NCBI GenBank assembly: GCA_016196295.1 | Contig: JACPYA010000010.1 | Location: 1-33,851 of the forward strand | DNA length: 33,851 bases | DNA from: Candidatus Peregrinibacteria bacterium | GTDB lineage: Bacteria > Patescibacteriota > Gracilibacteria > Peribacterales > Peribacteraceae | Direction: 5' to 3' | Shown here: one piece after another, positions 1-33,851 of the stretch | Numbering within the stretch: the first letter of the stretch is position 1 | How the letters are laid out: the number at the start of each line of letters is the position of its first letter | Translations under genes and position numbers: made by a program | The notes under the pieces: model-generated | Seen by the model: the letters and a program-made list of their open reading frames with translations, nothing else | Told to the model about the DNA's origin: nothing | Database searches by the model: none

Positions 1-1249
1 CATGATAGGTGATGAGCGAGACGTAGAGGGCACGGGTTGGGCCGAGGGTCTGCTCGAACACGAAAAACAAGGCCGCAGCGAGCGCCATGCTGAACAGATT
101 GGTGAGGGTCGCCATGTAGATTTTGGAGTACAACCGGAGGATGGGCGTGATCGACACGTGGAGGCCACGGAGAATGTGCAACGCGACGATGACGAGGAAC
201 GGATACGCTGCGACGCCGAATTCTCTGCCGTACACGATCGGCAAGAATGTCGGCACCAAGACCATCGCGGCGACACTGATGGCGCCGTGAATAAGGATCG
301 TATGCTTCGTGAGACGCAGGAAGTTTTTCCGGAGAGCGGCCCCGCTGCCGCTCAATGCAGAAAGGACCGTGGACGCCATGCGACTGATGCCGTTGAGCCC
401 GACCGACGAAGGGAGATCGGCCAGTTTGAACGCGAGGCGGATGAGACCGACGACGCCAGTTGTGGCTTGCATGCTGAGGATGAAGAGAAAAATATTCGGG
501 TAGAGGTTTCCCAAGCTCTTATCGACCGCGATCCAGATGCCATCGCGCACGTACTTCCAGAGTTTTTTGAAAGACATCGGGCGAAGCATCTGCGCCAGAC
601 GGGGGAAATCGTGACGAGCACGGAAGCTCGGGAATAACAGCAGCGTGAGCACGCAGAATGTTCCCGCGGCGATCACGGAGCTCCAAAGTACGCCGGCCAC
701 GCCGTACCCGAGGATCAAGAGAATGGTCGCGGCCGCAAGCTGCACGACGGTCTTGGCGTTCTCCAAGATGGCGAGCCGGCGGATCTCCCGCACGGTTTGC
801 AGTGCGACCGTATAAAAACTGAAGACGAACTCGAACATGGAGGACAGAAACACGAGCCCCGCGAGCCGGCCAATCAATGGATCGCCATAGAGACGCTGCG
901 TGATCCAGGGCGAAATCACGATCATGATTCCCATGAGGGCCGCCGTGCCGATCGAGAGAAGGATGTAGTAGTGCGAGATCTCCCGCATGGCGGTCTTATC
1001 GCGCCGTCCCCACGCTTCCGCCAGGAATGTCGTGAGCGTCATCTGCTGGCCGAGGTTCGTCAGAAGCCCGAAGACACCGGTGAAGGCGAGGATCACGGCA
1101 TACGTGCCGTATCCGCCGATACCGAGGAAGCGCGCGTAGAGGATCGACGACAGAAAGTTGCACCCGATCGTTACCATCCGCCCCACCTGCATAGTGGCGA
1201 CGTCCCGGACGAAGCGACTCTTGAGCAGAGGATCGAGAAGATGATGCAT
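1..1249 (-). CDS. Oligosaccharide flippase (Wzx/MATE-like polysaccharide biosynthesis protein), 3' end outside window
   Basis: Reading the minus strand from the ATG at 1249 gives 416 codons with no stop, running off the left edge. The product is strongly hydrophobic with repeated membrane helices and starts MHHLLDPLLKSRFVRD, then a helix-rich stretch with YARFLGIGGYGTYAV. This N-terminal pattern (amphipathic start, then the 'Y-R-LG--GYG-YA' signature) is typical of the MOP/Wzx flippase family, which moves undecaprenyl- or polyprenyl-linked oligosaccharides across the cytoplasmic membrane. The family is usually 420-500 residues, so only a short C-terminal part is missing. It starts 3 nt after the stop of the cupin gene, so it is probably co-transcribed and translationally coupled with the cupin and methyltransferase genes. 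The substrate cannot be told from sequence. Confidence 0.85.
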   Translation of the reverse strand, partial: MHHLLDPLLKSRFVRDVATMQVGRMVTIGCNFLSSILYARFLGIGGYGTYAVILAFTGVFGLLTNLGQQMTLTTFLAEAWGRRDKTAMREISHYYILLSIGTAALMGIMIVISPWITQRLYGDPLIGRLAGLVFLSSMFEFVFSFYTVALQTVREIRRLAILENAKTVVQLAAATILLILGYGVAGVLWSSVIAAGTFCVLTLLLFPSFRARHDFPRLAQMLRPMSFKKLWKYVRDGIWIAVDKSLGNLYPNIFLFILSMQATTGVVGLIRLAFKLADLPSSVGLNGISRMASTVLSALSGSGAALRKNFLRLTKHTILIHGAISVAAMVLVPTFLPIVYGREFGVAAYPFLVIVALHILRGLHVSITPILRLYSKIYMATLTNLFSMALAAALFFVFEQTLGPTRALYVSLITYH

Positions 1250-1252
1250 CTT

Positions 1253-1633
1253 CTAGAAGAGGGAGGGGACGCGTACGGTGTCACTCTCGTAACCGGTTCC
1301 TTCGCGCGAGAGCGTGTTGCAGTCGAGACAGACGGTGTCCTCGATCGCATGAAACCCATGGAGGAGCCCTGCGGGGATGATCGCCATGTCGCCTTTATTG
1401 AGAATCACACTCTCGACGCTGCCGTCGTTCGGGTCTTTGGTCCGCAGTTCCGTCTTGCCCTCTACGATGTAGGTGAACTGTTTCGACTGATGGTGATAGT
1501 GGTTGCCGCGGATGGACCCCTTCTTGCACGTGATGAGCCCCGTGTGACCCACGGTCTCCTCCACGAGATCGTAAATCTCCCCGCGCTCGTCGGTGAATTT
1601 CGGCCGCATGCGCACGACCTCGATGTGACTCAT
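1253..1633 (-). CDS. Cupin-fold protein, sugar isomerase/epimerase-like (WxcM/FdtA-type)
   Basis: The 126-residue single-domain protein has both cupin motifs. Motif 1 is GSIRGNHYHHQSK (residues 39-51, metal-type His45/His47/His48, Glu58) and motif 2 is GDMAIIPAGLLHGFHA (81-96, Pro87, His92). Small cupins of this type in polysaccharide loci include nucleotide-sugar keto-isomerases and epimerases, as well as uncharacterised metal-binding proteins. The start ATG overlaps the stop of the upstream methyltransferase as ATGA, and the flippase begins 3 nt after its stop, so the three form one tight operon. I infer modification of a keto-deoxysugar, because the partner methyltransferase is of the sugar C-methyltransferase type. 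The exact reaction is unknown. Confidence 0.75.
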   Translation of the reverse strand: MSHIEVVRMRPKFTDERGEIYDLVEETVGHTGLITCKKGSIRGNHYHHQSKQFTYIVEGKTELRTKDPNDGSVESVILNKGDMAIIPAGLLHGFHAIEDTVCLDCNTLSREGTGYESDTVRVPSLF

Positions 1634-2940
1634 ACGATCTGGGGGGAGGGAATCGGGATGATGAACTTGCCGCCGCGTTTCTGGAACTCGGCGAGGTTGC
1701 GCATGATTTCCGGCGCGAAGTTCCAGGCCAGGATGAAGCCGTAGTCCGGCTGCGTTGCCAAGAGCTTTTCATCGCCGAGGATCGGCAGGTGCGTACCGGG
1801 CGTGTAGAGCCCGCGTTTGAGCGTGGATTTCTCCGTCACGAATGCAAAGAGGCTCTTATTGATGCTGCAGAAGTTGAGGAGCGTGTTGCCTTTGGCGGGT
1901 GCGCCGATGCCCACGATCGTCTTTCCTTGGTCTTTCAGCTTCACCAGGAGCTCCGTGAGTGCGATGCGGTGGGCGGAAACCTTCTCGGCATATTTCTTGA
2001 GGACCGAGAGGTCAAAGGCGCCTGCTTTCTCTTCTTCGGCGATCATCTCGCGCACAATCGGCTTCACGTCTCGCGCTCCCTTTCGCGCAACGAACACGCG
2101 GATGCTGCCGCCGTGGGACGGTGTGCGCTTGACATCGAATATTTCCATGCCGAAACGTGCGAAGAATCCCGTGTAGGGGCGGACGCACGGATACGAGAGA
2201 TGTTGATGGTAGACGGTGTCGTATTCCATCTTCTGCAGCACATCGAGGAAGTAGTGCGCTTCGATGACGAACATGCCGTGTTCGTCCATCAGGAGATCGA
2301 TCGCCTGCATGAACGCGTCGAGGTCGTCGATGTGCGAGAACACATTGGTCGCCGTGATGACGGCCGCTCGTCCGTGTTCTTTCGTGATGTTCTCTGCTGT
2401 CGTGCGATCGAAGAATGTCGGGATCGTCTTGATGCCGTTCTTGTTCGCGATCGCGGCAATGGTCGGCGCGGGGTCTACGCCGACGATGCGCATGCCCTTT
2501 GCGGCAAATCCGGAAAGGAGGAGACCGACGTTCGAACCGATATCGACCGCCAGAGAATCCGCGGGGATGGCATACGCGTCCACGATCTCCGCGGCCATCG
2601 CGAAGAAGTGCTTGCGGAACGTCTCCGTAATCGAGGACTCATAGACATAGTCCTCTCCATAGAGGTACTCCGGGCTCACGACGTAGGTCAGCTGTGAAAA
2701 CCCGCAGTCCGCGCAGTGGGCCACGACCAGCGGGAAGAAATGTTCTTGTTTCAGGAGATTTTCCTCTTTCACAAATCCGTCACTGTGCGGCTGCATGCCG
2801 AGATCCAAGTACGGCGTCAGGGTCTGGCCATGACACATGCGGCAGTCGCTCCGAAACGTGCCAAGCGGGAAGATGCGGGACGGCAGTGCCAAGGATTCTA
2901 GATCTGTCTGCGGAAAGTGTCTAATCACTGGTGTGAACAA
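1630..2940 (-). CDS. SAM-dependent methyltransferase, three-domain sugar C-methyltransferase type
   Basis: About 436 residues in three parts. An N-terminal zinc-binding module has Cys33/Cys36 and Cys76/Cys79. A Rossmann methyltransferase core follows, with motif I VDIGSNVGLLLSGF (132-145) and the acidic end of the next strand in VGVDPAP. A C-terminal domain carries the EAHY...YDTVYHQHLSY region (227-250). This layout is that of TylC3/NovU-like enzymes that C-methylate NDP-keto-deoxysugars and of related uncharacterised enzymes in capsule and LPS clusters. The start is uncertain: the longest frame begins at a TTG (2940), a GTG lies at 2928, and the only SD-like GGAGGA is about 25 nt upstream, too far for either. 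It heads the methyltransferase-cupin-flippase operon. Confidence 0.8.
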   Translation of the reverse strand: MFTPVIRHFPQTDLESLALPSRIFPLGTFRSDCRMCHGQTLTPYLDLGMQPHSDGFVKEENLLKQEHFFPLVVAHCADCGFSQLTYVVSPEYLYGEDYVYESSITETFRKHFFAMAAEIVDAYAIPADSLAVDIGSNVGLLLSGFAAKGMRIVGVDPAPTIAAIANKNGIKTIPTFFDRTTAENITKEHGRAAVITATNVFSHIDDLDAFMQAIDLLMDEHGMFVIEAHYFLDVLQKMEYDTVYHQHLSYPCVRPYTGFFARFGMEIFDVKRTPSHGGSIRVFVARKGARDVKPIVREMIAEEEKAGAFDLSVLKKYAEKVSAHRIALTELLVKLKDQGKTIVGIGAPAKGNTLLNFCSINKSLFAFVTEKSTLKRGLYTPGTHLPILGDEKLLATQPDYGFILAWNFAPEIMRNLAEFQKRGGKFIIPIPSPQIV

Positions 2941-2980
2941 ATCATCGCTCGAAAGCTGTGATATTTCCTCCCGATCACTC

Positions 2981-3017
2981 GTCCGGCGTAGCCCCGCGCA
3001 TGCGGGGCGAAGTCGGA
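2981..3017. repeat. REP-like hairpin element, copy 1 (CGTAG-stem-CGAAG type)
   Basis: The stem GCCCCGC/GCGGGGC with loop GCAT (2991-3008) is flanked by GTCCGGCGTA on the left and GAAGTCGGA on the right. A second copy at 33788-33824 has the same flanks and loop but a compensating C-G to T-A change in the stem. The rest of the 290-nt gap up to 3230 holds more GC-rich inverted sequence, for example GCGACA-AG-TGTCGC at 3138-3151 inside AGCGGCG (3100-3106) / CGCCGCT (3154-3160). I see no gene in the gap. Confidence 0.7.
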
Positions 3018-3217
3018 TTGGCCTCTCCGGCGAATTTTGCGCTCTTTACGGCTCCGCGAGGAACAGACACAAGCGTGTTTCACCCTTCATAAGCATTGTA
3101 GCGGCGAAGCGATCCGGCTTCGTCCGCGGTCTTCGCCGCGACAAGTGTCGCTACGCCGCTATTACGAGAATAGGGCATACTTTGTGCTGCGTGACGTCGC
3201 GAAGCCCGTACTTCTGC

Positions 3218-3223
3218 TACTCT
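3218..3223 (+). promoter_or_regulatory. -10-like box of the SDR gene
   Basis: TACTCT lies 7 nt before the ATG at 3231 and no Shine-Dalgarno sequence is present. The transcript would start at or next to the start codon (leaderless). No convincing -35 box is seen. Confidence 0.45.
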
Positions 3224-3230
3224 TTCACGT

Positions 3231-3935
3231 ATGTCCAAAAGGTCTGTCGCCATCGTCACGGGAGGGAGCCAAGGGCTCGGGAGAGCGCTTGCGCTGGAGC
3301 TCCACAAACGTGGAATGACGGTTATCACGTGTTCGTCCGGGAAAGCGGATCTCCCCGCTGGAATCGAAGCGCACACCGTGGATGTGCGGGATGGTGCGGC
3401 AGTGAAAGCCTTCGTAAAAGATGTCCTGAAGCGGCATACGAAGGTAGGTGTCCTCGTGAACAATGCCGCGTGGGGAGGATCCTTGAAGCTGATCGAAGAC
3501 GTGACGGACGAGGAATATAAGAAGATGGTGGAGACCAATCTCGATGGGGTGTTTTATTGTTGCCGAGCAATTCTCCCCGTGCTCAGAAAGCAGAAGAGCG
3601 GGATGATCCTCAACGTGTCCTCGCGCGCTGGCATGCGTGCGCATCCGAACATTGGTCTCTACTCCGCGACCAAGTTTGCCGTGCGTGGGCTCACCCAGGC
3701 GATCGCGAAGGAACTCGCTGATCTTCCGAAGGTCTCGTGCATCAGCATCTGTCCGGGGGGGATTCACACGTCGATGCGTACAGAACTTTTTGGCGAAGAG
3801 GACAGTGCGCGGCAGCAGTCACCGGAGACGGTTGCAAAGATCATGGCCGACATCATCGACGGAAAAATCGGCGTGCCCAGCGGTGCAGATGTCTCGGTCG
3901 TGGCGGGAAATGTCCAAGTGGACGAGATGGCTTAG
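3231..3935 (+). CDS. Short-chain dehydrogenase/reductase (SDR), NAD(P)-dependent
   Basis: The 234-residue classical SDR has cofactor motif TGGSQGLG (10-17), NNAA (77-80), the catalytic Ser in NVSS (about 130), and YSATK giving Tyr144 and Lys148. The SICPGGIHTSM segment after the active site is typical of 3-oxoacyl-ACP-reductase-like and related SDRs. Length and motif spacing are normal, so it should be active. The substrate is not evident. It could act on a keto sugar, a lipid intermediate or another carbonyl. It stands alone, divergent from the methyltransferase operon and separated from the next gene by 76 nt. Confidence 0.85.
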   Translation: MSKRSVAIVTGGSQGLGRALALELHKRGMTVITCSSGKADLPAGIEAHTVDVRDGAAVKAFVKDVLKRHTKVGVLVNNAAWGGSLKLIEDVTDEEYKKMVETNLDGVFYCCRAILPVLRKQKSGMILNVSSRAGMRAHPNIGLYSATKFAVRGLTQAIAKELADLPKVSCISICPGGIHTSMRTELFGEEDSARQQSPETVAKIMADIIDGKIGVPSGADVSVVAGNVQVDEMA

Positions 3936-3974
3936 GACATGTGACGGGGTCATTAGAAATCATTGAGAAGAAGA

Positions 3975-4003
3975 TGGACTTTATAGGAAAAATAATCTAT
4001 AAT
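3975..4003 (+). promoter_or_regulatory. Promoter of the AT-rich SAM-motif gene
   Basis: TGGACT (3975-3980), a 17-nt spacer and a perfect TATAAT (3998-4003), in an AT-rich stretch. The ATG at 4012 is 8 nt beyond the -10 box and no SD is present, so the mRNA is probably leaderless. Confidence 0.65.
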
Positions 4004-4011
4004 ATACATAT

Positions 4012-5526
4012 ATGGTCAAACGTATCGACGTTCATGAATTGAAGGAAGATCTCTCTTCGAAGACTGGTATAGTGGATTTGAAGTTACAGGACATTCGATC
4101 GCTGATTGCCGCCGCGGAAGCTATTCCTGAAAACAGCAGTTTCACGGCTGGAAAGGTAAACGAAGTTTTTTTTAGGAGTGGTTCAAGCGGAATTTCGGAG
4201 GAAGAACGACAAAAAATTGCGGATGTCATGAACTTGAGACTCAATGAAATCCGAGAATCCGTCGTTGAAGCAGGAATTCACCCCAGATTGCTGCAAGAGA
4301 TGGCAAGAACTTCCTTGGACCATAATGGGTTGATTACCAATTACCGAGGTGCGGTCACTGACGTAACGAGAAACATTCAATCGTATCTCGACCCGACTCG
4401 TCCCGTGCCACTGCGTGTTCTTCTCGAAAAGAACTTAAGACAGAAACTTTTGGAAGTTCCTTCCTACAGCGATTATTGCAGGGATGATATCGCCAATGAA
4501 GCGCGACAAATTGAAAGAATGCACAAAGATAAAATCTCTGAACCCGATATCGAATCAGCTGTAAGCTTTCTTCTGGAAAAAGTGGATCCAATTCTCATCT
4601 CGGAGCTCAATGAAATAGTTTCCAATCTCCATCAACTCGCATCAGAGGATGCGTTGGACAAGGGAAAACTGCTTTCAGAGCTGACCAGACTTTATAAAAC
4701 ATTGTATGGAGAAGAATATATGGGACGACCCATTGAGACATATATGCGTGGACAGACTTCAACGAAAAATATAGAACGCATCCAAACATTGAATGAGGAA
4801 TTTTGCGGAGAGACGCCGCAAGAGTATGACGGTCTCATCGCTGATGCAACATTCACGACTCATAGCCAGACGGGTTTTAGTGAAGCTGCCCAATTTTGGC
4901 ATGATTATGGCAAAGACAGTAAAACATATAAATTCATGCATCCATTGGTTGAAGGCAAAACATTCATCGATTTGGGATGCAGCCACTCTGATCAACCGCG
5001 CTTGGCATCCAAGGCATTAGGTGCGTCCCGCTATATCGGCGTAGACAGATACCGGCATGATGAAGATGGTCCGCCGACTTCCATGTGTCTTGAGGAAATG
5101 GTCTGTGATTGCAAAGCGAAAAATTATTTTCTTCGCAATAATATTGGGCGAACAAATCTTGAAGAAGAACGGGGTTCCGACTCCATTTGGATAGAGGACG
5201 ATATGCTCGGCTTTATCTCAAAAATAGAGAAACAAGGTGGGTATACTATCTACATCAGTGGCGTTGAACGTGAGGACGATATGCAACAGAACAAAAAATA
5301 TTATGCGAGGATTGCGGAGGAATATCTTGCGGCGCTCTGGAAAGAAGTCGCAAGAATCACAGCGAAGGGTGACACGGTCATCGTCGGGAACGCGTATTCG
5401 ATGAATGAAGAGGTGCTGGAAAAATACGGCTTCAAGGCTCTTTTCCCAAAAAAACATTCTTATTCTGATCATAGCGACCCGCTGTCTTCCATCTCTGGGA
5501 GCTATCAAATCTATCAAAAAGAGTGA
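4012..5526 (+). CDS. Uncharacterised protein with C-terminal methyltransferase-like Rossmann domain
   Basis: 504 residues. The first 270 are helical and charged (runs such as DVMNLRLNEIRESVVEAG) and match no family I recognise. From about residue 285 there is a SAM-methyltransferase-like fold: motif I FIDLGCSH (318-325), strand 2 ending YIGVDRY (341-347) and a later strand YTIYISGVE (411-419). The NPP/DPP motif of N6-methyltransferases is absent, so a small-molecule or other substrate is more likely. The gene is clearly more AT-rich, with different codon use from its neighbours (AAA, AAT, ATA common), and has its own strong TATAAT promoter. This is consistent with acquisition by transfer. Its 3' end overlaps the convergent GT4 gene by 13 bp. 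Function is unknown, and methyltransferase activity is inferred only from the motif. Confidence 0.7.
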   Translation: MVKRIDVHELKEDLSSKTGIVDLKLQDIRSLIAAAEAIPENSSFTAGKVNEVFFRSGSSGISEEERQKIADVMNLRLNEIRESVVEAGIHPRLLQEMARTSLDHNGLITNYRGAVTDVTRNIQSYLDPTRPVPLRVLLEKNLRQKLLEVPSYSDYCRDDIANEARQIERMHKDKISEPDIESAVSFLLEKVDPILISELNEIVSNLHQLASEDALDKGKLLSELTRLYKTLYGEEYMGRPIETYMRGQTSTKNIERIQTLNEEFCGETPQEYDGLIADATFTTHSQTGFSEAAQFWHDYGKDSKTYKFMHPLVEGKTFIDLGCSHSDQPRLASKALGASRYIGVDRYRHDEDGPPTSMCLEEMVCDCKAKNYFLRNNIGRTNLEEERGSDSIWIEDDMLGFISKIEKQGGYTIYISGVEREDDMQQNKKYYARIAEEYLAALWKEVARITAKGDTVIVGNAYSMNEEVLEKYGFKALFPKKHSYSDHSDPLSSISGSYQIYQKE

Positions 5527-6671
5527 GACCATCCGTTGGGAGTGCTAAGCATCTCTCCGTACGCCTGCTCAAACGCCGTCGTCTGCTGTTCGACGTTGTG
5601 CTTCTTCACCCATGCTCTGCATCCTTCGGCCGTGATGCGGTGCTCCTCAAAAATCCACTTCATCCGCTGCGCAACCGCCTCGGGATCATCCGGATCGACC
5701 GCATAGCCAGACACCCCATCATCGATTGCTTCCTTACATCCCGAACCATTTGGGCCGATCACCGGAACGCCACGAATACCGGCTTCCAGGAAGACCATCC
5801 CAAATCCTTCGAAGTGGATGCCTGCAGGCTTGCTGAGCATCACGAAGAGATCTGCTTCTGAGAGTGCCTGTTCGACTCGCTCGCGCGGAACGTGTCCATG
5901 GAGTGTCACATTCTTTTGGAGATCATGTTTTTCGATCGTCTCAAGGATGAGCTTTCCATACCGTGTATCCGGTTCAAAGCTGCCGATGACGTCCAAGTGA
6001 AATGGCACAGTGGAGCTTCGTTTAAATGCTCCGCACGCATCGATCAGCTCTTTTACTCCCTTGCGCGCCTTCACACCGCCGAGGAAGAGAATTCGTTTTA
6101 CGGAAGAAGGTGATTTTGAGGGGAGAGGAACGTCTTCGACGCCGAGGCGGAAGAGCGTCGTGTGGCTTTCGACGTGATCGCGAAGTGCTGGGCTGCATTT
6201 TTCCTCGATGGCTTTGAGCATCTGCGTGCGCGTGTACTCGCTGCAGGAGAGGAAACGGGTGACTTGCGCGTAGACGCGCTGCATCAACCACCGTGTCCGC
6301 GTTTGGTGGAGCGGGAGCACAGTATAGGTGCCAAGGAGGATCAAGAGAGTCGGAGGGATCCGCATGAATGGCCGAAGCAGCGGCAACGCGAGTGCATAGG
6401 GTTCCACTGCGATGTGGATGACATCGGGTTTGAACGCGCGGATTGCCTTTGCGATCAAGCGGGCTGCACGCAGCCACGCGAGGGGAGAGTCCATCATGGT
6501 GTTTGGGTGCGGCAAGCCTTCGATTGCGGGGCAGAGATTCTCTTGGCTTTTTTCCTGAAGGACCGCGCTCACGTCGTGTCCTTTCGCTTTCAGTCCCATC
6601 ACCGTGTTTCTCGCGATCGTGCCCCAGCCATGCTCCGGAGCGAGGACAGAAGAAATAACGAGAATTCTCAT
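5514..6671 (-). CDS. Glycosyltransferase family 4 (GT-B fold)
   Basis: The 385-residue protein starts at ATG 6671 (MRILVISSVLAPEHGWGT), which overlaps the stop of the upstream epimerase as ATGA. The N-terminal donor/acceptor half has the glycine-containing loop EHGWGTIARN. The C-terminal half has RILFLGGVKARKGVKELI and the GT4 E-x7-E motif (Glu288...Glu296 in EGFGMVFLE), followed by GVPVIGPNGSG. These features define retaining GT4 enzymes that use NDP- or lipid-linked sugars on the cytoplasmic face of the membrane. Its donor is unknown. The upstream epimerase may supply it. An upstream in-frame extension to 6695 is less likely because it would run further into the epimerase gene. Confidence 0.88.
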   Translation of the reverse strand: MRILVISSVLAPEHGWGTIARNTVMGLKAKGHDVSAVLQEKSQENLCPAIEGLPHPNTMMDSPLAWLRAARLIAKAIRAFKPDVIHIAVEPYALALPLLRPFMRIPPTLLILLGTYTVLPLHQTRTRWLMQRVYAQVTRFLSCSEYTRTQMLKAIEEKCSPALRDHVESHTTLFRLGVEDVPLPSKSPSSVKRILFLGGVKARKGVKELIDACGAFKRSSTVPFHLDVIGSFEPDTRYGKLILETIEKHDLQKNVTLHGHVPRERVEQALSEADLFVMLSKPAGIHFEGFGMVFLEAGIRGVPVIGPNGSGCKEAIDDGVSGYAVDPDDPEAVAQRMKWIFEEHRITAEGCRAWVKKHNVEQQTTAFEQAYGEMLSTPNGWSHSF

Positions 6672-7636
6672 GATGCTTTCTGGAATTTTTTCCACTCCTC
6701 CTCACATGTCCGCTTGATTCCTTCTTTCAAGTCTACCGAGGGGTTGTACCCCAGCGCGCGCATCTTGCCGATGTCCGGACAGCGGCGCGGCGTGCTTCCT
6801 TCCACTCTCTTTCCCGGGACGATTGCGATCGAGAGGCCCATGATCTTTGCCATCAGGAGCGCGACATCGCGGATGGAGACTTCTTCCTCGGTGCCGATGT
6901 GATAGAGCTCTCCGCTCTTTCCTTTCTCCGCAACGAGGACGATGCCTGTGACCGCATCATCGATGAAACAGAACGAGCGCGTCTCCGTTCCATCGCCTTG
7001 GATCTCAAAGGGAAGGACGCCGGTCTTCTTTTGTGCGCGCAGTGGCGCCAATCGTTCGAAGAACTGCGGCACGACGTGCTCGTGGCCCATGTCCGGACCG
7101 TAGATGTTGTGCGGACGAAACACGACCGCTTCGACGCCGCGCTTCGCGAGGTAATGGAGGGCGAGCAGTTCCCCGATGATCTTTCCGCCGCTGTAGGAGA
7201 AGCGCGGGTTTTTCACGTCGGGCACGATGATGCGCTCATCCTCCTTCGTCGGGACGTGGGTCGGTTCTTGGTAGACCTCGGAAGAGGACGCGAGGATATA
7301 GCGGCGGCATCCGTGTTTGAGCGCGGCATCCATCGTATGCATCGTGCCTTTCACGGCGACTTCCAATACGCGATCGGGTTGCTTATAGAAATTCTCCGTG
7401 CCGTTTACCGCAGCGAGGTGATAGACGAGTTCGATTCCTTTTGTGGCGGCATCTACCTGCGCGAAGTCTCGCACATCTCCTTGGATGGTCTCGATCTCTT
7501 TCGCGATGCTTTTGAGGCGCTCCGGCACGCCGCGCGAGTAATCATCCAGCACGCGCACATGATGGCCGTCTTTTAACAGGCGTTTCACGAGCGCCGTGCC
7601 GATGAACCCGGCCCCTCCGGTCACGAGGATCTTCAT
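6668..7636 (-). CDS. NAD-dependent nucleotide-sugar epimerase/dehydratase (extended SDR)
   Basis: The 322-residue extended SDR has GGAGFIG (7-13), the SSSEVY segment (about 117-122), and YSGGK giving Tyr148/Lys152. The downstream segment VFRPHNIYGPDMGHEHVVPQF is the substrate-domain signature of GalE/WbpP/RmlB-like proteins. C4-epimerisation of a UDP-sugar is most likely, but the family also includes dehydratases and decarboxylases. It begins ATGAAGATCCTC with no SD, in a gap that contains an AT-rich TATAAA on the minus strand. It is translationally coupled to the GT4 gene by a 4-nt overlap. Confidence 0.85.
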   Translation of the reverse strand: MKILVTGGAGFIGTALVKRLLKDGHHVRVLDDYSRGVPERLKSIAKEIETIQGDVRDFAQVDAATKGIELVYHLAAVNGTENFYKQPDRVLEVAVKGTMHTMDAALKHGCRRYILASSSEVYQEPTHVPTKEDERIIVPDVKNPRFSYSGGKIIGELLALHYLAKRGVEAVVFRPHNIYGPDMGHEHVVPQFFERLAPLRAQKKTGVLPFEIQGDGTETRSFCFIDDAVTGIVLVAEKGKSGELYHIGTEEEVSIRDVALLMAKIMGLSIAIVPGKRVEGSTPRRCPDIGKMRALGYNPSVDLKEGIKRTCEEEWKKFQKAS

Positions 7637-7720
7637 GCGCCTATGATCCAGGAATTGCGTATTTTATACAATAAGATGCCATAACTTGCGTAGCATCGAT
7701 AGCACGCAGGATCACGATTA

Positions 7721-10700
7721 TTATCGAATTGGCCACCCTCCATTCTTTTCAATTACCCCATCGATGTCCTGTTGGAGGCAGACAGTTTCTGCGAGAGCCA
7801 TAGCAACACGGCAGTAATGACGGATATCCTCAGAAGAGAGAGTGCGCCCCTTGCGGTCCTTCAGCCACTTATCGAGTACTTGATACCCGCCTATTTGATA
7901 CTCCCATATTTCTTTGGCAATTCCGACGAACCGCTGCCCGTTATTAATAGCAATCGATTTCTTTTTTTCGTCATATTTTCGAGTTTCTACTTTTGCCGCA
8001 CCGCCTCCTTCAAATTTTGCGATGGGTTTTTCTAACGTCTTGGATTTCAGAAGATGCAGGTCAATAAGCTGTTGGCCAAGTTCTGCAAGTTTCGAAAAGA
8101 GCTTTGCATTCGACGTGATCGGGATACGTGGAAAATCGCTCTTCAAAAATTCTGCGTAGCGATTACGATATTCAGGGGAATACAGAATGGCATAGATGTA
8201 ATAGAAAAACTCCTCGGGATTCGGCTCCTTTTTCAATTTCTGCTTCAATTCTGCGAACACCCCTTCGCTTATGTTCGGCCTTCTCCCTGTAGCTGGTTCG
8301 TCAAAGAGATTTGCAGGATGGGAGTCGGAAGATGGATATATATAAAGAGGATAACAATAAAGAATACCTTTGTTACTATAAAATGTTCTATTGTCAGATA
8401 TATCGGATGTAACGCCGGCATGGGAATAGGATTCATCCATAGCCACTTGTCTCATGGTTAATAAACATCTGTTATCTTCAAACATATTTGGCATAACCTC
8501 ATGTCGTGGCCAATCAACCATCTGGGGTGTGTAATAAATCCAACGCTCGTCAAAAGGACGATAAAGAATTTTCTGAAAGTACGATTGCCAATTCTTATCT
8601 TTTGAAATCCTTTCCCGCGCTTCACGCATTTTCCATCCACGCGTGTCTTTGAGGGAAAAGGTTTGAGAAATAATCTCATCCGAAAGATCTAGATTTCGAA
8701 ACATCTCCATGCGTCGTTGTAGCTCATCTTTATCCAGAGCAATAACAAAACCATCACGTGCGGTAACAATTCCAGTGGAATTGAGCGGAAAAATTTCTGA
8801 AACTTTCCATCCCGTTTCCCAATCATCACGACCTTTCTCCTCTTTTGGAATAAAAAAATAAAATGGCGAATTTGGCTCTAATTTAAGCCACTTTGTATTA
8901 TCGGCATCTTTTTTCTCTAACCATTGATATTTCTTTTCTCGCTCGCCCCACAATTCAGCATGATGTACTTTGCCAGGCAGCTTCTTTTTCCGATTTTTCA
9001 CGAATAACGCGATGGTTACACCTTGTTGGATGTCGAAGACATTTTCATCCTTCCCGCCCTCGGGCGTTTTCTCTTTCTTCAAAGAATTGCCGTGCAGGTC
9101 TAGAACATAAATGTCCGTGAATGTATTCATCAGCGACTGGCGCATGCCGCGAAAAGTTGGATTATCGAGGTAACCATGATTCGTGATCATTCCAACAATC
9201 CCTTGTTCCGCCTGATCGATCTTCCATTGCGCAAAGCGGATAAACTTCACGTAATCGTCACCTAGCCAATGCCTGCGCTCACCAAAGTGCTTCCCATCCA
9301 CCTGTTTGTAATCCTCAATCAGTTTGGTAATCCACTCTCCTTTATTTTCTGAAATTCCCGAATATGGAGGATTTCCCATGATCACCATAATTGGCACATC
9401 TTTTTTCACTTGTGCCGCATGTTTCGATTCTTCAGAGAGTGAGGAAAGATGTGGAATTTGCGTCTGCGAAAGGTTATCCCATTCCAAGGTATTTGTGAGA
9501 TAAAGTTTCGATCGTTCGTCCTCGTTCATTTTGTAGCCAAGTTCCTCGAAGACATAACTCATCTTCAAATGGCCGATGACGTATGGTGCCATCATCAATT
9601 CGAATGCATAGAAATTTTTGAGGAAATGGTCACGGATCATCGGTTCAATTTCTCCGTATTTTTTGCCTTCTTCAGCAGCCAGACTCATCGCGGTTGCAAG
9701 AAATGTCATGGTGCCTGCAGCTGGGTCAAGAACAGTCACTCCACTACTTGCAAAACCGTCGCTTTTCCCGAATTCCTCTTTAAGCAGATGATTCAAAGAT
9801 CTCACAATATATGACACGACAGGCTCTGGAGTGTAGTAGACGCCGCGTCTCTCGCGTTTTGCAGGATCGTAGTGCGCGAGAAAAGTTTCATAGAAATGAA
9901 CAATAGGATCACGACCTTTGCGCGCATGGAAGAATTCCTGTTCGATCTTCTTCAAATTCGATTCTGCCAGCACTTCCGCAATATCTTCGATCATCACTTT
10001 TAACTGATCTGATGGATCTGCAGACGAGAGAAAGCGAAAAACGTCTTGTAGAATGCCAAGCGCATGCGGGATGAGCTTATACGCGTTATCACGGTTGAAC
10101 ACTTTTTGCGTAACGTCTTTATCAAGGAGATTCGGTGTGGTATCGAATCGGTGACGAGCAACAAAAAGCCCGTATGTAATTGTCTGGGCGTACAGATCGG
10201 CGAAATCTTCTTCGGTGAGAGAGGCAATAAGATGCTTTTTAAATGCTTCGAAGAAGCCAATCAGATCTTTTCTGCCTTCGCCTTCCCGCAATTCTTCGGT
10301 AATAACTTCGTCGCGAAGGAATCGTGTACGTTTCGCGAGCTCGATGGCCAATTGTTTGGCAGTGGTGAGGGATGGAATTGAAAAATCGAAGAATTGTGTG
10401 ATTAGGCGTTCGAATTCTTTTTCATGTTCAATAGGTGGTGCCATTTTCAATTTCTCTGCAATAAATGGCCGACCGATTTGTACCTCCATCATCAACGAGC
10501 CCTCCCTATACCAACGGAATGTATAGAAATCTGTAAGTAGCAAATTCGGAAATGTAGACAGGTATCTTTCGAGTTGTTCGGTTTTTTCGATTTTCGCCAA
10601 ATTTTCGCCCGGGACTTTTGCTTCGGTATAGCCGACGATTTTGTGTTTGCCATCCCAAACACGGAAATCAGGGTTGCCAGCATCTGTTTTCTTAGGCAGA

Positions 10701-10852
10701 ACTGTGATTTCTATATTTTTCCTCTTTGTAATTTTCTCTGCCGTATTTTCCAACAATATTTTTAACGCTGAATAATATGATTCTTCACGAGCGTCTCCTC
10801 GCTTGGCAATTTTCGATATTTCGCGGATGTATGATTCAAGTATCTTCTGCAT
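7721..10852 (-). CDS. Restriction enzyme/N6-adenine methyltransferase fusion (type IIG, ISP-like)
   Basis: 1043 residues. The N-terminus carries a PD-(D/E)xK-type nuclease signature: Asp62 in NPDFRVWDG, then Glu77-x-Lys79 in YTEAKVPG. A helical linker leads to GVYYTPEPVV (337-346), SAM motif I DPAAGTMTFL (376-385) and catalytic motif IV NPPY (494-497). The C-terminal 400 residues, with ILYRPFDERWIYYT and FYYIYAILYSPEYR, resemble the target-recognition/C-terminal domain of type ISP enzymes. I see no DEAD-box helicase motifs, so it resembles type IIG rather than full type ISP. One polypeptide would methylate and cleave unmodified DNA. No separate methylase or specificity gene is nearby. It is more AT-rich than the flanking sugar genes, suggesting recent gain as a defence cargo gene. 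Confidence 0.88.
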   Translation of the reverse strand: MQKILESYIREISKIAKRGDAREESYYSALKILLENTAEKITKRKNIEITVLPKKTDAGNPDFRVWDGKHKIVGYTEAKVPGENLAKIEKTEQLERYLSTFPNLLLTDFYTFRWYREGSLMMEVQIGRPFIAEKLKMAPPIEHEKEFERLITQFFDFSIPSLTTAKQLAIELAKRTRFLRDEVITEELREGEGRKDLIGFFEAFKKHLIASLTEEDFADLYAQTITYGLFVARHRFDTTPNLLDKDVTQKVFNRDNAYKLIPHALGILQDVFRFLSSADPSDQLKVMIEDIAEVLAESNLKKIEQEFFHARKGRDPIVHFYETFLAHYDPAKRERRGVYYTPEPVVSYIVRSLNHLLKEEFGKSDGFASSGVTVLDPAAGTMTFLATAMSLAAEEGKKYGEIEPMIRDHFLKNFYAFELMMAPYVIGHLKMSYVFEELGYKMNEDERSKLYLTNTLEWDNLSQTQIPHLSSLSEESKHAAQVKKDVPIMVIMGNPPYSGISENKGEWITKLIEDYKQVDGKHFGERRHWLGDDYVKFIRFAQWKIDQAEQGIVGMITNHGYLDNPTFRGMRQSLMNTFTDIYVLDLHGNSLKKEKTPEGGKDENVFDIQQGVTIALFVKNRKKKLPGKVHHAELWGEREKKYQWLEKKDADNTKWLKLEPNSPFYFFIPKEEKGRDDWETGWKVSEIFPLNSTGIVTARDGFVIALDKDELQRRMEMFRNLDLSDEIISQTFSLKDTRGWKMREARERISKDKNWQSYFQKILYRPFDERWIYYTPQMVDWPRHEVMPNMFEDNRCLLTMRQVAMDESYSHAGVTSDISDNRTFYSNKGILYCYPLYIYPSSDSHPANLFDEPATGRRPNISEGVFAELKQKLKKEPNPEEFFYYIYAILYSPEYRNRYAEFLKSDFPRIPITSNAKLFSKLAELGQQLIDLHLLKSKTLEKPIAKFEGGGAAKVETRKYDEKKKSIAINNGQRFVGIAKEIWEYQIGGYQVLDKWLKDRKGRTLSSEDIRHYCRVAMALAETVCLQQDIDGVIEKNGGWPIR

Positions 10853-10860
10853 TGGGTTTG

Positions 10861-10866
10861 AGTGTA
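10861..10866 (-). promoter_or_regulatory. -10-like box of the restriction-methyltransferase gene
   Basis: On the minus strand TACACT lies 8 nt before the ATG at 10852, with no SD between, so the transcript is probably leaderless. Confidence 0.5.
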
Positions 10867-10906
10867 GCAGCGAATGCTTTACATTGACGAGATTGGCATG
10901 CGACCT

Positions 10907-12247
10907 CTAATCATTGCCGATTCCTCCGTAGTGGATGCCCGAAACGGTGCGAATCTCCTTGGGATCAAACAGGTGCCAGCCATCCAAGAAGACGGCGGGT
11001 TTTGGCATCAGCGAGAGGAGCTTCACAATATCCATCCGTTCGAACGTGGGGTGATTCGTCATGATCACGGCCGCGTCCGCCGTGCGAAATCCCTCTTCCA
11101 ATCCTTTCACGGTCACGCCGAGTTTTTCGATCTGCTCTTTGCGCGCGACCGGGTCGAAGCCCGTCACCGTGCATCCGAGCTTCTGCAGTCCCTGTACGAC
11201 CGGGATCGTGGGGGAGTCGCGCATGTCGGAGGTCTCCGGCTTTCCTTTGAATGCGAACCCCAAGACGAAGACGGAATTTTTCTTCGGATCTTTTCCCGCC
11301 TCCTGCAGAAGTTTCGCGACTTTCTCTACGACATGCCCGGGCATGCTCTCGTTGATCTCCCGCGCGATGCGCGCCAGCTTCGGTTCGTACCCGAATTTCT
11401 CGCCGACTTGCAGCAAGATGAACGGATCTTTTGTGAGGCATGTGCCGCCAACGCCGGGACTCGGTGCGGGAACGTGGTTTCGCTTGTAACCGAAGTTCAC
11501 GGCGGTCGCGAGCTTCACCATGTCGATGCCGATGCACTCGCAGAGCCGGGCCATCTGGTTCGCGTAAGCGAATGTGAGGTCGCGGTAACTGTTGTCGATG
11601 ATCTTGGCCATCTCCGCGGACTCGATGCTGTCTACGTCCACCACGATGGGCGTCATTTTTTTGAAGAGCTGGGTGGCGTACGACAGATCCGTTTCGTTCG
11701 TGAGGCCGCCGATGATCTGCGGCAGTTCCCGCAGTTCCTGCAGCGCCCTGCCGGCGACGAGTCTCTCCGGAGCGAACACCAAGTGAAAATCCTTGCCGGC
11801 CGTGAGCCCGCTCTCTTTCTCTAGGGAGGGCAGAACGATTTCCCGCGTCGTGCTCACCGGCACCGTGGAGCGCATGATCACCAGGTCTCCTTTCTTGAGG
11901 ATCTTCCCCACTGTCTCCGATGCGTTCTTCACATAATCCATGATCGGTCGTCGGCTTTTCGGATCCACGGGAGTCCCGACCGCGATGAAATAGACATCGT
12001 GCTCTCCTTTTTGAAGCGCATCGACGACGACGAAGCCCTTGCCCAAATGCCGGTCCAGAAGCATCTGGAGCCCCTGCTCTTCGAAATGGCTTTTCCCCTT
12101 CTTCAAACTCGCGCGCACCGCGTCGCTGGCATCGATGCCCGTGACGCGAAACCCGATATCCGCGAGCGTTGCCCCAAGCGGCAGCCCGACAAACCCGAGG
12201 CCGATCACCGCGATGCGCTTCTGCTGGATGTCTGCGATTTCCGGCAT
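10907..12247 (-). CDS. Nucleotide-sugar dehydrogenase, UDP-ManNAc/GlcNAc 6-dehydrogenase (WecC) type
   Basis: 446 residues in the UDP-glucose/GDP-mannose dehydrogenase order. The NAD domain has VIGLGFVGLPLG (14-25). The middle domain has FAPERLVAGRALQELRELPQIIGG, which resembles WecC-type enzymes. The catalytic Cys270 lies in PGVGGTCLTKDP, and the C-terminal UDP-binding domain follows with VLGFAFKGKPETSDMRDSP. Such enzymes oxidise C6 of UDP-HexNAc (or UDP-hexose) to the uronate using two NAD+. The residue before the Cys is Thr, whereas WecC usually has His. Ugd- and TviB-like enzymes are also present in this window, so this one likely uses a different sugar. It is divergent from hicBA. The start at ATG 12247 has no SD and no obvious TANNNT box. 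Confidence 0.85.
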   Translation of the reverse strand: MPEIADIQQKRIAVIGLGFVGLPLGATLADIGFRVTGIDASDAVRASLKKGKSHFEEQGLQMLLDRHLGKGFVVVDALQKGEHDVYFIAVGTPVDPKSRRPIMDYVKNASETVGKILKKGDLVIMRSTVPVSTTREIVLPSLEKESGLTAGKDFHLVFAPERLVAGRALQELRELPQIIGGLTNETDLSYATQLFKKMTPIVVDVDSIESAEMAKIIDNSYRDLTFAYANQMARLCECIGIDMVKLATAVNFGYKRNHVPAPSPGVGGTCLTKDPFILLQVGEKFGYEPKLARIAREINESMPGHVVEKVAKLLQEAGKDPKKNSVFVLGFAFKGKPETSDMRDSPTIPVVQGLQKLGCTVTGFDPVARKEQIEKLGVTVKGLEEGFRTADAAVIMTNHPTFERMDIVKLLSLMPKPAVFLDGWHLFDPKEIRTVSGIHYGGIGND

Positions 12248-12372
12248 CTAAGAAAAGCAAAAAATAGAGACGCTTTCGTACGGAGAAAGTCTATCGGTCC
12301 CGATGGGGGCGTGCAAATAAGGAGGAGCTTCTTTTTGAGCATGCTACGATAATTTCACCGCTTTCCGGCTCG

Positions 12373-12401
12373 TTGTCGGATTGTAGGTGTTGTGATATAC
12401 T
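12373..12401 (+). promoter_or_regulatory. hicBA promoter
   Basis: TTGTCG (12373-12378), 17-nt spacer, TATACT (12396-12401). The hicB ATG is 10 nt further on at 12412, leaving at most a few nucleotides of leader. No SD is visible. In other systems HicB represses its own promoter, and an operator would have to overlap this site. Confidence 0.65.
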
Positions 12402-12411
12402 TATCATTGTC

Positions 12412-12654
12412 ATGTCTTTCCCCAACGTCTCCATCGAGCTTATTCCCGATGCCGAACATGGCGGTTTTACCGCTCATATTCCGGATATTCCCGCCTATGG
12501 AGAAGGAGAGACGGAAGAGGAGGCGATTGCAGATTTGAAAGTTGGGATTCAGGCATTCATTGAAGAGAACGGCATGGAGGCCGCTCTTGCCCGCATCAAT
12601 TCTCCTTCGCAGTTGCGCGAGGTAAATTTCGGCGAGCTTGTGGCGCATGGGTAA
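12412..12654 (+). CDS. hicB: HicB-family antitoxin
   Basis: The 80-residue protein (MSFPNVSIELIPDAEHGG...) has the HicB_lk antitoxin core: GGFTAHIPDIPAYGEGETEEEA followed by a helix IADLKVGIQAFIEE. This partly degraded RNase H-like fold binds and neutralises HicA. No C-terminal DNA-binding domain is evident, so if it represses the operon it must do so differently from the longer HicB proteins. I place the start at ATG 12412, because it is just downstream of a good promoter and gives the usual family N-terminus. The 13-codon upstream extension would begin inside the promoter. The gene overlaps hicA by 8 nt, and antitoxin-before-toxin is one of the two known orders. Confidence 0.85.
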   Translation: MSFPNVSIELIPDAEHGGFTAHIPDIPAYGEGETEEEAIADLKVGIQAFIEENGMEAALARINSPSQLREVNFGELVAHG

Positions 12655-12874
12655 GATGCCGCGTGTGACCGGTAAGGAGATGGTTCGCTTCCTGGAGCGA
12701 CAGGGTTTTCAGATTCGCCGTATCGTGGGGAGCCATCATGTTCTTCGAAAAGAGGATATCCAGGCGGTGATCCCGGTGCATAAGAATGATGATCTGAAGA
12801 CAGGAACACTCAGGGGCATTCTTCGCGATGTGAAAATGGAGCCGGAGGAGTTTGAGCGGCTATGGCATGAGTAA
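12647..12874 (+). CDS. hicA: HicA-family mRNA interferase toxin
   Basis: The 75-residue protein (MGKMPRVTGKEMVRFLERQG...) has the HicA dsRBD-like fold signature: an N-terminal helix that approaches 'G-KEMV-FLE-QGF', then IVGSHHVLRK with the catalytic-type His (His30/His31), and PVHKNDDLKTGTLRGILRD. HicA cleaves mRNAs independently of codon context and is held inactive by HicB. The ATG at 12647 lies within the last codons of hicB, so translation is coupled. Catalytic residues appear intact, so the toxin should be functional. It is followed 25 nt later by an unrelated methyltransferase gene. Confidence 0.87.
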   Translation: MGKMPRVTGKEMVRFLERQGFQIRRIVGSHHVLRKEDIQAVIPVHKNDDLKTGTLRGILRDVKMEPEEFERLWHE

Positions 12875-12885
12875 ATCGAACCTTG

Positions 12886-12891
12886 TACCGT
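12886..12891 (+). promoter_or_regulatory. Possible -10 box of the small methyltransferase gene
   Basis: TACCGT ends 7 nt before the ATG at 12899 and no SD is present. It matches TANNNT only loosely, and readthrough from hicBA is also possible. Confidence 0.3.
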
Positions 12892-12898
12892 ATGGGCT

Positions 12899-13576
12899 AT
12901 GAGTTTTTTGGATGCCATCGGCCTCACGAAGAAGATCACGCGCCCGCGTCTGGATGCGTTCCTCGCGCGGCACGGGAGCGACCAAAAAACCCTCGAGATC
13001 GGGTGTGGGAACGATCAGTACGGGAAATATTTCCCAAACCGCACGACGCTCGATATCGAAAAGCGTCAGGGCGTGCAGGTAGACATCGTCGCCGACGCGC
13101 ACGACCTCCATCAGATTGCGGATGCATCCTTTGAAGTGATCCTCTGCACGGAAGTGCTGGAACATTTGCACACGCCGCACAGAGCGATCGCGGAATTTCT
13201 GCGGATTCTGAAACCCGGCGGCTTGCTGCTCCTTTCCACGCGCTTCATCTTCCCGCTCCACGACGTGCCGGGAGATTTCTACCGCTACACGAAGTACGGG
13301 CTGCGGCATCTGCTGCGCGACTTCGAGATCATCGAGCTCCAGGAAGAGGCAAACACCATCGAAACGCTCGCGGTGCTCTACCAGCGCATCGGTTTCCAGA
13401 CGACCACGCTGGGACTGCGCCCGCTCAAGCTCCTGTGGTTTATGAAGGCTCGTATCGTGATGCTCTTCTCCTGGATCCTCACGCGCGAATTCGGCGACAT
13501 CCGTCATGACAAAGAAGACCGCTCCATTTTGTGTTCGGGGTATTATATTGCCGCACGAAAACGCTTTTCTGCGTAG
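12899..13576 (+). CDS. Class I SAM-dependent methyltransferase (Methyltransf_11/25 type)
   Basis: 225 residues with motif I TLEIGCGNDQYG (31-42), an acidic strand-2 end in TTLDIEKRQG, motif II-like DIVADAHDLHQIADASFEVILCTEVLEHL and post-motif FLRILKPGGLLLLSTRF. These are the standard features of small-molecule class I methyltransferases. The HDVPGDFYRYTKYGLRHLL segment is common in methyltransferases of polysaccharide loci. The acceptor is unknown and may be a glycan or lipid-linked sugar. It is 30 nt upstream of the CotH-like gene on the same strand and may be the first gene of that operon. Confidence 0.85.
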   Translation: MSFLDAIGLTKKITRPRLDAFLARHGSDQKTLEIGCGNDQYGKYFPNRTTLDIEKRQGVQVDIVADAHDLHQIADASFEVILCTEVLEHLHTPHRAIAEFLRILKPGGLLLLSTRFIFPLHDVPGDFYRYTKYGLRHLLRDFEIIELQEEANTIETLAVLYQRIGFQTTTLGLRPLKLLWFMKARIVMLFSWILTREFGDIRHDKEDRSILCSGYYIAARKRFSA

Positions 13577-13606
13577 AACCGGTCGGTTACTCTGTACTGC
13601 CTGATC

Positions 13607-16330
13607 ATGCGATTCGCAAAGCCCATCATTGGCATCCTTGCCGCTGTCATCACCGTGCAGCTTCTGGGATTTTTATTGCTCGCACTCATCGTCTACCAAG
13701 TAACCCCCAAAAGCATTCTGGCGCGGGAGACATTCATAGGGGAAATTCCGGGGCTGCTTGCGGGCGTGCGCATCCTCGATCGAGCAACGAACATTTTCTA
13801 CTGGGGTCCGCGATCTCCCGAGAAACTGCCGCATTACGCACTTCAGATCGACTCCGCGGATCTGCAGAAGATCGAAGAAAGCCTCCCCAAGAGCCTCTCG
13901 TCTCCGTGGTATGGCAATATCATCCTGACGGAAGACGCGAAAGAATGGGTGAAGGGGACATTCACCGCGGATGGGAAGGAGTATGACGTTGATGTTCGCG
14001 TGCGCGGAGACATCTTCAATCACTGGGCCTACCGCAAAAAATCGTGGCGCGTGCGTTTCGACGGCGGTGTCCTGTTCAACGGCATGAGGGAGATCAACCT
14101 GATCATCCCGGAAGACCGCGGCTGGATCGCGGAACCATTCAACGCCTATCGAGCGAAGCAGTTTGGATTTCTCCAGCCGCCCATGGAGTACGTTACCGTG
14201 TCGCTCAACGGAAGTTCTCCGATGATCTACACGCAGATCGAACAGTGGAGCAAAGAACTTCTCGAGAAGCAGGCACGACCGGGCGATGTGAATCTCTACG
14301 GAGCGGGCGGCGGCACTTCTTACTTCCAGCAGTGGGATGACGTCTTCTCCGATATCGCCTATTGGAACAAGTACGAGTCCGCGGTCGCTCCGCCCCATGA
14401 TTCCTATGAGGAAATGGAAGCATTGCGCTTGCTCTCTCTTCCCGACGCCCATCGTCAGCCGGGATATCAGGAGCGCGTTTCCTCGCTCATCGATCCCAAA
14501 GATTTCACGGACTGGTATGCCTTGAGCTTGCTCTCCGGGAGCATGCACGTGCGTGATTACAACCTTCGTTTCTTCTATGACGTATCGCGAGGCCTTCTGG
14601 AACCGATTCCTTGGGACATTGGCCTCTATGCGCCACGCTCACTCTATGCGCCTCCGGGCAATCCCTTCTTAAACGAGGTCTTGCGCGTGCCGCAGTGGAA
14701 ACTGCAAGCATATGAGACCGTCTGGGCGTACCTTCAAGATCAAACACGAGTTGAGAAGGATCTGGCGGAAGCGAGCAGGCTTCGTTCTCTCGTCGAGCGT
14801 GCGGCGTACCGCGACCCCGTGAAACTCCAGAGCAATCGCCAGGTAAAGCACGAGCTCAACGGCCGCATTTCTCAGATTCGAGACAACCTCGAGTTTCTGA
14901 AAAAAGAATTGTCCCTCTCCGAAGTTCTCGTGCATCAACGCGTTCCGGCCGAGGCGGACCGGGAGCGCGGGCTGCTCATGACGTTTGAACTGACGGCGCG
15001 CGGCGTCAGCCCGGCTCGTTTCCATCAGTTCTCCTTGCCGAAAAATATGGCGGATGCCTGGAAGAGAGGGGAGATCGCTCTCGTGCGCGATGATGGTGAC
15101 GGATTGCTGGAGAGCTCTGATCCTCGACTGTCGCTGTCGCTGCGTGCGGATCCGGATAAGAGCGGACGGCCCGTGCTGCAAGTGCAGAGCGATTCCCATT
15201 CGCTGCTCTGGGTCGGTGATCCGGTCGTGGATGAGCATGAAGTCGTGAAGGTCGTCCCACATACGCTCCATCGCTTCTTTCTCGTCCGCCGCTCGGGTGG
15301 CTCGGCGTTTGCCCGATCCGATCTGCCACTCAATCTCGATATCCGCAACGCCGTCACCGGAGAGAAGGCGCAGGTGTTGCGCGAGGTGATCGTGGATGAT
15401 CGCACTCTTGAAAGCCTTCCGCTCGCCTACGCCAGTCGCTCTTCTTTCCTGGAGCGCTATCCGATGTTCGATGCCGGAGTCGGCAATGAAGTCATTTTGC
15501 GAGGATCGCCCACATTTCTCGAGGATGTGATCGTTCCCTCCGCCGTGAAACTGCGCGTCGAACCCGGAACGACCGTGCTCATGGGCAGCGGGGTGACGCT
15601 GCTCTCCTATGCTCCCGTGCAGATCGTCGGCTCGTCCGCTTCGCGTATCCGCTTTGAATCCGCGACCAGCGGTCATTGGGGTTCGCTCCTGGTGGTGAAT
15701 GCGAAGGAACCCAGCCGGGTCGAGTGGGCGGAATTCGCGGGCGGTGGAGAAACATTGCTCAATGATATTTACGCGACGGGTATGGTGGCGTTCCACGCAA
15801 GTCCCGTGACGATCCGAGACAGTTTCTTCCGCAATTCCCACGGGGACGATGCTCTCAACATCAAATACATTCCCGCAGATCTCGCCCGGCTCCACTTCAC
15901 CGATGCCGGAGCCGACGCACTCGACATCGATATGGCGCCCTCCGGAGTCCTCGAGGACAGTACGTTCCTCATTTCCGAAGGCAACACCGATAGCAACGGT
16001 GACGGGGTCGATCTTTCGTGGTCTTCCGTTACGCTGCGAAACCTGACGATCGAAGGCAGCCGCGACAAATGCATCAGCGTCGGCGAGAGCAGCAAGCCAG
16101 TCATCGAAGACGTGACGCTTCGGCGCTGCCACTTCGGCATCGCCTCCAAGGACGGGTCCGCGCCGACTGTGCAACGCGCGAAATTCATCGGCAACGACAT
16201 CGCGGTCACGGCGTACGTGAAGAAACCGATCTTCGGTCTCCCGACGATGGAGATCCGGGACAGTACATTCGAAGGAAACACCGTAGAACAGGAGGCGCTC
16301 AACGGCGCCACCATTACGATTATTCGCTAA
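13607..16330 (+). CDS. CotH-kinase-family protein with C-terminal right-handed beta-helix
   Basis: 907 residues. One N-terminal membrane anchor (about 8-30) is followed by an extracytoplasmic-type region. The CotH-like kinase domain spans roughly 75-430: VRGDIFNHWAYRKKSWRVRF (132-151) matches the 'RG-S....KKS-R-KF' motif, and DYNLRFFYD (317-325) with EPIPWDIGLY (332-341) corresponds to the catalytic Asp-rich block. After a linker, residues about 630-905 form repeated strands (VTLRNLTIEG, PVIEDVTLRRC, TMEIRDSTFEGN) typical of a parallel beta-helix. CotH proteins phosphorylate spore-coat or other surface proteins. The role outside sporulating bacteria is largely unknown. It is followed 3 nt later by a VTC-domain gene and then DUF4956, a combination seen in other genomes. 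I infer a surface-located kinase or scaffold. Confidence 0.82.
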   Translation: MRFAKPIIGILAAVITVQLLGFLLLALIVYQVTPKSILARETFIGEIPGLLAGVRILDRATNIFYWGPRSPEKLPHYALQIDSADLQKIEESLPKSLSSPWYGNIILTEDAKEWVKGTFTADGKEYDVDVRVRGDIFNHWAYRKKSWRVRFDGGVLFNGMREINLIIPEDRGWIAEPFNAYRAKQFGFLQPPMEYVTVSLNGSSPMIYTQIEQWSKELLEKQARPGDVNLYGAGGGTSYFQQWDDVFSDIAYWNKYESAVAPPHDSYEEMEALRLLSLPDAHRQPGYQERVSSLIDPKDFTDWYALSLLSGSMHVRDYNLRFFYDVSRGLLEPIPWDIGLYAPRSLYAPPGNPFLNEVLRVPQWKLQAYETVWAYLQDQTRVEKDLAEASRLRSLVERAAYRDPVKLQSNRQVKHELNGRISQIRDNLEFLKKELSLSEVLVHQRVPAEADRERGLLMTFELTARGVSPARFHQFSLPKNMADAWKRGEIALVRDDGDGLLESSDPRLSLSLRADPDKSGRPVLQVQSDSHSLLWVGDPVVDEHEVVKVVPHTLHRFFLVRRSGGSAFARSDLPLNLDIRNAVTGEKAQVLREVIVDDRTLESLPLAYASRSSFLERYPMFDAGVGNEVILRGSPTFLEDVIVPSAVKLRVEPGTTVLMGSGVTLLSYAPVQIVGSSASRIRFESATSGHWGSLLVVNAKEPSRVEWAEFAGGGETLLNDIYATGMVAFHASPVTIRDSFFRNSHGDDALNIKYIPADLARLHFTDAGADALDIDMAPSGVLEDSTFLISEGNTDSNGDGVDLSWSSVTLRNLTIEGSRDKCISVGESSKPVIEDVTLRRCHFGIASKDGSAPTVQRAKFIGNDIAVTAYVKKPIFGLPTMEIRDSTFEGNTVEQEALNGATITIIR

Positions 16331-16333
16331 CGC

Positions 16334-17269
16334 ATGCCTCCTCGCACTCCCACAAAGGCCCCGCTCCATCCGCCTTCGCAGCAGGCCTCAGACCAGGTTT
16401 TTGAACAAGAAAGATTTTTCGGAAGTCGCAATGCCGCTGCGGCGAATTCCGCAGTTCCTCGGTTACGTTGGCAGAAATCATCCATACGTGCGCCTTCACC
16501 GCTTCACTTCCGCCGGATGGAACTCAAATACATCCTCCCCGCGCGATACATCGGCCGCTTCATTGATCGCATCGCGCCGTACACGCAGCTCGATCCTTTC
16601 TTGGTCCAAGAGGGGAAGGGACGGACGCTCTATCCGGTGACGTCCCTCTATTTCGATTCGATGGATCTCCAGTCGCTTCGGGAGAAAGACGCCGGCCTTC
16701 TCTCTCGTCGCAAGCTTCGCCTGCGCACATATGAGGAGCAGTTCACCGAGAGCTCCGTGGGGTTCCTCGAGATCAAGCGTCGCCATGATTTCATCGTCTC
16801 CAAAGATCGCCTGTCGCTTTCAGTCGGTCACCTGAACGGGATCGACCCGATGGGACATCTGCTCGGGCACCTGCTCTCGCGTGTCGAAGCGAGTGAAGAG
16901 GTCGCGGCGGAAGCGCAGATGTTGCGCAGTTGGTACAACCTGCAGCCGACCGCTTTGGTCATGTACGAACGCATCCCGTTCGTGGGAAAACATGATCGGA
17001 AATTCCGCATCACCGTCGATCACGGACTTGCCGGAATGTGGAAACCGTCGAAATTGATCGGGGATCTTCCGACGCGATCGTGCATGTCCGGGTACTGCGT
17101 CATCGAGCTCAAATGCAATCACAGCATCCCGGCGTGGTTTCACGATGTCATTCAAGATTTCAATATGAGCAGAACTGCGTACTCCAAGTACGCGATGATT
17201 GTGGCTTCCTTGGAGCCTTTTTCGCTCCTAACGGCGCCAATCACTGCTCGGTACCATACTTTTCAGTAA
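16334..17269 (+). CDS. VTC-domain polyphosphate polymerase-like protein
   Basis: 311 residues. After a 60-residue Pro/Ala-rich, probably disordered N-terminus comes a complete VTC tunnel domain: RMELKYIL (61-68), SLYFDS (104-109), KLRLRTY (127-133), FLEIKRR (144-150), KDR (157-159), YER (211-213), FRITVD (224-229) and CVIELKCN (255-262). These basic and Glu residues match those lining the polyphosphate tunnel of yeast Vtc4, which makes polyphosphate from ATP. The ATG at 16334 is 3 nt after the CotH stop. A start at the Met of MELKYIL (16517) is the alternative if the low-complexity N-terminus is not translated. It is probably cytoplasmic or membrane-associated through DUF4956. Activity is inferred from motif conservation only. 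Confidence 0.82.
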   Translation: MPPRTPTKAPLHPPSQQASDQVFEQERFFGSRNAAAANSAVPRLRWQKSSIRAPSPLHFRRMELKYILPARYIGRFIDRIAPYTQLDPFLVQEGKGRTLYPVTSLYFDSMDLQSLREKDAGLLSRRKLRLRTYEEQFTESSVGFLEIKRRHDFIVSKDRLSLSVGHLNGIDPMGHLLGHLLSRVEASEEVAAEAQMLRSWYNLQPTALVMYERIPFVGKHDRKFRITVDHGLAGMWKPSKLIGDLPTRSCMSGYCVIELKCNHSIPAWFHDVIQDFNMSRTAYSKYAMIVASLEPFSLLTAPITARYHTFQ

Positions 17270-17288
17270 GGGGTTTCTTCTTTACACT
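17260..17288 (+). promoter_or_regulatory. Internal promoter before the DUF4956 gene
   Basis: TTTTCA (17260-17265), 17-nt spacer, TACACT (17283-17288). The ATG at 17297 follows after 8 nt without an SD. DUF4956 may therefore be expressed separately, as a leaderless message, as well as by readthrough from the VTC gene. Confidence 0.5.
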
Positions 17289-17296
17289 CTTTTGGT

Positions 17297-17986
17297 ATGC
17301 AGCCAGTCATCCCAGACATCGGGACACTCACGGGAGGAGCCAATCCCATTCACGTGCTTCTGGCGCTCCTCGGGAGTCTCGCGCTCTCACTCATCATCGC
17401 GTATGTCTACAAATCCACGCACCGGGGACTCAGCTATTCGCAGTCCTTTCAGTTCTCGCTGGTGCTCCTTTCGATGCTCGGCGCTTCGGTGATGGTCGTC
17501 GCCAGCAACAACCTGCTCGCCGCGGTCGGCATCCTGGGCGCATTCTCGCTGATCCGGTTCCGCACGGCGGTCAAAGACCCGAAAGACATGGCGTACATCC
17601 TCTTCGTGCTCGTCGTCGGCCTTTCGATGGGCGCGCAGATGTATTTGGTCGGCATCGTGACGACACTGATCGTCTGCGTCGTGATCCTCGCGCTTACGTG
17701 GATGAACTTCGGCATGACTTCCAAGCACGAGTCGATCATCCGGCTCATGTGCAAGGGGGAGAAAGATTCCGCCGTGAACACCGCCAATTACGAAGTCCTT
17801 CTCGGCAAGATGGCAGAGAATTTCCGCCTGCTCTCCGCGCACGCGCACGGCGACCGGATGGAACTGACGTACGGGGTGCGCCCGCGCAGAGGTTCCACGT
17901 CCCTCGCGCTTCTGGAAGCGATCCGCAAAGAGAAGGGCGTCGAAGACGCGGAATTGTTTGATGCGAAGCATCAGGTGGAATTTTAG
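17297..17986 (+). CDS. DUF4956 membrane protein, partner of VTC polyphosphate polymerase
   Basis: 229 residues with about four membrane helices (roughly 17-38, 53-72, 72-90, 98-136), then a soluble C-terminal domain. The signature GAFSLIRFRTAVKDPKDMAYIL (81-102), with conserved R-F-R-T and K-D-P-x-D, is characteristic of DUF4956. That family is frequently encoded next to VTC-domain proteins. Its molecular role is not established. A channel, transporter or membrane anchor for the polymerase product is an inference from co-occurrence. Here it closes the CotH-VTC-DUF4956 cassette and is followed by a 36-bp palindromic terminator-like sequence. Confidence 0.82.
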   Translation: MQPVIPDIGTLTGGANPIHVLLALLGSLALSLIIAYVYKSTHRGLSYSQSFQFSLVLLSMLGASVMVVASNNLLAAVGILGAFSLIRFRTAVKDPKDMAYILFVLVVGLSMGAQMYLVGIVTTLIVCVVILALTWMNFGMTSKHESIIRLMCKGEKDSAVNTANYEVLLGKMAENFRLLSAHAHGDRMELTYGVRPRRGSTSLALLEAIRKEKGVEDAELFDAKHQVEF

Positions 17987-17994
17987 TTTTTCAG

Positions 17995-18030
17995 AAAACG
18001 TAGGGCCGAAATATTTCGGCCCTACGTTTT
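17995..18030. terminator. Perfect 36-bp palindrome, likely bidirectional terminator
   Basis: AAAACGTAGGGCCGAAAT followed by its exact reverse complement, ending in TTTT on both strands. It lies between the convergent ends of DUF4956 (17986) and the TviB-like gene (18040), so it can serve both. The central 28 bp are identical to the core at 30006-30043. Confidence 0.8.
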
Positions 18031-18039
18031 ATAAATGTT

Positions 18040-19302
18040 TTATAGAGCCCGATATGTTCGTCCCGTTTTTTCAATCTCCTTTCCATCGAGGAGGGATTTC
18101 AGGTCGTAGACCACGCCGTCCTTCTTCACACTCTTTAAGAAATCCTTCAGCGGTTTTCCGATGTACTCTTTGTGCGGAACGAGGAGCACGAGCGCATCGT
18201 AGGGTTGGCTATCCAGCACACCTGGCGTCATCCCGCGGGATTCGATCTCGTCCGGGGCAACGTGCGGATCGTGTACTTCCACGCTGAAACCGAGGGCTGT
18301 GAGGGCAGAGACGACTTCCGCCGCTTTACTGTTTCGGGTGTCGGGGATGTTTTCTTTAAAGGTAAGACCGAGGACGAGAATTCTTGAAGATCTTTCTCGA
18401 TTCGAGAGCATCTCTGCCACTTCAGCTGCCACATAGGTACTCATCCCGTCATTGAGCGCGCGACCCGCGGTGATGACGTGCGTTTTCATGCCGAGCTGCT
18501 CCGCTTTTTCGACGAGATAGTAGGGATCGACGCCGATGCAATGCCCGCCAACGAGACCGGGCTTGAAGGGGAGGAAATTCCACTTCGTCCCGGCGGCCTC
18601 AAGGACCTCCTTCGTCGGGATGCCGATGCGATTGCAGAGGAGCGCGATCTCATTCACGAAGGCGATGTTCAAATCTCGCTGTGCGTTCTCGATCGCCTTC
18701 GCCATCTCCGCGACTTTCAAGGATGACGCGCGGTGGATGCCCGCCTTCACGACCGATCCGTACAAATCGCAGAGGATGTCCGTGGTTTTTTCGTCCTGCC
18801 CCGCGACAACCTTCACGATTTTATCGACGGTGTGCTGCTTGTCACCGGGGTTGATGCGCTCCGGGCTGTACCCGAGCATGAAATCCTTCCCACACACGAG
18901 GCCGGATGCCTTCTCCAAGATCGGTCCGCAGATGTCCTCCGTGACGCCCGGGTAGACCGTCGATTCATACACGATGATCATTCCTTTCTTCAGGTGCTCA
19001 CCAACCGTCTGCGTCGCGGCCTCCACGAGCGAGAGGTCGGGCTTGTTCGCCGCATCCACGGGAGTCGGGATCGCAAGCACAATGACCTCGGCGCGCTCCA
19101 GGATGCTGGGGTCATCACTATAGGTGATGCGCGCCTCCTTCATCTGTGCGTCGGAGAGCTCGCCCGTGCGGTCGGTGCCGCTCTTCAGCTCCTCGATGCG
19201 CCTGGCATTGATGTCGTAGCCGATCGTCTCATGCCCGACCTTGGCAAAGGCGTGTGCGAGAGGCAGGCCGACGTACCCGAGACCGACGATTGCTACCTTC
19301 AT
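18040..19302 (-). CDS. UDP-N-acetylhexosamine 6-dehydrogenase, TviB/WbpO-like
   Basis: The 420-residue nucleotide-sugar dehydrogenase has NAD motif VGLGYVGLPLAHAF (6-19), VYESTVYPGVTED (111-123), LGYSPERINPGDK (143-155) and catalytic Cys255 in GLVGGHCIGVDPYYL (249-263). The SPERINPGD and GGHCIGVDPYYL motifs are those of TviB/WbpO, which oxidise UDP-GlcNAc or UDP-GalNAc to the uronic acid for Vi-type and O-antigen polysaccharides. The product would be a UDP-HexNAcA precursor. It is transcribed divergently from gmd, with facing G-rich and C-rich repeats in the 127-bp gap. A TATACT box lies 9 nt before the ATG and there is no SD. Confidence 0.9.
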   Translation of the reverse strand: MKVAIVGLGYVGLPLAHAFAKVGHETIGYDINARRIEELKSGTDRTGELSDAQMKEARITYSDDPSILERAEVIVLAIPTPVDAANKPDLSLVEAATQTVGEHLKKGMIIVYESTVYPGVTEDICGPILEKASGLVCGKDFMLGYSPERINPGDKQHTVDKIVKVVAGQDEKTTDILCDLYGSVVKAGIHRASSLKVAEMAKAIENAQRDLNIAFVNEIALLCNRIGIPTKEVLEAAGTKWNFLPFKPGLVGGHCIGVDPYYLVEKAEQLGMKTHVITAGRALNDGMSTYVAAEVAEMLSNRERSSRILVLGLTFKENIPDTRNSKAAEVVSALTALGFSVEVHDPHVAPDEIESRGMTPGVLDSQPYDALVLLVPHKEYIGKPLKDFLKSVKKDGVVYDLKSLLDGKEIEKTGRTYRAL

Positions 19303-19311
19303 GGGAGCTTC

Positions 19312-19317
19312 AGTATA
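19312..19317 (-). promoter_or_regulatory. -10-like box of the tviB-like gene
   Basis: On the minus strand TATACT lies 9 nt before the ATG at 19302. It directly abuts the G-rich repeat arm that starts at 19317. Confidence 0.5.
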
Positions 19318-19400
19318 GGGATAGGGCTGGGGCTAGGGCTAGGGACAGACACGGGAATGCGCTTCATCGAAATCCTAGCCCAAGCCCTAACCCTAGCCCT
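19317..19400. repeat. Inverted G-tract repeat with two facing G-quadruplex-type motifs
   Basis: The left arm (19318-19344, plus strand) has five G3-G4 runs separated by 2-3 nt (GGGATAGGG-CT-GGGG and so on). The right arm (19379-19399) has four C3 runs with spacers AAG, TAA and TAG, which is a G-quadruplex motif on the minus strand. The arms are approximately complementary, so a cruciform or hairpin is also possible. The element fills the divergent promoter region between the tviB-like gene and gmd. Confidence 0.7.
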
Positions 19401-19416
19401 CTTCTCAGTCCTCCTC

Positions 19417-19422
19417 TACCAT
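19417..19422 (+). promoter_or_regulatory. -10-like box of gmd
   Basis: TACCAT lies 7 nt before the GTG at 19430. No SD is present. This supports the GTG as a leaderless start. Confidence 0.4.
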
Positions 19423-19429
19423 CTTCCCG

Positions 19430-20473
19430 GTGCCTCGCAAGAAAGCTCTCATCACCGGCATCACCGGACAAGACGGCTCCTACCTCGCAGAGCTCCTGCT
19501 CGAGAAGGGCTACGAAGTGCACGGCCTCGTACGCCGGTCTTCCACGTTCAACCGCGGGCGCATCGACCATCTTTTCTCCGACGTCTACCACCCAAATCTT
19601 TCCATCGATCTCCACTACGGCGACCTCAGCGACAGCAACTCGCTCCTGCGAGTCCTCACGAAGGTTCGTCCGGACGAGGTGTATAACTTGGCGGCCCAGT
19701 CGCACGTGGGAATTTCCTTCGATACGCCGGAATACACCGGTGACGTGACGGGACTCGGAACCACACGGCTTCTGGAAGCCATTCGTACGAGCGCGCTGCC
19801 CATCCGTTTCTACCAAGCAAGCTCCAGTGAGCTCTTCGGCAAAGCGGCAACGTCGCCGCAGAACGAAAACACGCCGTTTTATCCTCGCAGCCCCTACGCC
19901 TGTGCCAAGGCATATGCGTACTACCTCACGAAGAACTATCGCGAGAGCTACGGCATGTATACCGTGAACGGCATTCTCTTCAACCACGAATCGCCGAGGC
20001 GCGGCGAAAATTTCGTCACGAGGAAGATCACCTTGAGTCTAGCGAAAATTTTGGCCGGACAACTGGATCACATGCCCATCGGCAACTTGGAGGCGAAACG
20101 CGACTGGGGCTACGCGAAGGAATACGTCGAAGGGATGTGGCGGATGCTGCAACAGCCGAAACCGGATGATTTCGTCCTGGCGACGGGCCATGCCGCGAGC
20201 GTGCGGGAGTTCCTGGAGCTCTGCCTGAAGATTGCCGGCATCGCGTACAAAAAATCCGGAAGCGGCAAAGACGAGAAGTATGTGGATACAAAAACCGGCA
20301 AAACGATTGTCGCGATCGACGCCAGGTATTATCGTCCTGCTGAAGTAGATTTTCTCCTCGGTGACGCATCGAAGGCGAAAAAAATACTCGGCTGGGAACC
20401 GAAAACATCGCTCCCCGAGCTCGCACGACTGATGCTCGAGGCGGACTTCAAATTATTCAATGTGACACTATGA
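19430..20473 (+). CDS. gmd: GDP-mannose 4,6-dehydratase
   Basis: The 347-residue extended SDR has the Gmd-specific N-terminus [18 protein letters not shown] (6-23), the VRRSSTFN loop, [26 protein letters not shown] (131-138) and YACAK giving Tyr156/Lys160. [18 protein letters not shown] is also diagnostic. It converts GDP-D-mannose to GDP-4-keto-6-deoxy-D-mannose, the precursor of GDP-L-fucose, GDP-D-rhamnose and related sugars. Length is typical. The start is a GTG whose product begins PRKKALITG, and no ATG gives a better N-terminus. The downstream reductase-like gene (20571) fits as the next enzyme. The two are separated by a 97-nt repeat-containing gap. Confidence 0.95.
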
Positions 20474-20505
20474 AGATTGATGCGATCATAATCGACGATA
20501 TTTTC

Positions 20506-20552
20506 CACTTTGCACTTTCCCTGCCCGTCCGGCAGGCGGGCACTTTGCACTT
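20506..20552. repeat. GC hairpin between 12-bp direct repeats
   Basis: CACTTTGCACTT occurs at 20506-20517 and again at 20541-20552. Between them is a GC-rich inverted sequence, TGCCCG (20522-20527) / CGGGCA (20537-20542), with an alternative CTGCC/GGCAG stem. The layout looks like a short palindromic element inserted with a target-like duplication, or part of a larger inverted tandem repeat. It lies in the gmd-reductase gap. Confidence 0.5.
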
Positions 20553-20570
20553 CATTCTCTCTTCGTTTAT

Positions 20571-21566
20571 ATGGCATCAATAAAGTGGAAAGGAAAACTG
20601 GCTCTCGTCACCGGCGGCACGGGATTCATCGGCAGCTTCCTCGTCGAGCGCCTGCTCTCGCTGGGAGCGCAGGTGCGCGTGCCCGTGCGGTCCGATAACT
20701 ACCGCTCGCTCTCGCCGCTCCGTGAGCAGATCCAGTGGATGGAAGGAGATCTGCGCGATCCCGAGTACTGCAAGCTGCTCGTGACGGGCGTCGATCATGT
20801 CTTTCACCTGGCGTCCTGTCGCCGCAACGTGGAGTTCCATCACGATCGCTGCAGCGGCGTCCTCACGGAGAACGTGCGCATGACGCTCTCGCTCATGGAA
20901 GGGTTGAGGGATTTCCCGCACGTGCCGGTTACATTCTTCAGCACCGCGAACATTTCGCCGAAGACGGACATTTTGGAACTCACGAAACAGGAACGACTCG
21001 ACGGCTACGTGCTCGGCAAGGCTCTGTGCGAGCAGATGTGGTACGTCGGTTCCCGGGAAAGAGAGTTCCCACTGCTGATCATCCGACCGCTGGGCGTCTA
21101 CGGTCCGCGCGACACGTTCACGGCGGAGAGCAACGTGATCCCCGCGCTCATGTTCAAGGCCCGACGCAAGGCAGAGATGCTCTCTGTGTGGGGAACAGGG
21201 GATCAAGAGCGGTCCTTCCTCTACGTGGAAGATCTCGTCGATGCGACACTCCGGCTGGTCGAGGCGGGAGCGGAGGGCGTCCAGTACATTCATTCCACGG
21301 AGCTCGTGCCCGTGCGCACCGTCGCGAAAACCATACGCGACCTCATCAATCCGAAGCTCACGATCAAATACAATCCGGAAAAACCGCGAGGGACCAGGAG
21401 CGTGCCGCGATTGCAGCTGCATACATCCTTGAAGGATTTTCCGTGGACGCCGCTCGCGGAGGGCCTCGCAAAGACCGCCGATTGGTGGAAGAACTCGATG
21501 AAGCGAAACAGCGGGGCGGCGATGAGGGATTTGGAACGCAATCGGGATGCGGTGGCCCAGAGTTAG
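20571..21566 (+). CDS. NAD(P)-dependent epimerase/reductase, GDP-L-fucose synthase-like
   Basis: The 331-residue extended SDR has GGTGFIG (15-21) and YVLGK giving Tyr146/Lys150. The segment IRPLGVYGPRDTFTAESNVIPALM, then VWGTGDQERSFLYVEDLVDA, closely follows the GDP-L-fucose synthase (Fcl/WcaG) pattern, with its 'GP-D-F--E--HVIPAL' and 'VWG-G---REFLYV-D-ADA'. The catalytic Cys of Fcl (SSC-YP) is replaced here (STANISP), so C3/C5 epimerisation may be lost. A simple 4-keto reduction to a GDP-6-deoxyhexose such as GDP-rhamnose is then plausible. Its position after gmd supports GDP-4-keto-6-deoxymannose as substrate. The ATG at 20571 has no SD. Confidence 0.78.
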   Translation: MASIKWKGKLALVTGGTGFIGSFLVERLLSLGAQVRVPVRSDNYRSLSPLREQIQWMEGDLRDPEYCKLLVTGVDHVFHLASCRRNVEFHHDRCSGVLTENVRMTLSLMEGLRDFPHVPVTFFSTANISPKTDILELTKQERLDGYVLGKALCEQMWYVGSREREFPLLIIRPLGVYGPRDTFTAESNVIPALMFKARRKAEMLSVWGTGDQERSFLYVEDLVDATLRLVEAGAEGVQYIHSTELVPVRTVAKTIRDLINPKLTIKYNPEKPRGTRSVPRLQLHTSLKDFPWTPLAEGLAKTADWWKNSMKRNSGAAMRDLERNRDAVAQS

Positions 21567-21607
21567 CGAGGAGATTGGTGCTTAGTGATTAGGGAGCCAA
21601 ACACTGG

Positions 21608-21613
21608 TAGGAT
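21608..21613 (+). promoter_or_regulatory. -10-like box of the membrane glycosyltransferase-like gene
   Basis: TAGGAT lies 8 nt before the ATG at 21622, with no SD, which suggests a leaderless transcript. Confidence 0.45.
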
Positions 21614-21621
21614 TTCGTGTA

Positions 21622-22695
21622 ATGAAGATTCGGACACTCGCTCCGTGGGGATATATCGCTCTCTTGATGGTTGTCACGGGCATCAGTCTCTTTTCCTCCA
21701 CGCCGCGACCACTCGACGATCATTTTTTCTATCAGCGATTCGTCGAGGCTCTGGCACGAGGCGATCTCGATCTCTCGATCCCCGGGTTTCATGGCGCAGA
21801 CCTCTTCGCGGTGCCGCTCTACTGGATGACGCAGTCACCGATTGCGCAAATCTATGCTCAGATGGTCCTCGCCTGTCTGATTCCCCTCGCGGGGTTCCTC
21901 GCAGGCCGTGCCCTCTTTAAATCCGTTGCCGCGGGCATCCTCCTTTCGTCCATCCTCGCGATGATGCCCTTCATCTCCTTCGTCTCGCTGCGCGGCTGGA
22001 CAGGGCCGGGCTATTTCGTCCTCATGCTCCTCACGCTCTGGCTGGGGTCACGCGGATCGCTCTGGACGGTGCTCACGTTCGGCCTCGCTATCCTCACGAA
22101 GCCGTTTGCAATCGGGCTTCTGCCTCTTCTGCTCGTCATCGCTCCTCAGAAACAGTCACTCTGGATCCGCTACCGTCACCTCCTCGGAGCGGCTGTCCTT
22201 GTTGCCTTCTATCTTGGGATTCAATATGTCCAAGCCGGACGGATTTTCGTCGGCGCACACAGTGAGACGACCGTTACCGGCATCTGGCAGGATCCGTATC
22301 GCATACTCCTCAATCTCGCCCATGCGGTGCAGATTCTTTTCTCCGTGCACAATTATTACTATCCGGATCCCGCGCTTACCGGGCCGGGCAACCTGATGCA
22401 CACAAGCCCCGTGTTGATCTTCTTGGGATTATTTTGGTTATTTTCTCCGACGGGGAAAGGACTGAGGACAGAGGACCTGGGGAAAAAATCCCTCAGTCCT
22501 CAGTCCTATTTCCTAAGTCCTCGTGGGGCGATCCTCATCGGCGCCCTGCTTGTTTTCATCCTGAATGCCCTCCTCGATCACATGGACTTCTTCCTGGTAC
22601 CTGCGGTGGTAGATGCCTGCTTTATCATCTTCTGCCTCGTTTCCTTGCCGAGATTGCGGTCAATGTGGCAACATACGATTTTCGCACACAGATGA
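21622..22695 (+). CDS. Multi-spanning membrane protein, GT-C-like; function unknown
   Basis: 357 residues with an N-terminal helix (about 8-26), a loop containing RPLDDHFFYQRF, and then about seven to eight further hydrophobic helices. An acidic pair in the first extracytoplasmic loop (Asp-Asp near residue 32) followed by a polytopic body resembles GT-C glycosyltransferases that use polyprenyl-phosphate sugars, but I do not recognise a specific family. Residues about 279-301 (GLRTEDLGKKS...LSPRG) lie in a loop between two helices and are encoded by an in-frame inverted tandem repeat (22456-22522). The repeat appears to be an insertion. It is followed after about 115 nt by gtrA on the same strand. 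Confidence 0.7.
   Translation: MKIRTLAPWGYIALLMVVTGISLFSSTPRPLDDHFFYQRFVEALARGDLDLSIPGFHGADLFAVPLYWMTQSPIAQIYAQMVLACLIPLAGFLAGRALFKSVAAGILLSSILAMMPFISFVSLRGWTGPGYFVLMLLTLWLGSRGSLWTVLTFGLAILTKPFAIGLLPLLLVIAPQKQSLWIRYRHLLGAAVLVAFYLGIQYVQAGRIFVGAHSETTVTGIWQDPYRILLNLAHAVQILFSVHNYYYPDPALTGPGNLMHTSPVLIFLGLFWLFSPTGKGLRTEDLGKKSLSPQSYFLSPRGAILIGALLVFILNALLDHMDFFLVPAVVDACFIIFCLVSLPRLRSMWQHTIFAHR
22456..22522 (+). repeat. In-frame inverted tandem repeat (GGACTGAGGAC family), copy 1
   Basis: The left arm carries repeats of GGACTGAGGACAGAGGAC, then a short A-rich loop, then CCTCAGTCCTCAGTCC and further degenerate units. It is translated in frame within the 21622 gene as GLRTEDLG...LSPQSYFLSP. A related element encoding a similar peptide sits in the gene at 23339. 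Confidence 0.8.
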
Positions 22696-22810
22696 TGCGG
22701 CTTCGCCCCGCGCCTGCGGGTTTATCCGTCTCGGCGCAGCCGAGCCGCGACGGACGCCGACATTCCGACATTATGGAAAAAGCCTCCTTAGATTCAATTC
22801 GCGTAGCCGT

Positions 22811-23245
22811 ATGAAACACCTCTTGAAGAACCCGAAACTCCGCACACATCTTTCCCAGGGGATGAAATTTGTCGTTGCCGGCGGCATCGGCACATCCATC
22901 GATCTCCTGTCGCTCACGTTCCTCGTGGAAGTCGCGGGACTCGACTCGCGCATCGCTCTCGTCGCCTCGTCCCTCGTCGGCGCAAGCTTCGTCTTCCTGG
23001 CGAACAAATTCATCACGTTCGCAAATCGTGAGAAACAAGTCGGCCATCAGATTCTGAAGTTTGCGATGGTCTATGGCGTGGCCATCGCGCTCAACGCGGC
23101 GCTTAGCAACGCGCTCTATTATCTGGGAATCCACTACTTCCTCGCAAAATTCATCGCGATCGCGGTCATCGCGGTCTGGAATTACGCGTTGTCGCACGGA
23201 TTCATCTTCAAGAAGCGAGAGAAGGTTGAGGCAGCGGTGTTTTAA
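22811..23245 (+). CDS. GtrA-family membrane protein
   Basis: The 144-residue protein starts at ATG 22811 and has four membrane helices. The GtrA pattern is clear: KFVVAGGIGTSIDLLSLTFL at the first helix, NKFITF (the 'N-F-W--R-TF' loop) between helices 2 and 3, and a final helix ending in WNYALSHGFIFK. GtrA proteins are proposed to flip polyprenyl-phosphate-linked glucose or other sugars and usually work with a GtrB-like GT2 and a membrane glycosyltransferase. Both kinds occur nearby (26369 and 27448). The longer frame from 22613 would run through repeat-like GC-rich sequence and the upstream gene's 3' end, so it is unlikely. No SD or good TANNNT box is seen. Confidence 0.85.
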   Translation: MKHLLKNPKLRTHLSQGMKFVVAGGIGTSIDLLSLTFLVEVAGLDSRIALVASSLVGASFVFLANKFITFANREKQVGHQILKFAMVYGVAIALNAALSNALYYLGIHYFLAKFIAIAVIAVWNYALSHGFIFKKREKVEAAVF

Positions 23246-23246
23246 G

Positions 23247-23300
23247 AAGGAGACAGAAGAAACAGAGGAGTCAAAAGAGACAGAGGAGACCAGGGAAGGG
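23247..23300 (+). repeat. Purine-rich GACAGAGGAG-type short tandem repeat
   Basis: Between gtrA and the FAD gene, AGACAGAAGA, AACAGAGGAG and AGACAGAGGAG follow each other as imperfect tandem units on one strand. I see no partner arm. The units resemble those in the in-frame inverted tandem repeats nearby, so this may be a half element. Confidence 0.4.
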
Positions 23301-23324
23301 GTTTCAGCGATGGACTATCATCGC

Positions 23325-23330
23325 TAGACT
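23325..23330 (+). promoter_or_regulatory. -10-like box of the FAD-dependent oxidoreductase gene
   Basis: TAGACT lies 8 nt before the ATG at 23339 and no SD is present. Confidence 0.5.
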
Positions 23331-23338
23331 AGGCTTCC

Positions 23339-25036
23339 ATGAAAACCGCAATTATCGCCGGTGCCGGTCCTGCGGGCCTTACGGCGGCCTACGAGCTTCT
23401 CAAGCGCACGGACATCAAGCCCGTGGTCTTCGAGGCGACGGATGCCATCGGCGGCATCGCGCAGACCTTCAATTACAAAGGTAACCGCATCGACATCGGC
23501 GGGCACCGCTTCTTTTCCAAGAGCGAGCGTGTGATGGACTGGTGGTTCAACATTCTCCCGCGGCAAGGCGCTCCGGCTGCGGATACGGTCGAGAAGCAGC
23601 ATGAAATCGAATATGCCGTCGAAGCAGTGATTGAATATTTATGTCCAGAGTGCATCGACGAAGGACTTAGGACACAGGACGTAGGACAGAGGAATGCTGA
23701 TTTTCCTAAGTCCCAATTCCTAAGTCCCAATTCCTCTATAAAAACAATCAATAAACAGGCACCCGATCCGGAGAAAGACGATCTCGTCATGCTCCAGCGC
23801 CCGCGACTCAGCCGCATCTTCTATCGCAAGCATTTCTTCCCGTACCCCATCGGCATCACGTTCACGGTCGCGAAACGCCTGGGATTCTTCAACACGTTCC
23901 TGATCGGACTCAGCTACCTCTGGCGGCAGATGCGTCCCCTCAAAGATGAAACGTACCTCGACGCGTTCTACCGCAATCGTTTCGGGGACCGTCTCTACCG
24001 CACGTTCTTCGAGGCCTACACGGAGAAAGTGTGGGGGGTTCCGTGCAGCGCCATTCGGGCAGATTGGGGCGCGCAGCGCGTGAAGGGGCTCTCGCTGAAG
24101 CGCGCGGTGGCGCACGCGGTGAAAGACCTGCTCAGTTCCGACTTCAAGAAGGCGCAAGCGGAGCGCGAGACCAGCCTCATCACGCGCTTCTTCTACCCGA
24201 AGTTCGGTCCCGGGCAGATGTGGGAGACCGTGACGAAACATGTGAGAGCCTGCGGGGGCGAAGTGCGCATGAAGCGGCGCATCAGCGGGGTGCATCTGCA
24301 GGGGAACGAAGTGATTGCGGTGACGGTCGAGAACGTTGAGACGGGCAAAACAGAGCGCATGCCATGCGATTACTTCTTCTCGACGATGCCGATCAAACAC
24401 CTCGTCGGGATGACGACGCCGCATCCTTCCGCGAAGGTCGTGGAGGTCGCCGAGGGGCTCCAGTACCGCGACTTCCTGACTGTCGGGCTGCTGCTTCGCA
24501 AGCTCCATGTGCAGGAAAAAGGAAAAAAGCCCCAGGTCGATGTGCCGGATAACTGGATTTACATCCAGGAAGGCCGCGTGCGCGTGGGCCGCGTGCAGAT
24601 TTTCAACAACTGGAGCCCCTACATGGTGGCGGATCGAAAAAATACGATTTGGATCGGCCTCGAGTACTTCGTGAACGAGGGAGGGGACCTGTGGGTGATG
24701 CCGGACTGGGACCTGATCGCGCTCGGGATCCGCGAGATGGAACAGATCGGCTTTCTGAACAAAGAAGATGTCCTTGATGCCTGTGTGCTGCGCATGCCCA
24801 AGGCCTACCCCGCCTACATCGGCAGCTACGACCAGCTCCACGTCGTGCGCGACTACGTGAATACGATTCCGAATTTGTTCCTGATCGGCCGAAACGGCAT
24901 GCATCGCTACAACAACCAAGATCACAGCATGCTCGCGGCCATGACCGCGGTCGATAACATCCTCGCGGGGCAGAGGGACAAATCAAATCTGTGGGACATC
25001 AACCTTGATATGGTCTACCACGAGGAGAAGAAGTAA
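23339..25036 (+). CDS. FAD/NAD(P)-binding oxidoreductase, amine-oxidase/UDP-galactopyranose-mutase-like
   Basis: The 565-residue protein has an N-terminal ADP-binding motif [14 protein letters not shown] (8-21) with the acidic FEATDAIGG following, and [16 protein letters not shown] (about 50-65), the second flavin-contact motif of UGM/protoporphyrinogen-oxidase-like proteins. The C-terminal flavin loop is [20 protein letters not shown]. These proteins are common in polysaccharide loci, often near gtrA and glycosyltransferases, but their reaction is mostly unknown and UGM activity cannot be assumed. Residues about 108-134 (GLRTQDVGQ...SQFLSPNSS) are encoded by an inserted inverted tandem repeat, without frameshift. 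The ORF is otherwise intact. Confidence 0.8.
23661..23739 (+). repeat. In-frame inverted tandem repeat (GGACTTAGGAC family), copy 2
   Basis: The left arm has repeats AAGGACTTAGGAC, ACAGGAC, GTAGGACAGAGG. The right arm has two units of CCTAAGTCCCAATT. The arms are imperfectly complementary around GAATGCTGATTTT. The element is translated inside the FAD oxidoreductase as a peptide similar to that of copy 1 at 22456-22522. Confidence 0.8.
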
Positions 25037-25039
25037 ATA

Positions 25040-25321
25040 TCAATGATGTCGCCTGCTTCTCCCATTGGAGCCCGCAGCCGTGATGTGAACCTGATAAAGG
25101 TGTCGCCTGTGACGAATGCGCGGATGATCATCGTGTTGAGCGATGGGAATATTGGCAGTTTTCACGGAATTCAACGTCGAAGTTCTTAAAACCTTCACCA
25201 CTTGTTCCGCTGCTTGCTGCGCTTCGCGTAAAGCTTGTTCGTATTTCTTATATTGCTCCATCATTTCTTGGGCGCTTGGGGCGGGGCCATTAAAGCGAGC
25301 GAGCTCCATCGAGATCATCAT
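25040..25321 (-). CDS. Small hypothetical helical protein, possibly frameshifted
   Basis: From ATG 25321 the frame gives 93 residues. The first 60 or so look like a real protein: MMISMELARFNGPAP, then a long amphipathic helix rich in Glu/Gln/Ala (SAQEMMEQYKKYEQALREAQ). The last 30 are an Arg/His-rich run typical of a wrong frame. Another minus-strand frame, from ATG 25131 to the stop at 25015, reads MIIRAFVTGDTFIRF...[12 protein letters not shown] and looks far more protein-like. A frameshift near 25135-25150, a sequence error, or two overlapping short genes could explain this. It lies 23 nt after the epimerase stop on the same strand, with a weak AAAGG 10-15 nt before the ATG. I do not recognise it. 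Confidence 0.4.
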   Translation of the reverse strand: MMISMELARFNGPAPSAQEMMEQYKKYEQALREAQQAAEQVVKVLRTSTLNSVKTANIPIAQHDDHPRIRHRRHLYQVHITAAGSNGRSRRHH

Positions 25322-25344
25322 GTCACTTTGACCTTTCAAGTCAA

Positions 25345-26253
25345 TTACGAGTTCTGTGCGTACCAGGAAACCGCCCTCTTGATCCCTTCCTCGAAGGAAA
25401 TTTTGGGATCGAAGCCCAGGAGTTTCTTCGCCTTGGTGATATCCCCCACGTAATGAGTCACTTCGCCGGTGCGGGAGGGTGCAAAAGAGACCGATGACAT
25501 GCTTTTTGTGAGCTTCTTGATCTGCTCTGCGAGCGAAACGAGCGTCGATCCTTTCCCGAAGGCGAGGTTGAATGTTTCGCCACTGACCTGATCGAATTTC
25601 TCGAGCGCGAGGATGGCGCCTGCGATGGCATCGTCGATGTACGTGAAGTCGAGACATTTGTCTTTGCCGAAGACCACCATCGGTTCGTTCTTGCGCGCGA
25701 GGCGAATGAAGAGCGGCACGATGCGCTCGCTGTCGTCGTAGGCTCCGTACACGTTGCTGAATCGCAGGATCACGGTCTTCATGTCATAACAGCGGCGATA
25801 AGCATGCACGAGCGCTTCGCCGCCGATTTTGCTTGCGGTGTAAGAACTCTCACACTGATCGATGGACGCGGTGTCCTCCGTGTAGCGCTCGCGCTTCTCA
25901 TTGCCGTAGACCTCCCGCGACGACGCGAAGAGAAATCGCTCGATCTTCTGTTTCCGAGCCCACTCGAGCGTGTTGAACGTCGTGAGGAAATTGTCGCGTG
26001 CCCGGTCGGGATTCTCCACAAGCTCGTAGACGCGCGCATTGGCCGCCAGGTGCACCACGGCATCGATGTCGCTCGGCAATTTTTTGAGGTTCTTCTCATC
26101 ACGCAGGTCAGCCAAAATCGTGATGTCATTGATGGCGGCGTTCCATTGGTTCTTTTCCCAGTCTACGCACACAACATCGTGGCCTTTCTCCATCAAGGTT
26201 TCCGCGAGCCGTGTGCCGATGGTGCCGGAGGAGCCTGTTACAAGAATTCGCAT
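25345..26253 (-). CDS. NAD-dependent nucleotide-sugar epimerase/dehydratase (GalE-like extended SDR)
   Basis: The 302-residue protein has GSSGTIG (7-13), SSREVYG (111-117) and YTASK giving Tyr138/Lys142, then LRFSNVYGAYDDSERIVPLF and DFTYIDDAIAGAI. The motif set and length fit UDP-sugar C4-epimerases and related decarboxylases. The GxSGxIG cofactor loop has Ser where GalE usually has Ala or Gly, which is tolerated in the family. It is a second GalE-like gene, distinct from those at 6668 and 29037, so the locus probably makes several sugar nucleotides. Its promoter region is shared with the divergent GT2 gene and contains a large inverted tandem repeat. Confidence 0.82.
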   Translation of the reverse strand: MRILVTGSSGTIGTRLAETLMEKGHDVVCVDWEKNQWNAAINDITILADLRDEKNLKKLPSDIDAVVHLAANARVYELVENPDRARDNFLTTFNTLEWARKQKIERFLFASSREVYGNEKRERYTEDTASIDQCESSYTASKIGGEALVHAYRRCYDMKTVILRFSNVYGAYDDSERIVPLFIRLARKNEPMVVFGKDKCLDFTYIDDAIAGAILALEKFDQVSGETFNLAFGKGSTLVSLAEQIKKLTKSMSSVSFAPSRTGEVTHYVGDITKAKKLLGFDPKISFEEGIKRAVSWYAQNS

Positions 26254-26283
26254 GGTTACGGGGGGGATTACCTCTTTCGGAAA

Positions 26284-26367
26284 AGCTGGTAGCTTGTAGC
26301 TAGTAGCTTGTAGGAAAACGGAAAGGAGCGCAAACCTAGAAGCTACTTCCTACCAGCTACAAGCTAG
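26284..26367. repeat. Inverted tandem repeat (AGCTTGTAGC family) in the epimerase-GT2 divergent gap
   Basis: The left arm (26284-26314) has three units like AGCTGGTAGCTTGTAGC. The right arm (26337-26367) has the inverse, with AGCTACTTCCTACC and AGCTACAAGCTAG. The arms are separated by about 22 nt. The right arm ends 1 nt before the GT2 start codon at 26369, so it is part of that gene's leader or promoter. Confidence 0.75.
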
Positions 26368-26368
26368 A

Positions 26369-27460
26369 ATGATTTCTTTGGTTCTTCCAACCTATAAAGA
26401 GGCCGCGAACCTTCCCGAATTGGTCACGGAGATTCGTGACGCGCTCGCGGGTCATTCCTACGAGATCATCGTCGTCGATGACGACTCGCCGGACCGCACG
26501 TGGGAAGTGGCGGAGCATCTGGGGCCTCCGGTCCGATCCATCCGCAGGCGCACGGAACGCGGACTCTCCTCCGCGGTCATCGAAGGATTTCATCACGCGA
26601 AGGGCGAGTATTTGGTCGTCATGGACGCGGATGGCCAGCACGATCCGCGGTTGATCCCCCGAATGATCGACGCATTGAAAGGGGGCGTCACTGTCGCAGT
26701 GGGTTCTCGCTACATCGAGGGGGGGAGCGTGGAAGGATGGATCGAAGCGCGACACTTCGCGAGCCGAGTCGCAACGACATTTGCGAGGCTCGTCACAGAA
26801 GTGCAGATCGAAGACCCCATGAGCGGCTTCTTTGCGCTCCGGAATGAAACATTCCATCTGATCGTCCCGCGGCTTCGCCCCACGGGATTCAAAATCCTCC
26901 TGGAAGTTTTGAGCTGGCTGCCGCACGGTTCCACGGTCTTCGAAGTGCCGCTGATCTTCCGCAAGCGCAGGAAAGGGGAGAGCAAGCTCTCGTGGAGAGT
27001 GGAGCTCCAGTATTTCAAGCAGGTGATCAGGTTGTTCTTTAATTTTAATCGAAGGGCCAGCCTTCGCTCCAGGGGCCTGCCGACCGTAACTCCGCCGTTG
27101 TTCCATGAAAAAAATCTGCATACATCTGGAGCTACGTCCGGCGACCTTCGCGGAGCGAAGGTCGGTGGGAAACAGCGGGTTCTTTTTGTCTTAATCGGTC
27201 TCGTGGTCGCAGCGTTCCTGATCCCGCGGGCGTGGAGTTTGCGACTTTTGTACCTGGATGCCGCTCTGCGTGCGCGGGTTCCCGCCGAAGTGCAGCGGAT
27301 CGCAGAGGCGAATGGATGGCTCCTCTCCGGCGTTTCGCTGCGGTCAGTTGAAAAGGATCGCATGTCATTCGTGCATAGAGCCCATTATCGCGGAGAGGAT
27401 CCCGAAGAGTGCTTCACGGTGCAGTACGGCTCTTCCGATCTCCAGCCATGCGCCGATTGA
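26369..27460 (+). CDS. GT2 polyprenol-phosphate sugar transferase (DPM1/GtrB-like) with C-terminal extension
   Basis: 363 residues. The first 230 are a full GT-A domain: VLPTYKEAANLPELV (5-19), VVDDDSPDRTWE (35-46), the DXD block DADGQHD (86-92), DPMSGFFALRN and VPLIFRKRRKGESKL. This is the dolichol/polyprenol-phosphate-mannose or -glucose synthase pattern, which charges the lipid carrier at the cytoplasmic face. Residues about 257-267 are encoded by a hairpin repeat (27135-27169). After it come one membrane helix (about 271-290) and a 70-residue tail ending GSSDLQPCAD that I do not recognise. The tail may once have been a separate gene. It overlaps the GT39-like gene by 13 nt, matching a GT2/GtrA/GT-C set. 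Confidence 0.85.
   Translation: MISLVLPTYKEAANLPELVTEIRDALAGHSYEIIVVDDDSPDRTWEVAEHLGPPVRSIRRRTERGLSSAVIEGFHHAKGEYLVVMDADGQHDPRLIPRMIDALKGGVTVAVGSRYIEGGSVEGWIEARHFASRVATTFARLVTEVQIEDPMSGFFALRNETFHLIVPRLRPTGFKILLEVLSWLPHGSTVFEVPLIFRKRRKGESKLSWRVELQYFKQVIRLFFNFNRRASLRSRGLPTVTPPLFHEKNLHTSGATSGDLRGAKVGGKQRVLFVLIGLVVAAFLIPRAWSLRLLYLDAALRARVPAEVQRIAEANGWLLSGVSLRSVEKDRMSFVHRAHYRGEDPEECFTVQYGSSDLQPCAD
27135..27169 (+). repeat. REP-like hairpin inside the GT2 coding region
   Basis: GACCTTCGC (27143-27151), loop GGA, GCGAAGGTC (27155-27163), preceded by GTCCGGC and followed by GGTGGG. The flanks resemble those of the 2981-3017 element. It is translated in the GT2 frame. A second small hairpin (CGAAGG/CCTTCG) lies just upstream at 27050-27066. 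Confidence 0.65.
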
Positions 27461-28680
27461 TCGCCATTGCCGCTCTTGAAGTACATGCGCTGCTGCTCGC
27501 ATGGATGCAGTCACTCGGCGGCGGTGTGCGGACCGATGAAGCGAAGTACCTCCTGAACATTCCGTATCCGCAACCGCCGCTCGCACGGACAGTCCTGGGG
27601 TGGACGGAAGGTTTGGCGTTCCAGGAGATCCTCTGGCGCGTGATCTTCGCGACCCTGCTCATCCAAGCCGTCTGGCTCGTGTGGGACATCGGGCGCAATC
27701 TCTCCCGCGAGCATCGTTTCATCCTCGCTGCGGGTTGGCTCCTCTCCACTTCCGTCCTCTTCCAGGCGGGAACAGTGATGATGGCGCCGCTCACGGCGCT
27801 CTTTGGATTGCTTTTTGTGTGGCTTGCCCTGAATCGGAGCCCCTCGGCTTCTCTCGGGGTAAATGAAGCGACTGGTTCAGGGGTGCTCCTGCGTGAGCGT
27901 GGGTCCCTCTTCGTTGTGGGCATGCTCTGGCTCGCGGCGCTCTTCACGGCGTACCAAGGGATTTTGTATATGCTGCTCGTGTGGACGATCCTCCGCCGGC
28001 GCCATGCGTCGCTCCTGGAAAAGGTGCTGTACCTGGGCCTTCCGATCGCACTCGTCGCCCTCTACACGCTCACCAACCCTCTCGCGATTGCAAGTTTTGT
28101 GAATGCGGGCGGAGAGAATCTCAATATTCCATTCGCTCTCTGGGGAGCGTACCTCGTGCGGCTCTGGATCACCGGTGGAAGCCTCGCTCTGACGATCCTC
28201 GGGATTTTTGGATTGCTGCGCTCACGCAATGTCGCACTTCTCGGGTCGTTCATCCTTGTGAGCGTCTTCTGTTTCGTCTCGTTCCGCGAGTACTACGACA
28301 TTCTCTTTACCCCTCTCTTCATTGGTGGAGCAGCACTCTTCCTTCGGCATTCCCGGAAGATTCCTCTCGTTCCATTTTTGATCGTGCTCGTCGGAACCAC
28401 GGCCATCGCCGCGCGACTGGTTCCTCCGATCATCGATCTCGGGCCCGCGCGGGAAGTCATGCGAGCGATCGAAGCGCGCGATCAGCCTGGCGATGTCCTC
28501 ATCCACAAATATTTCGGCCATGCGTGGCAGTGGGAGAGCAATCTGCCTATTCGCCGGTTTGCGCCAGAGCTCGCGAAGGATGCCCAGGCGGTCATTTGCA
28601 TCAATCCGTGCGAGGGATTTGATCCGCGGGGCTGGCAACAACTTCCGGACCTTCCGGTAGAGGTATGGATGCGAGAATAA
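27448..28680 (+). CDS. GT39/ArnT-like membrane glycosyltransferase
   Basis: 410 residues from ATG 27448. The first helix (about 5-22) is followed by the RTDEAKY motif (Asp30-Glu31) and PYPQPPL (39-45). This acidic pair plus Pro-rich loop matches the first periplasmic loop of GT-C enzymes of the PMT/ArnT class, in which the acidic residue is catalytic. About nine further membrane helices follow, and a short soluble tail (IEARDQPGDVLIHKYFG...) resembles the C-terminal domain of these proteins. It would transfer a sugar from polyprenyl-phosphate to a glycan or lipid outside the membrane. The start inside the GT2 gene (13-nt overlap) implies coupling. The upstream alternative start at 27409 is less likely. 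Confidence 0.78.
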   Translation: MRRLIAIAALEVHALLLAWMQSLGGGVRTDEAKYLLNIPYPQPPLARTVLGWTEGLAFQEILWRVIFATLLIQAVWLVWDIGRNLSREHRFILAAGWLLSTSVLFQAGTVMMAPLTALFGLLFVWLALNRSPSASLGVNEATGSGVLLRERGSLFVVGMLWLAALFTAYQGILYMLLVWTILRRRHASLLEKVLYLGLPIALVALYTLTNPLAIASFVNAGGENLNIPFALWGAYLVRLWITGGSLALTILGIFGLLRSRNVALLGSFILVSVFCFVSFREYYDILFTPLFIGGAALFLRHSRKIPLVPFLIVLVGTTAIAARLVPPIIDLGPAREVMRAIEARDQPGDVLIHKYFGHAWQWESNLPIRRFAPELAKDAQAVICINPCEGFDPRGWQQLPDLPVEVWMRE

Positions 28681-28723
28681 TCGTCTTGTTTACAGAGCCG
28701 TGCCACGGGCACGGCTCGAGACG
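28679..28723. repeat. REP-like hairpin, copy A
   Basis: GAGCCGTGCC-ACG-GGCACGGCTC (28695-28717) is preceded by AATCGTCTTGTTTACA and followed by GAGACG. It is nearly identical to 28960-29004 (one base differs). It begins at the stop of the GT39-like gene and may also act as a 3'-end stem-loop. Confidence 0.8.
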
Positions 28724-28870
28724 CTTGAATCCTTTGAACACCTCGAGGATGGTGTCGATCACTTTCGGCTCAAGAACTGCCCTGCGATATTTGATGGTGA
28801 TCTGGATGTGGTAATTACACTCCGAGACGTTGTGATACCAACGCCAGAGGTCTGTGTCGATCTTGATCAC
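28721..28870 (-). pseudogene. Truncated Y1 transposase (IS200/IS605 TnpA or RAYT-like) N-terminal remnant
   Basis: On the minus strand from GTG 28870, about 50 codons read ...WYHNVSECNYHIQITIKYRRAVLEP...ILEVFKGFKR. The 'Y-H-------KYRR-VL' block is the N-terminal signature of Y1 single-strand transposases. The remaining two thirds, including the HUH and catalytic Tyr motifs, is missing: the homology ends exactly where hairpin copy A begins (28717-28723). It lies in the 355-nt gap between the GT39-like gene and the UDP-GlcA epimerase. The rest of that gap holds only hairpins (also GCGCCTC-CGCA-GAGGCGC at 28923-28940). RAYT-type relatives mobilise REP palindromes, which fits the flanking repeats. 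Which subfamily it belongs to cannot be settled from 50 residues. Confidence 0.6.
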
Positions 28871-28959
28871 GAGAGCAGTGTATCTGTTTACTGTGTGTGT
28901 TGAACGAACAAGGTGCCTGCGCGCGCCTCCGCAGAGGCGCTAGCGCAGGGTATGGGGGC

Positions 28960-29021
28960 AATCGTCTTGTTTGCAGAGCCGTGCCACGGGCACGGCTCGA
29001 GACGCGCGCATCGCGCGTCTC
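28960..29021. repeat. Double REP-like hairpin, copy B
   Basis: It repeats copy A (28960-29004, hairpin GAGCCGTGCC/GGCACGGCTC) and adds a second stem, GAGACGCGCG-CAT-CGCGCGTCTC (28999-29021), followed by TACAAAC, which pairs with the GTTTG before the first stem. The result is a nested palindrome just after the 3' end of the minus-strand epimerase gene, where it could aid termination. Confidence 0.8.
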
Positions 29022-29036
29022 TACAAACAACGAACA

Positions 29037-29984
29037 TTAAATCTTGTAATACTCCCTGTACCACTCCACGAACTTTGGCACCCCATCTTTGATCGTGGTC
29101 TTCGGCTCGAACCCGAGCATTTTCTTCGCTTTCGAGATATCCGCGAGGCTCGTCTTCGTGTCTCCCGGCTGCATGGGATGAAATTCTTTCTTCGCGATCT
29201 TGCCGCAGCTCTTCTCCACCATGCCGACGTAGTCCATCAGCTCTTCTTTCCGTCCGCAGCCGAGGTTGAAGATCTCTTCCGGGTAATTTTTGCCGATGGA
29301 GGCAACAACGCCCGAGACGATGTCATCGATGTAGGTGAAGTCGCGCTGCATTTTGCCTTCGCCGAAGATCGTGAGGGGACGGTCGTGGAGGAGGGCGTCC
29401 GTAAAGAGGAAGAGCGCCATGTCGGGGCGGCCCCATGGCCCGTAGACCGTAAAGAACCGCAGGCCCGTGACGTGCGTGCCGTAGAGGCTGTGATACACGT
29501 GGGCCATGAGCTCGTTATCCTTCTTGTTCATGCCGTAGAGCGACAGCGGATTATCTGTGCGGTCGTCTTCCGAAGCCGGGAACTTGGTATTGCCTCCGTA
29601 CACCGAGCTTGAGGACGCGTAGATGAGCCCTGGAATCTTCTGCTTGCGGACTTCATCGAGGACATGGAAGAAACCGGTGATGTTGATGTCGATGTATTCA
29701 TCCGGATGATCGAACGCGTAGCGCACGCCAGCGAGCGCGGCCAAGTGACAGACGCGGTCGCAGCCCTTCATCGCTTTTGCCACCGTTGCGCGGTCGAGGA
29801 TGTCACCTTTGACGAAGGAGAACCCTTTGATCTTTTTCAGCATTTCCAGGCGCTTTTCTTTTAGTGTTGGATCGTAGTAGGCGTTGATGTTATCGAGCCC
29901 CACGACTTCGTCGCCGCGCGCGAGGAGCGCTTGCGCCGTGTGAAACCCGATGAAGCCGGCGGCACCTGTAAGAAGGATTTTCAT
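29037..29984 (-). CDS. UDP-glucuronate 4-epimerase (GAE/LspL/Cap1J-like)
   Basis: The 315-residue extended SDR has GAAGFIG (7-13), the diagnostic LDNINAYYDPTLKEKRL (30-46), SSSSVYGG (124-131), Tyr150/Lys154 in YGMNKK, and RFFTVYGPWGRPDMALFLF (about 176-194). The DN-N-YYDP--K--RL and GPWGRPDMA signatures separate UDP-glucuronate 4-epimerases from GalE. It interconverts UDP-GlcA and UDP-GalA. The ugd gene immediately upstream on the same strand makes its substrate. However, a terminator-like hairpin lies between them and the epimerase has its own TAAAAT box, so the two can be expressed separately. It starts at ATG 29984 with no SD. Confidence 0.92.
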   Translation of the reverse strand: MKILLTGAAGFIGFHTAQALLARGDEVVGLDNINAYYDPTLKEKRLEMLKKIKGFSFVKGDILDRATVAKAMKGCDRVCHLAALAGVRYAFDHPDEYIDINITGFFHVLDEVRKQKIPGLIYASSSSVYGGNTKFPASEDDRTDNPLSLYGMNKKDNELMAHVYHSLYGTHVTGLRFFTVYGPWGRPDMALFLFTDALLHDRPLTIFGEGKMQRDFTYIDDIVSGVVASIGKNYPEEIFNLGCGRKEELMDYVGMVEKSCGKIAKKEFHPMQPGDTKTSLADISKAKKMLGFEPKTTIKDGVPKFVEWYREYYKI

Positions 29985-29992
29985 TGGAAGGT

Positions 29993-29998
29993 ATTTTA
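29993..29998 (-). promoter_or_regulatory. -10 box of the UDP-glucuronate epimerase gene
   Basis: On the minus strand TAAAAT lies 8 nt before the ATG at 29984 and directly after the T-run of the ugd terminator. No SD is present. Confidence 0.5.
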
Positions 29999-30005
29999 GC
30001 AGAAA

Positions 30006-30043
30006 AAATCCGTAGGGCCGAAATATTTCGGCCCTACGGATTT
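30006..30043 (-). terminator. Perfect 38-bp palindrome with T-run after ugd
   Basis: AAATCCGTAGGGCCGAAAT followed by its exact reverse complement. In the ugd direction the stem is followed by TTTTTTCT, a normal intrinsic-terminator layout. Its 28-bp centre equals that of the palindrome at 17995-18030. Confidence 0.85.
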
Positions 30044-30047
30044 CGGA

Positions 30048-31358
30048 TTATTCGATTCCGATCCCATGATACGTGAGACCCGCCGCCTTCACTTCCGCCG
30101 GTTCATACACATTGCGGCCATCGAACAGGTCCTTCCCTTTCATCGCCTGCTTGAGTTCGCCGAGGTCGATGCCGCGGAAGAGGTCCCACTCTGTGAGGAG
30201 CACCACCGCATCGGCGCCTTTGGCCGCCTCCATGGGCGAGCCGACGAACTGCACCGCATCGGGGAGGAGCTTTCTGGCATTGTCCATGGCAAAGGGATCG
30301 TGCGTCGAGACGGCGTGGCCCGCATCGATTAGCATCGGGATGAGATCGAGGCTTGGGGCCTCGCGCATGTCGTCGGTCTTTGGTTTGAAGCTGAGGCCCA
30401 GGACCCCGACACGCGCTTTCTTCGGGAGGGCTTTCAAGATTTTCTCGAAGAAGCGATGACGCTGCCGCGCGTTAATGCGGTCCGTTGCCTCGATGATGCT
30501 GAGATCAAGATTCAATTCTTTGGCGGTGGCCATCAGCGCCTTCACGTCCTTCGGGAAACAACTGCCGCCGTAGCCGATGCCGGCGTGCAGGAAGCGCGGG
30601 CCGATACGGCTATCGAGCCCCATGCCGAGTGCAAGATCGCGGATGTCCCCCCCCGTCACCTCGCAGAACTCAGTCAGCATATTGATGAAGCTGATTTTCG
30701 TCGCGAGGAAGGCGTTGCTCGCGTACTTTACGATCTCCGCGCTCTCACGGCTCATGAAGACGAGGGGTTTGCCCACTCTCGTGATCGGCCGATAGAGCTC
30801 CTCCATCAATTTCTTCGCCTCGGGGTCGTGATTCACGCCGACGATGATGCGGTCTGGCATCAGCGTGTCCGTCACGGCCATGCCCTCGCGGAGGAACTCC
30901 GGGTTACTGACAACGGGAATCAAAAAATTCTTTCCGCGCTTCGCAAGAATCTTTGCGATCTCCTGCTCACACTTCTTGCCCGTGCCGACGGGCACGGTCG
31001 ATTTATTCACGAAGACGATGCTCCGGTCCGCATGCTCCGCGACGGTCTCCATCACTTTGAAGATCGCGCGCAGGTCGGCCTGGTGATTTTCCCCCTGCGG
31101 CGTTGCGACCGCCGAGAAGACGATCTGCACGTGGGGGAGAATATCGGTGAGCTTTGTTGTGAACGAGAGAAGTCCTGTTTTGAGGCCGCGTTGAATCAGC
31201 TCTTCCAAGCCCGGCTCGTAGATGGGGCTGACGCCGGATTTGAGTTTTTCGACCTTCACCTCGTCGATATCGACGCCTGTGACATGGTGCCCCAGCTCGG
31301 CGAAACACGCTGCGGAGACGAGGCCGACGTACCCTGTGCCGACAACGGCAATTTTCAT
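30048..31358 (-). CDS. ugd: UDP-glucose 6-dehydrogenase
   Basis: The 436-residue protein has NAD motif VVGTGYVGLVSAACFA (5-20), KSTVPVGTG (119-127), SNPEFLREGMAV (151-162), the K-Y-SNAFLATKISFIN segment (about 211-226) and catalytic Cys267 in GYGGSCFPKDVKAL (262-275). The C-terminal GLSFKPKTDDMREAPS and YHGIG ending are those of class I Ugd/TuaD enzymes. It oxidises UDP-glucose to UDP-glucuronate with two NAD+. It is followed by a strong terminator and the UDP-GlcA epimerase. A TAAACT box lies 9 nt before the ATG at 31358 and there is no SD. Confidence 0.95.
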   Translation of the reverse strand: MKIAVVGTGYVGLVSAACFAELGHHVTGVDIDEVKVEKLKSGVSPIYEPGLEELIQRGLKTGLLSFTTKLTDILPHVQIVFSAVATPQGENHQADLRAIFKVMETVAEHADRSIVFVNKSTVPVGTGKKCEQEIAKILAKRGKNFLIPVVSNPEFLREGMAVTDTLMPDRIIVGVNHDPEAKKLMEELYRPITRVGKPLVFMSRESAEIVKYASNAFLATKISFINMLTEFCEVTGGDIRDLALGMGLDSRIGPRFLHAGIGYGGSCFPKDVKALMATAKELNLDLSIIEATDRINARQRHRFFEKILKALPKKARVGVLGLSFKPKTDDMREAPSLDLIPMLIDAGHAVSTHDPFAMDNARKLLPDAVQFVGSPMEAAKGADAVVLLTEWDLFRGIDLGELKQAMKGKDLFDGRNVYEPAEVKAAGLTYHGIGIE

Positions 31359-31367
31359 GAGAGTTGT

Positions 31368-31373
31368 AGTTTA
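31368..31373 (-). promoter_or_regulatory. -10-like box of ugd
   Basis: On the minus strand TAAACT lies 9 nt before the ATG at 31358, with no SD between. Confidence 0.5.
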
Positions 31374-31405
31374 GCGCGGGGCCGGGACTCGGGCTAGGGT
31401 ACAGC

Positions 31406-31429
31406 AGATGCCGATTGCAATCGGCATCT
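31406..31429. repeat. Perfect 24-bp palindrome between ugd and the kinase gene
   Basis: AGATGCCGATTG followed by its exact reverse complement. It is in the divergent promoter region and belongs by style to the GTAG...CTAC palindromes at 17995 and 30006. It could be a REP-like element or an operator. The sequence alone cannot decide. Confidence 0.7.
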
Positions 31430-31455
31430 ACGGAGGTTTCTGCATAATGATGAGG

Positions 31456-31461
31456 TACAAT
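31456..31461 (+). promoter_or_regulatory. -10 box of the PfkB-family kinase gene
   Basis: TACAAT lies 6 nt before the GTG at 31468. It favours the GTG over the ATGs at 31447 and 31450, which lie upstream of this box. Confidence 0.5.
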
Positions 31462-31467
31462 CGGGTC

Positions 31468-32424
31468 GTGAAGAAGATCCTCGTAACCGGCTCGATCGCA
31501 TACGATGTGCTTTTGAACTACGACGGTTCATTCACCGATGCCATCGATCCCAAAGATCTCGAGCATCTTTCTGTCTCGTTTTTTAGTCCTCACTACGCCA
31601 AACATCATGGGGGAACCGGAGCGAATATCGCGTGGAACTTAAGATTGCTGGGGACGGATCCCTTGCTCATCGGCACGGTCGGTCATGATGGAGGCTCATA
31701 CATAGCCCTCCTCGAAGAACGGGGGATCGATACCAAACAGATCGAGGTCTTGAAAGATCATGTCACTGCGACGGCCATCATCGGGACCGACACTGCCGAG
31801 CGGCAGATCGCATTCTTCCATCCCGGCGCGGATGCGCACGGTCACTGGCCGGATCTCCAAGACGATCGTGACGATCTTTCATACGCCGTCGTGGGGCCGC
31901 GCAATGCGAAACTGATGCTCCAGGCGATGCGCTGGTGCCGCGATGCCAAAGTGCCCTGCCTCTTCGACCCCGGGCAGCTCGTGATCGGCCTCAGCAAAGA
32001 CGAACTGCTTTCCTCCATCAGAGGCAGCGCCGGCGTGATCGCCAATGCTTACGAGTGGAGTCTGCTCTCCGAAAAGATCGGCGCCTCAGTGGATGGGGTG
32101 TTGAAGATGGCGCCGTTTCTGATCGTCACACATGGTGAAGCAGGTCTCACGATCTTTGCGAAGAAATCTGCTACAGCTGTCCGCGCCTGCAGGCCCGATC
32201 ATCTGGTGAATCCGACCGGCGCGGGCGATGCACTGCGCGCGGGATTGCTCACGGGACTCAGCGCGGGGTGGGAGCTCCCGACTGCCGCGATGCTGGGGGC
32301 ATCCCTTGCTTCGTTCGTCGTCGAACAAGAAGGACCACTTATTGATCATGTAGACATAGAAGAGATATTGCAGAGAGCGGAGGCAACCTACGGGAAAGCA
32401 TTGCCGGCGCCTCCATACATTTGA
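31468..32424 (+). CDS. PfkB-family carbohydrate kinase, adenosine-kinase-like
   Basis: 318 residues from GTG 31468, giving the family N-terminus (M)KKILVTGSIAYDVLLNYDG. The PfkB substrate motif is GGTGANIAWNL (48-58) and the ATP/anion-hole motif is NPTGAGDALRAGLL (248-261) with catalytic Asp254. Asn248 replaces the usual Asp of the 'DT-GAGD' signature, a variant known in adenosine-kinase-like members. The SIAYD start and FSPHYAKHHGGTGANIAW region fit archaeal/bacterial nucleoside kinases of this family. The next gene is ahcY, which releases adenosine from SAH, so phosphorylating adenosine is the most sensible role. Ribokinase-type activity remains possible. Confidence 0.82.
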   Translation: MKKILVTGSIAYDVLLNYDGSFTDAIDPKDLEHLSVSFFSPHYAKHHGGTGANIAWNLRLLGTDPLLIGTVGHDGGSYIALLEERGIDTKQIEVLKDHVTATAIIGTDTAERQIAFFHPGADAHGHWPDLQDDRDDLSYAVVGPRNAKLMLQAMRWCRDAKVPCLFDPGQLVIGLSKDELLSSIRGSAGVIANAYEWSLLSEKIGASVDGVLKMAPFLIVTHGEAGLTIFAKKSATAVRACRPDHLVNPTGAGDALRAGLLTGLSAGWELPTAAMLGASLASFVVEQEGPLIDHVDIEEILQRAEATYGKALPAPPYI

Positions 32425-32430
32425 ACATGG

Positions 32431-32490
32431 AGAGCGGCCATTCTTGGCCGCGGTTTATGATCTTAGTCCGCGCCCAAGAATGGGCGCTCT
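32431..32490. repeat. Pair of inverted REP-like hairpins
   Basis: Two small hairpins, GCGGCCA-TTCT-TGGCCGC (32434-32451) and GCGCCCA-AGAA-TGGGCGC (32470-32487), are themselves near-exact inverses of each other over 23 nt (32431-32453 against 32468-32490). The unit is BIME-like and sits between the kinase and ahcY. A T-run at 32503-32508 follows, so it may attenuate or terminate transcription. Confidence 0.7.
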
Positions 32491-32512
32491 GGTTGTAGGG
32501 GATTTTTTCTGA

Positions 32513-32518
32513 TAGCCT
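32513..32518 (+). promoter_or_regulatory. Possible -10 box of ahcY
   Basis: TAGCCT lies 9 nt before the ATG at 32528 and no SD is present. The match to TATAAT is weak. Confidence 0.3.
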
Positions 32519-32527
32519 CCCTCGGCT

Positions 32528-33781
32528 ATGTCCCATGTAAAGGATCCATCGCTGGCCCCTCAAGGACGTCTCAATGTGGAGATCGCCGAGAAGCGCATGG
32601 GGGCGCTCTTGGCGCTGCGGGAGCGCTTCAAAAAAGAACAACCTTTTAAAGGTCTTACGATCGGGATGGCGCTCCATGTGACGAAGGAGACAGCGGTCCT
32701 CGTTCGTACTCTCACGGCGGGCGGCGCCAAAGTCGCGATTACGGGCTGTAACCCGCTCTCGACCCAGGACGATGTCGCAGCAGCGCTGGCCGAGGAGCAA
32801 AACGTCCTCGTGTGGGCCTATAAAGGAGAGAGCAAGGAGGACTACTACCGTTTCCTGAATGCGGTGATCGAAGCCAAGCCGGATATCACCATCGACGACG
32901 GCTGCGACCTCGTGACGGAGATCCACCAGAAACACCCCCACCTCCTCTCAACTATGATCGGCGGATGCGAGGAGACGACGACCGGCATCATCCGCTTGAA
33001 GTCGATGGAGCGAGACGGCGCGCTCAAAACGCCGATGATCGCGGTGAACGACAACAAGACCAAGCACCTGATGGATAACTATTACGGGACGGGGCAATCG
33101 ACCTTCGACGGCATCCTTCGCTCGACCAATCTTCTCATCGCGGGAAAGACCGTGGTCGTGCTCGGTTACGGGAGCTGCGGCAAGGGAGTCGCGATGCGCG
33201 CGAAGGGGCTGGGCGCGCAGGTTGTCGTCACCGAAGTCGATAACTTCGCGGCGCTCCAGGCGACCATGGACGGGCACCGTGTTCTCAGGATGAGCGAGGC
33301 GGCGGCGATCGGCGATCTCTTCATTACGGTCACGGGAAACCTCCACGTCATCCGCTGGGAGCATATGGATGCGATGAAAGACGGCGTGGTCATCGCAAAC
33401 AGCGGACACTTCGACTGCGAGATCGACCTCAAAGCGCTCGAGAGCAAATCGCGCCGCAAGCGCAGAGTGCGCCATTACCTCGATGAATACCTGATGCCTT
33501 CCGGCCGCGTCCTCTACGTCGCGGGTGAGGGGAGACTCGTGAACCTCGCTTCCGCGGAGGGCCACCCGAGCGAAGTGATGTCACTCTCCTTCATGGGCCA
33601 GGCGCTCGCATGCGAGTACCTCGTGAAGAACCGCGGCAAGCTCCCGGTCGAGGTGATCACGTTGCCCCCGGAGATCGACGACTTCATCGCAGGTTTGCAG
33701 CTCGAAACCATGGGGTTGCGCATCGATGAACTGACCCCCGAACAGAAGAAATACCTCGCGAGTTGGCAAGAAGGAACCTAG
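32528..33781 (+). CDS. ahcY: Adenosylhomocysteinase (S-adenosyl-L-homocysteine hydrolase), short type
   Basis: The 417-residue protein has substrate-domain motifs ITGCNPLSTQDDVAAAL (71-87), IDDGCDL (122-128), GGCEETTTG (145-153) and the NDNKTKH region (174-180). The NAD domain has VVLGYGSCGKGVA (210-222) and the GHFDCEID segment. It hydrolyses SAH to adenosine and homocysteine, relieving product inhibition of methyltransferases. It lacks the insertion and the C-terminal Lys/Tyr tail found in most bacterial and eukaryotic enzymes and so resembles the shorter archaeal/Thermotoga-type form. The nearby kinase gene and the several methyltransferases in the window make an SAH-recycling role coherent. 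Confidence 0.95.
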   Translation: MSHVKDPSLAPQGRLNVEIAEKRMGALLALRERFKKEQPFKGLTIGMALHVTKETAVLVRTLTAGGAKVAITGCNPLSTQDDVAAALAEEQNVLVWAYKGESKEDYYRFLNAVIEAKPDITIDDGCDLVTEIHQKHPHLLSTMIGGCEETTTGIIRLKSMERDGALKTPMIAVNDNKTKHLMDNYYGTGQSTFDGILRSTNLLIAGKTVVVLGYGSCGKGVAMRAKGLGAQVVVTEVDNFAALQATMDGHRVLRMSEAAAIGDLFITVTGNLHVIRWEHMDAMKDGVVIANSGHFDCEIDLKALESKSRRKRRVRHYLDEYLMPSGRVLYVAGEGRLVNLASAEGHPSEVMSLSFMGQALACEYLVKNRGKLPVEVITLPPEIDDFIAGLQLETMGLRIDELTPEQKKYLASWQEGT

Positions 33782-33787
33782 CCAAAC

Positions 33788-33824
33788 TCGGCGTAGTCCC
33801 GCGCATGCGGGACGAAGACGGATG
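33788..33824. repeat. REP-like hairpin element, copy 2 (CGTAG-stem-CGAAG type)
   Basis: GTCCCGC-GCAT-GCGGGAC (33796-33813) is flanked by TCGGCGTA and GAAGACGGA. It is the same element as 2981-3017, with a covarying stem pair. It lies just after ahcY, and the rest of the window to 33851 holds nothing else I can support. Confidence 0.7.
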
Positions 33825-33851
33825 GCAGGAGGGGACGTGAGATTTTGGAGA

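Follow-up and report, generated by a model that had tools for sequence, protein, structure and literature searches.

The window analysed here, meaning the whole stretch of 33,851 nucleotides, belongs to a genome assembly of 1.13 Mb in 84 contigs (completeness 86%; listed genomes of the same phylum measure 0.5-1.4 Mb). It contains three consecutive plus-strand genes. The first (13607..16330, +) encodes a protein of 907 residues that combines an N-terminal membrane anchor, a CotH fold and a C-terminal right-handed β-helix, as recognized by Pfam, AlphaFold and Foldseek. The second (16334..17269, +; start uncertain) encodes a VTC-domain protein, a predicted polyphosphate polymerase (PF09359, E = 7e-34, residues 61-293), and the third (17297..17986, +) a DUF4956 membrane protein (PF16316, E = 7e-12, residues 28-147). 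The Pfam profile search thus recovered all three families where the first-pass annotation had placed them. A class I SAM methyltransferase (12899..13576, +; Methyltransf_11, E = 3e-14) lies 30 bp upstream of the CotH gene and is probably the first gene of the run; at another locus of the same family, L014, a methyltransferase-cluster gene also directly precedes CotH. Downstream of the trio, a 16-pair hairpin (17995..18030, no strand assigned; -27.4 kcal/mol, z -7.4), spotted by reading the sequence and then folded, separates the trio from a convergent nucleotide-sugar dehydrogenase gene and is likely a bidirectional terminator closing the trio. Promoter and terminator scans returned sites no more numerous than in shuffled sequences.

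The placement of the trio within a polysaccharide locus, also part of the first-pass annotation, was upheld by Pfam annotation of the window and by a survey of flanking genes. The 34-kb window carries three members of the UDP-glucose/GDP-mannose dehydrogenase family (10907-12247, 18040-19302 and 30048-31358, all on the minus strand). A GDP-mannose 4,6-dehydratase is encoded at 19430-20473 (+; TIGR01472, 532 bits against a cut-off of 415), which suggests a deoxy-sugar in the polymer. A flavoprotein at 23339-25036 (+) matches NCBIfam PRK07208, a family entry without a function name, far above its cut-off, and a type ISP restriction-modification enzyme (PF18135, E = 6e-94) is located within the polysaccharide locus at 7721-10852 (-).

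The tunnel domain of the VTC protein spans 16514..17212 (+). Searched against solved structures, the VTC profile matched Vtc4 best (E = 7e-22), and the same search with the window sequence alone gave no match. Residues R129, R131, K148, K157, R213 and R225 correspond to R264, R266, K281, K294, R361 and R373 of Vtc4 and are invariant in 38 sequences, so that all six alignable basic residues of Vtc4 are present, in agreement with the tunnel-type basic motifs initially read from the sequence. E258, K260, S284 and K285 are likewise invariant in the VTC alignment; the C-terminal part of Vtc4 did not align, and these acidic and lysine residues may be the counterparts of Vtc4 E426, K455 and K458. The true start codon is uncertain: conservation sets in near 16514, and starting from the listed ATG (16334) would place about 60 non-conserved residues in front of the domain. 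At L014 (9822-9913), the conserved LHFRR.E.KY start region is found without a preceding ATG, GTG or TTG. By hydropathy, the VTC protein has no transmembrane segments and the DUF4956 protein has four. The pair resembles the yeast VTC complex (Vtc4 with Vtc1-3) in having a tunnel domain with aligned basic residues and a membrane part encoded alongside. Unlike the yeast complex, it lacks an SPX domain and has its membrane part as a separate, MgtC-like protein, and its polyphosphate synthesis is a prediction.

The DUF4956 protein carries the characteristic motif of its family, GAFSLIRFRTAVKDPKD, around residues 81-97, which together with the PF16316 match bears out its initial assignment. In the signature region (17528..17587, +), G78, G81, A82, S84, R87, F88, R89 and K93 are invariant in a 43-sequence alignment. 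The AlphaFold model (pLDDT 82) predicts a multi-pass membrane part followed by an ACT-like C-terminal domain, the arrangement expected of a DUF4956/MgtC-like protein. Foldseek matched it to the MgtC C-terminal domain (2lqj) and to ACT domains (E about 0.01, probability near 1), and no relative of solved structure was found by sequence search. The protein therefore shares with MgtC/SapB proteins the membrane helices and the subsequent ACT-like domain, along with a weak profile match, whereas its RFRT..K signature and its near-constant VTC partner are its own. MgtC proteins are known as regulators and not as polymer channels.

The CotH domain of the first protein (PF08757, E = 5e-16, residues 130-426) scores 59.5 bits against a gathering score of 23.8, and its model adopts a kinase-like fold that matches the CotH kinase 5jda (Foldseek, E = 9e-13), with only moderate AlphaFold confidence for this part. 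A Kyte-Doolittle window placed a single transmembrane anchor at residues 2-34 (13610..13708, +); basic residues (MRFAK) precede the hydrophobic stretch, and the N-terminus is probably inside. The initial description of a membrane-anchored CotH-like protein with an added C-terminal β-helix is hence accurate, the β-helix being also recognized by Pfam (PF13229, E = 3e-07, residues 793-897). The extension of kinase activity to this protein fared less well. The equivalents of Asp228 and Asp251 of Bacillus subtilis CotH were located by counting back from the aspartate of the PWD motif with the spacing of 5jd9. Asp251 is kept as Asp337 (14615..14617, +), but the position of the catalytic Asp228 is occupied by His314 (14546..14548, +). 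The residue at this position is His in 22 of the 23 CotH–β-helix proteins examined and Glu in the remaining one (L018). At the corresponding NxDS or GN-D motif, the CotHs of Bacillota cassettes do have an Asp; this was read by motif and not by alignment column, where the Asp of most of them falls one column off (the 'DS' rows). Because the catalytic Asp is replaced by His in nearly the whole set, the kinase claim for the window protein is weakened on sequence grounds. The window protein has the fold and Asp337 in common with the Bacillus spore-coat kinase (5jd9/5jda), whereas His at the Asp228 position, the membrane anchor, the β-helix fusion and the absence of a sporulation context set it apart.

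It could nevertheless be argued that CotH is an active extracytoplasmic kinase acting on a surface protein or glycan, in which the His is tolerated and exported polyphosphate replaces ATP as the donor. The clear CotH fold and the retained Asp337 are compatible with this, a neighbouring polyphosphate maker could supply a donor where ATP is scarce, and the His is held constant instead of drifting, as would be expected if it were used. However, we know of no polyphosphate-dependent CotH. Three β-helix relatives (L018, L020 and L044) have lost the Asp337 position or align ambiguously there, and in 9 of the 23 proteins the stretch from the His to the Asn319 position is devoid of Asp. The D228Q substitution inactivates B. 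subtilis CotH, in which D251A is also treated as inactive (PMC7821199). We consider an active kinase unlikely.

The β-helix itself extends past the Pfam span. It covers residues ~630-900 (15494..16306, +) in the AlphaFold model, with high confidence (pLDDT mostly >90). Fourteen of its residues are identical in all 23 sequences: D748, D770, D773, D775, D799, D802, D820, K821, S824, G826, E827, K848, D849 and K872. The strands that bear them start about 22 residues apart in the predicted secondary structure, from which we read that they probably stack on one face of the helix. Foldseek matched the domain to the alginate lyase 6kfn (E = 9e-5), AlgE4, AlgG and polygalacturonases, and also to the adhesin PfbA; the fold is thus similar to those of polysaccharide lyases, epimerases and GH28 enzymes. 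Like GH28, PL6 and other alginate lyases and AlgG/AlgE, the window domain is a parallel β-helix whose consecutive coils bear charged residues, but none of the catalytic sets of GH28, PL6, AlgG or AlgE was matched in it. A GH28 polygalacturonase (NTD, DD, GHG and RIK motifs) was considered and rejected, as only an NGD and one Asp of the DD motif were found in a weak alignment with 1k5c (E = 0.003), in which the second DD Asp corresponds to Lys821 and the GHG His is missing.

The proposal that the β-helix serves as a binding scaffold is possible, but the 14 invariant residues, Asp, Lys and Glu among them, are more reminiscent of a catalytic or metal-binding site. β-Helices often have stacked Asp residues, which can coordinate calcium. 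In a non-catalytic scaffold, the conserved acidic and basic residues might hold calcium or shape the helix, and the match to PfbA is in line with such a role. On the other hand, 14 invariant and mostly charged residues on consecutive coils, including three Lys and one Glu, exceed structural need, and the catalytic coils of GH28 align, albeit weakly (the 1k5c alignment), with the invariant stretch. We therefore regard a non-catalytic binding scaffold as quite improbable. Because the catalytic Asp of the CotH domain has been replaced while these 14 residues are invariant, the β-helix is probably the working part of the fusion protein, as judged from its conservation.

The three genes form a real conserved cassette. 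Searches of 145 genomes of the same phylum detected VTC in 12, CotH in 10 and DUF4956 in 12. VTC and DUF4956 occur together in 11 of these genomes (Fisher P = 1e-14), VTC and CotH in nine (P = 4e-11), and CotH and DUF4956 in ten (P = 8e-14), P values that overstate independence since the counts are over related genomes. In one genome (G109), the Pfam CotH lies ~42 kb from VTC, and the CotH of another (G114) was found by a custom profile only. An independent scan seeded by DUF4956 yielded 80 loci in other bacteria, mostly Bacillota, with several short contigs; VTC was present at 78 of the 80, in keeping with the earlier statement that DUF4956 often neighbours VTC, and CotH at 57. Linkage persists while the gene order varies, and in several loci, such as L016, the genes abut or overlap.

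The window trio is a distinct variant of this cassette, belonging to a clade with a CotH–β-helix fusion that is found in four phyla. The neighbourhood survey proposed with the first-pass annotation showed that the trio is conserved elsewhere, and all 23 CotH–β-helix proteins, across these phyla, lie beside VTC and DUF4956. At L129, VTC and DUF4956 adjoin a CotH without β-helix, and several kb separate them from the β-helix copy. A profile of the β-helix domain gave 14 strong matches among 380 same-phylum genomes and further matches in the phyla of L044 and L040; in 199 genomes of the L032 phylum (Elusimicrobiota), the match of L032 itself was the only one. In a quick tree of the CotH domain, the β-helix CotHs and five same-phylum CotHs without β-helix form one clade (SH-aLRT 96). 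The β-helix label requires six changes on this tree, in which long branches were flagged as unsure, and these changes are best read as one gain of the domain followed by several losses. Second CotH copies without β-helix occur near the fused copy at L014 (5418-7112), L128 (9870-11540) and L129 (1419-2663), which suggests duplication and loss. Glycosyltransferases, epimerases, methyltransferases and nucleotide-sugar enzymes are, by raw count, the commonest families among the 116 genes flanking 22 β-helix loci, and UDP-sugar dehydrogenases are also found among the neighbours.

CotH, poly-phosphate polymerase, DUF4956 and DUF4832 genes have been reported contiguous with the Pel operon (PMC7112168), and a Clostridium perfringens locus with VTC and CotH genes has been described (PMC2879425). 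The accessory cassette is known from streptococci, clostridia and bifidobacteria (PMC7112168, PMC12345266). In the latter study, each gene of the trio was deleted in Streptococcus intermedius: loss of DUF4956 led to more Pel and loss of CotH to less Pel, either deletion reduced aggregation in artificial sputum medium by >50%, and the VTC mutant still aggregated, with no aggregation phenotype under the conditions tested. The earlier remark that no function is known for the combined cassette is thus largely true, although the cassette itself was already in the literature as an accessory set of Pel, together with the phenotypes of deletions (PMC7112168, PMC12345266).

The window cassette has the same three families side by side next to polysaccharide genes. 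The known cases, however, adjoin pelDEADAFG, with FN3 in the CotH of S. intermedius, whereas the window and its clade lack PelG and have a β-helix, with His in place of the catalytic Asp. Membership of the window cassette in a Pel locus was ruled out by searches for PelG (PF16933). The 12 same-phylum trio genomes, including that of the window (86% complete), and three other genomes with the β-helix variant gave no match over the family cut-off. Among a further 50 trio genomes (almost all Bacillota), such a match was seen in only 9. Many of the surveyed genomes are draft or metagenome assemblies, in which a missing PelG may sometimes reflect a gap. PelG above the cut-off is also missing from isolates, among them Evansella caseinilytica (L029, which yielded no VTC) and Paenibacillus lactis (L080), and from the genome of a Clostridioides difficile strain (L090) that carries an Asp-type trio. 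Because of this distribution of PelG, the cassette is not Pel-specific. The spread of the trio beyond Pel, the β-helix fusion clade, and the His in place of the catalytic Asp together with 14 invariant β-helix residues are new.

The deletion phenotypes also bear on whether the three proteins belong together. VTC and DUF4956 could constitute a separate phosphate-storage or -sensing pair, with the CotH–β-helix surface protein merely encoded in the same operon. In about a quarter of the 80 loci, VTC and DUF4956 occur with no CotH found nearby, although some contigs are short, and in the S. intermedius study (PMC12345266) a phenotype followed deletion of CotH and none followed deletion of VTC. Against this stand the presence of both partners beside every β-helix CotH in four phyla, the linkage that withstands changes in gene order, and the abutting or overlapping genes. 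Such independence appears rather unlikely.

We tentatively favour, with a confidence somewhat short of even, a conserved envelope module that serves a surface polysaccharide. The VTC protein would make polyphosphate from ATP at the cytosolic face, and DUF4956 would be its membrane partner, controlling the product or passing it on, so that the pair may work as the yeast VTC complex does, but in two pieces. The exported and membrane-anchored CotH–β-helix protein would be the outer part, in which the CotH fold may no longer be an ordinary kinase and the β-helix, with its fixed row of Asp and Lys, may act on polysaccharide. We infer this joint action because the trio is linked; because VTC best matches Vtc4 and PPK1 is missing in each of the 12 same-phylum trio genomes; because DUF4956 is MgtC- and ACT-like; and because the β-helix combines invariant residues, a fold like that of polysaccharide enzymes and sugar-gene neighbours. 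The altered Pel amount and aggregation upon deletion of DUF4956 or CotH in S. intermedius, as reported in PMC12345266, also argue for it, whereas the absence there of an aggregation phenotype for VTC counts against it. So do the regulatory nature of MgtC proteins, the moderate confidence of the CotH model and the literature searched, in which no demonstration of the activity of any bacterial VTC protein was found. A bolder possibility, which we consider doubtful, is a new type of exported enzyme, with the CotH fold rebuilt around the invariant His and an active site in the β-helix, that would tailor the surface polysaccharide with phosphate from VTC and its MgtC-like partner.

The trio is much more widespread than Pel loci, contrary to its latest experimental study (PMC12345266), whose analyses, of unspecified scope, detected the arrangement of three genes at Pel loci only, and this changes the functions that can be considered for it. 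The β-helix clade provides a natural set of CotHs that lack the catalytic Asp and invariably neighbour a gene resembling those of polyphosphate polymerases. Should the VTC protein be active, these small-genome bacteria would have no other candidate polyphosphate polymerase among the enzymes searched, which included PPK1 (absent) but not PPK2.

What the first reader, a model, noticed from the sequence alone, without database searches (positions are those of the whole stretch)
22456..22522. Inverted tandem repeat inserted in frame in a membrane-protein gene
A GGACTGAGGAC-type inverted tandem repeat is translated as GLRTEDLG...LSPQSYFLSP in a loop between two membrane helices, without breaking the frame. 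Such behaviour recalls Rickettsia palindromic elements, which insert into coding genes and encode a tolerated peptide. The loop position explains how the protein could survive.
Basis: partly seen in the sequence, partly recalled or inferred. Interest (0 to 1): 0.72.

Follow-up and report, generated by a model that had tools for sequence, protein, structure and literature searches.

The report
Heptad-repeat hairpin inside coding genes
A short hairpin made of 7-base repeats sits in frame inside bacterial protein genes, and the same kind of repeat arms surrounds small four-helix-bundle genes elsewhere in the genome, which points to a little-known mobile element living partly inside proteins.

Summary
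Confirmed, and larger than reported. The window comes from a Candidatus Peribacteraceae (CPR) genome. At 22456-22522, tandem AGGACNN heptads and a complementary heptad arm lie in frame in a membrane-protein gene. All 11 homologues found lack about 15 residues there. A second in-frame copy lies at 23662-23739 in a FAD oxidoreductase. Two intergenic hairpins with other arms lie at 19312-19403 and 26284-26366. In other genera the oxidoreductase loop and a GMP-synthetase loop carry different in-frame repeats. These are not Rickettsia palindromic elements. Inverted arms of private 7-9-base repeats also flank PF05635/TIGR02436 four-helix-bundle genes: 33 of 40 Patescibacteria loci and 19 of 30 loci from other phyla, against 1 of 781 short ORFs. 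Arm sequence follows the four-helix-bundle subfamily rather than the locus (Mantel r 0.25, 0 of 5000 permutations). A junction can be empty, hold a bare hairpin, or hold hairpin plus gene. Coxiella's 23S rRNA intervening sequence (IVS) has the same parts. Best reading: an ORF-less copy of an IVS-like selfish hairpin element, kept in genes only where frame, stops and loop position permit. Mobility and the protein's role in it are inferred, not shown.

The parts
22456..22522 (+). the finding: heptad-armed hairpin, in frame in the membrane-protein gene; arms 22458-22474 and 22491-22507
21622..22695 (+). host gene, 357-aa membrane protein, no Pfam or NCBIfam match; insert = residues about 279-301
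23662..23739 (+). second in-frame copy (four AGGACNN units, then CCTAAGTCCCAATT twice)
23339..25036 (+). host gene of the second copy: NAD(P)/FAD-dependent oxidoreductase (PRK07208-type); its loop is a recurrent insertion site in Peribacteraceae
19312..19403 (.). intergenic hairpin with GGGCTAG-type arms, the arm type of four-helix-bundle loci L364, L382 and L391
26284..26366 (.). intergenic hairpin with AGCTNGT-type arms, resembling those of four-helix-bundle locus L367

Best explanation
The insert is an ORF-less copy of an IVS-like selfish hairpin element. SHOWN: the element class has two inverted arms of short tandem repeats (mostly 7 bases, sometimes 8-9), with or without a four-helix-bundle gene (PF05635/TIGR02436) between them. 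Arm sequence is private to a locus or subfamily and tracks the subfamily of the four-helix-bundle protein. Copies are present or absent at conserved junctions, and one junction may hold a bare hairpin in one genus and hairpin plus gene in another. In genes the repeat is in frame and stop-free, and in the cases compared it lies in a loop variable among relatives. INFERRED: the four-helix-bundle protein binds the repeat arms of its own element, as folded RNA or single-stranded DNA, and helps copies spread; bare hairpins spread in trans; copies landing in genes survive only if they happen to be in frame, open and in a tolerant loop. Probability about 0.7 that the finding belongs to this class, about 0.35 that the four-helix-bundle protein drives mobility.
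For: Own genome: 15 core matches at 8 places, reversed control 0. In-frame insert absent from 11 of 11 homologues. AGGAC arms enclose PF05635 genes in G000 C34 and G027 and lie beside one in G033; these three proteins are each other's best matches and group in the tree, L369+L371 at 99/86 and with L378 at 89/69. Flanking arms: 33 of 40 PF05635 loci at score >= 14, against 27 of 1560 mismatched pairs, 10 of 4000 random spacings and 1 of 781 short ORFs; other phyla 19 of 30 against 4 of 870. Protein-arm covariation r 0.249, 0 of 5000 permutations; with composition controlled 0.174, 0 of 5000. Junction of L382: gene plus hairpin in G033, bare hairpins in G000 and G067, none in G003; junction of L374: gene plus hairpin in G003, bare hairpins in G027 and G067. 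Published Coxiella IVS: 28-bp inverted arms, S23p ORF, tandem GACAGAT heptamers, RNase III excision (PMC4990558 passages).
Against: No movement, ends or target duplication were observed; relatives differ by a genus or more, so some 'insertions' could be local growth. 7 of 40 Patescibacteria loci and 11 of 30 others fall below the arm score of 14. The covariation is modest. The only PF05635 gene fetched from this genome with AGGAC arms has an in-frame foreign insert of about 58 codons and may be dead. Only 13 of its 21 PF05635 loci were read. The fmt and guaA arrays on C6 and C50 are single arms without an evident partner, and fmt shows no net insertion. Some loop inserts (L048, L054, L055) are C-rich-first palindromes, not heptads of this polarity.
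Confidence: 0.68

Rival explanations
1. Local origin: slippage makes the tandem heptads and template switching in the hairpin copies one arm from the other; nothing moves.
For: Different repeats at the same loop in different genera; arms imperfect and differing in unit number; copy number of IVS heptamers varies among Coxiella strains.
Against: The same heptad recurs at 8 places in one genome and at the same loop in three genera; arm type follows the four-helix-bundle subfamily over different loci and genomes.
Confidence: 0.2
2. REP/RAYT-like element: a Y1 transposase moves the hairpins as single-stranded DNA.
For: The genome has 9 Y1_Tnp matches; Y1 and PF05635 counts correlate over 59 genomes, Spearman 0.47.
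Against: G027 has 24 core pattern matches and no Y1 match; 16 of 43 genomes with PF05635 have none; no heptad arms were seen by eye beside 4 of the 9 Y1 genes.
Confidence: 0.07
3. A Rickettsia palindromic element or a direct homologue.
For: In-frame copies in unrelated genes; similar peptides [18 protein letters not shown] and GLRTEDIG in three copies of this genome.
Against: About 65-80 bp against about 150 bp; heptads, not a fixed sequence; unrelated repeats give unrelated peptides in the same loop; the shared peptide may just be the stop-free phase, since 3 of 48 frames of eight intergenic copies are open.
Confidence: 0.03

Closest known systems
23S rRNA intervening sequences (IVS) with the S23p / 23S_rRNA_IVP ORF, e.g. 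Coxiella burnetii (PMC4990558, passages)
   Same: Hairpin with terminal inverted arms, tandem heptamers by the ORF, PF05635-type four-helix-bundle ORF in the loop, ORF expendable
   Different: Here the copies lie between genes and, without ORF, inside protein genes; excision from RNA is untested; arm sequence differs per element
Heptameric repeats of Xanthomonas and Nostoc (PMC4692102, passages)
   Same: 7-base tandem units, often as convergent inverted pairs between genes
   Different: Reported as generally not associated with mobile elements and under-represented in coding regions; the passages read do not link them to PF05635
Rickettsia palindromic elements (PMC10969869, passages)
   Same: Palindromic repeat inserted in frame in unrelated genes
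   Different: RPEs are about 150 bp with family sequences and a conserved peptide
Avd of diversity-generating retroelements (PMC10053308, passages)
   Same: Homologous four-helix-bundle fold by that paper; weak NF033474 match, E 1.8e-5, below cut-off
   Different: Looking at the flanks only, I saw no reverse transcriptase beside the loci; none was systematically searched there

Membership tests
IVS / S23p element | inverted terminal arms forming a stem | tested here: met
   arms and folds of the window copies
IVS / S23p element | PF05635 four-helix-bundle ORF in the loop (long forms) | tested here: not met
   this copy has no ORF in its loop; met for the class at 33 of 40 loci, so I call the finding IVS-like, not an IVS
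IVS / S23p element | located in 23S rRNA | tested here: not met
   this copy is in a protein gene
IVS / S23p element | excision from RNA by RNase III | not testable with these tools
   needs RNA
Rickettsia palindromic element | in-frame insertion in coding genes | tested here: met
Rickettsia palindromic element | about 150 bp with a family sequence and conserved peptide | tested here: not met
   about 65-80 bp of degenerate heptads; description
REP/RAYT | Y1 transposase of the REP type in genomes with the repeat | tested here: not met
   no Y1_Tnp match in G027
DGR | RT with template and variable repeats | tested here: inconclusive
   one RT gene on another contig; template repeats not sought

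The most novel reading that the evidence does not exclude
Four-helix-bundle (S23/IVP) proteins and their private heptad arms form one widespread class of mobile element across bacterial phyla, with the protein recognising, and perhaps templating or extending, the repeat units of its own arms. The 23S rRNA IVS is only its best-known landing site. Bare hairpins spread in trans, repeatedly colonise the same protein loops, and become lasting in-frame peptides of essential enzymes such as GMP synthetase.
Probability: 0.4. Interest if true: 0.9.

Novelty: new variant of a known kind. Interest (0 to 1): 0.77.

Why it matters
It joins two puzzles usually treated apart: heptameric repeats of unknown origin and S23/IVP four-helix-bundle genes of unknown function. 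If arms and protein recognise each other, S23p gains a testable function. It also gives a clear case of repeat DNA repeatedly turned into protein loops in streamlined genomes. The ten paper searches made listed no paper whose listing or passages, as far as read, make this link; only an open-access library was searched.

Tried and rejected
Rickettsia-type element: rejected on size and sequence. RAYT mobilisation: weakened. A single genome-wide repeat family: rejected, since copies with different arms coexist in one genome. Arms conserved by locus: rejected for L358/L375 and L359/L387, where a shared junction has other proteins and other arms. The FAD-oxidoreductase model was poor (pLDDT 55) and is not used. 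The first random control gave an impossible mean, put down to runs of N in the sampled DNA; one search repeated it without N and also corrected locus L369. In one search loops L068 and L202 (and perhaps L062) look mis-anchored because an earlier match of the anchor was taken; 7 of 41 rows without the anchor were left out of the 34.

Selections: the G000 sample of the period scan was the window plus 20 of contigs C2-C23, without C6 and C19, which were known to hold copies. PF05635 loci were taken from the printed part: 13 of 21 in G000, 12 of 21 in G033, 6 of 12 in G030, 4 of 4 in G027, 1 of 1 in G003, 1 of 11 in G043, 1 of 7 in G039, 1 of 9 in G053, 1 of 3 in G051. One search used the 30 loci that one search returned. 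In one search, 59 of 70 loci (arm score >= 12) were used and six pairs of shared junctions were left out. The counts were typed in.

Full report
WHAT IS THERE. The window is a whole contig (C51) of a 1.13-Mb, 84-contig genome. The closest named records for its FAD oxidoreductase are Candidatus Peribacteraceae / Peregrinibacteria. At 22456-22522, heptads AGGACTG AGGACAG AGGACCT are followed by a complementary arm; the arms are 22458-22474 and 22491-22507, 94% complementary. RNA of 22450-22530 folds to -40.9 kcal/mol, z -4.7, 0 of 200 shuffles as stable. The stretch is open in ORF 21622-22695.

INSERTION. A protein search of 59 genomes found the gene in 12, the own one included. In the alignment all 11 relatives have a loop about 15 residues shorter. 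The predicted model has residues 278-295 below pLDDT 50, between two helices. The gene also lacks about 53 residues downstream that the relatives show, so its function may be relaxed.

OTHER COPIES. The core pattern occurs 15 times in the genome, reversed control 0, at 8 places. Four lie in genes: the finding, the oxidoreductase 23339-25036, guaA on C50 and fmt on C6. At 2 mismatches the control no longer separates well (48 against 29). The fmt array causes no evident net gain of residues against solved structures. Two more hairpins of the window are intergenic with other arms (threshold 15; the two coding copies fall below that threshold in that scan).

HOTSPOTS. In the oxidoreductase, G030 and G027 carry AGGAC arrays at the same loop. 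Other genera carry other repeats there, in frame: GAGTTAC, ATTACGG-type, GGGTTA, GACCAGC and C-rich palindromes; several relatives have a short loop without repeats. Of 34 distinct Peribacteraceae loops, 16 show a lag-7 score of at least 9 or a hairpin score of at least 10, against 0.3% and 0.9% of 1261 windows in the rest of the genes. A loop of guaA after GVRILC shows the same: AGGACNN in G000 and, by eye, GTGAAAA in G023, AAAATGC in G011, GGAAAGT in G015, CCAATTC in G003. Of the frames of eight intergenic AGGAC hairpins only 3 of 48 are free of stops, so the open coding copies are probably survivors of selection.

PERIOD. In samples of 214, 400 and 400 kb from G000 (window included), G027 and G003 there were 14, 9 and 24 lag-7 arrays, against 3 in 400 kb of G051 of another family; Markov sequences gave 0, 0, 0 and 1.

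LINK TO FOUR-HELIX-BUNDLE GENES. AGGAC arms of opposite sense enclose a PF05635 gene in G000 C34 and in G027, and lie beside one in G033. PF05635 matches 43 of 59 genomes, 21 copies each in G000 and G033, and 0 of 14 control genomes. Of 40 loci, 33 have complementary flanking arms at score >= 14. Controls: 27 of 1560 mismatched pairs, 10 of 4000 random spacings, 1 of 781 short ORFs. Arms repeat mostly at lag 7 (best lag in 17 of 37), some at 8-9 (17 of 37). The 5' arm is purine-rich in 34 of 37. Among 35 genomes of other groups 28 have a match; 19 of the 30 loci returned have arms, against 4 of 870 mismatched pairs; purine bias is weaker there, 16 of 22 by my count of rows scoring 12 or more.

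ARMS FOLLOW THE PROTEIN. Nearest relatives by protein share arm type across loci and genomes, while shared junctions may differ in both. Over 59 loci the correlation of protein and arm similarity is 0.249 (0 of 5000), 0.372 for Patescibacteria of different genomes (0 of 2000), 0.216 within the other phyla (10 of 2000) and 0.163 between the two sets (1 of 2000). With composition controlled it is 0.174 (0 of 5000, pairs of different genomes); scrambled arms give 0.045. In the tree the six GGGCTAG/GATTGGA loci group at 100/99; the AGGAC pair L369 and L371 at 99/86, with L378 at 89/69. With 106 columns many forks are unresolved.

JUNCTIONS. Comparison by flanking genes shows junctions that are empty, carry a bare hairpin, or carry hairpin plus gene in different genera. 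Sequence divergence prevents exact ends.

COMPARISON WITH WHAT IS KNOWN. Passages of PMC4990558 describe Coxiella's IVS: 28-bp terminal inverted repeats, S23p ORF, tandem heptamers GACAGAT varying in number between strains, excision by RNase III, called a selfish element. Passages of PMC4692102 describe heptameric repeats in Xanthomonas with 70 and 75 convergent pairs, and say they were generally not found with mobile elements. Passages of PMC10053308 relate PF05635 to Avd. Passages of PMC10969869 describe RPEs. Of PMC4736985 (five Peribacteria genomes) I saw term passages only; none mentions such repeats. That short ORF-less IVSs exist in Salmonella and others is recalled and comes from no call.

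MECHANISM. Shown: anatomy, dispersion, in-frame loops, arms around PF05635 genes, covariation. Inferred: the protein acts on its own arms; bare copies move in trans; selection leaves in-frame loop copies. Y1 transposases are not required in G027, though their counts correlate with PF05635 counts, Spearman 0.47. One RT gene exists in the genome; a role is open.

VERDICT.

Noticed in passing
21622-22695: The membrane protein lacks about 53 residues after DHMD that the aligned relatives have, an in-frame deletion.
   Followed up: partly
L039 1128-1721 (G000 C34): The four-helix-bundle ORF with AGGAC arms holds an in-frame insert of about 58 codons made of other palindromes.
   Followed up: partly
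L054, L055 (oxidoreductase loop); L271 about 14.5 kb: A different repeat, CCCTCACCCC...CCTCTCCC...GGGAGAGGGG...GGTGAGGG, is in frame in two genera; a similar sequence is intergenic in G027.
   Followed up: no
G000 C6:12349-12960 (L401): A reverse-transcriptase gene; by eye an Avd-like ORF lies just upstream on the other strand, so perhaps a diversity-generating retroelement.
   Followed up: no
17961-18050 and 32420-32490: Two simple palindromes, probably terminators, between genes.
   Followed up: no
L040 3464-5455 (guaA, G000 C50): GMP synthetase of this genome has two further insertions absent from relatives, about residues 221-233 and 563-605, with similar SSASGGLRPAG peptides.
   Followed up: no
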